In this document: positions 1 to 38,361 of the stretch, piece after piece
Position numbering within the stretch: the stretch's first letter is position 1
Layout: each line of letters starts with the position of its first letter
Source of the DNA: Oscillospiraceae bacterium
Lineage (GTDB): Bacteria > Bacillota > Clostridia > Oscillospirales > Oscillospiraceae
Reading direction: 5' to 3'
DNA length: 38,361 bases
NCBI GenBank assembly: GCA_902767915.1
Contig: CACXJE010000029.1
Coordinates: 1-38,361 of the forward strand
Translations under genes and position numbers: made by a program
Notes under the pieces: generated by a model
Told to the model about the DNA's origin: nothing
The model's input: only the letters and a program-made list of their open reading frames with translations
Database searches by the model: none

Positions 1-206
1 TTGATGGTGCCGTCATAGGCGGTGGCGGTGGGAGCGGCCACCGTGACCTTGGTGAGATCCTCCTCGGTCAGGGGACCGATGGCGCTCCGGTCCTGCAGAT
101 GGTACTTGGTATCCCGGCCGCTGAACACGCCGCAGAGCAGCAGAACGGCCAGGGCCACCACGACTACGGTGCAGATGATTTTGTAAAGGTATGTTTTCTT
201 ATCCAT
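1..206 (-). CDS. Membrane-anchored protein of unknown function (3' part outside window)
   Basis: The reading frame starts with ATG at 206 after a strong GAGGAGG site and runs off the left edge, giving about 68 residues. The N-terminus begins MDKKTYLYK, followed by a single hydrophobic segment (about residues 9-26) and a polar region (GRDTKYHLQDRS, then GPLTEEDL). This suggests one N-terminal membrane anchor with the rest outside the membrane. LLLCG lacks a convincing lipobox. It begins 10 bp after the rnfB stop codon, so it is probably the last or next-to-last gene of the rnf operon. I do not recognise the family. An ApbE flavin transferase would make sense here because Rnf subunits need covalent FMN, but nothing visible supports that. 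Confidence 0.75.
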   Translation of the reverse strand, partial: MDKKTYLYKIICTVVVVALAVLLLCGVFSGRDTKYHLQDRSAIGPLTEEDLTKVTVAAPTATAYDGTI

Positions 207-215
207 GGTTCCTCC

Positions 216-1016
216 TCATTGCTGGCCCACCGGGGGTGTGATGACCTTGGACGGGCACTTGGCGGCGCAGGCGCCGCATTGGACGCAGGCTTCATAGTCC
301 ACATGGGCCAGATTGCCCTCCACGTGGATGGCGTCGGCGGGGCACTGCTTGGTGCAGAGCATGCAGCCGATGCAGCCGGCGGAGCAGACCTTCTTGACCT
401 GGGGACCCTTGTCCCGGTTGGAGCATTGGACCGAAACGTGCTTGGATTCCGGTACCAGCTCAATGAGCCCTCTGGGGCAGGTTTTGACGCACAGGCCGCA
501 GCCCACGCATTTGTTCCGGTTGACCAGGGCCACGCCGTCCCTGACGGTGATGGCCTGCTCGGGGCAGACCCTCACGCAGGAGCCCAGCCCCAGGCAGCCG
601 TAGTCGCAGTCGGTGAAGCGGATGCCGTTCATGGCGGCGTTGCGGCAGTCGGGCAGGCCGATGTAGTTGCCCTGGTTGCCGGTGTATTCGCAGCTGCCCT
701 TGCAGCGGACGAAGGCCACCTTCCGCTCCACGTCTCCGGCCTCGGCGCCCATGATGGCGCCGATCCTCTCGGCCACGGGCTTGCCGCCCACGGGGCAGCC
801 GTTCACCGGGGCCTCGCCCCGGGCGATGGCGGCGGCCATGGCGTCGCAGCCGGCGTAGCCGCAGGCGCCGCAGTTGTTGCCGGGCAGGGCCTCCCGGACC
901 GCGGCCTCCTGTTCATTGACCTCCACGTGGAATTTCTTGCTGGTGTAGACCAGACCGTAGCCCACAATGATGCCGACCACGGTAATGACGATGGTAGTAA
1001 TCAGAATCGTATTCAT
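216..1016 (-). CDS. rnfB: Rnf complex subunit B (multi-cluster ferredoxin-like subunit)
   Basis: RnfB is the iron-sulfur subunit thought to accept electrons from reduced ferredoxin in the membrane Rnf complex. The 266-aa product has an N-terminal membrane helix (residues 1-24). An Fe-S domain follows with C49, C52, C57 and C74 (GNNCGACGYAGC...NGCP). Then comes a long Cys-rich half with ferredoxin motifs CLGLGSCVRVCP, CVGCGLCVKTCP, CIGCMLCTKQCP and CVQCGACAAKCP. An upstream in-frame start is possible, but ATG at 1016 has a GAGGAGG site and gives the canonical membrane N-terminus. It lies 13 bp after rnfA and is the last recognised Rnf subunit in the operon. The order C-D-G-E-A-B matches clostridial Rnf operons. 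Confidence 0.96.
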   Translation of the reverse strand: MNTILITTIVITVVGIIVGYGLVYTSKKFHVEVNEQEAAVREALPGNNCGACGYAGCDAMAAAIARGEAPVNGCPVGGKPVAERIGAIMGAEAGDVERKVAFVRCKGSCEYTGNQGNYIGLPDCRNAAMNGIRFTDCDYGCLGLGSCVRVCPEQAITVRDGVALVNRNKCVGCGLCVKTCPRGLIELVPESKHVSVQCSNRDKGPQVKKVCSAGCIGCMLCTKQCPADAIHVEGNLAHVDYEACVQCGACAAKCPSKVITPPVGQQ

Positions 1017-1029
1017 CTCTCGGCCCTCC

Positions 1030-1608
1030 TCAGAACACCAGGCCCGCGAAACCCATAAAGGCAATGGACATCAGAGCGGCGGAGATCAGGACGATGGGCG
1101 CCCCACGCAGGGGAGCGGGCAGGACCTCCTCGTCGATCCGGGTGCGGATGCCGGCCAGCAGCACGATGGCAAGGGTGTAGCCCACGCCGGTGCCGAAGCC
1201 CGCGAGCACGCTTTCCAGGAAGCCGTATTCGTTCTGCACGTTGGTCAGCGCCACGCCCAGCACGGCGCAGTTGGTGGTGATCAGGGGCAGGTAGATGCCC
1301 AGGGCGTTGTAGACCGCCGGGGATTTCTTTTTCAGGAACATCTCCACGATCTGCACCAGGGCCGCGATGACCAGGATGAAGACGATGGTCTTCATAAAGT
1401 CCAGTCCGAAGGGGGCCAGGACCTTGTTGTAGAGCAGCCAGGCCACCGCGGAGGCGATGGTGATGACGAAGATCACCGCGCCGCCCAGGGAGGCCGAGGC
1501 CTTCATCTGCTTGGATACGCCCAGGAAGGAGCAGATGCCCAGGAACTGATTGAGCACCACGTTGTTGATGAGGGCGGTGCCCACAATGATTAGGATCAGG
1601 CTTTTCAT
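1030..1608 (-). CDS. rnfA: Rnf complex subunit A (integral membrane)
   Basis: This 192-aa integral membrane subunit of the Rnf complex is homologous to NqrE and RnfE. The N-terminus has the family motif NNVVLNQFLGICSFLG (residues 15-30), and a second half-repeat contains TTNCAVLGVAL. The Cys residues in these two motifs are, in the RnfA/RnfE and NqrD/NqrE families, the ligands of a membrane-embedded iron-sulfur centre between the two subunits. About six hydrophobic segments are visible. Its ATG overlaps the rnfE stop by 4 bp (1605-1608), implying translational coupling and roughly equal stoichiometry with its partner RnfE. Confidence 0.97.
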   Translation of the reverse strand: MKSLILIIVGTALINNVVLNQFLGICSFLGVSKQMKASASLGGAVIFVITIASAVAWLLYNKVLAPFGLDFMKTIVFILVIAALVQIVEMFLKKKSPAVYNALGIYLPLITTNCAVLGVALTNVQNEYGFLESVLAGFGTGVGYTLAIVLLAGIRTRIDEEVLPAPLRGAPIVLISAALMSIAFMGFAGLVF

Positions 1609-2288
1609 CTCTGGGGCACCTCCTCCTTCTGCTCACAGGCGGCGCTGCAGGCTGCGCAGCAGCCGTCGCAGCCGCTCTCCACCAGCTTCCGCTGGCGGGT
1701 CTTGATGCCGATGGCGTTCATAATGGCGATGAACAGGGCGATGATCAGGAAGGCGCCGGGAGGCTGAACGAAGATGGCCATGGGCTCCACGGTCTTGGGA
1801 AGGACCTGGGCGCCGAAGCAGGTGCCGCTGCCCAGGATTTCCCGCAGGGCGCCGGCCAGGGTCAGGGCGATGGTGAAGCCGATGCCCATGCCCAGGCCGT
1901 CCATCACGGACAGGCCCACCGGGTTTTTGTTGGCGTAGGCCTCCGCCCGGCCAAGGATGATGCAGTTGACCACGATCAGCGGGATGTAGATGCCCAGCGT
2001 CTCATAGACGTCGGGGGTGTAGGCCTTCATGAGGAGCTCGGTAACCGTGACCAGGGAGGCCACGATCACAATGTAGGCCGGCAGCCGGACCTGGTCGGGG
2101 ATGACCTTCCGCAGGGCGGAGATCACTAAGTTGGAGAGAATCAGCACGGCGGTGGTGGAGACGCCCATGCCGATGCCGTTCACCGCGGCGGTGGAGACCG
2201 CCAGGGTGGGGCACATGCCCAGCATCAGAACCAGGGTGGGGTTCTCCCTGATGATGCCGTTGTAGAGCCGTTCCAGGTATTTATTCAT
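1605..2288 (-). CDS. rnfE: Rnf complex subunit E (integral membrane) with Cys-rich C-terminal tail
   Basis: RnfE, 227 aa, is the integral membrane partner of RnfA and is homologous to NqrD. It shows the family motifs NPTLVLMLGMCPTLAVS (residues 16-32) and IVVNCIILGRAEAYA (around 105-119), whose Cys residues correspond to the iron-sulfur ligands shared with RnfA. About six membrane segments are visible. The last ~20 residues form an extra tail, CDGCCAACSAACEQ, with five closely spaced cysteines; I do not expect this in every RnfE. It starts one base after the rnfD-rnfG stop codon and overlaps rnfA by 4 bp at its 3' end, so the operon is tightly packed. Confidence 0.96.
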   Translation of the reverse strand: MNKYLERLYNGIIRENPTLVLMLGMCPTLAVSTAAVNGIGMGVSTTAVLILSNLVISALRKVIPDQVRLPAYIVIVASLVTVTELLMKAYTPDVYETLGIYIPLIVVNCIILGRAEAYANKNPVGLSVMDGLGMGIGFTIALTLAGALREILGSGTCFGAQVLPKTVEPMAIFVQPPGAFLIIALFIAIMNAIGIKTRQRKLVESGCDGCCAACSAACEQKEEVPQR

Positions 2289-2289
2289 C

Positions 2290-3846
2290 TCAGTCCCCTC
2301 CCTTCACTACGTTGCGGAAGAAGTCCAGGGCGGCGTTGATGGCGTTGACAGAGGCCTTGGAGGAAATGGTCGCGCCGGAGACGCCGTCCACGCCCTCGTC
2401 TCCGGTGCCGTTGAGCACGAAGGCGGAGACGTTCCTGCCGGAGAACTGGCCGGTGAAGCCCGGCTCCTTGCAGAGACTGCCCTTGCCGGGGGTCTCGTTG
2501 TTGACGGTGTTGGTGATGGATGTGATGGTGCCGTCGCCGGTAAAGCCGATGATGTAGGTGAGGTCGCCGTTGTAGCCCTCCTTGGAGGTGACGGAGACCG
2601 CGTAGCCCACGGTCTTGCCGGCGGCGTCCTTGCCCTCCACCGCCTCGTTGATGGTGACGGCGCCGAAGGCAGTGCCGTATTTTTCGCCGGCGAAGCGGGA
2701 GACCTTCTCTTCCAGGAAGCTGAAGTCGGAGGCCTCGGGGATCACGGACTGGTAGGCGGCTGCGGCCTTGGCCCGCTCCTGCTTTTCGATGGGGGCCTTG
2801 GTCATGGAGAACACGCCGGACAGGGCCAGACCGGAAACCAGGGCGATGATGGCAATGGCGATCACCGGCTTGGGGAACCGATCGAAGAAGGTCTTCTTGT
2901 GTACCAGACCGTGGATCTGCAGAGCCCGCTTGCGGAAGGCGTAGGGCTTGGAGACGATGTAGGTGTCGATGAGGGGGGTGAACAGGTTGCCGATGATGAT
3001 GGCGTAGCTGAAGGAGTCGGCCGCGTGTCCGTAGATCCGGAACATGGCCCCCAGCACGCCGATCAGCACGCCGTAGATCGTCTGGGCCAGGCGGCTCACC
3101 GGGGAGGTCACGTAGTCGGTGGCCATGAAGAAGGCGCCCAGGATCACGCCGCCGCCGCAGAGATGGGCGGCCAGGAAGGCGGGGTCGAAGCCCTGCCCGC
3201 CGAACAGGCCGATGAACAGGGTGAAGCTGGCCAGCACCGAGATGCAGATCTGCCCGTGGATCACGTCATAGGCCCACAGCAGCATGCCGCCGATCAGCAG
3301 GGCCAGCACAGAGCCGCCGATGACGCCGTTGGAGGTGCCCAGGAACATCCGGGTGATGTTCACCACCTGGCCGGACTTCAGGACCTCCATGGGGGTGGCG
3401 GCGGAGACGCCGTCCACCAGGAAGCCCGTCATGGCGTTGGGGAAGGAGATCAAAAGGAAGCAGCGGGCCGCCAGGGCCGGGTTGATGAAGTTCTTGCCCA
3501 GGCCGCCGAAGCAGCACTTGACCAGGCCGATGGCGAAGACGGAGCCCAAAATCGGGATGTACAGGGGGACGCTGGGGGACAGGGTCAGGGCCAGCAGCAG
3601 GCCGGTCAGAGCGGCGCTGCAGTCGGTCCAGGTGTCCTTGCGGCCGGTGAGCTTGTCGAAGACGAATTCCGTGGCCACCGCGGCGATCACCGCCGCCAGG
3701 ATGATCCACAGGGCCTGCAGGCCGTGAACGAAGATGCCCACCAGGGTGGCCGGCAGCAGGGCGGCGATCACCACCAGCATGATGAAGCGGGTGGTCCAGT
3801 AATTTCGGACGTGGGGGCCGGAGGAGAGGTTCAGTTTCTGATTCAT
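2290..3846 (-). CDS. rnfD: RnfD-RnfG fusion (two covalently flavinylated modules)
   Basis: This 518-aa protein fuses two Rnf subunits usually encoded separately. Residues 1 to about 315 are RnfD, a polytopic membrane subunit homologous to NqrB; it carries DGVSAATPMEVLK, in which T151 fits the S(G/A)AT flavinylation site. Residues about 326-518 are RnfG: one membrane helix (about 328-347) and an FMN-binding domain ending in DGVSGATISSKA, where T493 is the predicted phosphoester-FMN attachment residue. The join is a short cytoplasmic linker around HKKTFFDRFPKP. The reading frame is continuous with no internal stop. It overlaps rnfC by 4 bp and abuts rnfE. Within Rnf, these subunits carry electrons through or along the membrane towards the NADH side. 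An ApbE-type transferase would be needed for flavinylation; none is visible here. Confidence 0.93.
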   Translation of the reverse strand: MNQKLNLSSGPHVRNYWTTRFIMLVVIAALLPATLVGIFVHGLQALWIILAAVIAAVATEFVFDKLTGRKDTWTDCSAALTGLLLALTLSPSVPLYIPILGSVFAIGLVKCCFGGLGKNFINPALAARCFLLISFPNAMTGFLVDGVSAATPMEVLKSGQVVNITRMFLGTSNGVIGGSVLALLIGGMLLWAYDVIHGQICISVLASFTLFIGLFGGQGFDPAFLAAHLCGGGVILGAFFMATDYVTSPVSRLAQTIYGVLIGVLGAMFRIYGHAADSFSYAIIIGNLFTPLIDTYIVSKPYAFRKRALQIHGLVHKKTFFDRFPKPVIAIAIIALVSGLALSGVFSMTKAPIEKQERAKAAAAYQSVIPEASDFSFLEEKVSRFAGEKYGTAFGAVTINEAVEGKDAAGKTVGYAVSVTSKEGYNGDLTYIIGFTGDGTITSITNTVNNETPGKGSLCKEPGFTGQFSGRNVSAFVLNGTGDEGVDGVSGATISSKASVNAINAALDFFRNVVKGGD

Positions 3847-5195
3847 TTTTTACCTCCCGCCTGTGCGGCGCGTTTCCGCGCCAGGATCTCGGCCTTGACC
3901 TGCTTGAAGGTCTCGGTCAGCGGCCGTTTGGCCGGGCAAATGAAGGAGCAGGAGCCGCAGGCCACGCATTCCAAGCCGTGGAGCTTGTTTTCATACCGGT
4001 CGTAGTCCTCCCGGCGGGCAGCCTCGGCCATCAGCTCCGGCAGCAGGCCCGTGGGGCAGACCGTGGTGCAGCGGCCGCAGCGCAGACAGGCTGTCCGCTG
4101 CCGCTCGGCCACCTCCACTCCGTCCCGAAGGATCATGGTGAGGCCGTTGGTGGTCTTCACCACCGGAACGTCCAGATCGCTGAGGGCGAAGCCCATCATG
4201 GGGCCGCCGGCCAGGACCTTTTTCAGGACGGCCCCTTCCTTAACGCCCCCGCAGGCCTCGATCAGCTCCCGGACGTTGGTGCCGTCGGGAACGATGAAAT
4301 TCCGGGGCTTCACCACCGCCTTGCCGGAGACGGTGAGCCCGTGGGTGAACAGGGGCTCTCCGTAGCACACCGCCCGCTGGATCGCGTAGAGGGTGCCCAC
4401 GTTGTCCACGATGCAGCCCACGTCGGCGGGCAGCTTGGACACGGGATAGTCGGCGCCCACGATGACCTTGATCAGAGTGTGCTCGCCGCCCTGGGGGTAC
4501 TTGGTGTGGAGCCGCAGGACCCGGATCCGCTCCTTGCCGGCAGCGGCTGCCTCCATGGCGGCAATGGCCTCGGGCTTGTTCTTTTCGATGCCCACCACGC
4601 CCTCGGCCTTGGGGAAGAGCCGGAGCACCAGCTCCAGACCCTCGATGATTTCCCTGGCCTTGGTGCGCATGAGCTGGTCGTTGCAGGTGAGATAGGGCTC
4701 GCACTCGGCGCCGTTGGCGATGACCCAGCGAATCGCGTTGGGATCCTTGGGCGCCAGCTTCACGTGGGTGGGGAAGCCTGCGCCGCCCAGACCCACGATG
4801 CCGGCCTGCCGGACCCGGTCCTTGATTTCCTCGCCGGTGAGCTGACTGAGATCTCTGCGGGTCTCATAGTCGCCTGCCGGGGTGAACTGCCCGTCGTTTT
4901 CCACCACGATGCACTCCATCAGGGCGCCGGAGATGGTGCGGCGCTTTTCAATGGCCTTCACCCTGCCGGAGCAGGAGCAGATCACGTTGGCGGAGACGAA
5001 GCCGTCGGCCTCGGCAATCAGCTGACCGGCCAGCACCGGGTCGTTCTTTTTGACCACGGGCTTGGCGGGCTTGCCGATGTGCTGGGAGAGGGGATAGACC
5101 ATCTCTCCCACGGGATGAAACAGACGCAGCGGCTCTTCCCGACTCAGATCCTTGTGCTCTCTGGGGTGAACGCCGCCGCGGAACGTATCTTTCAA
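3843..5195 (-). CDS. rnfC: Rnf complex subunit C (NADH/FMN and ferredoxin-type iron-sulfur subunit)
   Basis: RnfC, 450 aa, is the peripheral subunit at which NAD+ is reduced. An N-terminal barrel-sandwich region (residues about 25-90) is followed by an NADH/FMN-binding Rossmann-like region with GIVGLGGAGFPTH (132-144) and GAECEPYLT (162-170). A SLBB-like segment comes next, then two [4Fe-4S] motifs: C370, C373, C376, C380 and C410, C413, C416, C420. Translation starts at TTG (5195-5193), supported by GGAGGT nine bases upstream and by the family N-terminus (F-GG-HP). It is the first gene of the rnf operon, behind a sigma-A-like promoter at 5253-5281. The length is typical for a clostridial RnfC. 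Confidence 0.97.
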   Translation of the reverse strand: MKDTFRGGVHPREHKDLSREEPLRLFHPVGEMVYPLSQHIGKPAKPVVKKNDPVLAGQLIAEADGFVSANVICSCSGRVKAIEKRRTISGALMECIVVENDGQFTPAGDYETRRDLSQLTGEEIKDRVRQAGIVGLGGAGFPTHVKLAPKDPNAIRWVIANGAECEPYLTCNDQLMRTKAREIIEGLELVLRLFPKAEGVVGIEKNKPEAIAAMEAAAAGKERIRVLRLHTKYPQGGEHTLIKVIVGADYPVSKLPADVGCIVDNVGTLYAIQRAVCYGEPLFTHGLTVSGKAVVKPRNFIVPDGTNVRELIEACGGVKEGAVLKKVLAGGPMMGFALSDLDVPVVKTTNGLTMILRDGVEVAERQRTACLRCGRCTTVCPTGLLPELMAEAARREDYDRYENKLHGLECVACGSCSFICPAKRPLTETFKQVKAEILARKRAAQAGGKK

Positions 5196-5252
5196 GTTGC
5201 TGCCACCTCCAAATATCTGTCGTCATGGGTGTGGATATACTTATACAAAATT

Positions 5253-5281
5253 AGTTTATCATATAAAACGGATTTTGTAAA
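5253..5281 (-). promoter_or_regulatory. Sigma-A-type promoter of the rnf operon
   Basis: Read on the minus strand, TTTACA (5276-5281) is followed after 17 bases by TAAACT (5253-5258), in an AT-rich stretch that stands out from the GC-rich surroundings. It lies about 60 bases upstream of the rnfC TTG start. The -35 matches five of six consensus bases and the -10 four of six. Confidence 0.5.
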
Positions 5282-5309
5282 CATTAAATGAACAAAAAAC
5301 AATGGAAAA

Positions 5310-5354
5310 AGGCACCAGGCAATAGGCAATAGGCATCAGGCAACAGGCAACAGG
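5310..5354. repeat. AGGCANN heptamer tandem repeat, six units
   Basis: Six consecutive 7-bp units read AGGCACC, AGGCAAT, AGGCAAT, AGGCATC, AGGCAAC, AGGCAAC, followed by AGG. Only the last two bases of each unit vary. Related tracts occur in the opposite orientation at 9268-9300 and near 8270-8287. This tract sits just upstream of the rnf promoter and next to a two-hairpin repeat. Confidence 0.85.
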
Positions 5355-5366
5355 GGCGCGCGAAAA

Positions 5367-5439
5367 AACCTCCCCTAACACCGCGAAGCGGTTTTAGGGG
5401 AGGGGGACCACCGCGCAAGGCGCGGTGGTGGAGGGGTTC
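5367..5439. repeat. Two-hairpin dispersed repeat, copy 1
   Basis: The first stem pairs CCTCCCCTAA (5369-5378) with TTAGGGGAGG (5394-5403). The second pairs CCACCGCGC (5408-5416) with GCGCGGTGG (5420-5428). GGAGGGG closes the element. Copy 2 at 8193-8260 is inverted and keeps the conserved borders while the inner stem sequences differ but still pair. This points to a family constrained by structure. The rest of 5440-5525 holds only a fragment of another repeat. Confidence 0.8.
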
Positions 5440-5487
5440 CCTGTTAAGCGAAAAGTGAATATTGAACAATTCGGATTTGGCATTCCG

Positions 5488-5512
5488 CGAATTGAGATCG
5501 TCAAATCCCAAT
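5488..5512. repeat. Solo flank of the nested-palindrome repeat family
   Basis: The segment GCGAATTGAGATCGTCAAAT (from 5488) is nearly the reverse complement of the conserved flank that precedes the 26-bp-arm palindromes at 6217, 12871 and 23103. Here the palindrome itself is missing, so this looks like a remnant or half element. Confidence 0.5.
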
Positions 5513-5525
5513 TTGCAAACCACGC

Positions 5526-6191
5526 TCAAGCCTCAACAGTCAATTCGATCCGTCTGTCCGCCAGGCCCTCCAGCAGGGCCGGCTCGTGGGTGGCGATGAG
5601 CAGGGTTTTTCCGGCCTGCTTCAGGCCCGTCAGAAGCTCCCGCAGCCGGGCGCCGGTTTTCCGGTCCAGTCCTGCCAGGGGCTCGTCCAGAATCAGCACC
5701 TCCGGATTCAGCGCCAGCACCGCCGCCAGGGCCACCTGCTTCTTCTGGCCGCCGCTGAGATGGTAGGGGGCCTTCTCCGCCAGGGGCTCCAGACCGAACA
5801 GGGCCATGCAGTCCCGGACCCGGCCTTCCGTTTCCGCCTCCGACAGCCCCAGCTGCCGGGGCCCGAAGGCGATCTCATCCCAAACTGTGGCGCTGAACAG
5901 CATCACGTCCGGGTTCTGGAACAGATACCCGATCCGCTGGTGGAACCGCTTGGCCCTGGCCTGCTTTTTCAGCAGGGCCGCGGTGATCTCGGCGCCGTCA
6001 AAGCGGTAGCTGCCCTTCTGGGGGAAGGACAGCCCGTTCAGGATCCGGAACAGGGTGGATTTTCCCGCCCCGTTGTCTCCCAGAAGGGCCAGGCATTCTC
6101 CGGCCTCCACAGACAGAGAAACCTCCCGCAGCACCGGCGGCTCTGCGGGGGAGTAGGAAAAGGTGATGTTTTCAAGCTCGATCAGCGGCAT
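5526..6191 (-). CDS. cbiO: Energy-coupling factor ATPase of nickel/cobalt transporter (CbiO-like)
   Basis: This 221-aa ABC ATPase drives a group I ECF transporter. It shows Walker A GDNGAGKST (38-46), Q-loop Q92 in YLFQNPD, signature LSGGQ (145-149), Walker B LILDEP (166-171) and switch His H202 (ATHE). FQNPD in the Q-loop is typical of ECF/CbiO ATPases. The start ATG (6191) has AAAGGA five bases upstream. It follows cbiQ in the same direction, but a 146-bp gap holding a large palindromic repeat separates them, so its expression may be uncoupled from cbiMQ. A single ATPase gene is visible, so the transporter probably uses a homodimer. Confidence 0.93.
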   Translation of the reverse strand: MPLIELENITFSYSPAEPPVLREVSLSVEAGECLALLGDNGAGKSTLFRILNGLSFPQKGSYRFDGAEITAALLKKQARAKRFHQRIGYLFQNPDVMLFSATVWDEIAFGPRQLGLSEAETEGRVRDCMALFGLEPLAEKAPYHLSGGQKKQVALAAVLALNPEVLILDEPLAGLDRKTGARLRELLTGLKQAGKTLLIATHEPALLEGLADRRIELTVEA

Positions 6192-6216
6192 AGCGGTCCT
6201 TTCTGTTTTGCAAAGC

Positions 6217-6331
6217 GGGATTTGGCGATTTCAATTCGTAGGGGCCGATGCCCACATCGGCCCTATCCCGGATCAGCGGGAGGGCCGATGTGGGCATCGG
6301 CCCCTACGGGTGTAGCTCGACAATTCCCAAT
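6217..6331. repeat. Nested palindromic repeat, copy 1 (inside the cbi operon)
   Basis: Two perfect 26-bp arms (6238-6263 and 6282-6307) are inverted about an 18-bp spacer, CCCGGATCAGCGGG being its core. Each arm is itself a hairpin: GGGCCGATG and CATCGGCCC around a 4-base loop. The flank GGGATTTGGCGATTTCAATT precedes it. Near-identical copies lie at 12871 and 23103. Confidence 0.93.
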
Positions 6332-6337
6332 TGCACA

Positions 6338-7051
6338 TTACAGTCCCTTGTAATCATCGGTAAACCCCCGGCAGCACATGGCCTCCCAGGTTTCCCGGCT
6401 CAGCTCTGTGGAGCGCAGGAAGGTGACCCCCAGCAGTCCCCCCACGGATCGGTATTCCCGGCGGCCCTTGCCCACGGCCCGCAGCAGGTAGGCGGTGAGC
6501 AGGTCCCGCAGCAGGGTCCCCAGCAGGACGATGTATTTGAGGGTCAGATCCAGCAGGAAGACGAAAATCCCCGGCACACGGAGCTTTCGCAGGGCGCCGG
6601 TGACGTGGTTCCATTGGGTGGTCCGGTTGAAGATATTGACCATGGTGACGCTGAGAAAGATCTTCCCCACCACGGTCAGATTGTTGGGGATCCCGGCAGG
6701 CCGCAGCAGCATGGCGGGCAGAAAGAGCAGCAGCGCCAGAAAGGCCGCGGCCAGGGCGGATTTCAGCACCCCCAGGATCAGCTCCCCCGGCAGCAGGCAG
6801 AGTCTGCCCAGGATCAGGGCGGCCAGGGTCAGCAGCAACAGCCGGCTCCGGGCCAGGGACAGCAGTACCACCAGTACCAGCAGCAACAGCAGCCGCAGGA
6901 GGGCGGGCAGCTGCCTTTTGCCCTCCCGGCCCCGCTGGACCTTGAGCCGGGCCAGAACCCCGCCCAGGGACCGGAGACTGCGTATGGCAAAAGCGCCGCC
7001 GGATTTCGGCGGCGCGCTTGCCTCAGATTTTGTCATCCAGGCGGGGATCAT
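6338..7051 (-). CDS. cbiQ: ECF transporter transmembrane protein CbiQ
   Basis: CbiQ (T component), 237 aa, is the scaffold that connects the metal-binding CbiM to the ATPase. The N-terminal ~45 residues are cytoplasmic and basic. Very hydrophobic membrane segments follow (LPALLRLLLLLVLVVLL onwards). Coupling-helix motifs near the C-terminus include GKGRREYRS and EAMCCRGF, the second resembling the A-x3-RG motif that docks onto the ATPase. Its ATG overlaps the cbiM stop (ATGA, 7048-7051), which indicates translational coupling; GGAG lies nine bases upstream. Confidence 0.9.
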   Translation of the reverse strand: MIPAWMTKSEASAPPKSGGAFAIRSLRSLGGVLARLKVQRGREGKRQLPALLRLLLLLVLVVLLSLARSRLLLLTLAALILGRLCLLPGELILGVLKSALAAAFLALLLFLPAMLLRPAGIPNNLTVVGKIFLSVTMVNIFNRTTQWNHVTGALRKLRVPGIFVFLLDLTLKYIVLLGTLLRDLLTAYLLRAVGKGRREYRSVGGLLGVTFLRSTELSRETWEAMCCRGFTDDYKGL

Positions 7052-8073
7052 GGGTCGGATCTCCGTCCCTTCAAGGCCAGGGACAGCAGCTTGAACAGGA
7101 TGATCAGCAGGGCCACGCCGATGACGGCGGAGAGAATGTAGGCTACCACCTCATTCATGCCCTCCAGGGCGTAATCCGGCATCAGCACGTTCATGGACCA
7201 GCCCTTTTCCAGACCGGCGGGGGTGTAGCCCAGGGCCTTGCCGTTGACTACCACGTCGGCGATCTCGTCGGCGCCCCATTCACCCCAGGCAGTGCCGGTG
7301 GCCAGCAGGCCCAGGGGCACCGCGGCGATCAGGGCGGCAATCAGAGCGAAGATGGGGATCCGGCGCTTGAGGCCATCCTTCCCGGGCGCCTCGGCGATCC
7401 GCTCGTAGGTGAGATCCGGGGCCGTTTTCCGCACCAGCGCGTAGACCGCCACCGTGAAGGCCGCTTCAATGACGCCTGCCACCAGCAGGTGGGGAACCAT
7501 CATGGCGGGAATCGCCACGGACAGGTCATAGGGGCAGTACATGGCGTTGCCGGCGGCGTCCTTGAACAGCATGGGCTGGATGCCGAATTCCACCGCGGCG
7601 CAAAGCGCTGCCGCGTTCAAGCCCACGTAGGAGCCCAGGGCAGCCGCGATGTAGGGACGAGCCTTGCTCGTCCGCCCGCTTTTTCCCATCAGCAGGCGGT
7701 AGATTCCGTAGCCCACAAAGGGCAGCACGAAGGCCATATTGAAGCAGTTGGCGCCGAAGGCCAGAATGCCGCCGTCACCGAAGATTACGGCCTGCAGCAG
7801 CAGGGCCACCGATACGGCCAGACAGGCCGCGTTGGGGCCGAACAGCAGAGCGATCAAGGTGCCGCCCACTGCGTGGCCGGTGGTGCCGCCGGGCAGGGGC
7901 ACGTTGAACATCATGCCCAGGAAGGAGAAGGCTGCCGCTGCGCCCAGCAGGGGGATTTTTTCCTTCGGGACCTCTTTGTTGACCCTGCGGACCGCATGGA
8001 CCCAGACCGGGACCATGGCGGCGCCCATCACGCCGCAGCTGACGGGGGAGAGGTAATTTTCGGGAATATGCAA
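7048..8073 (-). CDS. cbiM: Nickel/cobalt ECF substrate-binding protein CbiM with C-terminal PDGLE-type domain
   Basis: This 341-aa integral membrane protein is the S component of a Ni2+/Co2+ ECF transporter. The mature N-terminus MHIPENYLSP carries the His2 used by CbiM/NikM proteins to coordinate metal through the N-terminal amine and His side chain. Other motifs are PLPGGTTGHAVGG (around 61-73), FGDGGILAFGANCFNMA (around 99-115) and VPHLLVAG. The last ~95 residues form an extra periplasmic-loop domain between two helices (MPDYALEG), like the PDGLE/CbiN module, so a separate cbiN is not needed. Translation starts at TTG, with AAAGGAGG eight bases upstream. Whether Ni or Co is transported cannot be decided from sequence. 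Confidence 0.93.
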   Translation of the reverse strand: MHIPENYLSPVSCGVMGAAMVPVWVHAVRRVNKEVPKEKIPLLGAAAAFSFLGMMFNVPLPGGTTGHAVGGTLIALLFGPNAACLAVSVALLLQAVIFGDGGILAFGANCFNMAFVLPFVGYGIYRLLMGKSGRTSKARPYIAAALGSYVGLNAAALCAAVEFGIQPMLFKDAAGNAMYCPYDLSVAIPAMMVPHLLVAGVIEAAFTVAVYALVRKTAPDLTYERIAEAPGKDGLKRRIPIFALIAALIAAVPLGLLATGTAWGEWGADEIADVVVNGKALGYTPAGLEKGWSMNVLMPDYALEGMNEVVAYILSAVIGVALLIILFKLLSLALKGRRSDP

Positions 8074-8105
8074 TTCGGACGCCTCCTTTGTCGGGTTCTG
8101 AGATG

Positions 8106-8134
8106 ATTATACCGACAGAAAAAGACGCCCGCAA
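8106..8134 (-). promoter_or_regulatory. Sigma-A-type promoter of cbiMQO
   Basis: Read on the minus strand, TTGCGG (8129-8134) is followed after 17 bases by a perfect TATAAT (8106-8111). It lies about 33 bases upstream of the cbiM start codon. A C6G6 palindrome abuts the -35 on its upstream side. Confidence 0.75.
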
Positions 8135-8135
8135 G

Positions 8136-8147
8136 CCCCCCGGGGGG
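8136..8147. promoter_or_regulatory. C6G6 palindrome, candidate operator of a CsoR/RcnR/InrS-type repressor
   Basis: Six C are followed directly by six G, one base upstream of the cbiM -35 box. CsoR/RcnR-family repressors bind inverted G/C tracts of this kind, and a family member is encoded immediately upstream at 8286-8603. The assignment to that repressor is inference. Confidence 0.5.
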
Positions 8148-8192
8148 ATAGAAAATGAAGACATGGAAAAAGGCACTGTTCACTAAAAAGAC

Positions 8193-8260
8193 ACCCCTCC
8201 ACCGGCCTTGTGGCCGGTCCCCCTCCCCTAAAGTCGCCTGCGGCGCCGTTAGGGGAGGTT
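8193..8260. repeat. Two-hairpin dispersed repeat, copy 2 (inverted relative to copy 1)
   Basis: The first stem pairs ACCGGCC (8201-8207) with GGCCGGT (8212-8218). The second pairs CCTCCCCTAA (8222-8231) with TTAGGGGAGG (8249-8258), with GCGGCGCCG in the loop. Borders match copy 1 at 5367-5439 in reverse orientation. It sits between the metal-sensor gene and the cbiM promoter. Confidence 0.8.
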
Positions 8261-8269
8261 TGGGTGCGA

Positions 8270-8287
8270 CACTGGTGCCTGTTGCCT
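8270..8287. repeat. Short AGGCANN heptamer tract
   Basis: On the minus strand two units, AGGCAAC and AGGCACC, follow each other right at the end of the metal-sensor gene. They belong to the family at 5310-5354 and 9268-9300. Confidence 0.6.
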
Positions 8288-8603
8288 AAATGAACTTCTG
8301 CACCGCCTTTTGGAATTCCTCCACCAGCTCCAGGTCTCCGTCGGCGATGGCGTGGGCGATGCAGTGGGTCATGTGCTCGTTGATGATCTCCTTGCCGAGA
8401 TTTTTCAGGGCGGCGTTCACCGCCGAGAGCTGGGTCAGCACGTCGGCGCAGTCCTCGTCCCGCTCGATCATGCCCTTGACGTGCTGCAGGTGACCGATGG
8501 CCTTGGCCAGCCGGTTCAGCTGCCGCTTTTTCTCCTCGGGGTCGTGATGGTGCCCGTGAACGTGTGCATGGCTGTGATCCTGAGAATGATCATGGGGATC
8601 CAT
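8286..8603 (-). CDS. CsoR/RcnR/InrS-family metal-sensing repressor with His-rich N-terminus
   Basis: This 105-aa DUF156-family repressor is an all-helical protein that binds DNA when apo and releases it on metal binding. The first 20 residues carry nine His (H4, H6, H10, H12, H14, H16, H18-H20). The core holds the ligand set C52, H77, C81. C-H-C is the Cu(I) CsoR signature, whereas RcnR (Ni/Co) has H in place of the last Cys. Cyanobacterial InrS, however, is a Ni(II) sensor that uses a C-H-C core plus an N-terminal His, which fits the neighbouring Ni/Co transporter best. ATG at 8603 has GGAG ten bases upstream. Its own promoter (8654-8682) contains CCCGGG between -35 and -10, consistent with autoregulation. 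Metal specificity is inferred. Confidence 0.88.
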   Translation of the reverse strand: MDPHDHSQDHSHAHVHGHHHDPEEKKRQLNRLAKAIGHLQHVKGMIERDEDCADVLTQLSAVNAALKNLGKEIINEHMTHCIAHAIADGDLELVEEFQKAVQKFI

Positions 8604-8653
8604 CGGCTGTGTGCTCCTTTCCGGGGTCCGCCGGAGGCGGATCTGTTTTTCTC

Positions 8654-8682
8654 ATTATGCCACAGCCCGGGACGAAATGCAA
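8654..8682 (-). promoter_or_regulatory. Promoter of the metal-sensor gene
   Basis: On the minus strand TTGCAT (8677-8682), a 17-base spacer and CATAAT (8654-8659). The spacer contains the palindrome CCCGGG (8666-8671), a possible weaker version of the C6G6 site before cbiM. Confidence 0.55.
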
Positions 8683-8728
8683 GAACCGATTTTCATAGAA
8701 AAATCTTTGGAAAACCGCAAAAAATCTC

Positions 8729-8757
8729 TTTACAATTGAATTCCGCTGTGCTATAGT
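8729..8757 (+). promoter_or_regulatory. Promoter of rpsO
   Basis: TTTACA (8729-8734), a 17-base spacer and TATAGT (8752-8757). The transcript would begin near 8764, giving a leader of roughly 120 bases before rpsO. Confidence 0.8.
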
Positions 8758-8763
8758 ATATCG

Positions 8764-8886
8764 GCCGACAAAGCGTCGGAGAAGAAGATTTTTGGCGAAC
8801 AGCCATAGCCCCGGTCCTCAGTTGGCGGATCTCACCGACCGCTTACTTAGCCCAGGGGCAGAAACAACAGAAAGGTGGTAAATACC
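8764..8886 (+). promoter_or_regulatory. Structured 5' leader of rpsO, possible S15 autoregulatory site
   Basis: The leader contains complementary segments, for example GCCCCGG (from 8809) with the later CCAGGGGC (8850-8857), and ends in AAAGGTGG before ATG. S15 represses its own mRNA through leader structures in several bacteria. Control here is inferred from the unusual length and pairing only. Confidence 0.3.
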
Positions 8887-9153
8887 ATGATCCAGAAGGA
8901 AAAGAAGACTCAGGTCATCCTCGACAACGCGACCCACGAAGGCGACACCGGTTCCCCGGAAGTCCAGATCGCCATCCTCACCGCCCGCATCCAGGAGCTC
9001 ACCGAGCACCTGCGGACCCACACCCACGACAACCACAGCCGCCGCGGCCTGCTGAAAATGGTCGGCAAGCGCCGCAGCCTGCTGGACTACCTGGCCCGGA
9101 AGGACATCAACCGTTACCGTGCCATCATCGCCAAGCTGGGCATCCGTAAGTAA
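8887..9153 (+). CDS. rpsO: 30S ribosomal protein S15
   Basis: S15 is a primary 16S rRNA-binding protein of the small subunit platform. The 88-aa product matches the family from end to end: [17 protein letters not shown] (17-33), [12 protein letters not shown] (about 46-57) and the C-terminal [20 protein letters not shown]. An in-frame ATG four codons upstream exists, but ATG at 8887 has AAAGGTGG at correct spacing and gives the conserved length. It has its own promoter (8729-8757) and an intrinsic terminator (9162-9196). It precedes pnp, the conserved rpsO-pnp order. Confidence 0.98.
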
Positions 9154-9161
9154 GATTTGAT

Positions 9162-9196
9162 AAAACGGGGCTTCCCGTCCGGGAGGCCCCGTTTTT
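9162..9196 (+). terminator. Intrinsic terminator of rpsO
   Basis: AACGGGGCTTCCC and GGGAGGCCCCGTT pair around GTCC, followed by a T tract. The stem has one mismatch-prone position but is otherwise strong. pnp therefore probably depends on its own promoter or on readthrough. Confidence 0.85.
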
Positions 9197-9267
9197 CAAA
9201 GCAACACCGCACAGGAGCATTTTTCGCGTTTGAAGGTGCTGTCAAGGACAGGCAAGGTCCGGTAATC

Positions 9268-9300
9268 TCCTATTGCCTATTGCCTGGTGCCTATTGCCTT
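9268..9300. repeat. AGGCANN heptamer tandem repeat, four units (minus orientation)
   Basis: On the minus strand the units are AGGCAAT, AGGCACC, AGGCAAT, AGGCAAT and a final AGG. It lies between the rpsO terminator and the pnp leader. Same family as 5310-5354. Confidence 0.85.
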
Positions 9301-9318
9301 AACATCAGCTTCAAGTGC

Positions 9319-9356
9319 GAAACCTCCTGTGCACGACAGGAAACAAAGGAGGTTTC
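9319..9356 (+). promoter_or_regulatory. pnp leader hairpins that can hide or expose the ribosome binding site
   Basis: GAAACCTCC (9319-9327) is perfectly complementary to GGAGGTTTC (9348-9356), which contains the Shine-Dalgarno sequence of pnp. A competing stem pairs TCCTGT (9325-9330) with ACAGGA (9336-9341) and shares three bases with the first arm, so the two pairings are largely exclusive. PNPase is autoregulated through its leader in Escherichia coli; a translational switch here is inference. Confidence 0.5.
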
Positions 9357-9357
9357 T

Positions 9358-11478
9358 ATGATCACCAGAAAGCAATACCCCAACCATCACATTTTTGAGA
9401 CCGAGATCGGCGGACGTACCTTTACCGTCGAGACCGGCAAGGTGGCCGAGCTGGCCGACGCCGAGTGCATCTGCCGCTACGGCGACACCGTGGTCCTCAC
9501 CACCATCACCTGCAACCCCATCCCCAAGGCCGGCATGGACTACTTCCCCCTGACCATCGAGTTCGAGGAGCGTCTGTACGGCGTGGGCCGGATCCCCGGC
9601 TCCTTCAACCGCCGGGAGGGCCGCCCCTCCGAGAAGGCCATCCTGACCATGCGCCTGATCGACCGTCCCATGCGTCCCTTCTTCGACGATGAGCTCCGCA
9701 ACGATGTGGTCATCACCGCCACCGCTCTGGCTGTGGATCACGAGAACCCCGTGGAGGTGGTCGCCTCTCTGGGCGCCTTCATCGCCACCGCCTGCTCCTC
9801 CGTGCCCTGGAACGGCCCCATGGCCACCACCGAGGTCGCCTATCTGGACGGCGAGTATATCATCAACCCCTCCTGTGAGCAGCGGGCTGCCGCGCTGATG
9901 TTCGTCACCATCGCCTCCACCGCCGAGAAGGTGGTCATGATCGAGACCGAGGCCAAGGAGGTCCCCGAGGACATCCTGCTCAAGGGCATCGAGCTGGCCC
10001 ATGAGACCAACAAGAAGATCGTGGCCTTCATCAACACCATCGTGGAAGCCATCGGCAAGCCCAAGTTCACCTTCGAGAAGGCCGCCGTCAACCATGAGCT
10101 GCTGGACGAGCTCTGCGAATACGGCATGAACCAGATCGAGTACGCTCTGGACACCGACGACAAGAACGTCCGCGAGGAGCGGCTGACCGCCGCCCGTCTG
10201 GACTTCGCCGAGAAGTTCGCCGAGAAGTACGAGGACTACGAGGAGAACATCGAGGTCTGCCTCTACAAGATGCAGAAGAAGGTCGTCAAGAAGTGGCTGC
10301 TGGCCGGCAAGCGTGTGGACGGCCGCGGCATGGACGAGATCCGGCCTCTGGACGCCCAGGTTGGCGTGCTGCCCCGGGTCCACGGCTCCGGTCTCTTCAC
10401 CAGAGGCCAGACCCAGGTCCTCTCCGTCTGCACCCTGGCCACCATGGCCATGGAGCAGAAGCTGGACACCATCTTCCCCGAGGAAGGCAAGCGTTATATC
10501 CACCACTACAACTTCCCCGCCTACTCCACCGGCGAGGCCAGAGCCGCCCGCTCCACCTCCCGCCGGGAGATCGGCCACGGCGCCCTGGCGGAAAAGGCCC
10601 TGGTGCCCGTGCTCCCCTCCCTGGAGGAGTTCCCCTACTGCATCCGTGTGGTCTCTGAGGTGGTGAGCTCCAACGGCTCCACCTCCCAGGGCTCCATCTG
10701 CGGCTCCACCCTGGCGCTGATGGACGCCGGCGTGCCCATCAAGCGGCCCGTGGCCGGCATCTCCTGCGGCCTGATCTCCGACAAGGAGACCGGCGAATGG
10801 CGGACCTTCACCGACATCCAGGGCGTGGAGGACTTCCACGGCGAGATGGACTTCAAGGTGGCCGGCACCACCGAGGGCGTCACCGCCATCCAGATGGACC
10901 TGAAGAACGACGGCCTGACCATGGAAATCATCGCCGACGCTCTGGAGCGCTGCCGCAAGGCCCGGCTGGAGATCCTCAACGAGGTCATGCTGCCCTGCAT
11001 CCCCGCCCCCCGGCCTGAGGTTTCCGAGTGGGCTCCCAAGATGCTGACCATGAAGATCCCCGTTGACAAGATCCGCGAGGTCATCGGCAAGGGCGGCTCC
11101 ATGATCCAGAAGATCGTGGCCGAGTCCGGCGCCCAGGTGGACGTGGAGGACGACGGCACCATCCGCATCGCCTCTCCCAACGCCGCCGCCTGCGAGGCTG
11201 CCAAGCGCATGATCGACGACATCTGCTTTGTCCCCGAGATCGGCAAACTGTACTACGGCAAGGTGGTCAACATCATCCCCACCCGTGCGTTCATCGAGAT
11301 TGCCCCCGGCACCGAGGGCGGCTGCCACATCAAGGACCTGGAGTTCAAGCGCACCGAGAAGATCGAGGACGTGCTGAACGTGGGTGACATGACCTGGGTC
11401 AAGGTCATCGAGATCGACGAGAAGGGCCGGATCAACCTGTCCCGCAAGGAAGCCCTGAAGGAAATGGGCCTGGCATAA
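9358..11478 (+). CDS. pnp: Polyribonucleotide nucleotidyltransferase (PNPase)
   Basis: PNPase degrades RNA from the 3' end by phosphorolysis in the cytoplasm. The 706-aa protein shows two RNase PH-like halves. The first includes TVLTTITCNPIP-like core residues, the second GSGLFTRGQTQVLSV, SNGSTSQGSICGSTLALMDAG and EDFHGEMDFKVAGT, which carries the catalytic Asp pair. A KH domain follows (DKIREVIGKGGSMIQKI, with GKGG) and then an S1 domain (YYGKVVNIIPTRAFIEI...GRINLSRKE). The frame is open further upstream, but ATG at 9358 is preceded by AAAGGAGG and gives the conserved MITRKQYP N-terminus. Codon use is strongly C/G-ending, as for a highly expressed core gene. A long hairpin terminator follows at 11489. 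Confidence 0.98.
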   Translation: MITRKQYPNHHIFETEIGGRTFTVETGKVAELADAECICRYGDTVVLTTITCNPIPKAGMDYFPLTIEFEERLYGVGRIPGSFNRREGRPSEKAILTMRLIDRPMRPFFDDELRNDVVITATALAVDHENPVEVVASLGAFIATACSSVPWNGPMATTEVAYLDGEYIINPSCEQRAAALMFVTIASTAEKVVMIETEAKEVPEDILLKGIELAHETNKKIVAFINTIVEAIGKPKFTFEKAAVNHELLDELCEYGMNQIEYALDTDDKNVREERLTAARLDFAEKFAEKYEDYEENIEVCLYKMQKKVVKKWLLAGKRVDGRGMDEIRPLDAQVGVLPRVHGSGLFTRGQTQVLSVCTLATMAMEQKLDTIFPEEGKRYIHHYNFPAYSTGEARAARSTSRREIGHGALAEKALVPVLPSLEEFPYCIRVVSEVVSSNGSTSQGSICGSTLALMDAGVPIKRPVAGISCGLISDKETGEWRTFTDIQGVEDFHGEMDFKVAGTTEGVTAIQMDLKNDGLTMEIIADALERCRKARLEILNEVMLPCIPAPRPEVSEWAPKMLTMKIPVDKIREVIGKGGSMIQKIVAESGAQVDVEDDGTIRIASPNAAACEAAKRMIDDICFVPEIGKLYYGKVVNIIPTRAFIEIAPGTEGGCHIKDLEFKRTEKIEDVLNVGDMTWVKVIEIDEKGRINLSRKEALKEMGLA

Positions 11479-11488
11479 GCCGATTTTC

Positions 11489-11534
11489 GGCGAACAGAAA
11501 AGGCACTCCGAAAGGAGTGCCTTTTCTGTTCGCC
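11489..11534. terminator. Bidirectional terminator after pnp
   Basis: A perfect 21-bp stem (11489-11509 with 11514-11534) closes on a GAAA tetraloop. Internal A4 and T4 tracts let the core work as an intrinsic terminator in both directions. It lies between convergent pnp (plus) and the nth operon (minus). Confidence 0.85.
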
Positions 11535-11570
11535 ATTCCATCCCGCAGATTGGGAGATGTCAATCACCTT

Positions 11571-11640
11571 GTAGCGCGGGCTATTAGCCCGCAAATTCGA
11601 CAGGCGGGTACGTATCAGGCGGGCAGATTGCCCGCGCTAC
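11571..11640. repeat. Palindromic repeat, diverged relative (GTAGCGCGGGC type)
   Basis: Outer arms GTAGCGCGGGC (11571-11581) and GCCCGCGCTAC (11630-11640) enclose inner hairpins (GCGGGC with GCCCGC, GGCGGG around 11603). The GTAG...CTAC borders and the nearby AAATCCCG flank match the nested-palindrome family at 6217, 12871, 14296 and 23103, but the body sequence differs. Confidence 0.75.
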
Positions 11641-11674
11641 AGTTACACAAATCCCGGTTTTGTAATGGACTTTC

Positions 11675-12088
11675 TTACTTTTCTGTCCGCAGCACGCAGA
11701 TCAGGTACACCACCGGTACCACGGCGCACAGGAGGATTGTGCCGATCCGCAGCAGGTCCGCCCTGCCGCCCAGCAGAATCAGACTGGCCCCGGTCAGCCC
11801 CAGGCACAGCAGGCCCAGGATCAGGCAGAGAAGCTTTCCCTTGCCCCGTTTGGCAAGGCGGCAGCCGAAGATTCCGGCCGCCAGCTCCGCCAGGCCGGCC
11901 CCCAGGAAGGCCGCCGCGCTGACAAGCTCCCGCTTGCCGGAAAACAGATCCAGCACCGCGGATTTCACAAACAGCAGGGCCGCCAGAAGCACCACAAAGA
12001 GCAGGGTCTCAAAGACCCCGAAGACGATCATAAGAATCCCGGTTCCCCGCAGCAGACTGCTGCCGAACCCCCGTTCCTGTTTTTCCAT
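11675..12088 (-). CDS. Small four-helix membrane protein of unknown function
   Basis: This 137-aa protein has four clear hydrophobic segments: about residues 12-40, 56-78, 86-108 and 114-133. They are separated by short basic loops such as CRLAKRGKGK. The N-terminus MEKQERGFGSSLLRG is cytoplasmic in character. I recognise no named family. The frame is open much further upstream, through nth, but ATG at 12088 has GGGAGG and starts two bases after the end of nth, so the two genes form an operon. Its function need not be related to DNA repair. No signal peptide cleavage site is apparent. Confidence 0.8.
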   Translation of the reverse strand: MEKQERGFGSSLLRGTGILMIVFGVFETLLFVVLLAALLFVKSAVLDLFSGKRELVSAAAFLGAGLAELAAGIFGCRLAKRGKGKLLCLILGLLCLGLTGASLILLGGRADLLRIGTILLCAVVPVVYLICVLRTEK

Positions 12089-12089
12089 A

Positions 12090-12767
12090 TCAGATTCCTC
12101 CCGTCCGGCCGACAGCCGGTTCAGATTCCGGTTCCCCGGTGAAAGCGGCGCAGAAGGGCGCCAGGCTGCAGCGCTGGCAGGCGGGCTTCCGGGCCGTGCA
12201 GACCGCCCGCCCGTGGAGGACGATCCGGTGGCAGAAATCGCTGCTCTCCTCCGGGGGCAGCACCGCCCGGAGCTGCTCCTCGCACTTGGCCGGGTCCTTG
12301 GTGCCGTCGGTGAGCCCCAGCTTGCCGCAGATCCGGATGCAGTGGGTGTCGCAGACCACGGAGCCGGGGACGGCGTACAGGTCCCCCAGCAGCAGGTTGG
12401 CGGTCTTGCGGCCAACGCCGGGGAGCTTCAGCAGCGCCTCCATGGTGTCCGGCACCCTTCCGCCGTAGTCCCTCAGAAGCATCTGACAGGCCAGGACGAT
12501 GTCCCGGGCTTTGTGCTTATAGAAGCCGCAGGAGTGGACCAGCGCCTCCACCTCCGCCACGTCGGCCTCCGCGAAGGCCTCCAGGGTCGGGAAGCGTTCA
12601 AACAGCGCCGGGGTCACCAGATTCACCCGCTCGTCGGTGCACTGGGCCGAGAGCCGCACCGCGATCATCAGCTCATAGTCCTTCTGGCTGTGGAGGGCGC
12701 AGAGGGCCTCGGGGTAGTCCAGCTTCAGGGCTTCGATAATATGTATGGCTTTCTCTTTCTTGTCCAT
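12090..12767 (-). CDS. nth: Endonuclease III (DNA glycosylase/AP lyase)
   Basis: Nth removes oxidised pyrimidines and cleaves at abasic sites in base excision repair. The 225-aa protein has the helix-hairpin-helix motif LPGVGRKTANLLLG (about 114-127) with the catalytic Lys in GRKTA. The catalytic Asp lies in VVCDTHCIR. The C-terminal [4Fe-4S] cluster motif is C-x6-C-x2-C-x5-C (CTARKPACQRCSLAPFC). The C-terminal ~20 residues after the cluster (EPESEPAVGRTGGI) look like an unstructured extension. It is expressed from an extended -10 promoter at 12795-12800 and is the first gene of a two-gene operon. Confidence 0.96.
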   Translation of the reverse strand: MDKKEKAIHIIEALKLDYPEALCALHSQKDYELMIAVRLSAQCTDERVNLVTPALFERFPTLEAFAEADVAEVEALVHSCGFYKHKARDIVLACQMLLRDYGGRVPDTMEALLKLPGVGRKTANLLLGDLYAVPGSVVCDTHCIRICGKLGLTDGTKDPAKCEEQLRAVLPPEESSDFCHRIVLHGRAVCTARKPACQRCSLAPFCAAFTGEPESEPAVGRTGGI

Positions 12768-12794
12768 GAAAACGCTCCGTTGAAGTTTTCATAT

Positions 12795-12800
12795 AGTATA
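12795..12800 (-). promoter_or_regulatory. Extended -10 promoter element of nth
   Basis: On the minus strand TGCTATACT gives TG, one base, then TATACT (12795-12800), about 28 bases upstream of the nth ATG. No good -35 is visible at 17 bases, which fits an extended -10 promoter. Confidence 0.55.
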
Positions 12801-12831
12801 GCACAAATCCCGGGAAAGTGGAAGAAACAAG

Positions 12832-12860
12832 TTGCGTTTTCCAAAAGTTTTTAGTAAAAT
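12832..12860 (+). promoter_or_regulatory. Promoter of rarA
   Basis: TTGCGT (12832-12837), a 17-base spacer and TAAAAT (12855-12860). The predicted transcript starts near 12867, so the nested palindrome at 12871-12988 becomes the rarA 5' leader. Confidence 0.65.
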
Positions 12861-12870
12861 AGGATCAGAC

Positions 12871-12988
12871 AAATCGGGATTTGGCGATTTCAATTCGTAG
12901 GGGCCGATGCCCACATCGGCCCTGCCCCGGATCAGCGTGAGGGCCGATGTGGGCATCGGCCCCTACGGGCGCAGCCCCACAAATCCCT
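12871..12988. repeat. Nested palindromic repeat, copy 2 (in the rarA leader)
   Basis: Perfect 26-bp inverted arms occupy 12897-12922 and 12941-12966, identical to the arms at 6238 and 23129. The flanks begin AAATCGGGATTTGGCGATTT and end CACAAATCCC, which are themselves partly complementary. The element ends about 8 bases before the rarA Shine-Dalgarno. Confidence 0.93.
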
Positions 12989-13007
12989 GTCTGCGGAGGT
13001 GAACGCT

Positions 13008-14273
13008 ATGTACCAGCCTTTGGCCGACGAGCTGCGGCCCAGAGAATTGAATGAGGTCTACGGCCAGGAGCACATTCTGGGGGAGGGGGCCATCCTGCGG
13101 CGGATCATCGAGTCCGGCACCGTGCCCAACCTGATCTTCTACGGCCCCTCCGGCACCGGCAAGACCACCGTGGCCAACATCATCGCCGAAAAGACCAACC
13201 GCAAGCTCTTCAAGCTCAACGCCACCACCGCCTCCACGGCGGACGTGAAGGCCATCGTCTCCCAGCTGGACACCCTGCTCACCCCCAACGGGGTCCTGCT
13301 CTACCTGGACGAGATCCAGTCCTTCAACAAGAAGCAGCAGCAGACCCTGCTGGAATACATCGAAAACGGCAAGATCACCCTGATCGCCTCCACCACCGAG
13401 AACCCCTACTTCTACGTGTTCAACGCGATTTTGAGCCGCTCCACTATCTTTGAGTTCAAGAGCCTCACCGTGGAGGCCGTGGAGAAGACCGTGGACCGGG
13501 CCCTGCGCTACATGGAGCAGAAGCTGAACGTCACCGTGGAGGCGGAGGCCGGGGCGGTCCGGCACATTGCCGCCTCCTGCGGCGGGGACGTCCGGAAGGC
13601 CATCAACGCGGTGGAGGTGCTGTTCACCGCCTGCGCCTCGGGCGACGGGGTGGTCCGGATCTCCCTGGCGGACGCGGAGGCTGTCAGCCAGAAATCCGCC
13701 ATGCACTATGACCGGGAGGGGGACAGCCACTACGATTCCGTCTCCGCCCTGATGAAGTCCCTCCGGGGCTCGGACCCGGACGCGGCTTTGCATTATCTGG
13801 CCCGACTTCTGGAGGCGGGAGACCTGCCCGGGGCCTGCCGCCGGATCCTCTGCTCCGCCAGCGAGGACATCGGCCTGGCCTATCCCCAGGCCGTCAGCAT
13901 CGTCAAGGCCTGCGTGGATTCCGCCCTGCAGCTGGGTCTGCCGGAGGCAAAGCTGCCCCTGGCGGAGGCTGTGATCCTGCTGGCCACGGCCCCCAAGTCC
14001 AACTCCGTGGTGATGGCCATCGACCGGGCCATGGCCGACGTGAAAAAGGGGAAGGCGGGGCCCATCCCCCGGGAGCTGCAGAACGTCCATGCCGACGGCT
14101 TCGGCTTCGAGCGGGAGCAGGGCTATCTCTACCCCCACGACTACCCCGGCCACTGGGTGAAGCAGCAGTACCTCCCCGACGTGCTGAAGGACACCGTGTA
14201 TTACGAGTACGGGGACAACAAATTCGAGCAGGCCTGCAAGGCCTACTGGGAGAAGATCAAAAACGAAGCCTGA
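13008..14273 (+). CDS. rarA: Replication-associated recombination protein RarA (MgsA), AAA+ ATPase
   Basis: RarA acts at stalled replication forks and gaps, opening DNA ends next to single-stranded DNA-binding protein. The 421-aa protein has Walker A GPSGTGKT (46-53), Walker B LLYLDEI (about 97-103) with D101 and E102, sensor 1 in IASTTENP, and an arginine finger region (LSRSTIFEF). The C-terminal tetramerisation domain includes EDIGLAYPQA and the family ending EQGYLYPHDYPGHWVKQQYLP. A GTG three codons earlier is possible, but ATG at 13008 has GGAGG eight bases before it. The leader is almost entirely a palindromic repeat. Confidence 0.96.
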   Translation: MYQPLADELRPRELNEVYGQEHILGEGAILRRIIESGTVPNLIFYGPSGTGKTTVANIIAEKTNRKLFKLNATTASTADVKAIVSQLDTLLTPNGVLLYLDEIQSFNKKQQQTLLEYIENGKITLIASTTENPYFYVFNAILSRSTIFEFKSLTVEAVEKTVDRALRYMEQKLNVTVEAEAGAVRHIAASCGGDVRKAINAVEVLFTACASGDGVVRISLADAEAVSQKSAMHYDREGDSHYDSVSALMKSLRGSDPDAALHYLARLLEAGDLPGACRRILCSASEDIGLAYPQAVSIVKACVDSALQLGLPEAKLPLAEAVILLATAPKSNSVVMAIDRAMADVKKGKAGPIPRELQNVHADGFGFEREQGYLYPHDYPGHWVKQQYLPDVLKDTVYYEYGDNKFEQACKAYWEKIKNEA

Positions 14274-14295
14274 AAAACACCCGGCAGAAAACGCA

Positions 14296-14412
14296 ATCGG
14301 GATTTGGCGGGATGTGCCCGTAGGGGCCGGCGTCCCCGACGGCCCGCAGGTATCAGAATATGGTACGTTCGGGGCGTCGGGGACGCCGCCCCCTACGGCG
14401 CGACAAATCCCG
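14296..14412. repeat. Palindromic repeat, diverged relative (GGCGTCCCCGACG type)
   Basis: Borders GTAGGGGCC (from 14320) and CCCCCTAC (ending 14395) are the same as in the nested-palindrome family, and the flanks GGGATTTGGCG and CGACAAATCCCG also match. The body differs: GGCGTCCCCGACG and CGTCGGGGACGCC are complementary. It fills the space between rarA and the DUF951 gene. Confidence 0.8.
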
Positions 14413-14495
14413 GTTTGTATCATTGCAGGCGCAGCCCGACAAATTCCAATCGTACGGCAGCCACACATACCTTTGCGAAGCAGGAGGCGAACGAC

Positions 14496-14690
14496 ATGCC
14501 TATGGACATCCGGGTCGGCGACGTGCTGACCATGAAAAAGCCCCATCCCTGCGGGGGCGGGGAATGGCTGGTGCTGCGGGCCGGTATGGATTTCCGCCTC
14601 CGGTGCCTGTGCTGCGGCCGGGAGGTGCTGATCCCCCGGGCCAAGGCCGAAAAGGGCATCAAGTCCGTTTCCCGTCCCCGGCCGGAGTGA
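14496..14690 (+). CDS. DUF951 family protein
   Basis: This 64-aa protein matches the DUF951 family throughout: VGDVLTMKKPHPCGGGEWLVLR, then GMDFRLRCLCCGREVLIPR. The CxxC-type cysteines (RCLCCG) and the Cys in HPCG could bind metal, but the family's role is unknown; a member in Bacillus subtilis is YyzM. The start MPMD at 14496 has AGGAGG eight bases upstream. It is followed immediately by a strong terminator, so it is a monocistron or the end of a rarA transcript. Confidence 0.9.
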   Translation: MPMDIRVGDVLTMKKPHPCGGGEWLVLRAGMDFRLRCLCCGREVLIPRAKAEKGIKSVSRPRPE

Positions 14691-14721
14691 AAAAGAGAAG
14701 TCCGCGGGACTTCTCTTTTTT
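14691..14721 (+). terminator. Intrinsic terminator after the DUF951 gene
   Basis: A 13-bp perfect stem (AAAAGAGAAGTCC with GGACTTCTCTTTT) closes on GCG and ends in a T tract. The stem starts right after the stop codon. Confidence 0.9.
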
Positions 14722-14787
14722 CAGCTGCAGAGGAGCGAAGACAGCCCTTTCAGGATAAGCGCGGGGAGAACGCAAAAAAATTAGCAA

Positions 14788-14802
14788 CGGGAACCGTTCC
14801 CG
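14788..14802. promoter_or_regulatory. 15-bp palindrome upstream of the PHP phosphatase gene
   Basis: CGGGAAC and GTTCCCG are inverted about a single C, ending about 25 bases before the ATG of the next gene. It could be an operator or a small RNA hairpin. No regulator is suggested by the context. Confidence 0.35.
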
Positions 14803-14826
14803 ATGGATGCTGAAAAGGAGAAAACT

Positions 14827-15624
14827 ATGAAAGACAACAGAATCCGAAAAGACTATCACATGCACTGCCGGTTCTCCACGGACTCTAAGGCGGCGCCGGA
14901 GGCCATGTGTGAGGCGGCCATCGCCAGGGGACTGACCGATATCTGCTTTACAGACCACCAGGATCTGGGCTTTGCCGATCCCAACTGGTTCCGGTTCGAC
15001 CCGGAGGCCTATTTCAGAGAGCTGGAGACCGTGAAGGCCGCCTATGCCGGGCGGCTGGGGGTCCATATCGGGGTGGAGATCGGCCTGGTTCCGGACGATC
15101 CGAGGCTGGCCCGGGAGGCGGAGGCTCTGGCGAAGGACTATCCCTGGGAATTCATCATCGGCTCCACCCACCTGATCCCGGTCCGGATCGGCGGGCAGGT
15201 TTACAACGTGGATCCCGCGGACCCGGCGGAGGTTTCCCGCACCTGGTATCATTTCAACAGCGTGAAGGCCATGATGTCCGTCTATTTTGATACGGTTCTG
15301 AAAAACCTGGAGCAGTTTGATTTTTATGACACCGTGGGCCACATTGACTACATGAGCCGCTATATGCCCAGGGAGCTTGCCCCCTACCGGTATGAGGACC
15401 ACGCCGAGCAGATCGACCGGATCCTGCAAACCGCCATCCGAAAGGGAATCGCCGTCGAGGTGAACACCGGGGGCCTTTACAAGGGCATGGGAAAGACGAA
15501 CCCGGAGGACAGGATCCTCCGCAGGTATCTGGAGCTGGGAGGCAGAAGGCTGACCTTCGGCTCCGACGCCCACCGGCCCGAGCAGGTGGGCTACGGCTTT
15601 GAGACCCTGCCGGACTACGGATAG
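14827..15624 (+). CDS. PHP-domain phosphatase, histidinol-phosphatase-like
   Basis: This 265-aa PHP-domain protein resembles HisK/HisJ-type histidinol phosphatases, which remove phosphate from L-histidinol phosphate in histidine synthesis. Metal-binding motifs are visible in order: DYHMHCRFS (9-17), CFTDHQD, GVEIGL, IGSTHLIP, VGHIDYMSRY and GSDAHRPEQVG near the C-terminus. They supply the His/Asp/Glu cluster for a trinuclear metal site. ATG at 14827 has AAAAGGAG with good spacing; an earlier in-frame ATG at 14803 has no such site. No other his genes are nearby, so the substrate is unproven and may be another phosphomonoester. Confidence 0.82.
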   Translation: MKDNRIRKDYHMHCRFSTDSKAAPEAMCEAAIARGLTDICFTDHQDLGFADPNWFRFDPEAYFRELETVKAAYAGRLGVHIGVEIGLVPDDPRLAREAEALAKDYPWEFIIGSTHLIPVRIGGQVYNVDPADPAEVSRTWYHFNSVKAMMSVYFDTVLKNLEQFDFYDTVGHIDYMSRYMPRELAPYRYEDHAEQIDRILQTAIRKGIAVEVNTGGLYKGMGKTNPEDRILRRYLELGGRRLTFGSDAHRPEQVGYGFETLPDYG

Positions 15625-15674
15625 AGCGCCGGATTTTACGGAATCCTGTCGGGAAAGCCTGCGGTCCGGTTTTT

Positions 15675-15707
15675 CCGCCGCCCTACTTGCGTGGGCGGCG
15701 GTTTTGT
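15675..15707 (+). terminator. Intrinsic terminator after the PHP phosphatase gene
   Basis: CCGCCGCCC (15675-15683) pairs with GGGCGGCGG (15693-15701), followed by TTTTGTT. The loop contains the -35 box of the next promoter, so terminator and promoter overlap. Confidence 0.75.
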
Positions 15708-15715
15708 TGTATAAT
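15687..15715 (+). promoter_or_regulatory. Promoter of the moxR operon
   Basis: TTGCGT (15687-15692), a 17-base spacer and a perfect TATAAT (15710-15715). The spacer is the right arm of the preceding terminator hairpin. Confidence 0.7.
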
Positions 15716-15743
15716 ATATAAGATTGGGGAACCGAACCCCGTA

Positions 15744-15757
15744 TTCTGACGTCAGAA
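15744..15757. promoter_or_regulatory. 14-bp perfect palindrome in the moxR leader
   Basis: TTCTGACGTCAGAA lies about 28 bases after the -10 box and 44 bases before the moxR ATG. Its position just downstream of the expected transcription start suits a repressor site; the regulator is unknown. Confidence 0.45.
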
Positions 15758-15800
15758 AGACATCCCACCATATAGATCACCTGCAACGGAGAGGTATATC

Positions 15801-16730
15801 ATGAACGTAATTCAGAAGATTATCAACGAGCTTCGCAAGGCGGTCCAGGGCAAGGACCAGGTTTTGATCTGGATCCTGATGACCATCCTGGCCGACGGCA
15901 ACATCCTGCTGGAGGACATCCCCGGCGTGGGCAAAACCAACATGGCGCTGGCCTTTTCCCGGGCCCTGGGCCTGGACTACGGACGGGTCCAGTTCAACCC
16001 CGACGTGCTGCCCTCCGACATCACCGGCTACTCGGTCTATCAGAAGGAGACCGGCCGGATGGTCTACCAGAAGGGCGCCATTCTCTGCAACCTGTTTTTG
16101 GCCGACGAGCTGAACCGCGCCACCTCCCGGACCCAGTCCGCCCTGCTGGAGGCCATGGAGGAGGGCCAGGTCACCGTGGACGGTGTGACCCATGCCCTGC
16201 CCAAGCCCTTTACGGTCATTGCCACCCAGAACCCCACCGGCGCTGCCGGCACCCAGCTGCTGCCCGATTCCCAGATGGACCGGTTCATGGTCCGGCTCAG
16301 CGTGGGCTATCCCAAGCCCGCCGATGAACGGGATATGGTTCTGGCCCGTCAGGGCGGCGTGAACCCGCTGAAGTCTGTGCAGCAGGTGGTGAGCCGGGGC
16401 GAGCTTGTGGCCATGCAGGAGGCTGTCTCCCGGGTCTACGCCAAGGAGAGCATCATCAATTATATCGTTGCCCTTGTGGCCGCCACCCGGCAGCATCCCC
16501 AGATCCTCCGGGGCGCCAGTCCCCGGGCCACCCTGGCCGTGGTGTCCATGGCCAAGGCTACCGCCTATATGAACGGCAGAGACTATGTGCTGCCCGAGGA
16601 CGTGCAGACCGTGTTCGCGGGCACCGTGGCCCACCGGCTGCTGCTGAGCGCCGACGCCCAGAGCATGGGTCTCAGCGAAACCAAGATCCTCTCCGATCTG
16701 CTGTCTCAGATCCCCGCGCCGGGAGTGTAA
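15801..16730 (+). CDS. MoxR family AAA+ ATPase
   Basis: This 309-aa MoxR-type ATPase is probably a chaperone that matures or activates a partner protein complex. It has Walker A PGVGKT (41-46), Walker B LFLADELNR (98-106), sensor 1 IATQNP and the family stretch LLPDSQMDRF with a conserved Arg. A C-terminal lid domain follows (GASPRATLAV). MoxR proteins usually work with the DUF58 protein encoded next door, as here: the DUF58 gene starts four bases after this stop. The start ATG at 15801 has GGAG nearby. The operon has its own promoter with a palindrome in the leader. Confidence 0.93.
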   Translation: MNVIQKIINELRKAVQGKDQVLIWILMTILADGNILLEDIPGVGKTNMALAFSRALGLDYGRVQFNPDVLPSDITGYSVYQKETGRMVYQKGAILCNLFLADELNRATSRTQSALLEAMEEGQVTVDGVTHALPKPFTVIATQNPTGAAGTQLLPDSQMDRFMVRLSVGYPKPADERDMVLARQGGVNPLKSVQQVVSRGELVAMQEAVSRVYAKESIINYIVALVAATRQHPQILRGASPRATLAVVSMAKATAYMNGRDYVLPEDVQTVFAGTVAHRLLLSADAQSMGLSETKILSDLLSQIPAPGV

Positions 16731-16733
16731 GCC

Positions 16734-17684
16734 ATGGCACTCAACCGATTCCTGTACTGCATGTCTCTCCTGCTGGCAGTGGTATTCTATTTTGCCAGCA
16801 GCGCCTGGGCCTCCTGGGTACTGCTGCTGATGATTGCCGTTCTGCCCTGGGTGAGTCTGATCTTCTCTCTGCCGGCGATCCTGACCTGCAGGATCACGGC
16901 CAGCCTGCAGGCCATGACCGAGCAGGGAGAGCGGACGCTGCTCCATATCCAGGTGTCCTCCCTGCGCTGGCTGGCGGCGCCGGAAATGCGGCTGCAGCTC
17001 AATCTCCGCTCCCGGGATCAGGAACGGAATATTCGATTTTTAAGCCATCTGTCCAGGACAGACGGCATTTTGGCCGTGCCCACCCAGGACTGCGGCTGGC
17101 TCAAGCCGGAATTCAGCAAGGGTAAGGTTTACGATTTCCTGGGTCTGTTCCGCTTTAAGGTCCGGGTGCCGGAGGTGGCGCCCATGGCCATCCTGCCTCC
17201 CGCGCTGGTCCCGGATCCCATGCCGGATCTGGAGCAGCTGCTGAACCAGCAGCTGAAGCCCAAGCCCGGCGGCGGCTATTCCGAAATCCACGATCACCGG
17301 CCCTATCGGCCCGGCGACCCGGTCAAGGGCATCCACTGGAAGCTGTCGGTAAAATCCGACGAGCTGATCGTCCGGGAGCCCATGGATCCCATCCGCCGCC
17401 AGGTGCTTCTGGCGGTGCGGACCCCCCGGGGCCCGGTCTGCCGGGAGAAGACCCTGGGCAACCTGCGGTATCTGTCCAACTGGCTGCTGGAACGGGGCAT
17501 CTCCCACGAGGTGGTCTGGATGGAGGGCGACCGGCTGCGGAAGACCGCGGTGGAGGACGAGGCAAGCGCGCTGGCCGCCCTGGCCGGGGCCTGTCTTGCC
17601 CCGGAGGACAGCCGCAAGCTGCCGGACAGCCTGCCCTATAAGGCGGACTGGCTCTGCCGCATCGGAGAGGAGGCGGACCAATGA
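16734..17684 (+). CDS. DUF58 domain protein with N-terminal membrane hairpin
   Basis: This 316-aa protein has two hydrophobic segments at the N-terminus (about residues 5-25 and 27-48) and a large soluble part. The latter contains the DUF58 signature YRPGDPVKGIHWKLS (about 193-207). DUF58 proteins are related to von Willebrand factor A domains and are usual partners of MoxR ATPases. The gene is between moxR and a transglutaminase gene, overlapping the latter by 4 bp. This MoxR-DUF58-transglutaminase trio is widespread and suspected to act in envelope or surface-protein processing; the actual substrate is not known. Confidence 0.92.
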   Translation: MALNRFLYCMSLLLAVVFYFASSAWASWVLLLMIAVLPWVSLIFSLPAILTCRITASLQAMTEQGERTLLHIQVSSLRWLAAPEMRLQLNLRSRDQERNIRFLSHLSRTDGILAVPTQDCGWLKPEFSKGKVYDFLGLFRFKVRVPEVAPMAILPPALVPDPMPDLEQLLNQQLKPKPGGGYSEIHDHRPYRPGDPVKGIHWKLSVKSDELIVREPMDPIRRQVLLAVRTPRGPVCREKTLGNLRYLSNWLLERGISHEVVWMEGDRLRKTAVEDEASALAALAGACLAPEDSRKLPDSLPYKADWLCRIGEEADQ

Positions 17685-19882
17685 CCCGACTGCTCTCCCC
17701 CAGAAATCTCCTCCGTCTGCTGACGGAATGGGCCCTGGGCTGTGTGGGGGTGCTGGGGGCGATTTTGTGCCTGACCACCACCTTCCACGTCCCGACCCCC
17801 GGGGCAATCTACGTGCTGGTGCCGGTGCTGATGCTGCTGGTCTGCACCCTGGCCACCCTTCGGCGGGGGGATATCTTCTGCTCCGTGGTCGGCTGTCTGC
17901 TGCTGGTGGTCATGCTGGTTTTCCAGAAGCCCCTGCGGCACAGCGCGGTCAATCTCTGGAACATCCTGGCCTGGAACTACGCCCAGGGCTATGAGCGGCT
18001 GAAGGATTACTATCCCCCGGATATGGAGCTGCATTACGGCGGCACCACCGCCATCCTGCTGTTCCTGGCCGCCCTGGAAACCTTCTTCACTGGGCTGTCC
18101 CTCAGCCGCTGGAGAAGGACCTGGCCCGTGGCCCTGACCCTGTCCCTGGGGATTCTTCCCTGCTTCATTCTGACCAACACCCTGCCCGGGCTGGTCCCGC
18201 TGCTGATGGTGGTGGGCTCCATTCTGGTCCAGGTCCTGAGCCAGAATCCCCGCCGCAGAGAGCCCCGTGACACGGGCAGAGCCGTTCTTTGGGGCGCGGT
18301 GGTTTCCGCTCTGCTGATCGGGGGGCTGCTGCTGGCCTTCCCCAGAGAGACCTATGAGCCCCCCATTACCTGGCGCCAGCTCACCGAAAAGCTGGAAAAC
18401 TGGCAGGCAAAGCTGGACAACCGGGGCAACGAGGCCGCCGGCCTCACCGGCAACCCGGACGACGTGGTTCTGCGGGAGCTGCGGAGTCTGCCCAACCATC
18501 CCATGGAGGTCATGCAGATCCGGACCGACTATCGTGGCCGGCTCTATCTCCGGGGCTCCGCCTACGACAGCTACGACGGCAGAAAATGGACCCGCACCGA
18601 GAGCGGAAGCTGGGATCTGGCAGCCGCCTACCCCGCCCTGGGCAGCGCCGCATCGCCCTCCTATTTCATGAAAATCACCCCGATCACCGGGGAATCCCTG
18701 TACTACACCACCTATGAGCTGCTCACCCTCCCCGAGGGCGCGGAGCTGGTGGGAGACGCCTACCTGAAAAACAGCGATACCGACGAGACCTATTCCTTCA
18801 CCTTCTCCCCGGACGCGAGTTCCGTCCCTGCCGAAGACGCCTACCGGCGCTACGTGGAGTCCGCCTGTCTGGAGCTTCCGGACGCGGAAACAAAGCAGGC
18901 CCTGCGGGCCTGGTGCGCGGAGCATCTGGGGGAGGGCTCCCTGCAGCTGCCGGTGCCCAACCGGGCCGAGCTGATCAGCGACGCGGTCTCCCGGGCCGTG
19001 GAATACAGCCGGAACGCCTCCGTGCCTCCCGCCGGAGCGGATTTTGCTCTCTGGTTCTTGAACGACGCCGAGACCGGCTACTGCGTCCACTTCGCAACCA
19101 CAGCCGCTGCCCTGCTCCGGGCGGTGGACATCCCCAGCCGCTATGTCTCCGGCTTCATCTGCTCGCCGGGATCGGACGGCTTTGTGAAGGTCACCACCCT
19201 CCAGGCCCACGCCTGGGTGGAATACTTCTATGAGGGCCGCTGGCACCGGCTGGAGCCCACGCCGGGCACAGCCACGGAATTCTCCGGCTCCACCACGCCC
19301 TGGGTCCGTCCCCAGCCCGTCTCCGAGGAGACCGAGGCCACGGAGACCGTCGAGATCACCGAGATTACCGAGGCCACCGAGGAGCCCATCGAGGTCACCC
19401 TGCCCGAGGAATCCACAGAGCCCTTTGTGAAGCCCACCCGGCCCACGGACGTTCCCGAACCCTCCGAGGAGACCACCCTCCCGGCGGAGCCCACACAGCC
19501 GAAAGCTCCCTCCCGGCCGAAGAAGCCCTGGCACATGCCACTCTGGGGCTGGATCCTGCTGGGGATCGCCGGGCTGATCGGGCTGATCCTGCTGCGGCGG
19601 CAGCTGGTTTCCCGGGCAAGAGATCGGAAGCTGCAGCGGCTTCAGGGCAACGAACAGGCCCTCTGGATCTATCGCCGCTACCGCAAGCTCCGCCGCCGTC
19701 TGGGGGAAGCCCCCGAGCCGGAGGCCCAGCGCCTGGCCAAGAAGGCCTGCTTCAGCCAGCATGACCTGGACCCGGAGGAGATGGCCTATCTGCGGCAATG
19801 TCTGGACCGCTCCGTTTCGGACCTGCGGGCCGCGGGCTTCTGGAAGGGACTCTATTACCGCTTTGTGCTGGCAATCATTTGA
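17681..19882 (+). CDS. Membrane transglutaminase-like protein (TgpA/YebA type)
   Basis: This 733-aa protein begins with a membrane domain of about five to six helices (residues 12 to ~225). An extracytoplasmic transglutaminase-like cysteine-protease-fold domain follows. The catalytic triad candidates are C468 (TGYCVHFAT), H510 (QAHAWVE) and E525 (RLEPTPG; Glu instead of the more usual Asp, which is also seen in this family). A Thr/Glu/Pro-rich linker (about 545-615) comes before a further membrane helix (about 621-640) and a basic cytoplasmic tail with a DUF4129-like helical end. It overlaps the DUF58 gene by 4 bp and is the last gene of the moxR operon. The linker resembles a cell-wall-spanning spacer. 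Confidence 0.9.
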   Translation: MTRLLSPRNLLRLLTEWALGCVGVLGAILCLTTTFHVPTPGAIYVLVPVLMLLVCTLATLRRGDIFCSVVGCLLLVVMLVFQKPLRHSAVNLWNILAWNYAQGYERLKDYYPPDMELHYGGTTAILLFLAALETFFTGLSLSRWRRTWPVALTLSLGILPCFILTNTLPGLVPLLMVVGSILVQVLSQNPRRREPRDTGRAVLWGAVVSALLIGGLLLAFPRETYEPPITWRQLTEKLENWQAKLDNRGNEAAGLTGNPDDVVLRELRSLPNHPMEVMQIRTDYRGRLYLRGSAYDSYDGRKWTRTESGSWDLAAAYPALGSAASPSYFMKITPITGESLYYTTYELLTLPEGAELVGDAYLKNSDTDETYSFTFSPDASSVPAEDAYRRYVESACLELPDAETKQALRAWCAEHLGEGSLQLPVPNRAELISDAVSRAVEYSRNASVPPAGADFALWFLNDAETGYCVHFATTAAALLRAVDIPSRYVSGFICSPGSDGFVKVTTLQAHAWVEYFYEGRWHRLEPTPGTATEFSGSTTPWVRPQPVSEETEATETVEITEITEATEEPIEVTLPEESTEPFVKPTRPTDVPEPSEETTLPAEPTQPKAPSRPKKPWHMPLWGWILLGIAGLIGLILLRRQLVSRARDRKLQRLQGNEQALWIYRRYRKLRRRLGEAPEPEAQRLAKKACFSQHDLDPEEMAYLRQCLDRSVSDLRAAGFWKGLYYRFVLAII

Positions 19883-19904
19883 TACGAATAAATGGAGGAA
19901 TCCC

Positions 19905-20865
19905 ATGGAACCCTTTGGAACTTTGGACAGTCTGCCGGTGGAGCTGATCCGGCTGGACAACGGCGAGATCTCCTGCGAGGTCATCACCTACGGCGCGGCC
20001 ATCCGCGCCCTCCGGGTCCCGGACCGGGCGGGCACTCCCACAGACGTGGTCCTGGGCTTTGACACCCTGGAGGAATACCGGCGGCAACGACCGGGTGCTG
20101 CTGCTGACAAAGAACGACGGAGACAACTGCAACCACAGCGGTACGGCCGGGCTCAACGCCAGGCTTTGGACCGTGCAGGAGGAAACGAACAGCTCCGTGA
20201 CCCTGGGCTGCGTCCATCCCAACGGCCTGGGCGGCATTCCCGGAGCCCTTCGGGTCACCGTCACCTACAGCCTTCGGGGAAAGGCGCTTTGCATCGACTA
20301 TCAGGCCGTCAGCGACCGGGACACCCTCTGCAGCCTGACCAACCACAGCTATTTCAATCTGGACGGCCACGACAGCGGCCCTGTGAACGACCACCGGGTG
20401 ACCATTCTTTCCCACAGCTACACCCCCACCGACGCCCATTCCATCCCCACCGGAGAGATCCGGGCCCTGGCGGGCACCCCCATGGATCTGTCCCACGCCA
20501 CCCTGCTTGGGGATCGGCTGGACCTGGACTATGAGCCCATCCGGAACGCCGGGGGCTACGACCACAACTGGCTCATCGATCCCAACGACGAGGGCATGGG
20601 CTTCCGGCCGGCGGCCCTGGTCCGGAGCGCCGACTCCGGGATCCGGATGTCGGTCTACACCGACCGGCCCTGCGTCCAGCTCTATACCGGCAACTACATC
20701 CCCGAGGGGCTGGCAGGCAAGGACGGGGCGGTCTACCACCGCCGCCAGGGCCTGGCTCTGGAGACCCAGGGCTTCCCCGACGCTCCCCACCATCCCAGCT
20801 TCCCCTCCATCACCCTCCGGGCCGGAAAGGTCTGGCAAAGCCGGACCGAATATCGGTTCGGGTAA
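19905..20865 (+). pseudogene. galM: Aldose 1-epimerase (galM), disrupted by an internal deletion and frameshift
   Basis: ATG at 19905 (with GGAGG) starts a good GalM N-terminus: MEPFGTLDSLPVELIRLDNG, then VITYGAAIRAL and DVVLGFDTLEEYR. After about residue 59 the frame changes. The second frame continues from about 20085 with LTKNDGDNCNHSG, then TNHSYFNLDGH (catalytic His), YDHNWLID (Asp) and LALETQGFPDAPHHPSFPS (catalytic Glu), ending at 20865. The segment that should hold the substrate-binding GRVANRI-type region, roughly 25 codons, is missing and the loss is not a multiple of three. Galactose mutarotation by this locus is therefore probably lost, unless the assembly is wrong. Confidence 0.85.
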
Positions 20866-20873
20866 GAGGATAC

Positions 20874-21017
20874 GTGCCGCAAAATGCTTTGTCATTGCGA
20901 GACCGGTACGCATACTGGTCGTGGCAATCCGTTTTTTCAACGTTGGATATTACGGATTCCCACACCAGTAACGCATGTCACTGGTTCGGAAGGACAGATT
21001 CACGCATTTTGCGGCAC
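20874..21017. repeat. MITE-like element with 14-bp terminal inverted repeats
   Basis: GTGCCGCAAAATGC (20874-20887) and GCATTTTGCGGCAC (21004-21017) are perfect inverted ends. Inside lie GTCATTGCGAGACCGGT...ACTGGTCGTGGCAATCC and a second unit with CACCAGTAACGCATG...CACTGG, both hairpin-forming. The GTCATTGCGAG...GGCAATCC motif looks like a dispersed repeat. A T tract follows the right end, so it may also terminate galM transcripts. Confidence 0.7.
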
Positions 21018-21035
21018 TTTTTTTCAAGGAGCCCC

Positions 21036-21063
21036 CAACCTTTTGACGGCCTCATCTGTCTGA
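21036..21063 (+). promoter_or_regulatory. Candidate ECF-sigma-type promoter of the tethered sigma operon
   Basis: CAACCTTTT (21036-21044) and TGTCTGA (21057-21063) are spaced so that AACC and GTCT lie 17 bases apart. This resembles the AAC / GTC pattern of ECF promoters and suggests autoregulation by the sigma factor downstream. No sigma-A -10 box is visible here. Confidence 0.4.
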
Positions 21064-21083
21064 AGAGTGAGGAGGGATGAAGC

Positions 21084-21245
21084 ATGTCTGAACCGGATAC
21101 CTTCAAGCAGCGCTACCGGCGCTGGGTTGGCAGCTTCTCCCTGGAGCCTGCCGCCGCGGCGGCAGTCTGGCGGGCCGTGGCCGCAAGGACAGAAGCGCCG
21201 CCGGCCCACCGGGAATCCAACGGGAAAGAGAGGAAGACCCCATGA
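21084..21245 (+). CDS. 53-aa protein translationally coupled to a membrane-tethered sigma factor
   Basis: ATG at 21084 has GAGGAGGG eight bases upstream, better than most neighbours. The product starts MSEPDTFKQRYRRWVG, continues through an Ala-rich stretch (SLEPAAAAAVWRAVAA) and ends basic (SNGKERKTP). Its TGA overlaps the sigma gene ATG (ATGA, 21242-21245). It has no membrane segment or signal peptide and no family I recognise. The position, in front of an ECF sigma gene, suggests a small regulator or interaction partner, but only the translational coupling is visible. Confidence 0.7.
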   Translation: MSEPDTFKQRYRRWVGSFSLEPAAAAAVWRAVAARTEAPPAHRESNGKERKTP

Positions 21246-22984
21246 AAGAACCCAAAAAGACCCTTGACAGCACCCTGCTGCAGCAGGCCCGGGACGGAGA
21301 CCGGGAGGCCCGCTCCGCCCTCTACGAGGCCACCTATCAGGAGGTCTGGCGGACGGTCCGGTCCCTGATCCGCAGCGAGGACGACGCTCTGGACGTGCTC
21401 CAGGATACCTACGTCCGGGCCTTTACCCGGCTGGATCAGCTGAAAAACCCGGCCTCTGTGGGGCCCTGGCTGCGGACCATTGCCGCCAACACCGCCCGGA
21501 GCCATCTGCAAAAAACAAAGCCCCTGCTGTTTTCGGACCTGGGGGAGGACGCCGGGGAGGTCCCGGAGCCCCCGGTCACCGACACCGCCGCGCTGCCGGA
21601 GGCATCCCTGGACCAAAAGGAGACCGCCGCCCTGCTGCGGGAGCTGCTGGACAGTCTCTCCGACGGCCAGCGCCTGGTTTTGAGCCTGCATTACTATGAG
21701 GATATGCCGGTGCGGGAGATCGCCCGAAGCCTGGACGTCACGGAGAGCACCGTCAAGACCCAGCTCCGGGACGGCAGAAAGCGGCTGGAGCAGAAGGTCC
21801 GGGATCTGGAACGCCGGGGCGTGAACCTCTACGGGCTCTCCGCCCTGCCCCTTTTCCGGACCCTGATGCAAAAAAACGCGGAAACGCTGACACCGCCGCG
21901 GACCGCCGCCATCGAAGCCGCCCTCCCCGCCGAGACCGCCGCGATCCGCAGCGTCACCGCCGGGGGAATGCTGGTCCGGCGGCTTGCCCTCGGCGCCGCG
22001 ATCCTGGCGGCGGCCGTCGGGATCGGCTTCGGCGGCTGGCGGCTGATGAAGCACAAGCAGGGATCTGCCCCCGCGCCGACGCAGCCCTTCGACACCGTCA
22101 TCCCGGCGCCGATCCGGGGTGATTCTGATCAGGACAGCGTTGTGATCGACGAAAAACAGTCCTTCTTCTGGGACTTTGAGGTGCTGGAGGACCGGGTTGT
22201 GTTTCGTTGCCGTTATGTGCTCCGGAATCAAACCGACGACGCCTTGCAAATCTGCCTGCAGGGAGATTTTGAGAAAGAATACCTGCTTGGCTGCACAAAA
22301 GAAAAGGCTCTGTACGCCCAGACCTCCGCGGAGGATCCCACCGACGTTTTTGTGGTAAGCCCCGGAGAAACCGTCCTCGACGTCTGCTACGTCGGCACCT
22401 TCAACGGCACAAAGCAAAAAGCAAACCGGCTGCTTCCTCCGACGACTGTCTTTTTGATCGGGCCGGAAACCGCTGACCCGCCCCAGAGCGATCCGGAAAC
22501 TGAGCCGCCCCTGCCGGAGGAACCGACGGCAGAGCACGTGGAGCTTCCAACCGTCATGAATCTGCCAGGAAAAGCATTCATCGGTGAAAGTAAAGAATTC
22601 ACGAAGGCCGGCCTTACGATCAGCCTGTCGGACAAGTTTGCAGAGTTGGAGAGTGAACAGGGCTTTGACGCCTATTATTCCTCCGATTATTGCGGTGTGG
22701 TGGTGTTGAAGGAGCCCTTCAGCCTGGAAGAAGGTCTCGCAGAGAAGAGTCTGGTGCAGTATGTGTCCGACGTGATCGAAAACAACGGCCACACAGATCT
22801 GCATCCGCTGGAAACGGACGGCCTGATCTACTTTGAATTCACTCGGGACGGCCTGAACGTCTGGAGCTGCAGTTACAAAGGCTCAGACGCGTTTTATATT
22901 GTGCAGTTCCTGTGCCGCAGCGCTGATCGGGAGAAGCTGAAGGATCTGATCTTTTTCTTTGCCAAATCCGTGGAGGTGGAATAA
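21242..22984 (+). CDS. ECF sigma factor fused to a membrane anchor and extracytoplasmic domain
   Basis: This 580-aa protein begins with an ECF sigma factor: region 2 at about residues 12-90 (DDALDVLQDTYVRAFTRLDQL) and region 4 at about 130-185 (LVLSLHYYEDMPVREIARSL, then STVKTQLRDGRKRL). A linker leads to one membrane helix (about 245-267). The remaining ~300 residues lie outside the membrane and contain two unrecognised parts split by a Pro/Glu-rich linker (about 410-440). Ordinary ECF sigma factors are near 180-200 aa. Here the sigma domain appears permanently tied to the membrane, so activation may need proteolysis or local transcription. The 53-aa ORF overlaps its start. A 23-bp hairpin follows the stop. 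Confidence 0.88.
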   Translation: MKEPKKTLDSTLLQQARDGDREARSALYEATYQEVWRTVRSLIRSEDDALDVLQDTYVRAFTRLDQLKNPASVGPWLRTIAANTARSHLQKTKPLLFSDLGEDAGEVPEPPVTDTAALPEASLDQKETAALLRELLDSLSDGQRLVLSLHYYEDMPVREIARSLDVTESTVKTQLRDGRKRLEQKVRDLERRGVNLYGLSALPLFRTLMQKNAETLTPPRTAAIEAALPAETAAIRSVTAGGMLVRRLALGAAILAAAVGIGFGGWRLMKHKQGSAPAPTQPFDTVIPAPIRGDSDQDSVVIDEKQSFFWDFEVLEDRVVFRCRYVLRNQTDDALQICLQGDFEKEYLLGCTKEKALYAQTSAEDPTDVFVVSPGETVLDVCYVGTFNGTKQKANRLLPPTTVFLIGPETADPPQSDPETEPPLPEEPTAEHVELPTVMNLPGKAFIGESKEFTKAGLTISLSDKFAELESEQGFDAYYSSDYCGVVVLKEPFSLEEGLAEKSLVQYVSDVIENNGHTDLHPLETDGLIYFEFTRDGLNVWSCSYKGSDAFYIVQFLCRSADREKLKDLIFFFAKSVEVE

Positions 22985-22985
22985 C

Positions 22986-23032
22986 CAGAGACCCCCGGGG
23001 CTTCCGATCATCGGAAGCCCCGGGGGTCTCTG
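22986..23032 (+). terminator. Very long perfect hairpin after the tethered sigma gene
   Basis: 23-bp arms (22986-23008 and 23010-23032) are perfectly inverted about a single C. No T tract follows, so it may be a factor-independent pause, a processing/stability hairpin, or a two-way barrier. The remainder of 23033-23102 shows nothing recognisable. Confidence 0.6.
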
Positions 23033-23102
23033 CGTGTTGCGGTCGGTTCAGCCGTTCCGTTTCAAGCTTGTGCTGATACAATGCACGGCGCAGGATCCCG
23101 AG

Positions 23103-23217
23103 AAATCGGGATTTGTCGATTTCAATTCGTAGGGGCCGATGCCCACATCGGCCCTACCCCGGATCAGCGTGAGGGCCGATGTGGGCATCGGCCCCTACGT
23201 CCCGCCAAATCCGAATT
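23103..23217. repeat. Nested palindromic repeat, copy 3
   Basis: 26-bp arms at 23129-23154 and 23173-23198 are identical to those at 6238 and 12897. The flank AAATCGGGATTTGTCGATTT precedes it and CGCCAAATCCG follows. It lies between convergent genes. Confidence 0.93.
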
Positions 23218-23248
23218 CTTTTCCAACAGGCATAAACGATCACCTGAA

Positions 23249-23281
23249 AAGGGCGTGCTGCACAGCTTGCAGCACGCCCTT
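23249..23281 (-). terminator. Terminator of the flavoprotein operon
   Basis: AAGGGCGTGCTG (23249-23260) and CAGCACGCCCTT (23270-23281) form a 12-bp stem. On the minus strand it is followed by TTCAGG, a weak T tract. It lies 20 bases after the end of the flavin reductase gene. Confidence 0.65.
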
Positions 23282-23301
23282 GCGGTTCGTTTGCGTTCGG
23301 A

Positions 23302-23865
23302 TTATTTCAGCTTCAGGCCGTCCTTGAAGGCGTCGCCCACCCGGCCGCAGACCTTATAATAGCCGTGGGTATAGGGGTCAAAGGCAATGGCCTCCAGGGA
23401 ATCGATATCCACCTTGCCCTCCTTCAGATGGGCCTCCTCCACGGAGGTGCGCAGGACCTTGCCGATGACGCCCAGACCGGTGGCGTCGTTCTGGTACTCC
23501 ACGAACTCGCATTCCAGGGCAATGGGCAGCTCATTGATGATGGGCGCGTCCACCAGGGCGGATTTCTCATAGGTCATGCCGGTCTTGGCAAATTTCTCCG
23601 GCTCCTTTTTGCCGCTGACCACGCCGAACCAGTCCGCCTCCACCACGTGCTTGGCGTCGGCAATGTGGACCACGAAGCCCTTCCGGGCCTTGATGTTCTC
23701 CACGGTACGATGGGTCTCGGTCAGATTCAGAGCCACCATATCCCGGTCCAGCATGGTGCCCCAGGCGGCGTTCATCACGTCCACGGTCCCGTCGGCGTTG
23801 AAGGTGGCCACCAGCAGCACCGGCATCGGGAAAATGGCCTCTGTGGTTTTGATTTGCTGTTTCAT
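23302..23865 (-). CDS. Flavin reductase-like domain protein
   Basis: This 187-aa protein belongs to the flavin reductase-like, FMN-binding split-barrel group. Typical features are PMPVLLVATFNADGTVDVMNAAW near the N-terminus (residues 13-35), ALNLTETHRTVENI and a final segment YTHGYYKVCGRVGDAFKDG. Members bind FMN and reduce flavins or transfer electrons in anaerobes. It is 35 bases after a flavodoxin-fold iron-sulfur flavoprotein gene on the same strand, so the two probably work together in an electron-transfer or detoxifying role. ATG at 23865 has GGAGG at good spacing. The specific substrate is not evident. Confidence 0.87.
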   Translation of the reverse strand: MKQQIKTTEAIFPMPVLLVATFNADGTVDVMNAAWGTMLDRDMVALNLTETHRTVENIKARKGFVVHIADAKHVVEADWFGVVSGKKEPEKFAKTGMTYEKSALVDAPIINELPIALECEFVEYQNDATGLGVIGKVLRTSVEEAHLKEGKVDIDSLEAIAFDPYTHGYYKVCGRVGDAFKDGLKLK

Positions 23866-23900
23866 GGTTTTTCCTCCGATAATATAAATTTTTACTGATA

Positions 23901-24527
23901 CTATTTTCCATCCGGGAAGCTGGTGAAGCTCCCACGCTCCAGCTGGGGCAGGCCGTACTTCTCCTTCGCCTCGGCAAAGGCCCGAATCATAAAGGCCATA
24001 TTCCGGGCCAGATTCCGCAGGGTCTGCAGGCCCTCCAGATCCTTTTTCACGTCCTCGGCGGTGAAGCCGTGGACCTGGTTCCAGTAGGTGCTGGAGGCCA
24101 CCGGCATACTGCTGATGGTGAAGTACTTGTTCAGCACGTCGAAGCTGGCGGTGTTGCCGCCTCTGCGGCAGGAAACCACCGCAGCCCCCACCTTGAAATG
24201 CTTGGGGAAGGCCGTGCTGTAGAACAGCCGGTCCAAGAAGGCCAGCAGCGTACCGTTGGGAGAGCCGTAGTACACCGGACTGCCCACCACAAGGCCGTCC
24301 GCGGCCTGCAGCTTGGGGGCGGTTTCGTTCACCAGATCCTCAAACACGCAGCGGCCCAGATCCCCGCAGCGGCCGCAGGAAATACAGCCCCGGATGCTCT
24401 TGCTTCCCACCTGGATCAGCTCGGTTTCCAGACCCTCAGCCGCAAACACCCGGATCATCTCCTCCAGGGCGGCGGCTGTGCAGCCGTGGACGTGGGGACT
24501 GCCGTTGAGCAATAATACCTTTGCCAT
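23901..24527 (-). CDS. Flavodoxin-fold NAD(P)H-type reductase with iron-sulfur motif
   Basis: This 208-aa flavoprotein has the flavodoxin-like FMN loop LLNGSPHVHGCTAA (residues 5-18) and GSPVYYGSPNGTLLAFLDR (82-100). Between them sits CISCGRCGDLGRC, a C-x2-C-x2-C-x5-C pattern that fits the compact [4Fe-4S] motif of iron-sulfur flavoproteins (Isf family). It probably passes electrons between FMN and a ferredoxin-like donor. The downstream flavin-reductase-like gene is in the same operon. ATG at 24527 has AGGAGG upstream. I do not see its promoter in the 95 bases before it. Confidence 0.88.
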   Translation of the reverse strand: MAKVLLLNGSPHVHGCTAAALEEMIRVFAAEGLETELIQVGSKSIRGCISCGRCGDLGRCVFEDLVNETAPKLQAADGLVVGSPVYYGSPNGTLLAFLDRLFYSTAFPKHFKVGAAVVSCRRGGNTASFDVLNKYFTISSMPVASSTYWNQVHGFTAEDVKKDLEGLQTLRNLARNMAFMIRAFAEAKEKYGLPQLERGSFTSFPDGK

Positions 24528-24585
24528 AATCGTTCCTCCTAAATTTGGCGTCGCTTGTATCTTACGTTCGGCGGCCTGCGATCAT

Positions 24586-24610
24586 GCCGGGAGCCCCTGT
24601 GGGGACCGGC
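24586..24610. repeat. Imperfect hairpin between the lipoprotein and flavoprotein genes
   Basis: GCCGG...CCGGC encloses CCCC/GGGG around TGT. It may stabilise or weakly terminate the lipoprotein mRNA, or be a degraded repeat. No T tract follows on either strand. Confidence 0.35.
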
Positions 24611-24622
24611 GCCTCGCAAAAA

Positions 24623-25594
24623 TTACTCGTCGCCCATCATAAACAGGACCAGATTGCCGTCCGCCTCCGTGAACATGGTGCCGGCGGTGACGCAGACATT
24701 CCAGTTCAGGTTGGCGTTTTCCCGCAGCATGGCGATAAAGGCCTCCTGATCCGCCCCCTCCTCCAGCCGGAACACGTAGCCGATGAAGGTGTTGGGGAAG
24801 ATCTGGGGATTGAGAACCGCGCCTTCGGCGAAGCCCGTGATCTGAATCTCGTCCTGGGACTCAAAGTCCACAAAGCCCGTAAGGGGGCCTTCCGCCACCT
24901 CATAGACGTCCATGGCGGCAATCTTCTGGTGGCCGGCCAGGTATCTGGCGGCCTCCAGGCTCGTCCCGTCGGGATGCTCGGCGCACCAGGTGTGGAACAT
25001 CTCCACAAAGTCCCCGGGCTTGGCCGCGATGGTTCCGGTCAGGGGCTCCATATCGCTGCGGTACATGGCCAAAAACACCTTTCCGTCCAGCACAAAGCTC
25101 TCCACCTTGTCCAGGGGGTTTTCATTTGCCATCCAGCCGGGCTCCGCGTTCTCCACCAGGGCCTTGGAAAGGGCTTCGGCGTCGGTTCCCGCCTCCGGGA
25201 CGAACACGTAGACCAGCGCACCGCTGCCGGACATATAGTCCACGGCGCAGGAGGACTCCCGGATGCCCTCGGGGGCATACTCATAGTTGAGGCCGGGATA
25301 GTAGTATTCGGTGCTCTCCACGCTGAACAGGGTAAAATACGGATCCTCCAGCATTGCTTCGCAGAGCTCCTTGGCGCTTGCCTCCGGGTGGTCCGCCACC
25401 AGCTTCTGCAGGAAGGCTTCAGCGTTGAAATATTCGACAACGGGCGCCTCCGGGGCAAGGGTGGTCTCCGGAGCAGCAGCGGTGGAATCGTCGGGTTCGC
25501 CGGTGGCCGGGGTGTCGGCGGGCTTTTTGCCGCAGCCGGCAAGCAGGGTCCCAAGCAGCAGCAGGGCCAGGGTCAGACAAATCAGCTTTTTCAT
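24623..25594 (-). CDS. Predicted lipoprotein of unknown function
   Basis: The 323-aa product has a type II signal peptide, MKKLICLTLALLLLGTLLAGC, with lipobox LAGC and lipidated Cys at residue 21. An unstructured Thr/Ala/Glu/Pro linker (about 23-50) follows, then a globular region of about 270 residues rich in acidic and aromatic residues. The motifs YYYPGLNYEYAPEG and PLTGTIAAKPGDF do not match a family I know. The frame is open far upstream, but the lipobox start (25594) has AGGAGG eight bases before it. It has an excellent sigma-A promoter (25626-25654) and is transcribed divergently from the DUF1295 gene. Confidence 0.85.
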   Translation of the reverse strand: MKKLICLTLALLLLGTLLAGCGKKPADTPATGEPDDSTAAAPETTLAPEAPVVEYFNAEAFLQKLVADHPEASAKELCEAMLEDPYFTLFSVESTEYYYPGLNYEYAPEGIRESSCAVDYMSGSGALVYVFVPEAGTDAEALSKALVENAEPGWMANENPLDKVESFVLDGKVFLAMYRSDMEPLTGTIAAKPGDFVEMFHTWCAEHPDGTSLEAARYLAGHQKIAAMDVYEVAEGPLTGFVDFESQDEIQITGFAEGAVLNPQIFPNTFIGYVFRLEEGADQEAFIAMLRENANLNWNVCVTAGTMFTEADGNLVLFMMGDE

Positions 25595-25625
25595 TGGTTT
25601 TTCCTCCTGATATGGGATTGTGCTT

Positions 25626-25654
25626 ATTATACCATCTGCCGGGAACCGCGTCAA
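25626..25654 (-). promoter_or_regulatory. Promoter of the lipoprotein gene
   Basis: On the minus strand TTGACG (25649-25654), a 17-base spacer and a perfect TATAAT (25626-25631), about 32 bases before the lipoprotein ATG. Confidence 0.85.
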
Positions 25655-25704
25655 GGCAGAAAGCGCCCGGGCTGCGGATGTGTCCGCGCCGGATATCTTC
25701 CGGG

Positions 25705-25733
25705 TTGAAAACTGTCGAAGGCTGTGGTATAGT
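25705..25733 (+). promoter_or_regulatory. Promoter of the DUF1295 gene
   Basis: TTGAAA (25705-25710), a 17-base spacer and TATAGT (25728-25733). The transcript starts near 25740, so ATG at 25736 cannot serve as the start and ATG at 25772 is preferred. Confidence 0.75.
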
Positions 25734-25771
25734 ACATGGGAACAAATACCGACAGAAAGCGACGTCCCGTT

Positions 25772-26734
25772 ATGAACAAGAACCTTCGAAACACCCTCGC
25801 CACCGCGGTGACCGCCGCGGTTGTCCTTTGTCTCTGCGTGCTGGCCTTCCTGTGGAGCGACCGGTCCCTCACACCGAACCAGCTGGCCACCGGAAAGCTG
25901 CTCTTGCTCGTCTGCGGCTGCGCCGCCGCCTACTGCTTTGTGGTAGGCGAGCTGGCCAACAACTTCTCCCAGATGGACAAGCTCTGGAGCCTGCTGCCCA
26001 TTGTCTACACCTGGATCGCGGCGATCCGGGGCGGGCTGGGGCTGCGGTCGGTGCTCTTTGCGCTGATCGTCACCGCCTGGGGCCTCCGGCTCACCTTCAA
26101 CTTCGCCCGGAAGGGCGCCTACAGCTGGAAATTCTGGACCGGCGTGGAGGACTACCGCTGGGCCATCGTCCGCAGCAGCTCCATCCTCCGGTATCGGCCT
26201 CTGTGGATGCTCTTCGACCTGTTCTTTATCAGCATCTATCAGAACCTTCTGGTGCTGGCCATCTGCCTGCCGGCGCTGGCCTGTATGGGGTCTGCGGACC
26301 CCTTCGGCTGGGTGGATATCCTGGCGGCGGTCTGCGCCGTGGGCTTCCTGGTTTTGGAGACTGTGGCCGACGAGCAGCAGTGGCGCTTCCACCAAAACAA
26401 AAAGCGGCTGCTGGAGCAGCACAAGCAGCTGGAGCGGCTCCCCGCCCCCTATGACCTGGGTTTCAACACTACCGGCCTCTGGAATCGGATGCGGCACCCC
26501 AACTACCTGGGAGAGCAGGGCATCTGGCTTTCCCTGTATCTCTTCGCTGTGGGCGCCGGAGCCGCCTGCAGGGGGATCTTCCACTGGTCGCTGATCGGCC
26601 CCCTGTTCCTGGTGCTGCTGTTTATGGGCAGCTCCACCCTGGGAGAGTCCATCTCCGCCAGGAAATACCCCCGGTACAAGGACTACATGGCCCGGGTCTT
26701 CAAGTACCTCCCCCTGCGGGCCTTCCGCAAATAA
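25772..26734 (+). CDS. DUF1295 / steroid 5-alpha-reductase-like membrane protein
   Basis: This 320-aa polytopic membrane protein matches the DUF1295 family, related to isoprenylcysteine methyltransferases and steroid 5-alpha-reductases. About six or seven hydrophobic segments are visible. The family signatures are ADEQQWRFHQNK (about 201-212), GLWNRMRHPNYLGEQGIW (about 234-251) and the C-terminal YPRYKDYMARV. The RHPNYLGE motif suggests binding of a nucleotide or S-adenosylmethionine-like cofactor, but the reaction is unknown. An in-frame ATG at 25736 overlaps the predicted transcription start. ATG at 25772 lacks a strong Shine-Dalgarno; the start is therefore less certain. A terminator follows. 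Confidence 0.87.
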   Translation: MNKNLRNTLATAVTAAVVLCLCVLAFLWSDRSLTPNQLATGKLLLLVCGCAAAYCFVVGELANNFSQMDKLWSLLPIVYTWIAAIRGGLGLRSVLFALIVTAWGLRLTFNFARKGAYSWKFWTGVEDYRWAIVRSSSILRYRPLWMLFDLFFISIYQNLLVLAICLPALACMGSADPFGWVDILAAVCAVGFLVLETVADEQQWRFHQNKKRLLEQHKQLERLPAPYDLGFNTTGLWNRMRHPNYLGEQGIWLSLYLFAVGAGAACRGIFHWSLIGPLFLVLLFMGSSTLGESISARKYPRYKDYMARVFKYLPLRAFRK

Positions 26735-26747
26735 ATCAGAACATCAC

Positions 26748-26783
26748 AAAACAGCCGCCTCCCCGGGGAGACGGCTGTTTTGC
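26748..26783 (+). terminator. Terminator after the DUF1295 gene, probably bidirectional
   Basis: AAAACAGCCG (26748-26757) pairs with CGGCTGTTTT (26772-26781), with CTCCCCGGGGAG extending the stem. The A and T tracts allow use from both strands, and the next gene converges. Confidence 0.85.
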
Positions 26784-26836
26784 TGCATGATTCGGGTGCT
26801 GCAGGCTGCGTGGGAAAAAGCGAAGGATTGACCGGA

Positions 26837-27670
26837 TTATTCCATATCCAGCCATTTCAGAGAGATTTCATGCTTGCCGGCATCATCCTCATAGGCGCAA
26901 GCGCCTTCCGCAAGCCGGTCGGTGTAGAGATCGAAGAATTCACCGGTCACTGTCAGAGGGAGCTCCTCGGTCTGTTTCATATCCTGGGTGTCGCTGATTT
27001 GGAGCAGAATCTCGCACCCCGGATTCAGGATCCGGATCTGGCCCTCGACCCAGCTGGCCTCCAGATGCGCCGCGGAGGAAAGCTTCACGGTGATGCAGAA
27101 TCTCCCGGTATCGGGGAAATCCTTGTCCTCTCCCTGCAGGAATAAGAACTCCGCCTCGGCAGCCTCGGCCTGCTCGACGGTCCAGGTGTTGAGGGTCCAT
27201 TTTATGTCCTGGGCAAGGTATCCGCTGATCCGGGCCCTTGACTCCCCGCAGAACGCCGTGATCCGGAAGGGTCGGGGCTCCAGCCGGAAGCTGTAGGCCT
27301 CGCTGTATGGGACTGCGAACCAGTCCTGCACATGCGACTCGCCGATCGGTCCGTTGTATTGCACCTCTATTTCCCCGGAAAACCCATACTCCCCCGATGT
27401 GCGGTGCCCGATGCGTCCGTCCGCGTCTTCAAAGTCGTACACCGGGAAGCTCGTATCGAAGCGAACGTGACTGCCTGGTTCATAATTGTTTTCCAGCGCG
27501 ACATAGCTTCGGGTCGGCGTATTGCTTTCCCCGGAAACGCTGCTGTACGTTGCATCGTTGTTTTCCTGCGAAGCTCCGGCCTGGAGCTCCTGCGCAGGAT
27601 TCTGGCTCCTGCATGCGGTCAAGGAAAAGATGGTCCATGCAGCGAGCAGAAAAATAAGTGTTCTTCTCAT
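26837..27670 (-). CDS. Predicted lipoprotein of unknown function
   Basis: The 277-aa product begins with MRRTLIFLLAAWTIFSLTAC, a type II signal peptide with lipobox LTAC and Cys at residue 20. The mature part starts with a low-complexity Gln/Ser/Asn-rich stretch (residues 21-55), followed by an acidic and aromatic globular region of about 220 residues with no motif I recognise. ATG at 27670 has AGGAGG seven bases upstream. The gene follows a small damaged gene (27687-27885) whose stop abuts the ribosome binding site. Both appear to be transcribed from a consensus-like promoter at 27982-28010. It probably sits on the outer face of the cytoplasmic membrane. Confidence 0.82.
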   Translation of the reverse strand: MRRTLIFLLAAWTIFSLTACRSQNPAQELQAGASQENNDATYSSVSGESNTPTRSYVALENNYEPGSHVRFDTSFPVYDFEDADGRIGHRTSGEYGFSGEIEVQYNGPIGESHVQDWFAVPYSEAYSFRLEPRPFRITAFCGESRARISGYLAQDIKWTLNTWTVEQAEAAEAEFLFLQGEDKDFPDTGRFCITVKLSSAAHLEASWVEGQIRILNPGCEILLQISDTQDMKQTEELPLTVTGEFFDLYTDRLAEGACAYEDDAGKHEISLKWLDME

Positions 27671-27686
27671 TGTGATTCCTCCTAAT

Positions 27687-27885
27687 TTACGGTATAGAAA
27701 TATTATTATACGCCCCATCGCTATCCAAATAAGATAGCGTTTGGATACTTGATGAGGAATAGTAATACGCTGAGTACAAACGAGATTGATAGAAGCTGTA
27801 TCCGCTACCCAATTGCTCTATATAATCAGATTCCAAATTCAGTTGGTTCGGATCATAATAGAAGAATTGAACATATCTTTTTCAT
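27687..27885 (-). pseudogene. Small secreted-peptide-like gene, apparently frameshifted
   Basis: ATG at 27885 has AAAGGGGTG upstream and begins MKKICSILLL, like a signal peptide, but stops after 10 codons (27853). The neighbouring frame is open through YYDPNQLNLESDY, YIEQLGSGYSFY and YSAYYYSSSSIQ up to a stop at 27687-27689, directly before the lipoprotein Shine-Dalgarno. Skipping one base near 27861 would join the two into a protein of about 65 aa rich in Tyr and Ser. It could be a decayed gene or a short leader peptide upstream of a remnant. The promoter at 27982-28010 drives it. Confidence 0.45.
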
Positions 27886-27981
27886 GCAATACACCCCTTT
27901 CATATTGATTGCAGCTTTCGTTTTTTGACTGATTGGTTTCTGAATGGACAAAGAGACTGTGCATTGGGGCCTTCTGTTTTT

Positions 27982-28010
27982 ATTTTATAACAGAAATCAT
28001 ACGACGTCAA
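27982..28010 (-). promoter_or_regulatory. Promoter of the small damaged gene and lipoprotein 26837-27670
   Basis: On the minus strand TTGACG (28005-28010), a 17-base spacer and TAAAAT (27982-27987), in an AT-rich stretch. It overlaps the far 3' end of the reading frame at 28007. The 95 bases from here to the small ORF hold no other gene. Confidence 0.75.
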
Positions 28011-28312
28011 GCCATATATTTGTATAATTTATATTTAACTCTATAAATATACAAATCTTTGTCAGAAGAACTCGGATCGTCAAGTCTTCCGCAAGGGTTG
28101 ACCGGATCCCGCCCCCGGAGGCGGCCCGGGGCAAAGCAAAACGGCACGGAATTGGAATCGTCCTTCCAGTTCCGTGCCGTTTTGCGGTTATAGGCCTTCG
28201 GGTTTTCCGGCCTGCGGGTCACCGGGTTCAGGGCCCAGGTGCCGCGGCGGGTCTTGTCCAGCTCCCGCCTCTTTTTTTTCGAGAGCTTCTCATAGGGAAT
28301 GAATTTTTCCAC
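28007..28312 (-). CDS. Small basic protein with an intrinsic terminator inside its reading frame; candidate nonstop-message ribosome-rescue factor
   Basis: GTG at 28312 has AAAGGAG six bases upstream and lies 65 bases after nifJ. The first ~52 residues are strongly basic and look like a conserved core: FIPYEKLSKKKRRELDK, TRRGTWALNPVTRRPENPKA, YNRKTARNWKDD. At codons 43-60 the DNA forms a 16-bp perfect stem with a T-rich end (28131-28185), the usual terminator style of this genome. A transcript ending there would carry about 59-60 codons without a stop. The open frame beyond it (stop at 28007) has a quite different, AT-rich composition and may never be transcribed. Escherichia coli ArfA and Bacillus subtilis BrfA are made from similar stopless mRNAs. 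The function is inference. Confidence 0.6.
   Translation of the reverse strand: MEKFIPYEKLSKKKRRELDKTRRGTWALNPVTRRPENPKAYNRKTARNWKDDSNSVPFCFAPGRLRGRDPVNPCGRLDDPSSSDKDLYIYRVKYKLYKYMA
28131..28185 (-). terminator. Intrinsic terminator lying inside the small basic gene
   Basis: GCAAAACGGCACGGAA (28136-28151) and TTCCGTGCCGTTTTGC (28170-28185) pair perfectly. TGGAA and TTCCA inside the loop extend the hairpin. On the minus strand TTTTGCTTTG follows. The A4/T4 style matches the terminators at 11489, 14691 and 26748. Confidence 0.8.
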
Positions 28313-28336
28313 AGGCTTCTCCTTTCGTTCTTCTTT

Positions 28337-28366
28337 GGGGGATCGCAGGTTTTCCTGCGATCCCCC
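28337..28366. repeat. Hairpin between nifJ and the small basic gene
   Basis: GGGGGATCGCAGG and CCTGCGATCCCCC form a 13-bp perfect stem on a four-base loop. It lacks a T tract on the minus strand. It may protect the nifJ mRNA 3' end or partly uncouple the downstream gene. Confidence 0.7.
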
Positions 28367-28377
28367 GATGATAATTC

Positions 28378-31300
28378 TCAGCCCTCCGCCAGCTTCTTGT
28401 ACTTGCTGTACTTTTCGGCGCTGAAGGCCTTTGCCTTCTCCAGCAGGGCGTCGGCGTCCGCCGGGAAGGTCCGGCGCAGGGAGGCGTAACGGACCTCGCC
28501 GTTGAGGAAGTCCTCCAGGGGCACCGTGGGCTCCTTGCTGTCCAGCACGAAGGGGTTCTTGCCGGCGGCCCGCAGCTCGGGGCTGTAGCGGTACAGGAAC
28601 CAGTAGCCGCTGTTCACGGCCAGCTTGGCCTCCTCGGTGGAGTAGCCCATGCCCTTGACGATGCCGTGGTTGATGCAGGGGGCGTAGGCAATGATCAGGG
28701 AGGGGCCCTTGTGGGCAACGGCTTCCTTGATGGCCTTGATGGCCTGGTTGGGGTTGGCGCCCAGGGCGATGGAGGCCACGTAGACGTCGCCGTATTCGGC
28801 TGCCAGCAGGCCCAGGTCCTTCTTGACGGTCCGCTTGCCGGCTGCGGCAAACTGGGCCACCGCGCCGATGGGCGTGGCCTTGGAGGCCTGGCCGCCGGTG
28901 TTGGAGTAGACCTCGGTGTCCACAACCAGGATGTTCACGTCGATGCCGGAGGCCAGGACGTGGTCCAGGCCGCCGTAGCCGATGTCGTAGGCCCAGCCGT
29001 CGCCGCCGTACATCCACATGCTCTTGCGGACGAAGTGCTCGCTGTTTTCCTTCATGTAGTCCACAGCGTCGCCGGTGTCGGGAGTCTTTTCCAGAGCGCA
29101 GAGCACGGCGTCGGCCAGCTCACGGGCCTTTTCGTCGTCCTCATAGCCGGCGAGCCAGGCTTCCAGAGCCGCCTTCAGGGTCTCGTCCTTGGCGTCGGCC
29201 AGATACGCCTCCGCCTTGGTCCGCAGGGCCAGCCGCTGCTGCTGGACGGAGAGCACCATGCCCAGGCTGTACTCGGCGTTGTTCTCAAACAGGGAGTTGG
29301 AGATTGCGGGACCGTGGCCGCGGCTGTTGGTGGCGTAGGGGTAGCTGGGGATGGAGAAGCCCCAGGCCTGGGTGCAGCCGGTGGCGTTGGCGATGATCAT
29401 CCGGTCGCCGTAGAGCTGGGTCAGCAGCTTCATGTAGGCGGTCTCGCCGCAGCCGGCGCAGGCGCCGGAGAACTCCAGCAGGGGCTGCTCGAACTGGCTG
29501 CCCTTGGCGGAGAACTTATCCATGGGGTTCTTCTTCTCAGACAGGCCCATGCTGTATTCCCAGTTGGCCGCCTCGGGCAGCTGGCTGGCGATGGGCTTCA
29601 TGGCCAGGGCCTTGTCCTTGGCCAGACAGGCGGTGACGCAGGTGCCGCAGCCGGTGCAGTCCAGCGGATCCACCTGGATGCGGTAGCGCAGGCCCTCAAA
29701 GCCCTTGCCCTTGGCCTCGTTGGTGACGTAGGATTCGGGGGCATTCTTGACCTCCTCCTCGTTCAGCAGGAAGGGACGGATGGCGGCATGGGGGCAGTAG
29801 AAGGAGCACATGTTGCAGCCGATGCACTTGGCGGCGTCCCACTCGGGCACGAAGGCCGCGAAGCCCCGCTTCTCATACTTGGCGGTGCCGATGGGCACGG
29901 TGCCGTCGGCCATGTCCTTCCAGGCGCTGACCGGGAGCTTGTCGCCCCGCTGGTCGTTGACCATGCGCATGATGGTCTTGATGTAGTCGGGCTGGTTCTC
30001 GTTGACGGTCTTCACCTCGTCGGGCAGCTCTGCCCAGGCGGGATCCACGGGAACCTCCACGATGCCGTCCAGGCCCCGGTCCACAGCGGTGTAGTTCATG
30101 TTCAGAACCTTCTCGCCCTTGCGGCCGTAGGTCTTGGTGATGGCGTCCTTCATGTAGCGGACCGCGTCGTCGATGGGCAGCACGCCGGAGAGCTTGAAGA
30201 AGGCGGACTGCAGCACGGTGTTGGTCCGGTTGCCCAGGCCGATCTCCGCGGCAATGTCGGTGGCGTCGATGGTGTAGAACTTGATGTGGCGCTGGGCCAG
30301 GATCCGCTTCAGCTTGTTGGGCAGGTTTTTGATCAGCTCGTCACCCTTCCACACCGTGTTCAGCAGGAAGGTGCCGTTGGGCTTGATCTCCTCCACGATG
30401 TCGTACTTCTTCACGTAGCTCTCGTTGTGGCAGGCCACAAAGTCCGCCATGGTGACGTAGTAGGTGGAGAGGATGGGGTTGTGGCCGAAGCGCAGGTGGC
30501 TCTTGGTGACGCCGCCGGACTTCTTGGTGTCGTACTCAAAGTAGGCCTGCACGTACTGATCGGTGTTGTCGCCGATGATCTTGATGGAGTTCTTGTTGGC
30601 GCCCACGGTGCCGTCGGAGCCCAGACCCCAGAACTTGCAGGAGATGGTCTTCTCGTCGGCGGTAACGATGTTCTCGCCCACGGTCAGAGACCGGTGGGTC
30701 AGATCGTCGTCGATGCCCACGGTGAAGTGATCCTTCCGGTCACCCTCCATGTTGTCGAAGACAGCCTTCATCATGGCGGGGGTGGTGTCCTTGGAGGACA
30801 GGCCGTAGCGGCCGCCCAGCAGGACGGGACGGTTGGCCCGGTTGAACAGCACGCCGGCCACGTCCTCATACAGAGGCTCGCCGTTGGCGCCGGCTTCCTT
30901 GGTGCGGTCCAGAACCGTCAGGACCTTGCAGGTCTCGGGAATGGCCTTCAGCAGATGCGCGGCGGAGAAGGGGCGATACAGATGGACCTGGATGAAGCCC
31001 ACCTTCCGGCCCTGGGCGTTCAGGTAGGTCACCACTTCCTTCAGACAGTCGGAAACGGAGCCCATGGCCACGATGACGTATTCCGCGTCGGGCACGCCGT
31101 AGTAGTTGAACAGCTGATAGTTGCGGCCCGTCAGCTTGTTCATCTTCTCCATGTATTCCTCCACGATGGCCGGCGTGGCGTCGTAGAAGGGGTTCACGGC
31201 CTCGCGGCACTGGAAGGCGGTGTCGGGGTTCTGAACGGTGGAGCGCATCACGGGGCGCTCGCTGTTCAGACTGCGCTTGCGGAAACGCTTCAGCGCCTCC

Positions 31301-31884
31301 TGATCCACCATCTTGGCCAGGTCGTCAAAGTCCAGAACGTCGATCTTCTGCAGCTCGTGGGAGGTGCGGAAGCCATCGAAGAAATGCATGAAGGGCACGC
31401 TGGACTTGATGGCGGACAGATGGGAAACCGCGGCAAGATCCATGCACTCCTGCACGCTGGAGGAGGCCATCTGGGCAAAGCCGGTCTGGCGGCAGGCCAT
31501 GACGTCGGACTGATCGCCGAAGATGGAGAAGAAGCTGGTGCCCACGGTACGGGCGGCCACATGGATCACGCCGGGCAGCAACTGGCCGGCGATCCGGTAC
31601 AGGGGCGGCACCATCAGCATCAGGCCCTGGGAGGCGGTGTAGCTGGTAGACAGAGCGCCGCATTCCAGCGAGCCGTGCATGGCGCCGCAGGCGCCGGCCT
31701 CACTCTGCATCTCCACCAGCTTGACGGGATGGCCGAACATGTTCTTCATGCCGTTGGCCGCCCAGACGTCCACGTGCTCCGCCATGGGGCTGGAGGGTGT
31801 GATTGGGTAGATCGTTGCTACCTCGGTAAACGCATAGCTTGCGTACGCGGCGGCTTCATTGCCGTCCATGGTTTTCTTTTTCAT
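28378..31884 (-). CDS. nifJ: Pyruvate:ferredoxin (flavodoxin) oxidoreductase
   Basis: This single-chain PFOR (1168 aa) converts pyruvate and CoA into acetyl-CoA and CO2 while reducing ferredoxin. The order is typical: N-terminal pyruvate-binding domain (YPITPSSPMAEHVD), CoA and gamma domains with the EKR region (GTVGANKNSIKIIG), two [4Fe-4S] motifs (CIGCNMCSFYCP, CTGCGTCVTACLAKD), a third cluster Cys pair (CAGCGETAY) and the thiamine diphosphate site (GGDGWAYDIGYGG, TEVYSNTGGQASKATP). ATG at 31884 gives the conserved MKKKTMDGNEAAAYASYAF; codons further upstream are open but lack a usable site. A near-consensus promoter lies 75-105 bases upstream. Reduced ferredoxin from this enzyme is the natural substrate of the Rnf complex at 216-5195. 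Confidence 0.97.
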   Translation of the reverse strand: MKKKTMDGNEAAAYASYAFTEVATIYPITPSSPMAEHVDVWAANGMKNMFGHPVKLVEMQSEAGACGAMHGSLECGALSTSYTASQGLMLMVPPLYRIAGQLLPGVIHVAARTVGTSFFSIFGDQSDVMACRQTGFAQMASSSVQECMDLAAVSHLSAIKSSVPFMHFFDGFRTSHELQKIDVLDFDDLAKMVDQEALKRFRKRSLNSERPVMRSTVQNPDTAFQCREAVNPFYDATPAIVEEYMEKMNKLTGRNYQLFNYYGVPDAEYVIVAMGSVSDCLKEVVTYLNAQGRKVGFIQVHLYRPFSAAHLLKAIPETCKVLTVLDRTKEAGANGEPLYEDVAGVLFNRANRPVLLGGRYGLSSKDTTPAMMKAVFDNMEGDRKDHFTVGIDDDLTHRSLTVGENIVTADEKTISCKFWGLGSDGTVGANKNSIKIIGDNTDQYVQAYFEYDTKKSGGVTKSHLRFGHNPILSTYYVTMADFVACHNESYVKKYDIVEEIKPNGTFLLNTVWKGDELIKNLPNKLKRILAQRHIKFYTIDATDIAAEIGLGNRTNTVLQSAFFKLSGVLPIDDAVRYMKDAITKTYGRKGEKVLNMNYTAVDRGLDGIVEVPVDPAWAELPDEVKTVNENQPDYIKTIMRMVNDQRGDKLPVSAWKDMADGTVPIGTAKYEKRGFAAFVPEWDAAKCIGCNMCSFYCPHAAIRPFLLNEEEVKNAPESYVTNEAKGKGFEGLRYRIQVDPLDCTGCGTCVTACLAKDKALAMKPIASQLPEAANWEYSMGLSEKKNPMDKFSAKGSQFEQPLLEFSGACAGCGETAYMKLLTQLYGDRMIIANATGCTQAWGFSIPSYPYATNSRGHGPAISNSLFENNAEYSLGMVLSVQQQRLALRTKAEAYLADAKDETLKAALEAWLAGYEDDEKARELADAVLCALEKTPDTGDAVDYMKENSEHFVRKSMWMYGGDGWAYDIGYGGLDHVLASGIDVNILVVDTEVYSNTGGQASKATPIGAVAQFAAAGKRTVKKDLGLLAAEYGDVYVASIALGANPNQAIKAIKEAVAHKGPSLIIAYAPCINHGIVKGMGYSTEEAKLAVNSGYWFLYRYSPELRAAGKNPFVLDSKEPTVPLEDFLNGEVRYASLRRTFPADADALLEKAKAFSAEKYSKYKKLAEG

Positions 31885-31960
31885 AAGATCCCCGCTCATT
31901 CCTTTCAAATAAACTAATGAAACTTTACCTCGTTAACAGAGCACATGTCTCCATTTCGTT

Positions 31961-31989
31961 ATTATACACCACAAAAACAATAAAGTCAA
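31961..31989 (-). promoter_or_regulatory. Promoter of nifJ
   Basis: On the minus strand TTGACT (31984-31989), a 17-base spacer and perfect TATAAT (31961-31966). The leader is about 70 bases. Confidence 0.88.
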
Positions 31990-32060
31990 TTTCGATACAA
32001 AGGAATTGTGTGATCCGAAAAGAAAACCCGGCAAAAACCGGAAGCCTTCAAATGAAATAA

Positions 32061-32312
32061 ACCGTCCTGCGGAAAAAGACACCGCCAGACGGAGAACCGA
32101 TCTTTCTAAAACCGCCCTACGGAAAAAGCCACCGTCTGACGGAAAAAGCACCGCCAGACGGGAAGAAGCGCACCGCTTGACGAAAAACCGCCTGACGGAA
32201 AAGCCGCCGCCAGACGGAGAACCGATCTTCCTAAAACCGCCCTACGGAAAAAGCCGCCGTCTGACGGGAAAAGCACCGCCAGACGAAAAAGAAAAAAGAA
32301 TCGCCTGTCGGA
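32061..32312. repeat. Imperfect short-unit repeat array before tRNA-Val
   Basis: A 79-bp unit at 32082-32160 recurs at 32207-32285 with only three mismatches. Within and around it, shorter units of the form CCGNCNGACGGAAAAAG recur about every 20-24 bases. Several are near-palindromic, for example CCGTCTGACGG. Open frames here on both strands are low-complexity products of the repeat, not genes. The array ends just before the tRNA promoter. Confidence 0.85.
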
Positions 32313-32321
32313 AAATAATTC

Positions 32322-32350
32322 TTGACAAATAAGCACTCTTCGATTATAAT
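32322..32350 (+). promoter_or_regulatory. Consensus promoter of tRNA-Val
   Basis: TTGACA (32322-32327), a 17-base spacer and TATAAT (32345-32350): a perfect sigma-A consensus, as expected for a stable RNA gene. Confidence 0.93.
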
Positions 32351-32363
32351 AACGCATGCGTCC

Positions 32364-32439
32364 GGACGATTAGCTCAGCTGGTAGAGCATCCGCTTGACG
32401 TGCGGAAGGTCGCAGGTTCGAGTCCTACATCGTCCACCA
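32364..32439 (+). tRNA. tRNA-Val (anticodon GAC)
   Basis: A complete cloverleaf of 76 nt including encoded CCA. The acceptor GGACGAT (32364-32370) pairs with ATCGTCC (32429-32435). The D arm contains AGCTCAGCTGGTAGAGC, the anticodon stem TCCGC/GCGGA encloses the loop TTGACGT with anticodon GAC, and the T arm contains GGTTCGAGTCC. It has its own promoter and terminator. Accessory DNA begins downstream, so its 3' end is a likely integration site. Confidence 0.96.
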
Positions 32440-32443
32440 CAAT

Positions 32444-32469
32444 CCCGGCTTCTTCGGAAGCCGGGTTTT
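32444..32469 (+). terminator. Terminator of tRNA-Val
   Basis: CCCGGCTTC (32444-32452), loop TTCG, GAAGCCGGG (32457-32465), then TTTT. A strong UUCG-capped intrinsic terminator. Confidence 0.92.
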
Positions 32470-32505
32470 CCTCTTTTATGGGTGAAAAACTGGCGTTTTG
32501 CTTGC

Positions 32506-32542
32506 TTTTCAGCGTGTTTTTCAACTTTTCAGTGTATTTTTC
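32506..32542. repeat. 17-bp direct repeats, candidate integrase arm-type sites
   Basis: TTTTCAGCGTGTTTTTC (32506-32522) and TTTTCAGTGTATTTTTC (32526-32542) differ at two positions and are spaced by one helical-turn multiple (20 bp). They lie between the presumed attachment site and int. Confidence 0.5.
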
Positions 32543-32579
32543 TGTGAGGTTCGCCGGCCCTTGACAACTTGCTTTTTGG

Positions 32580-32602
32580 GGTTGACCTTCACGGTTGACC
32601 TT
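32580..32602. repeat. 10-bp direct repeats near int
   Basis: GGTTGACCTT occurs at 32580-32589 and 32593-32602, 13 bp apart. Like the pair at 32506 it could be bound by the integrase N-terminal domain or by the excisionase. Confidence 0.45.
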
Positions 32603-32674
32603 TACAGGGTAACACGAGGCGGTAAAACCCGTGATTTTACGGCAGTTCTGGGCACTCCCGTTTTCCCTTTATTT

Positions 32675-33910
32675 TCAGAAGCTGACTGCGCTCGGAAGCC
32701 CCGGCTGAGCGTAAACATTCTGGATAAAACTCTCCAGCCTGTTCGCACTGTTGATCTGCATCTGGCGGGATACATGACCGTATACCTCCAGCGTAAACGC
32801 CGCGGTGGCATGTCCCAGATTCTCCTGAAGCGTCTTGATGTCCACCCCGCTCTCGATGCACGCCATAGCGTAGGTGTGCCGAAGATCATGCACCCTGGCA
32901 TTTGGCGCACCGATCTTCTTTGCCAGCCGTTTAAAGCAGTCGTAAACGGTTCTGCTGGAGAGATAGCCGCCGGTGGGGTTTGTAAACACCATTCCGCAGT
33001 TCTGCCAGGACAGGCCCTGCTCCTTTCGAAGACATTCCTGCCGCTGCCATTGGAGGGCAAACAGCTTGGCAACGCTGGGAGCCATGGGGATGTACCGCTT
33101 CTTTCCGTTTTTAGGCGGAACAATCAAATACTCTCCGCCGGTTTTGTGCTCCCGCTGGAGCTGCTGCTTTACCAAAATGGTCTGATGCGCAAAGTCCACA
33201 CAGCTCCAGGGAAGTCCAAGAAGCTCGCCCTCCCGCATCCCGGTGAACAGTGCGATCTGATACAGGTACTCATGGGGATGCCCCGGAAGCAGCTGCAGAA
33301 GCGCTTTCATCTGATCGGCACTGAGGGGGTTGATTTCCTTCTTCACCACACGAGGCAGCACGCAACTGTCGGTTGGATTGGCCTTCAGCAGGCCATTCTT
33401 AACTGCCTGCTGGAGCGCCTTGTGAAGGATTCCGTGGACATTCTTTACCGACTTGGCACAGATCGGCTTTCGGTCATCCACCGTGGGCTGATGAAGCTCA
33501 TTGTAAAACTTCTGGATCATGTGGCCGGTGAGTTTTTCCAGCTTCACAGTGCCGAGATGCGGCACGATATAAAGCTGGATACTCTCGCGATAGAGCTGTG
33601 CAGTGGAAGGCTTGACTCCAAACAGGTAATCCTTCTGCCACTCTTCCAGCCATTGGGAAAGCAGCATATTACTGGGTTCCACATGGGTCCCCTTGTCGAT
33701 TTCCGTGGTAATCTCGCGCAGTTTCTGCGCAACCTCCTTCTGCGTTTTGCCGTTCAGCGTGTGCTGGATCTGCTTGCCGGTAACAGGATCATAGCCCATA
33801 GAGTATCGGGCTTCCCAGTAGGTATAGGTCTTCCCGTTGCGCTTTTTTACCGTTTTTTTACGAATTGTCCCCGCACCCTGTGCGGAGCGCTTGGTTTTGC
33901 TATATGGCAT
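32675..33910 (-). CDS. Tyrosine-type site-specific integrase
   Basis: This 411-aa integrase would insert and excise the element. The N-terminus (residues 1-60) is an AP2-like or arm-binding domain with a basic start. A SAM-like core-binding domain follows (about 78-175), then the catalytic domain with R226 (TGMREGEL), a Lys region near 268-272, H341 and R344 (HDLRHTYA), H367 (LGHA) and the nucleophile Y377 (EVYGH). All key residues are present, so it is probably active. ATG at 33910 has AAAGGAGG four bases upstream. It follows the excisionase gene and points toward tRNA-Val. Confidence 0.96.
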   Translation of the reverse strand: MPYSKTKRSAQGAGTIRKKTVKKRNGKTYTYWEARYSMGYDPVTGKQIQHTLNGKTQKEVAQKLREITTEIDKGTHVEPSNMLLSQWLEEWQKDYLFGVKPSTAQLYRESIQLYIVPHLGTVKLEKLTGHMIQKFYNELHQPTVDDRKPICAKSVKNVHGILHKALQQAVKNGLLKANPTDSCVLPRVVKKEINPLSADQMKALLQLLPGHPHEYLYQIALFTGMREGELLGLPWSCVDFAHQTILVKQQLQREHKTGGEYLIVPPKNGKKRYIPMAPSVAKLFALQWQRQECLRKEQGLSWQNCGMVFTNPTGGYLSSRTVYDCFKRLAKKIGAPNARVHDLRHTYAMACIESGVDIKTLQENLGHATAAFTLEVYGHVSRQMQINSANRLESFIQNVYAQPGLPSAVSF

Positions 33911-33982
33911 AAAGCCTCCTTTCCAGCCATACAGCAGGCATATTCCAATTATATTATACCGACAGCAGGGCTGATTTACAAC

Positions 33983-34180
33983 TTATTCCGACGCTTTTCG
34001 CAGATAAACTTCCAGAGCTTCCTTTGGAATCCGGTAGGTACGGCCAATTCTGACGCTCCGGATCTGGCCGGAGCGCACCAGCTCATAGGCAGTGTTCCGC
34101 CCAACCCTCAAAATTGGGATCAATTCCTCCACCTTGTACGCAAGAGGGAGGTTTTTTGTTTCTAAACAATGTTCTGACAT
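33983..34180 (-). CDS. Excisionase / MerR-like helix-turn-helix DNA-binding protein
   Basis: The 65-aa product has a winged-helix excisionase-type domain: YKVEELIPILRVGRNTAYELVRSGQIRSVRIGRTYRIPKEAL spans residues 15-56, described here by its pieces YELVRSG and RIGRTYRIP. Excisionases of Tn916-type elements bend DNA at the ends and favour excision. ATG at 34180 has AGGAGG five bases upstream. It lies 72 bases before int on the same strand, the usual xis-int order. Confidence 0.88.
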   Translation of the reverse strand: MSEHCLETKNLPLAYKVEELIPILRVGRNTAYELVRSGQIRSVRIGRTYRIPKEALEVYLRKASE

Positions 34181-34486
34181 GACAGCCTCCTATAGAGAAA
34201 TTTTGTTTGGTTACGCCTGATGCCCGGCGAATGGGCACATAGAAATCTCATCTCCCCGTCTCTCCGACCGGGCCGCGTTGGGCGGAAGTATCATTATACC
34301 CCACGGAAACGTCTTCGCGTTGCACGGGTGCCGCCCGCGCATGAGTGCTCTTGCTCCTGCTGGCACAGGAGAGATAGCCGCTCAGCTTCCAGGGAACGAT
34401 CAGGTCTCTGAATTTACCTACGATTATTTTTTGCGAAAATGGACACCCATGGGGATTTTTTAAAAAATTTTGTACCGAGGGAGCTG
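34181..34486. other. Noncoding gap before xis with a possible -10 box
   Basis: About 300 bases without a convincing gene. On the minus strand TATAAT (34293-34298) lies about 113 bases before xis, without a good -35, so any promoter may need an activator. Short plus-strand frames here have no supporting ribosome binding site. Confidence 0.4.
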
Positions 34487-34684
34487 TCAGAGAATAAACT
34501 TGGAAATGTTCAGCGCGATATGTATCATCAGATATTGCCGAAGATCCTCATCCGGTTTTCCGTTCAGCATCGAATAGTGATTGATCAGGGGCATATAGAG
34601 CTCCAGTAGTGTTTCCAGGTCCTTGTGCCTGCCCGCAACAGCTCCCTCCAGCACGCCTCGGAATTCTTTATCAGACAGTTTCAC
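34487..34684 (-). CDS. Tn916 Orf8-like helix-turn-helix protein
   Basis: This 65-aa protein resembles the small HTH_16-type proteins of Tn916-family elements: MKLSDKEFRGVLEGAV at the start, LLELYMPLINHYS in the middle, then DEDLRQYLMIHIALNISKF. The start is GTG at 34684 with GGGAGG seven bases upstream, and it overlaps the sigma-like gene stop (GTGA). In Tn916 this gene pair promotes transcription of the transfer region. The C-terminus aligns with sigma-factor region 2 (the family may be a degenerate sigma half). Confidence comes mostly from the gene order. Confidence 0.72.
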   Translation of the reverse strand: MKLSDKEFRGVLEGAVAGRHKDLETLLELYMPLINHYSMLNGKPDEDLRQYLMIHIALNISKFIL

Positions 34685-35085
34685 AGTGTATCCTCCCTTC
34701 CCTCCAGCATTTTTCGAAGCGACTGTAATGCCCGCTGCTTGACTTTGTGTACATAGTTTACGGAGCAGTGAAGAACCTTTGCAATCTCCTCTGGCTTCAT
34801 CTCGTCAACAAACAGCATCCTGAGAACCTTCTGCCTCTGCAGAGATAAAGAAAAGAACGCCTTTGCAAGGCGCTCTTCTTCAAACTCAAATTCGGACTGC
34901 TGGACAGCAAAGCTGTCCTCTGTGGCAAGCTGATCCTCGGACACGTCTTCCATTGAAACAGTCTTCACCTGCCTTTCCTGTTGCCGGACATAATCAATCT
35001 TGGCTCGCCGCAATACTGTGGCGAGCCAAGACGTAAATCGCGACCGGAGTCTGCTGTCTTCGTGACCAGTATTCAGTTTTTCCAT
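34681..35085 (-). CDS. Sigma-70-like factor (Tn916 Orf7-like)
   Basis: This 134-aa protein has a clear region 4: ALSLQRQKVLRMLF-like helices, then MKPEEIAKVLHCSVNYVHKVKQRALQSL, a helix-turn-helix that would recognise a -35 element. The N-terminal half (RLRSRFTSWLATVLRRAKIDYVRQQERQ) resembles the part following region 2. Such factors in Tn916-family elements control excision and transfer genes. The start ATG 35085 has AGGAGG seven bases upstream; an ATG two codons earlier abuts it. It overlaps the Orf8-like gene by 4 bp, forming a coupled pair. Confidence 0.85.
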   Translation of the reverse strand: MEKLNTGHEDSRLRSRFTSWLATVLRRAKIDYVRQQERQVKTVSMEDVSEDQLATEDSFAVQQSEFEFEEERLAKAFFSLSLQRQKVLRMLFVDEMKPEEIAKVLHCSVNYVHKVKQRALQSLRKMLEGREDTL

Positions 35086-35182
35086 ACGCATACCTCCTGC
35101 GGGGCATGCGCACACCGGGAGTAAGTGAGATTCACACACCCCGGCTTGTGTAGTTGATTATTTGGACACAATGAATCTGTTG

Positions 35183-35344
35183 TTATTCATAATGAACAAC
35201 AACCCATTCAAGATCTCCCAATAAAACAACAAATACACCTGCTTTTCTGCAACATCCAATAGAAAAACTCCATGATTTCATAGAATATCCCTTTTGAAGA
35301 TCATCCTGAGCAATTTTGCAGCTACTTTTATTATCTTCTGACAT
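35183..35344 (-). CDS. Possible 53-aa protein (doubtful)
   Basis: The frame begins MSEDNKSSCKIAQDDLQKG and ends in a hydrophobic run (AGVFVVLLGDLEWVVVHYE). It lies between a terminator and the sigma-like gene. There is no clear Shine-Dalgarno (CAAGAG only) and no promoter, so it may be chance. If real it could be a small peptide of the element. Confidence 0.25.
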   Translation of the reverse strand: MSEDNKSSCKIAQDDLQKGYSMKSWSFSIGCCRKAGVFVVLLGDLEWVVVHYE

Positions 35345-35351
35345 CTCTTGC

Positions 35352-35390
35352 AAAAAGCCCGTCTGCACACCGGTTGATGCACAGACGAGC
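35352..35390 (-). terminator. Terminator of the secreted-protein operon
   Basis: GCCCGTCTG (35357-35365) pairs with CAGACGAGC (35382-35390) with one G-U pair; on the minus strand TTTTTGC follows. It is about 60 bases after the end of the secreted-protein gene. Confidence 0.7.
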
Positions 35391-35452
35391 TTCTTTGATT
35401 TCGCGTCAATTCCCTGAATTCTTTTTTCTTTGCTATTATGGTCCTGCCAATT

Positions 35453-35890
35453 TTATGGGCAAACAACACGACTCGTTATTATTTTTCTGGTATCGCTGCC
35501 GTTGGCGTCTCTCGCAATAAAAATCACCGTACAATAATACGTGTTTCCCGAAGTCAAATTAAGTGTATATTCTCCAACGTGAAACCAAGTGTTGGAATCA
35601 AGCAACCCGTTTGATGTGGAGCCCCAAATAGTGCTGTGAATTGATCCGTCGTTGTTTCGGACAAATATGCCAAATACTCCGACGCTGTCCATATACCCGG
35701 TTGCAATCACCTCAAATTCCACTTCGAGCTTCCCGGATGTGCCAGTGGCATATAATTCTGCGCTGTACATATTCAAATAGCTGCTTGATCTTTCGTCGCC
35801 CGGATCATCTCCTGTCGCAAAGACAGAAAACGGGACAAACGATATGACCATCGCAAAAGCAAGGAATACGCATAATAATCTTTTGTTCAT
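35453..35890 (-). CDS. Small secreted protein of unknown function
   Basis: The 145-aa product has a type I signal peptide (MNKRLLCVFLAFAMVISFVP, then FSVFATG, cleavage probably after FAT or nearby). The mature ~118 residues look like an all-beta domain with many Thr, Ser and aromatic residues (GKLEVEFEVIATGYMDSVGV; NTWFHVGEYTLNLTSGNTYY). No family is recognised. ATG 35890 overlaps the stop region of the DUF4367 gene (TTGAGAATG), so the two are translationally coupled. Its operon contains an anti-sigma-like gene and a broken sigma gene, so it may be the regulated output or signal of that system. Confidence 0.8.
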   Translation of the reverse strand: MNKRLLCVFLAFAMVISFVPFSVFATGDDPGDERSSSYLNMYSAELYATGTSGKLEVEFEVIATGYMDSVGVFGIFVRNNDGSIHSTIWGSTSNGLLDSNTWFHVGEYTLNLTSGNTYYCTVIFIARDANGSDTRKIITSRVVCP

Positions 35891-35892
35891 TC

Positions 35893-36633
35893 TCAATTTA
35901 CTCCAATTGATGCAATAGTAGTTTGTAATGCTTCACAGGATTCAAAGTTCAAGAGGGATACCGCATAACGCCCGTCTGACCAAACTCCCGACCAGCCGGA
36001 GTCGTTTTCAAAAAGGTAGAACGCCCTGCCATTTGACGTATAAATCTCTGCGGATTGCGCATTCTTTTCCCATTCTGCCTTGTCAATTAACCTTGTGTCC
36101 AAGTGTTCCTCAATAGAGACTTGTATCATGCGACTATCTTTTTTCGCAGCAATCCCGACGATTTTCATTCGGCTAGTAGTTGCCTTTTCCACTTCTACGA
36201 CAGTGTACCCATCTGGCAGCCAAACTGGTGCAAGGGAAACAGGAAGGTCAAGCTCATCCAGAGCTGCCTTGATCTCCGGCGTTGGTCCTTTTTCTTCTGC
36301 TGGAATGGATTTTGTTCCAGAATCATAATGGAAAACAGAGTCGGTCCAAGAGGCGAGTCGCCCAAACACATTGATCCCAGCTGCTTGGACAGCTATCATA
36401 GTTCCCAGAAGCGCAATAACAGTTGCCGCGGCGACCAGTAGATATCTTGCCACGGTTTTTGTTGACTTTTTTGGGTGTTCAACCTTAGCGGTCTGCGAAA
36501 GGATCGAACGGGAGGCATCATCCACTTCCTGCGGGATTGTGATCTCACCGGTATCAAAAGCCTTCTCTGCCTCTGGAATATCATCCTTCAGTTCCTCAAG
36601 TTCCTGTCTCCGTTTATCCATTTCCCTTTTCAT
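35893..36633 (-). CDS. Anti-sigma-like membrane protein with DUF4367 domain
   Basis: The 246-aa protein has a cytoplasmic N-terminal part (residues 1-60; RRQELEELKDDIPEAEKAFD), one membrane helix (about 62-84) and an extracytoplasmic DUF4367 domain (about 125-246; PVWLPDGYTVVEVEKATT, then YAVSLLNFESCEAL). This architecture is common in genes immediately downstream of ECF-like sigma genes and suggests an anti-sigma factor that senses the envelope. Its start overlaps the end of the sigma gene by about 20 bases. ATG 36633 is taken here; ATG 36621 (MDKRRQ) is equally plausible because the AAAGGAG site lies too close to the first. The sigma partner is disrupted, so this is probably an orphan. Confidence 0.85.
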   Translation of the reverse strand: MKREMDKRRQELEELKDDIPEAEKAFDTGEITIPQEVDDASRSILSQTAKVEHPKKSTKTVARYLLVAAATVIALLGTMIAVQAAGINVFGRLASWTDSVFHYDSGTKSIPAEEKGPTPEIKAALDELDLPVSLAPVWLPDGYTVVEVEKATTSRMKIVGIAAKKDSRMIQVSIEEHLDTRLIDKAEWEKNAQSAEIYTSNGRAFYLFENDSGWSGVWSDGRYAVSLLNFESCEALQTTIASIGVN

Positions 36634-37131
36634 CTCCTTTCTCAGACTTTAGACCAATCGCCTTGGCACGGTCTCTGGCGCGACAAAGCAGCATGCGGAC
36701 ACTGTTCGGCTTACAGCCGACTGCTGCCGCAATCTCTTCTTCGTTCAGGCCGAGAATGTACTTAGATTGCAGGATAAGTTGGTCACGGGGTGAGAGCTGA
36801 TCCAGAAGGGCTTTTACCGTTTGCTTCGTCGCTTCCTTCTCGAGTTCAAGCTCAGCGCTCTTTTCGTCTACCGCCGCTGCAATAAACGGCTGATCGATTG
36901 GTAGAAGCGTCGCTCTGCTTTCTTTCTTTGCGTAATTGATATATAGCCGTCTAATAGCTACAACAATATAAGCATCGATTTTGCAACAGTCATCAAATCA
37001 TTGGCAAGGTGAGGATCATGGCATTCCCGAAACGCAACGTAGTACATTGTTTTCTTGTGGTTTTCATAGAGCGTTTCCATGAACGTCCGTTCTTCCTCAG
37101 TTAGCCGGTTGATTTCTCTCTTTTTTCTCAT
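36614..37131 (-). pseudogene. ECF-like sigma factor, disrupted in region 2 by a deletion with frameshift
   Basis: ATG 37131 (with GGAAGGG upstream) starts MRKKREINRLTEEERTFMET, continues LYENHKKTMYYVAF and reaches DPHLANDLM. It then runs into a stop at 36958. The neighbouring frame is open from about 36990 as DCCKIDAYIVVAIRRLYIN, then QTVKALLDQLSPRDQLILQSK and LNEEEIAAAVGCKPNSVRMLL, and ends at 36614. Joined, these give a sigma factor lacking about 15-18 residues of region 2 (the part after NDL that should read xQD...L). The loss shifts the frame, so the factor is probably not functional. Confidence 0.85.
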
Positions 37132-37158
37132 GAGGCCAAACCCTTCCAATAAGTTTAA

Positions 37159-37170
37159 TTACATATGTAA
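37159..37170. promoter_or_regulatory. 12-bp palindrome upstream of the broken sigma gene
   Basis: TTACATATGTAA is a perfect palindrome about 30 bases before the sigma start. A second palindrome, AACTAATATAGTT, lies at 37183-37195. They may be operators for the sigma cassette or for the element's XRE regulators. Confidence 0.4.
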
Positions 37171-37220
37171 AACACTGGAAAAACTAATATAGTTCTTTCA
37201 GCAATCGTACAGAAAACAGT

Positions 37221-37253
37221 CGCCGATGACATGAATGCATCCTGTCATCGGCG
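37221..37253 (-). terminator. Probable terminator of the XRE regulator gene
   Basis: CGCCGATGACA (37221-37231) pairs perfectly with TGTCATCGGCG (37243-37253). It lies about 65 bases downstream of the regulator on the minus strand. The T tract is weak (CTGTTTTC after a few bases). Confidence 0.6.
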
Positions 37254-37319
37254 CAATTGGTTTCTGCACTCTATTTCAGATGGACGCTGCGGCGTGCTGA
37301 ATGATGATTGCTGCCGCTT

Positions 37320-37676
37320 TTATGGCTGATTCAGAAATCTCTCATTTGTTCGCAGTGTCTCCAACGCCGCTTTGCAAAGACCGCTAATCACGTGCAGCTC
37401 ATAGGGCGAGCACTTTGAAAGGACCTGTTGGACGTCATTCTCTAATTGTGGACGAGCGCTAACCAGATTGTCAGCTAAAAGGTTATCCACAGAGACAGAC
37501 AAAGCATTTGCGATGCTTACCAATGCCGTTAAGCTAACCTTTGTGGTCCCGGTTTCAATGTTGCTCATGTGAGAGACGGATAAAGAAACGTTTTCCGCAA
37601 GCTGCTCCTGCGTCAAATCCGCTTTGATTCTGGCAATCTTGATTCGCTTTCCGATTGCTTTATAATCTAACTCCAT
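37320..37676 (-). CDS. XRE-family transcriptional regulator
   Basis: This 118-aa protein has an N-terminal cro/C1-type helix-turn-helix (residues about 8-65): IGKRIKIARIKADLTQEQLAE, then SVSHMSNIETGTTKVSLTALVSIANALSVSVDNL. The C-terminal ~50 residues are helical (VQQVLSKCSPYELHVISGL). ATG 37676 has GGAG eight bases upstream. It is divergent from the second XRE-type regulator, in an AT-rich gap typical of a lysogeny-type control region. It is likely the element's repressor, comparable to the Tn916 Orf9 position. Confidence 0.88.
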   Translation of the reverse strand: MELDYKAIGKRIKIARIKADLTQEQLAENVSLSVSHMSNIETGTTKVSLTALVSIANALSVSVDNLLADNLVSARPQLENDVQQVLSKCSPYELHVISGLCKAALETLRTNERFLNQP

Positions 37677-37973
37677 ATAATATGCTCCATCCGATTTTTT
37701 ACTATTGTAACTACGGAAAGAAAATATTATAATAGTCTATAACAATATATTACGGCTATAATGATAGTCCTATATATTTTTGTTTTCTCTAATAAATCAT
37801 CGAGGGCCTGCCCTGAAAAGGACAAGCCCTCGATTCAAGAAAACGTTACTTAAGCTGTTGTATTTTCTTTGCAAATACAAACCGGAGAAAGAAAACGATC
37901 GATTTATGTTGCAAAACGACGCATTTAAATATTATTATATAATGTGGGAGTTTGAAAAAGGAAGTGATTTTTC
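37677..37973. other. Divergent control region between two XRE-type regulators
   Basis: It is strongly AT-rich. It contains a 9-bp perfect stem (ATCGAGGGC at 37799-37807 with GCCCTCGAT at 37826-37834, extended by AGGG-type pairing) and a possible plus-strand promoter TTGCAA (37909-37914), 18-base spacer, TATTAT (37933-37938), with an alternative TATAAT at 37938-37943. No gene is supported here. Confidence 0.45.
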
Positions 37974-38361
37974 ATGTCACTATATTTGTTTGGACCACTC
38001 ATCAAACAGCGGCGAGAAGAATTGGGGTACACGCAGGAAGACTTAGCGGATGGCATTTGCTCCGTTCCAACGCTGTCCAGAATAGAAAACGGCGAGCGCC
38101 TTCCCAACAAACGGCATAGCGAAATGCTCTTGCAGAGACTCGGATATTCAGACAGCATAATCATCAATTATGTTGATGAAAAAACGCTCAAGTTACATGA
38201 GTTGAAATATAGTATTCGCCATGCAGTTATGTGCAATCAACTAAGCCTTGCCCGTTCTCTTTTAGATCAGTTCGTTTCCATGTCTTCTTGCGATGATCCG
38301 ATTTCCCAGCAATTCATCATCTTGTATCAAACGATCTTGTCCAGTGACAAGAGTAATCAAG
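37974..38361 (+). CDS. Rgg/PlcR-like XRE-family regulator (3' part outside window)
   Basis: ATG 37974, preceded by AAGGAAG, starts a protein whose first 129 residues are visible. Residues 5-60 form an XRE helix-turn-helix: GPLIKQRREELGYTQEDLAD, then SVPTLSRIENGERLPNKRHSE. The following part (YVDEKTLKLHELKYSIRHAVM; NQLSLARSLLDQFVSM) looks like the start of a tetratricopeptide-type helical repeat domain. This is the layout of Rgg, PlcR and ComR-type regulators that bind short peptides. A peptide ligand is therefore possible but none is identified. It is cut by the window edge. Confidence 0.8.
   Translation, partial: MSLYLFGPLIKQRREELGYTQEDLADGICSVPTLSRIENGERLPNKRHSEMLLQRLGYSDSIIINYVDEKTLKLHELKYSIRHAVMCNQLSLARSLLDQFVSMSSCDDPISQQFIILYQTILSSDKSNQ

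Follow-up and report, generated by a model that had tools for sequence, protein, structure and literature searches.

A short open frame for a basic protein, lying behind a nifJ-type gene, raises the question of how its message ends and what its product does, since a strong hairpin with a T-rich side stands inside the frame, ahead of any stop codon. The frame lies in the window, by which we mean the whole stretch of 38,361 nucleotides analysed, and its surroundings contain the following features.

28378..31908, minus strand: nifJ-type pyruvate:ferredoxin oxidoreductase, upstream of the small gene (name from the initial annotation and by look)
28337..28366, minus strand: perfect 13-bp hairpin in the gap that separates nifJ from the small gene, with an AAAA loop and no T tail (by eye)
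28319..28325, minus strand: Shine-Dalgarno site AAAGGAG, 6 bases 5' of the GTG (sequence reading)
28007..28312, minus strand: small basic-protein gene, open frame with GTG start, 101 codons then TGA (ORF translation)
28136..28185, minus strand: in-frame terminator hairpin, codons 43-59 (folding, synonymous null, covariation in homologues)
28133..28141, minus strand: T-rich run, 7 T in 9 bases, predicted transcript 3' end (sequence, fold)

The protein encoded by the GTG frame 28312..28007 on the minus strand begins VEKFIPYEKLSKKKRRELDKTRRGTWALNPVTRRPENPKAYNRKTARNWKDD..., and homologue comparison places the conserved protein in about codons 1-50 only of the frame 28007..28312. The initial annotation had described a Shine-Dalgarno site with a GTG start and a Lys/Arg-rich product over the first ~52 codons. 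Both descriptions hold: AAAGGAG (28325-28319) ends six bases before the GTG, and codons 1-52 contain 17 K/R as compared with 7 D/E. AAAGGAG-type sites also stand 5' of many of the homologues printed. The gap between nifJ and the small gene, both on the minus strand, is 65 bases. No promoter-like site was found directly 5' of the window copy (promoter score 7/12), and its transcription probably depends on nifJ, the sole likely source seen. Promoter-like sites did occur 5' of 27 of the 43 non-redundant named copies, as compared with 5 of 43 after one shuffling. The hairpin at 28337..28366 is a possible processing or stabilising element and may protect or process the nifJ message. The idea of a conserved neighbour was dropped, as the upstream ORFs differed in 20 loci inspected by eye.

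The in-frame hairpin (28185-28136) consists of 16 outer pairs without mismatch, one mismatch, five inner pairs and a six-base loop, and is the strongest structure of the folded stretch. Folding of 71 nt containing it gave an MFE of -38.9 kcal/mol (z -7.2), matched by none of 200 dinucleotide shuffles. The 66 nt with the hairpin fold at -36.8 kcal/mol, as compared with a mean of -13.4 (sd 3.0) in 2000 synonymous recodings of codons 41-62 drawn with nifJ codon usage; because none of the 2000 folds as well, coding does not explain the hairpin. A simple terminator scan of the window did not list hairpin 28185-28136, presumably because the mismatch interrupts the stem. In its longest form the stem takes up four T of the T-rich run (28141-28133), and past the stem there is only TTT, then GCCCC; the T tail of the window copy is thus moderate, not ideal. 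The first in-frame stop is the TGA at 28009-28007. The perfect 16-bp in-frame hairpin with a T-rich tail reported initially was therefore recovered, and no stop precedes it, but the distance from stem to stop, given as 120 bases, was measured as 126 nt.

The gene belongs to an unnamed Clostridia family. Searches of Pfam, NCBIfam and PHROGs found no family for the window protein over the cut-off (Pfam, scanned up to E 10, listed nothing but DUF2956 at E 0.1), the Pfam matches of divergent members all stayed below threshold, and a plasmid search with the window protein gave no match. With the genome of the window included, the protein is present in 16 of 39 near genomes and, in an order-level search, in 33 of 295 genomes, covering 14 families and 27 of 149 genera. 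A class-level draw returned it in 5 of 393 genomes, namely the window's own and four that belong to a single genus of a different order; divergent members may escape the first-look filter used in this draw. When named genome contigs were scanned with the peptide PYEKLSKK, 200 relatives came up, of which the best 80 were kept. These best 80 are mostly Oscillospiraceae, Ruminococcaceae and unplaced Clostridia assemblies, and include one labelled Lachnospiraceae as well as Caproicibacter fermentans. The columns of the search peptide (P6-K13) are conserved by construction in the named loci; among the 15 invariant columns of 35 aligned members, R23, W26, P30, R33, A40, Y41 and R43 are not. One genome (G005) has five family matches, on contigs C60, C84, C138 and C52; C138 carries two copies ~0.8 kb apart, and the C52 copy is divergent and has an ordinary stop.

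The position of the hairpin relative to the stop was compared over 113 loci, made up of the best 80 of 200 named relatives, the window and 32 loci from the order and class searches; the order search gave a locus for 30 of its 33 matching genomes, and the set does not contain L151, which runs into a contig end. By one detection rule, 94 of the 113 have a strong in-frame hairpin whose stem is followed by the stop at a distance of 7 nt or more, while the stop lies within 6 nt of the stem base in 9 and inside the chosen hairpin in 3, and 7 are without a strong hairpin. When reduced to 75 non-redundant loci (80% DNA identity), the same four classes number 62, 6, 3 and 4. Under a stricter definition, a hairpin plus tail precedes the stop in 69 of the best 80 of 200 named loci; 6 of these 80 are borderline, in 2 the first terminator comes after the stop and 3 have none. 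By comparison, 18 of 224 ordinary long ORFs in these loci hold any hairpin of this kind within their final 150 nt. In the 69 strict loci from these best 80 of 200, the hairpin starts at nt 123-138 of the frame and the stop follows the stem at 9 to over 1000 nt. No stop codon ahead of the hairpin is shared by the hairpin-bearing members; a conserved one was what the initial annotation had named as evidence against its own reading.

Individual loci illustrate how the arrangement is kept. In four loci of another order (L107-L110) the equivalent position holds stems of quite different sequence, which likewise precede any stop. In L143 the original hairpin is disrupted, and another hairpin with a T run was seen by eye in frame ahead of the stop. 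In-frame hairpins are present in L030, L065, L085 and, in weaker form, L104. In L052 and L068 a stop codon falls right at the base of the stem, in L049 one lies inside the chosen hairpin, and the messages of these three may include a stop. Several sets lie outside the 113. The loci L002-L024 are not counted there, except for the same genes returned by later searches; among them L020 is degraded and without the hairpin, L021 meets a contig end, and L024 has an ordinary stop without an in-frame terminator. The 25 viral-collection loci and the phage-record loci are likewise separate. By eye, 22 of the 25 viral-collection loci, several of them near-identical, have an in-frame hairpin before the stop, and in L159 the stop comes 4 nt past the stem.

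Covariation was assessed in 12 of 81 loci, namely L049 and 11 of the 13 that share one hairpin geometry, with L055 and L088 left out. In these 12 loci, 9 of 18 pairs have changed on both sides, in 18 such cells, and none of 500 shuffles reaches either value; sliding the pairing partner destroys the signal. The count of further pair types was not above shuffles in the same loci (213/500). Protein conservation was measured in the 62 non-redundant loci of the first class, 43 of them named and 19 from the order and class searches, both run with the whole profile. Mean pairwise identity is 60% over codons 1-24. Because the PYEKLSKK columns are conserved by construction, the 17 codons from PVTR, which lie outside the search peptide, were measured separately and gave 68%. 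Over the 12 codons after the tail, identity falls to 6.3%, as compared with 5.8% when shuffled, so that the conserved C-terminus past the hairpin that would have favoured an ordinary reading of the frame is not seen. Identity of 60-68% ahead of the hairpin and at random level past it indicates that the conserved protein ends at the terminator. Taken together, the conserved in-frame hairpin, the covarying stem and the random tail make it very probable that the message of the small gene is stopless, as it is for ArfA and BrfA, and the candidate stopless mRNA of the initial annotation gains strong support from the comparison.

A stopless message would place the gene under the control of trans-translation wherever that system is at work. 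SmpB was found in 27 of the 39 near genomes and in 11 of the 16 gene-positive relatives; the other five, which include the window's own genome, are 70-83% complete. Of 10 gene-positive genomes chosen for a tmRNA search, 9 gave a tmRNA over the cut-off and one, G017, which is 95% complete, did not. In the window's own assembly (78% complete) neither SmpB nor tmRNA was found over the cut-off. We considered and rejected a genome lacking trans-translation, as the assembly is incomplete and its relatives have both SmpB and tmRNA. With both components in the lineage, the message would be handled by trans-translation and its product tagged, as for BrfA. Two marks of tmRNA-controlled alternative rescue factors, a predicted stopless message and tmRNA with SmpB in the lineage, are present here.

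The course of events that we infer, from the transcript 3' end through tagging and ribosome binding to RF2 use, would be as follows. A message encoding a small basic protein of ~55-60 residues would end at the intrinsic terminator within the frame, ahead of any stop. With tmRNA-SmpB working, the ribosome at the message end would be rescued and the product tagged and destroyed, so that little protein would accumulate. With tmRNA-SmpB missing or overloaded, untagged protein would accumulate and free ribosomes stuck on stopless messages. Judging from the structural model and the layout of BrfA, the basic C-terminal half may lie in the empty mRNA channel, while the R-x-x-W...PVTR part, near the decoding centre, may recruit a release factor, probably RF2.

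To our knowledge, two characterised proteins have the stopless-message design, ArfA and BrfA, and both are rescue factors. By analogy with them, we think it reasonably likely that the product of the small gene is a ribosome-rescue factor; more specifically, we favour the view that it is probably a third tmRNA-controlled backup factor with a stopless message, distinct in sequence from ArfA and BrfA. The analogous rescue factor proposed initially fits in size, charge, stopless message, layout, patchy distribution and the presence of tmRNA in the lineage, while kinship in sequence with ArfA or BrfA found no support. The comparative data back the design of the message, not an activity, and no known family was matched over the cut-off; the product, a small basic protein, might accordingly bind ribosomes or RNA in a different role, such as ribosome hibernation or the regulation of translation, with a stopless message that lets tmRNA status set its level. 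Some genomes have multiple copies (up to five matches), which is odd for a backup factor, and copies with ordinary stops occur beside a relaxase gene and in phages. Against such a role stand the functions of the two proteins of the same design, together with a size, charge and layout that fit those of BrfA in the excerpted text of PMC6881298, and we regard this alternative as rather improbable.

The rescue-factor reading leads to the question of descent. BrfA (YqkK of Bacillus subtilis) resembles the family in being small, basic and Gram-positive and in having an in-frame intrinsic terminator before its stop; it is reported in a subset of Bacillaceae, whereas the present family is found in Clostridia. 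Its product has ~62 residues from 71 codons and, when made from the stopless message, is tagged by trans-translation (PMC6881298, in part). BrfA is described there as a helix at 4-17, a short helix at 21-25, a strand at 35-38, a helix at 40-47 and a basic tail. The AlphaFold model of the window protein has a helix at 12-22, an extended middle and a basic helix at 43-51 (mean pLDDT 77, pTM only 0.37), so that the order of the layout, with N-terminal helix, extended middle and basic C-terminal part, is broadly that given for BrfA in the same excerpt; a fold search with the model returned one meaningless match (E 3.8). RF2 dependence is a shown feature of BrfA, whereas for the Clostridia family we infer it. 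The window protein lacks the Lys-His pair of the basic C-terminal tail of BrfA, as do the A1 and A3 consensus sequences; a few members, for example L102, L137, L145 and L162, do have a KH pair.

The family might nevertheless be a highly divergent true homologue of BrfA, one family stretched past detection. By eye, R-G, strand and basic tail follow in the same order, and the pairwise comparison is borderline, as 34 of 1000 shuffles attain the best score and 18 of 1000 the mean score. The other comparisons point the other way: 564-565 of 2000 shuffles score as high as BrfA against the family profile, hhalign gives a probability of 0.1%, and the PDB, searched with the profile up to E 10, returned nothing, although BrfA is present there as 6szs_y. 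The single window protein gave only chance-level PDB matches (best E 0.56), and PF13025, which may or may not be the BrfA family, had no match in the window's own genome. We hold deep homology to be unlikely, and independent origin is the simpler reading of the sequence comparisons. ArfA of Escherichia coli shares with the family a stopless message under tmRNA control and a basic C-terminal part (excerpts of PMC8012679 and PMC8874680), and the arfA gene carries an RNase III site (PMC8874680, in part). It differs in that similarity in sequence is not above shuffles (135-318 of 2000 as high by profile, 181 of 1000 pairwise), and the window protein did not match the Pfam ArfA model in a scan at E up to 10. 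ArfT and ArfB are alternative rescue factors as well; our comparisons covered ArfA and BrfA by sequence and ArfB by its own GGQ motif, which the window protein does not have.

An ordinary gene could carry a terminator in frame by chance, with transcripts running on and the protein ending at the stop. The T run of the window copy is moderate, as noted, and among the 224 long control ORFs a hairpin of the stricter definition, taken as the first within 150 nt of the stop, falls inside the frame in 18; it lies after the stop in 65 and across it in 5, and 136 have none. Moreover, over the ~35-nt hairpin stretch stop codons occur in 7 of 71 loci in frame, 6 of 71 in frame +1 and 43 of 71 in frame +2. 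As frame +1 is equally stop-poor, the absence of stops was dropped as a proof in itself of a stopless message, and since stop avoidance is not frame-specific it is position, covariation and tail decay that carry the case. A chance terminator would not be expected to keep its position in dozens of non-redundant loci, with a covarying stem and an unconserved tail, and we consider it very unlikely. Although no structure in the folded stretch is stronger than the hairpin, it is scarcely credible that the hairpin is part of an RNA element and the frame incidental, given the protein identity over the PVTR stretch and the Shine-Dalgarno site 5' of the frame.

The family also has relatives with ordinary stops. 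L133, L138, L148 and L152-L156 have such stops without an in-frame terminator, L154 having a classic terminator past its stop, and in the viral collection L157, L158 and L181 have an ordinary stop without an in-frame hairpin. A phage search with the window protein gave two weak matches. Brochothrix phage A9 gp170 and two of the weakly matching genes of Bacillus phages (E 1e-3 and 4e-2) bear the annotation of normal coding genes that end in a stop. The loci concerned are as follows.

L152, 1-1671: ordinary-stop homologue adjoining a MobP3/MobL relaxase gene and a helix-turn-helix gene
L158, 3185-4487: ordinary-stop homologue on a viral-collection contig, with a helix-turn-helix gene and a downstream ORF resembling that of L152 (by eye)
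L182, 601-732: Brochothrix phage A9 gp170 (phrog_2701), ordinary stop
L192, 88-258, and L193, 115-249: weakly matching small genes in large Bacillus phages

L181, a phage-like member, matches phrog_2701 at E 0.0016. A9 gp170 and its phrog share with the Clostridia family a core around RGTWG-SPVT and SKK-xY-xRKK, but gp170 has 43 residues, is without the FIPYEKLSKK-type N-terminal part and ends at an ordinary stop. The ordinary-stop forms fit copies freed from tmRNA control, and equally other uses. As a tentative extension, Clostridia may own an independently arisen stopless-message rescue family, spread patchily over at least 14 families of one order and present in a second order. Its core is also found with an ordinary stop, next to the relaxase gene of a mobile element and in large phages of Brochothrix and Bacillus, and these would then have a rescue factor that escapes tmRNA control. 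Such copies in phages and mobile elements suggest that host and parasite may compete over the control of rescue.

BrfA is given as limited to Bacillus and ArfB as absent from Firmicutes in an excerpt of PMC8874680, and in Table 1 of PMC11633108, likewise excerpted, a survey of 2,633 Firmicutes genomes lists arfA (with BrfA counted under it) and arfB in 5 each. RQC is a further backup in Firmicutes, rqcH being listed in 2,557 of the same genomes. Apart from RQC, the Clostridia family is thus a specific candidate for what backs up tmRNA in Clostridia. Rescue systems as yet unidentified are expected (PMC6881298, in part), and in searches of open-licence papers on ribosome rescue we recognised no description of the Clostridia family. 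If this regulatory design did arise a third time, it would be a strong case of convergent evolution, and such factors can be sought on a genome scale by the signature of a terminator in frame followed by an unconserved tail.

Two observations concern the DNA upstream of nifJ. Three near-identical terminator-like hairpins stand in a row at 32132-32286 (minus strand), within repeated coding-like DNA. Beyond them, in the region 32322-33910, an ORF at 33910-32675 (minus strand) that has by look the character of a tyrosine recombinase stands beside a frame reading GRLAQLVEHPLDVRKVAGSSPTSSTT, which we take to be the usual false translation of a tRNA gene; the region looks like an element integrated at a tRNA.
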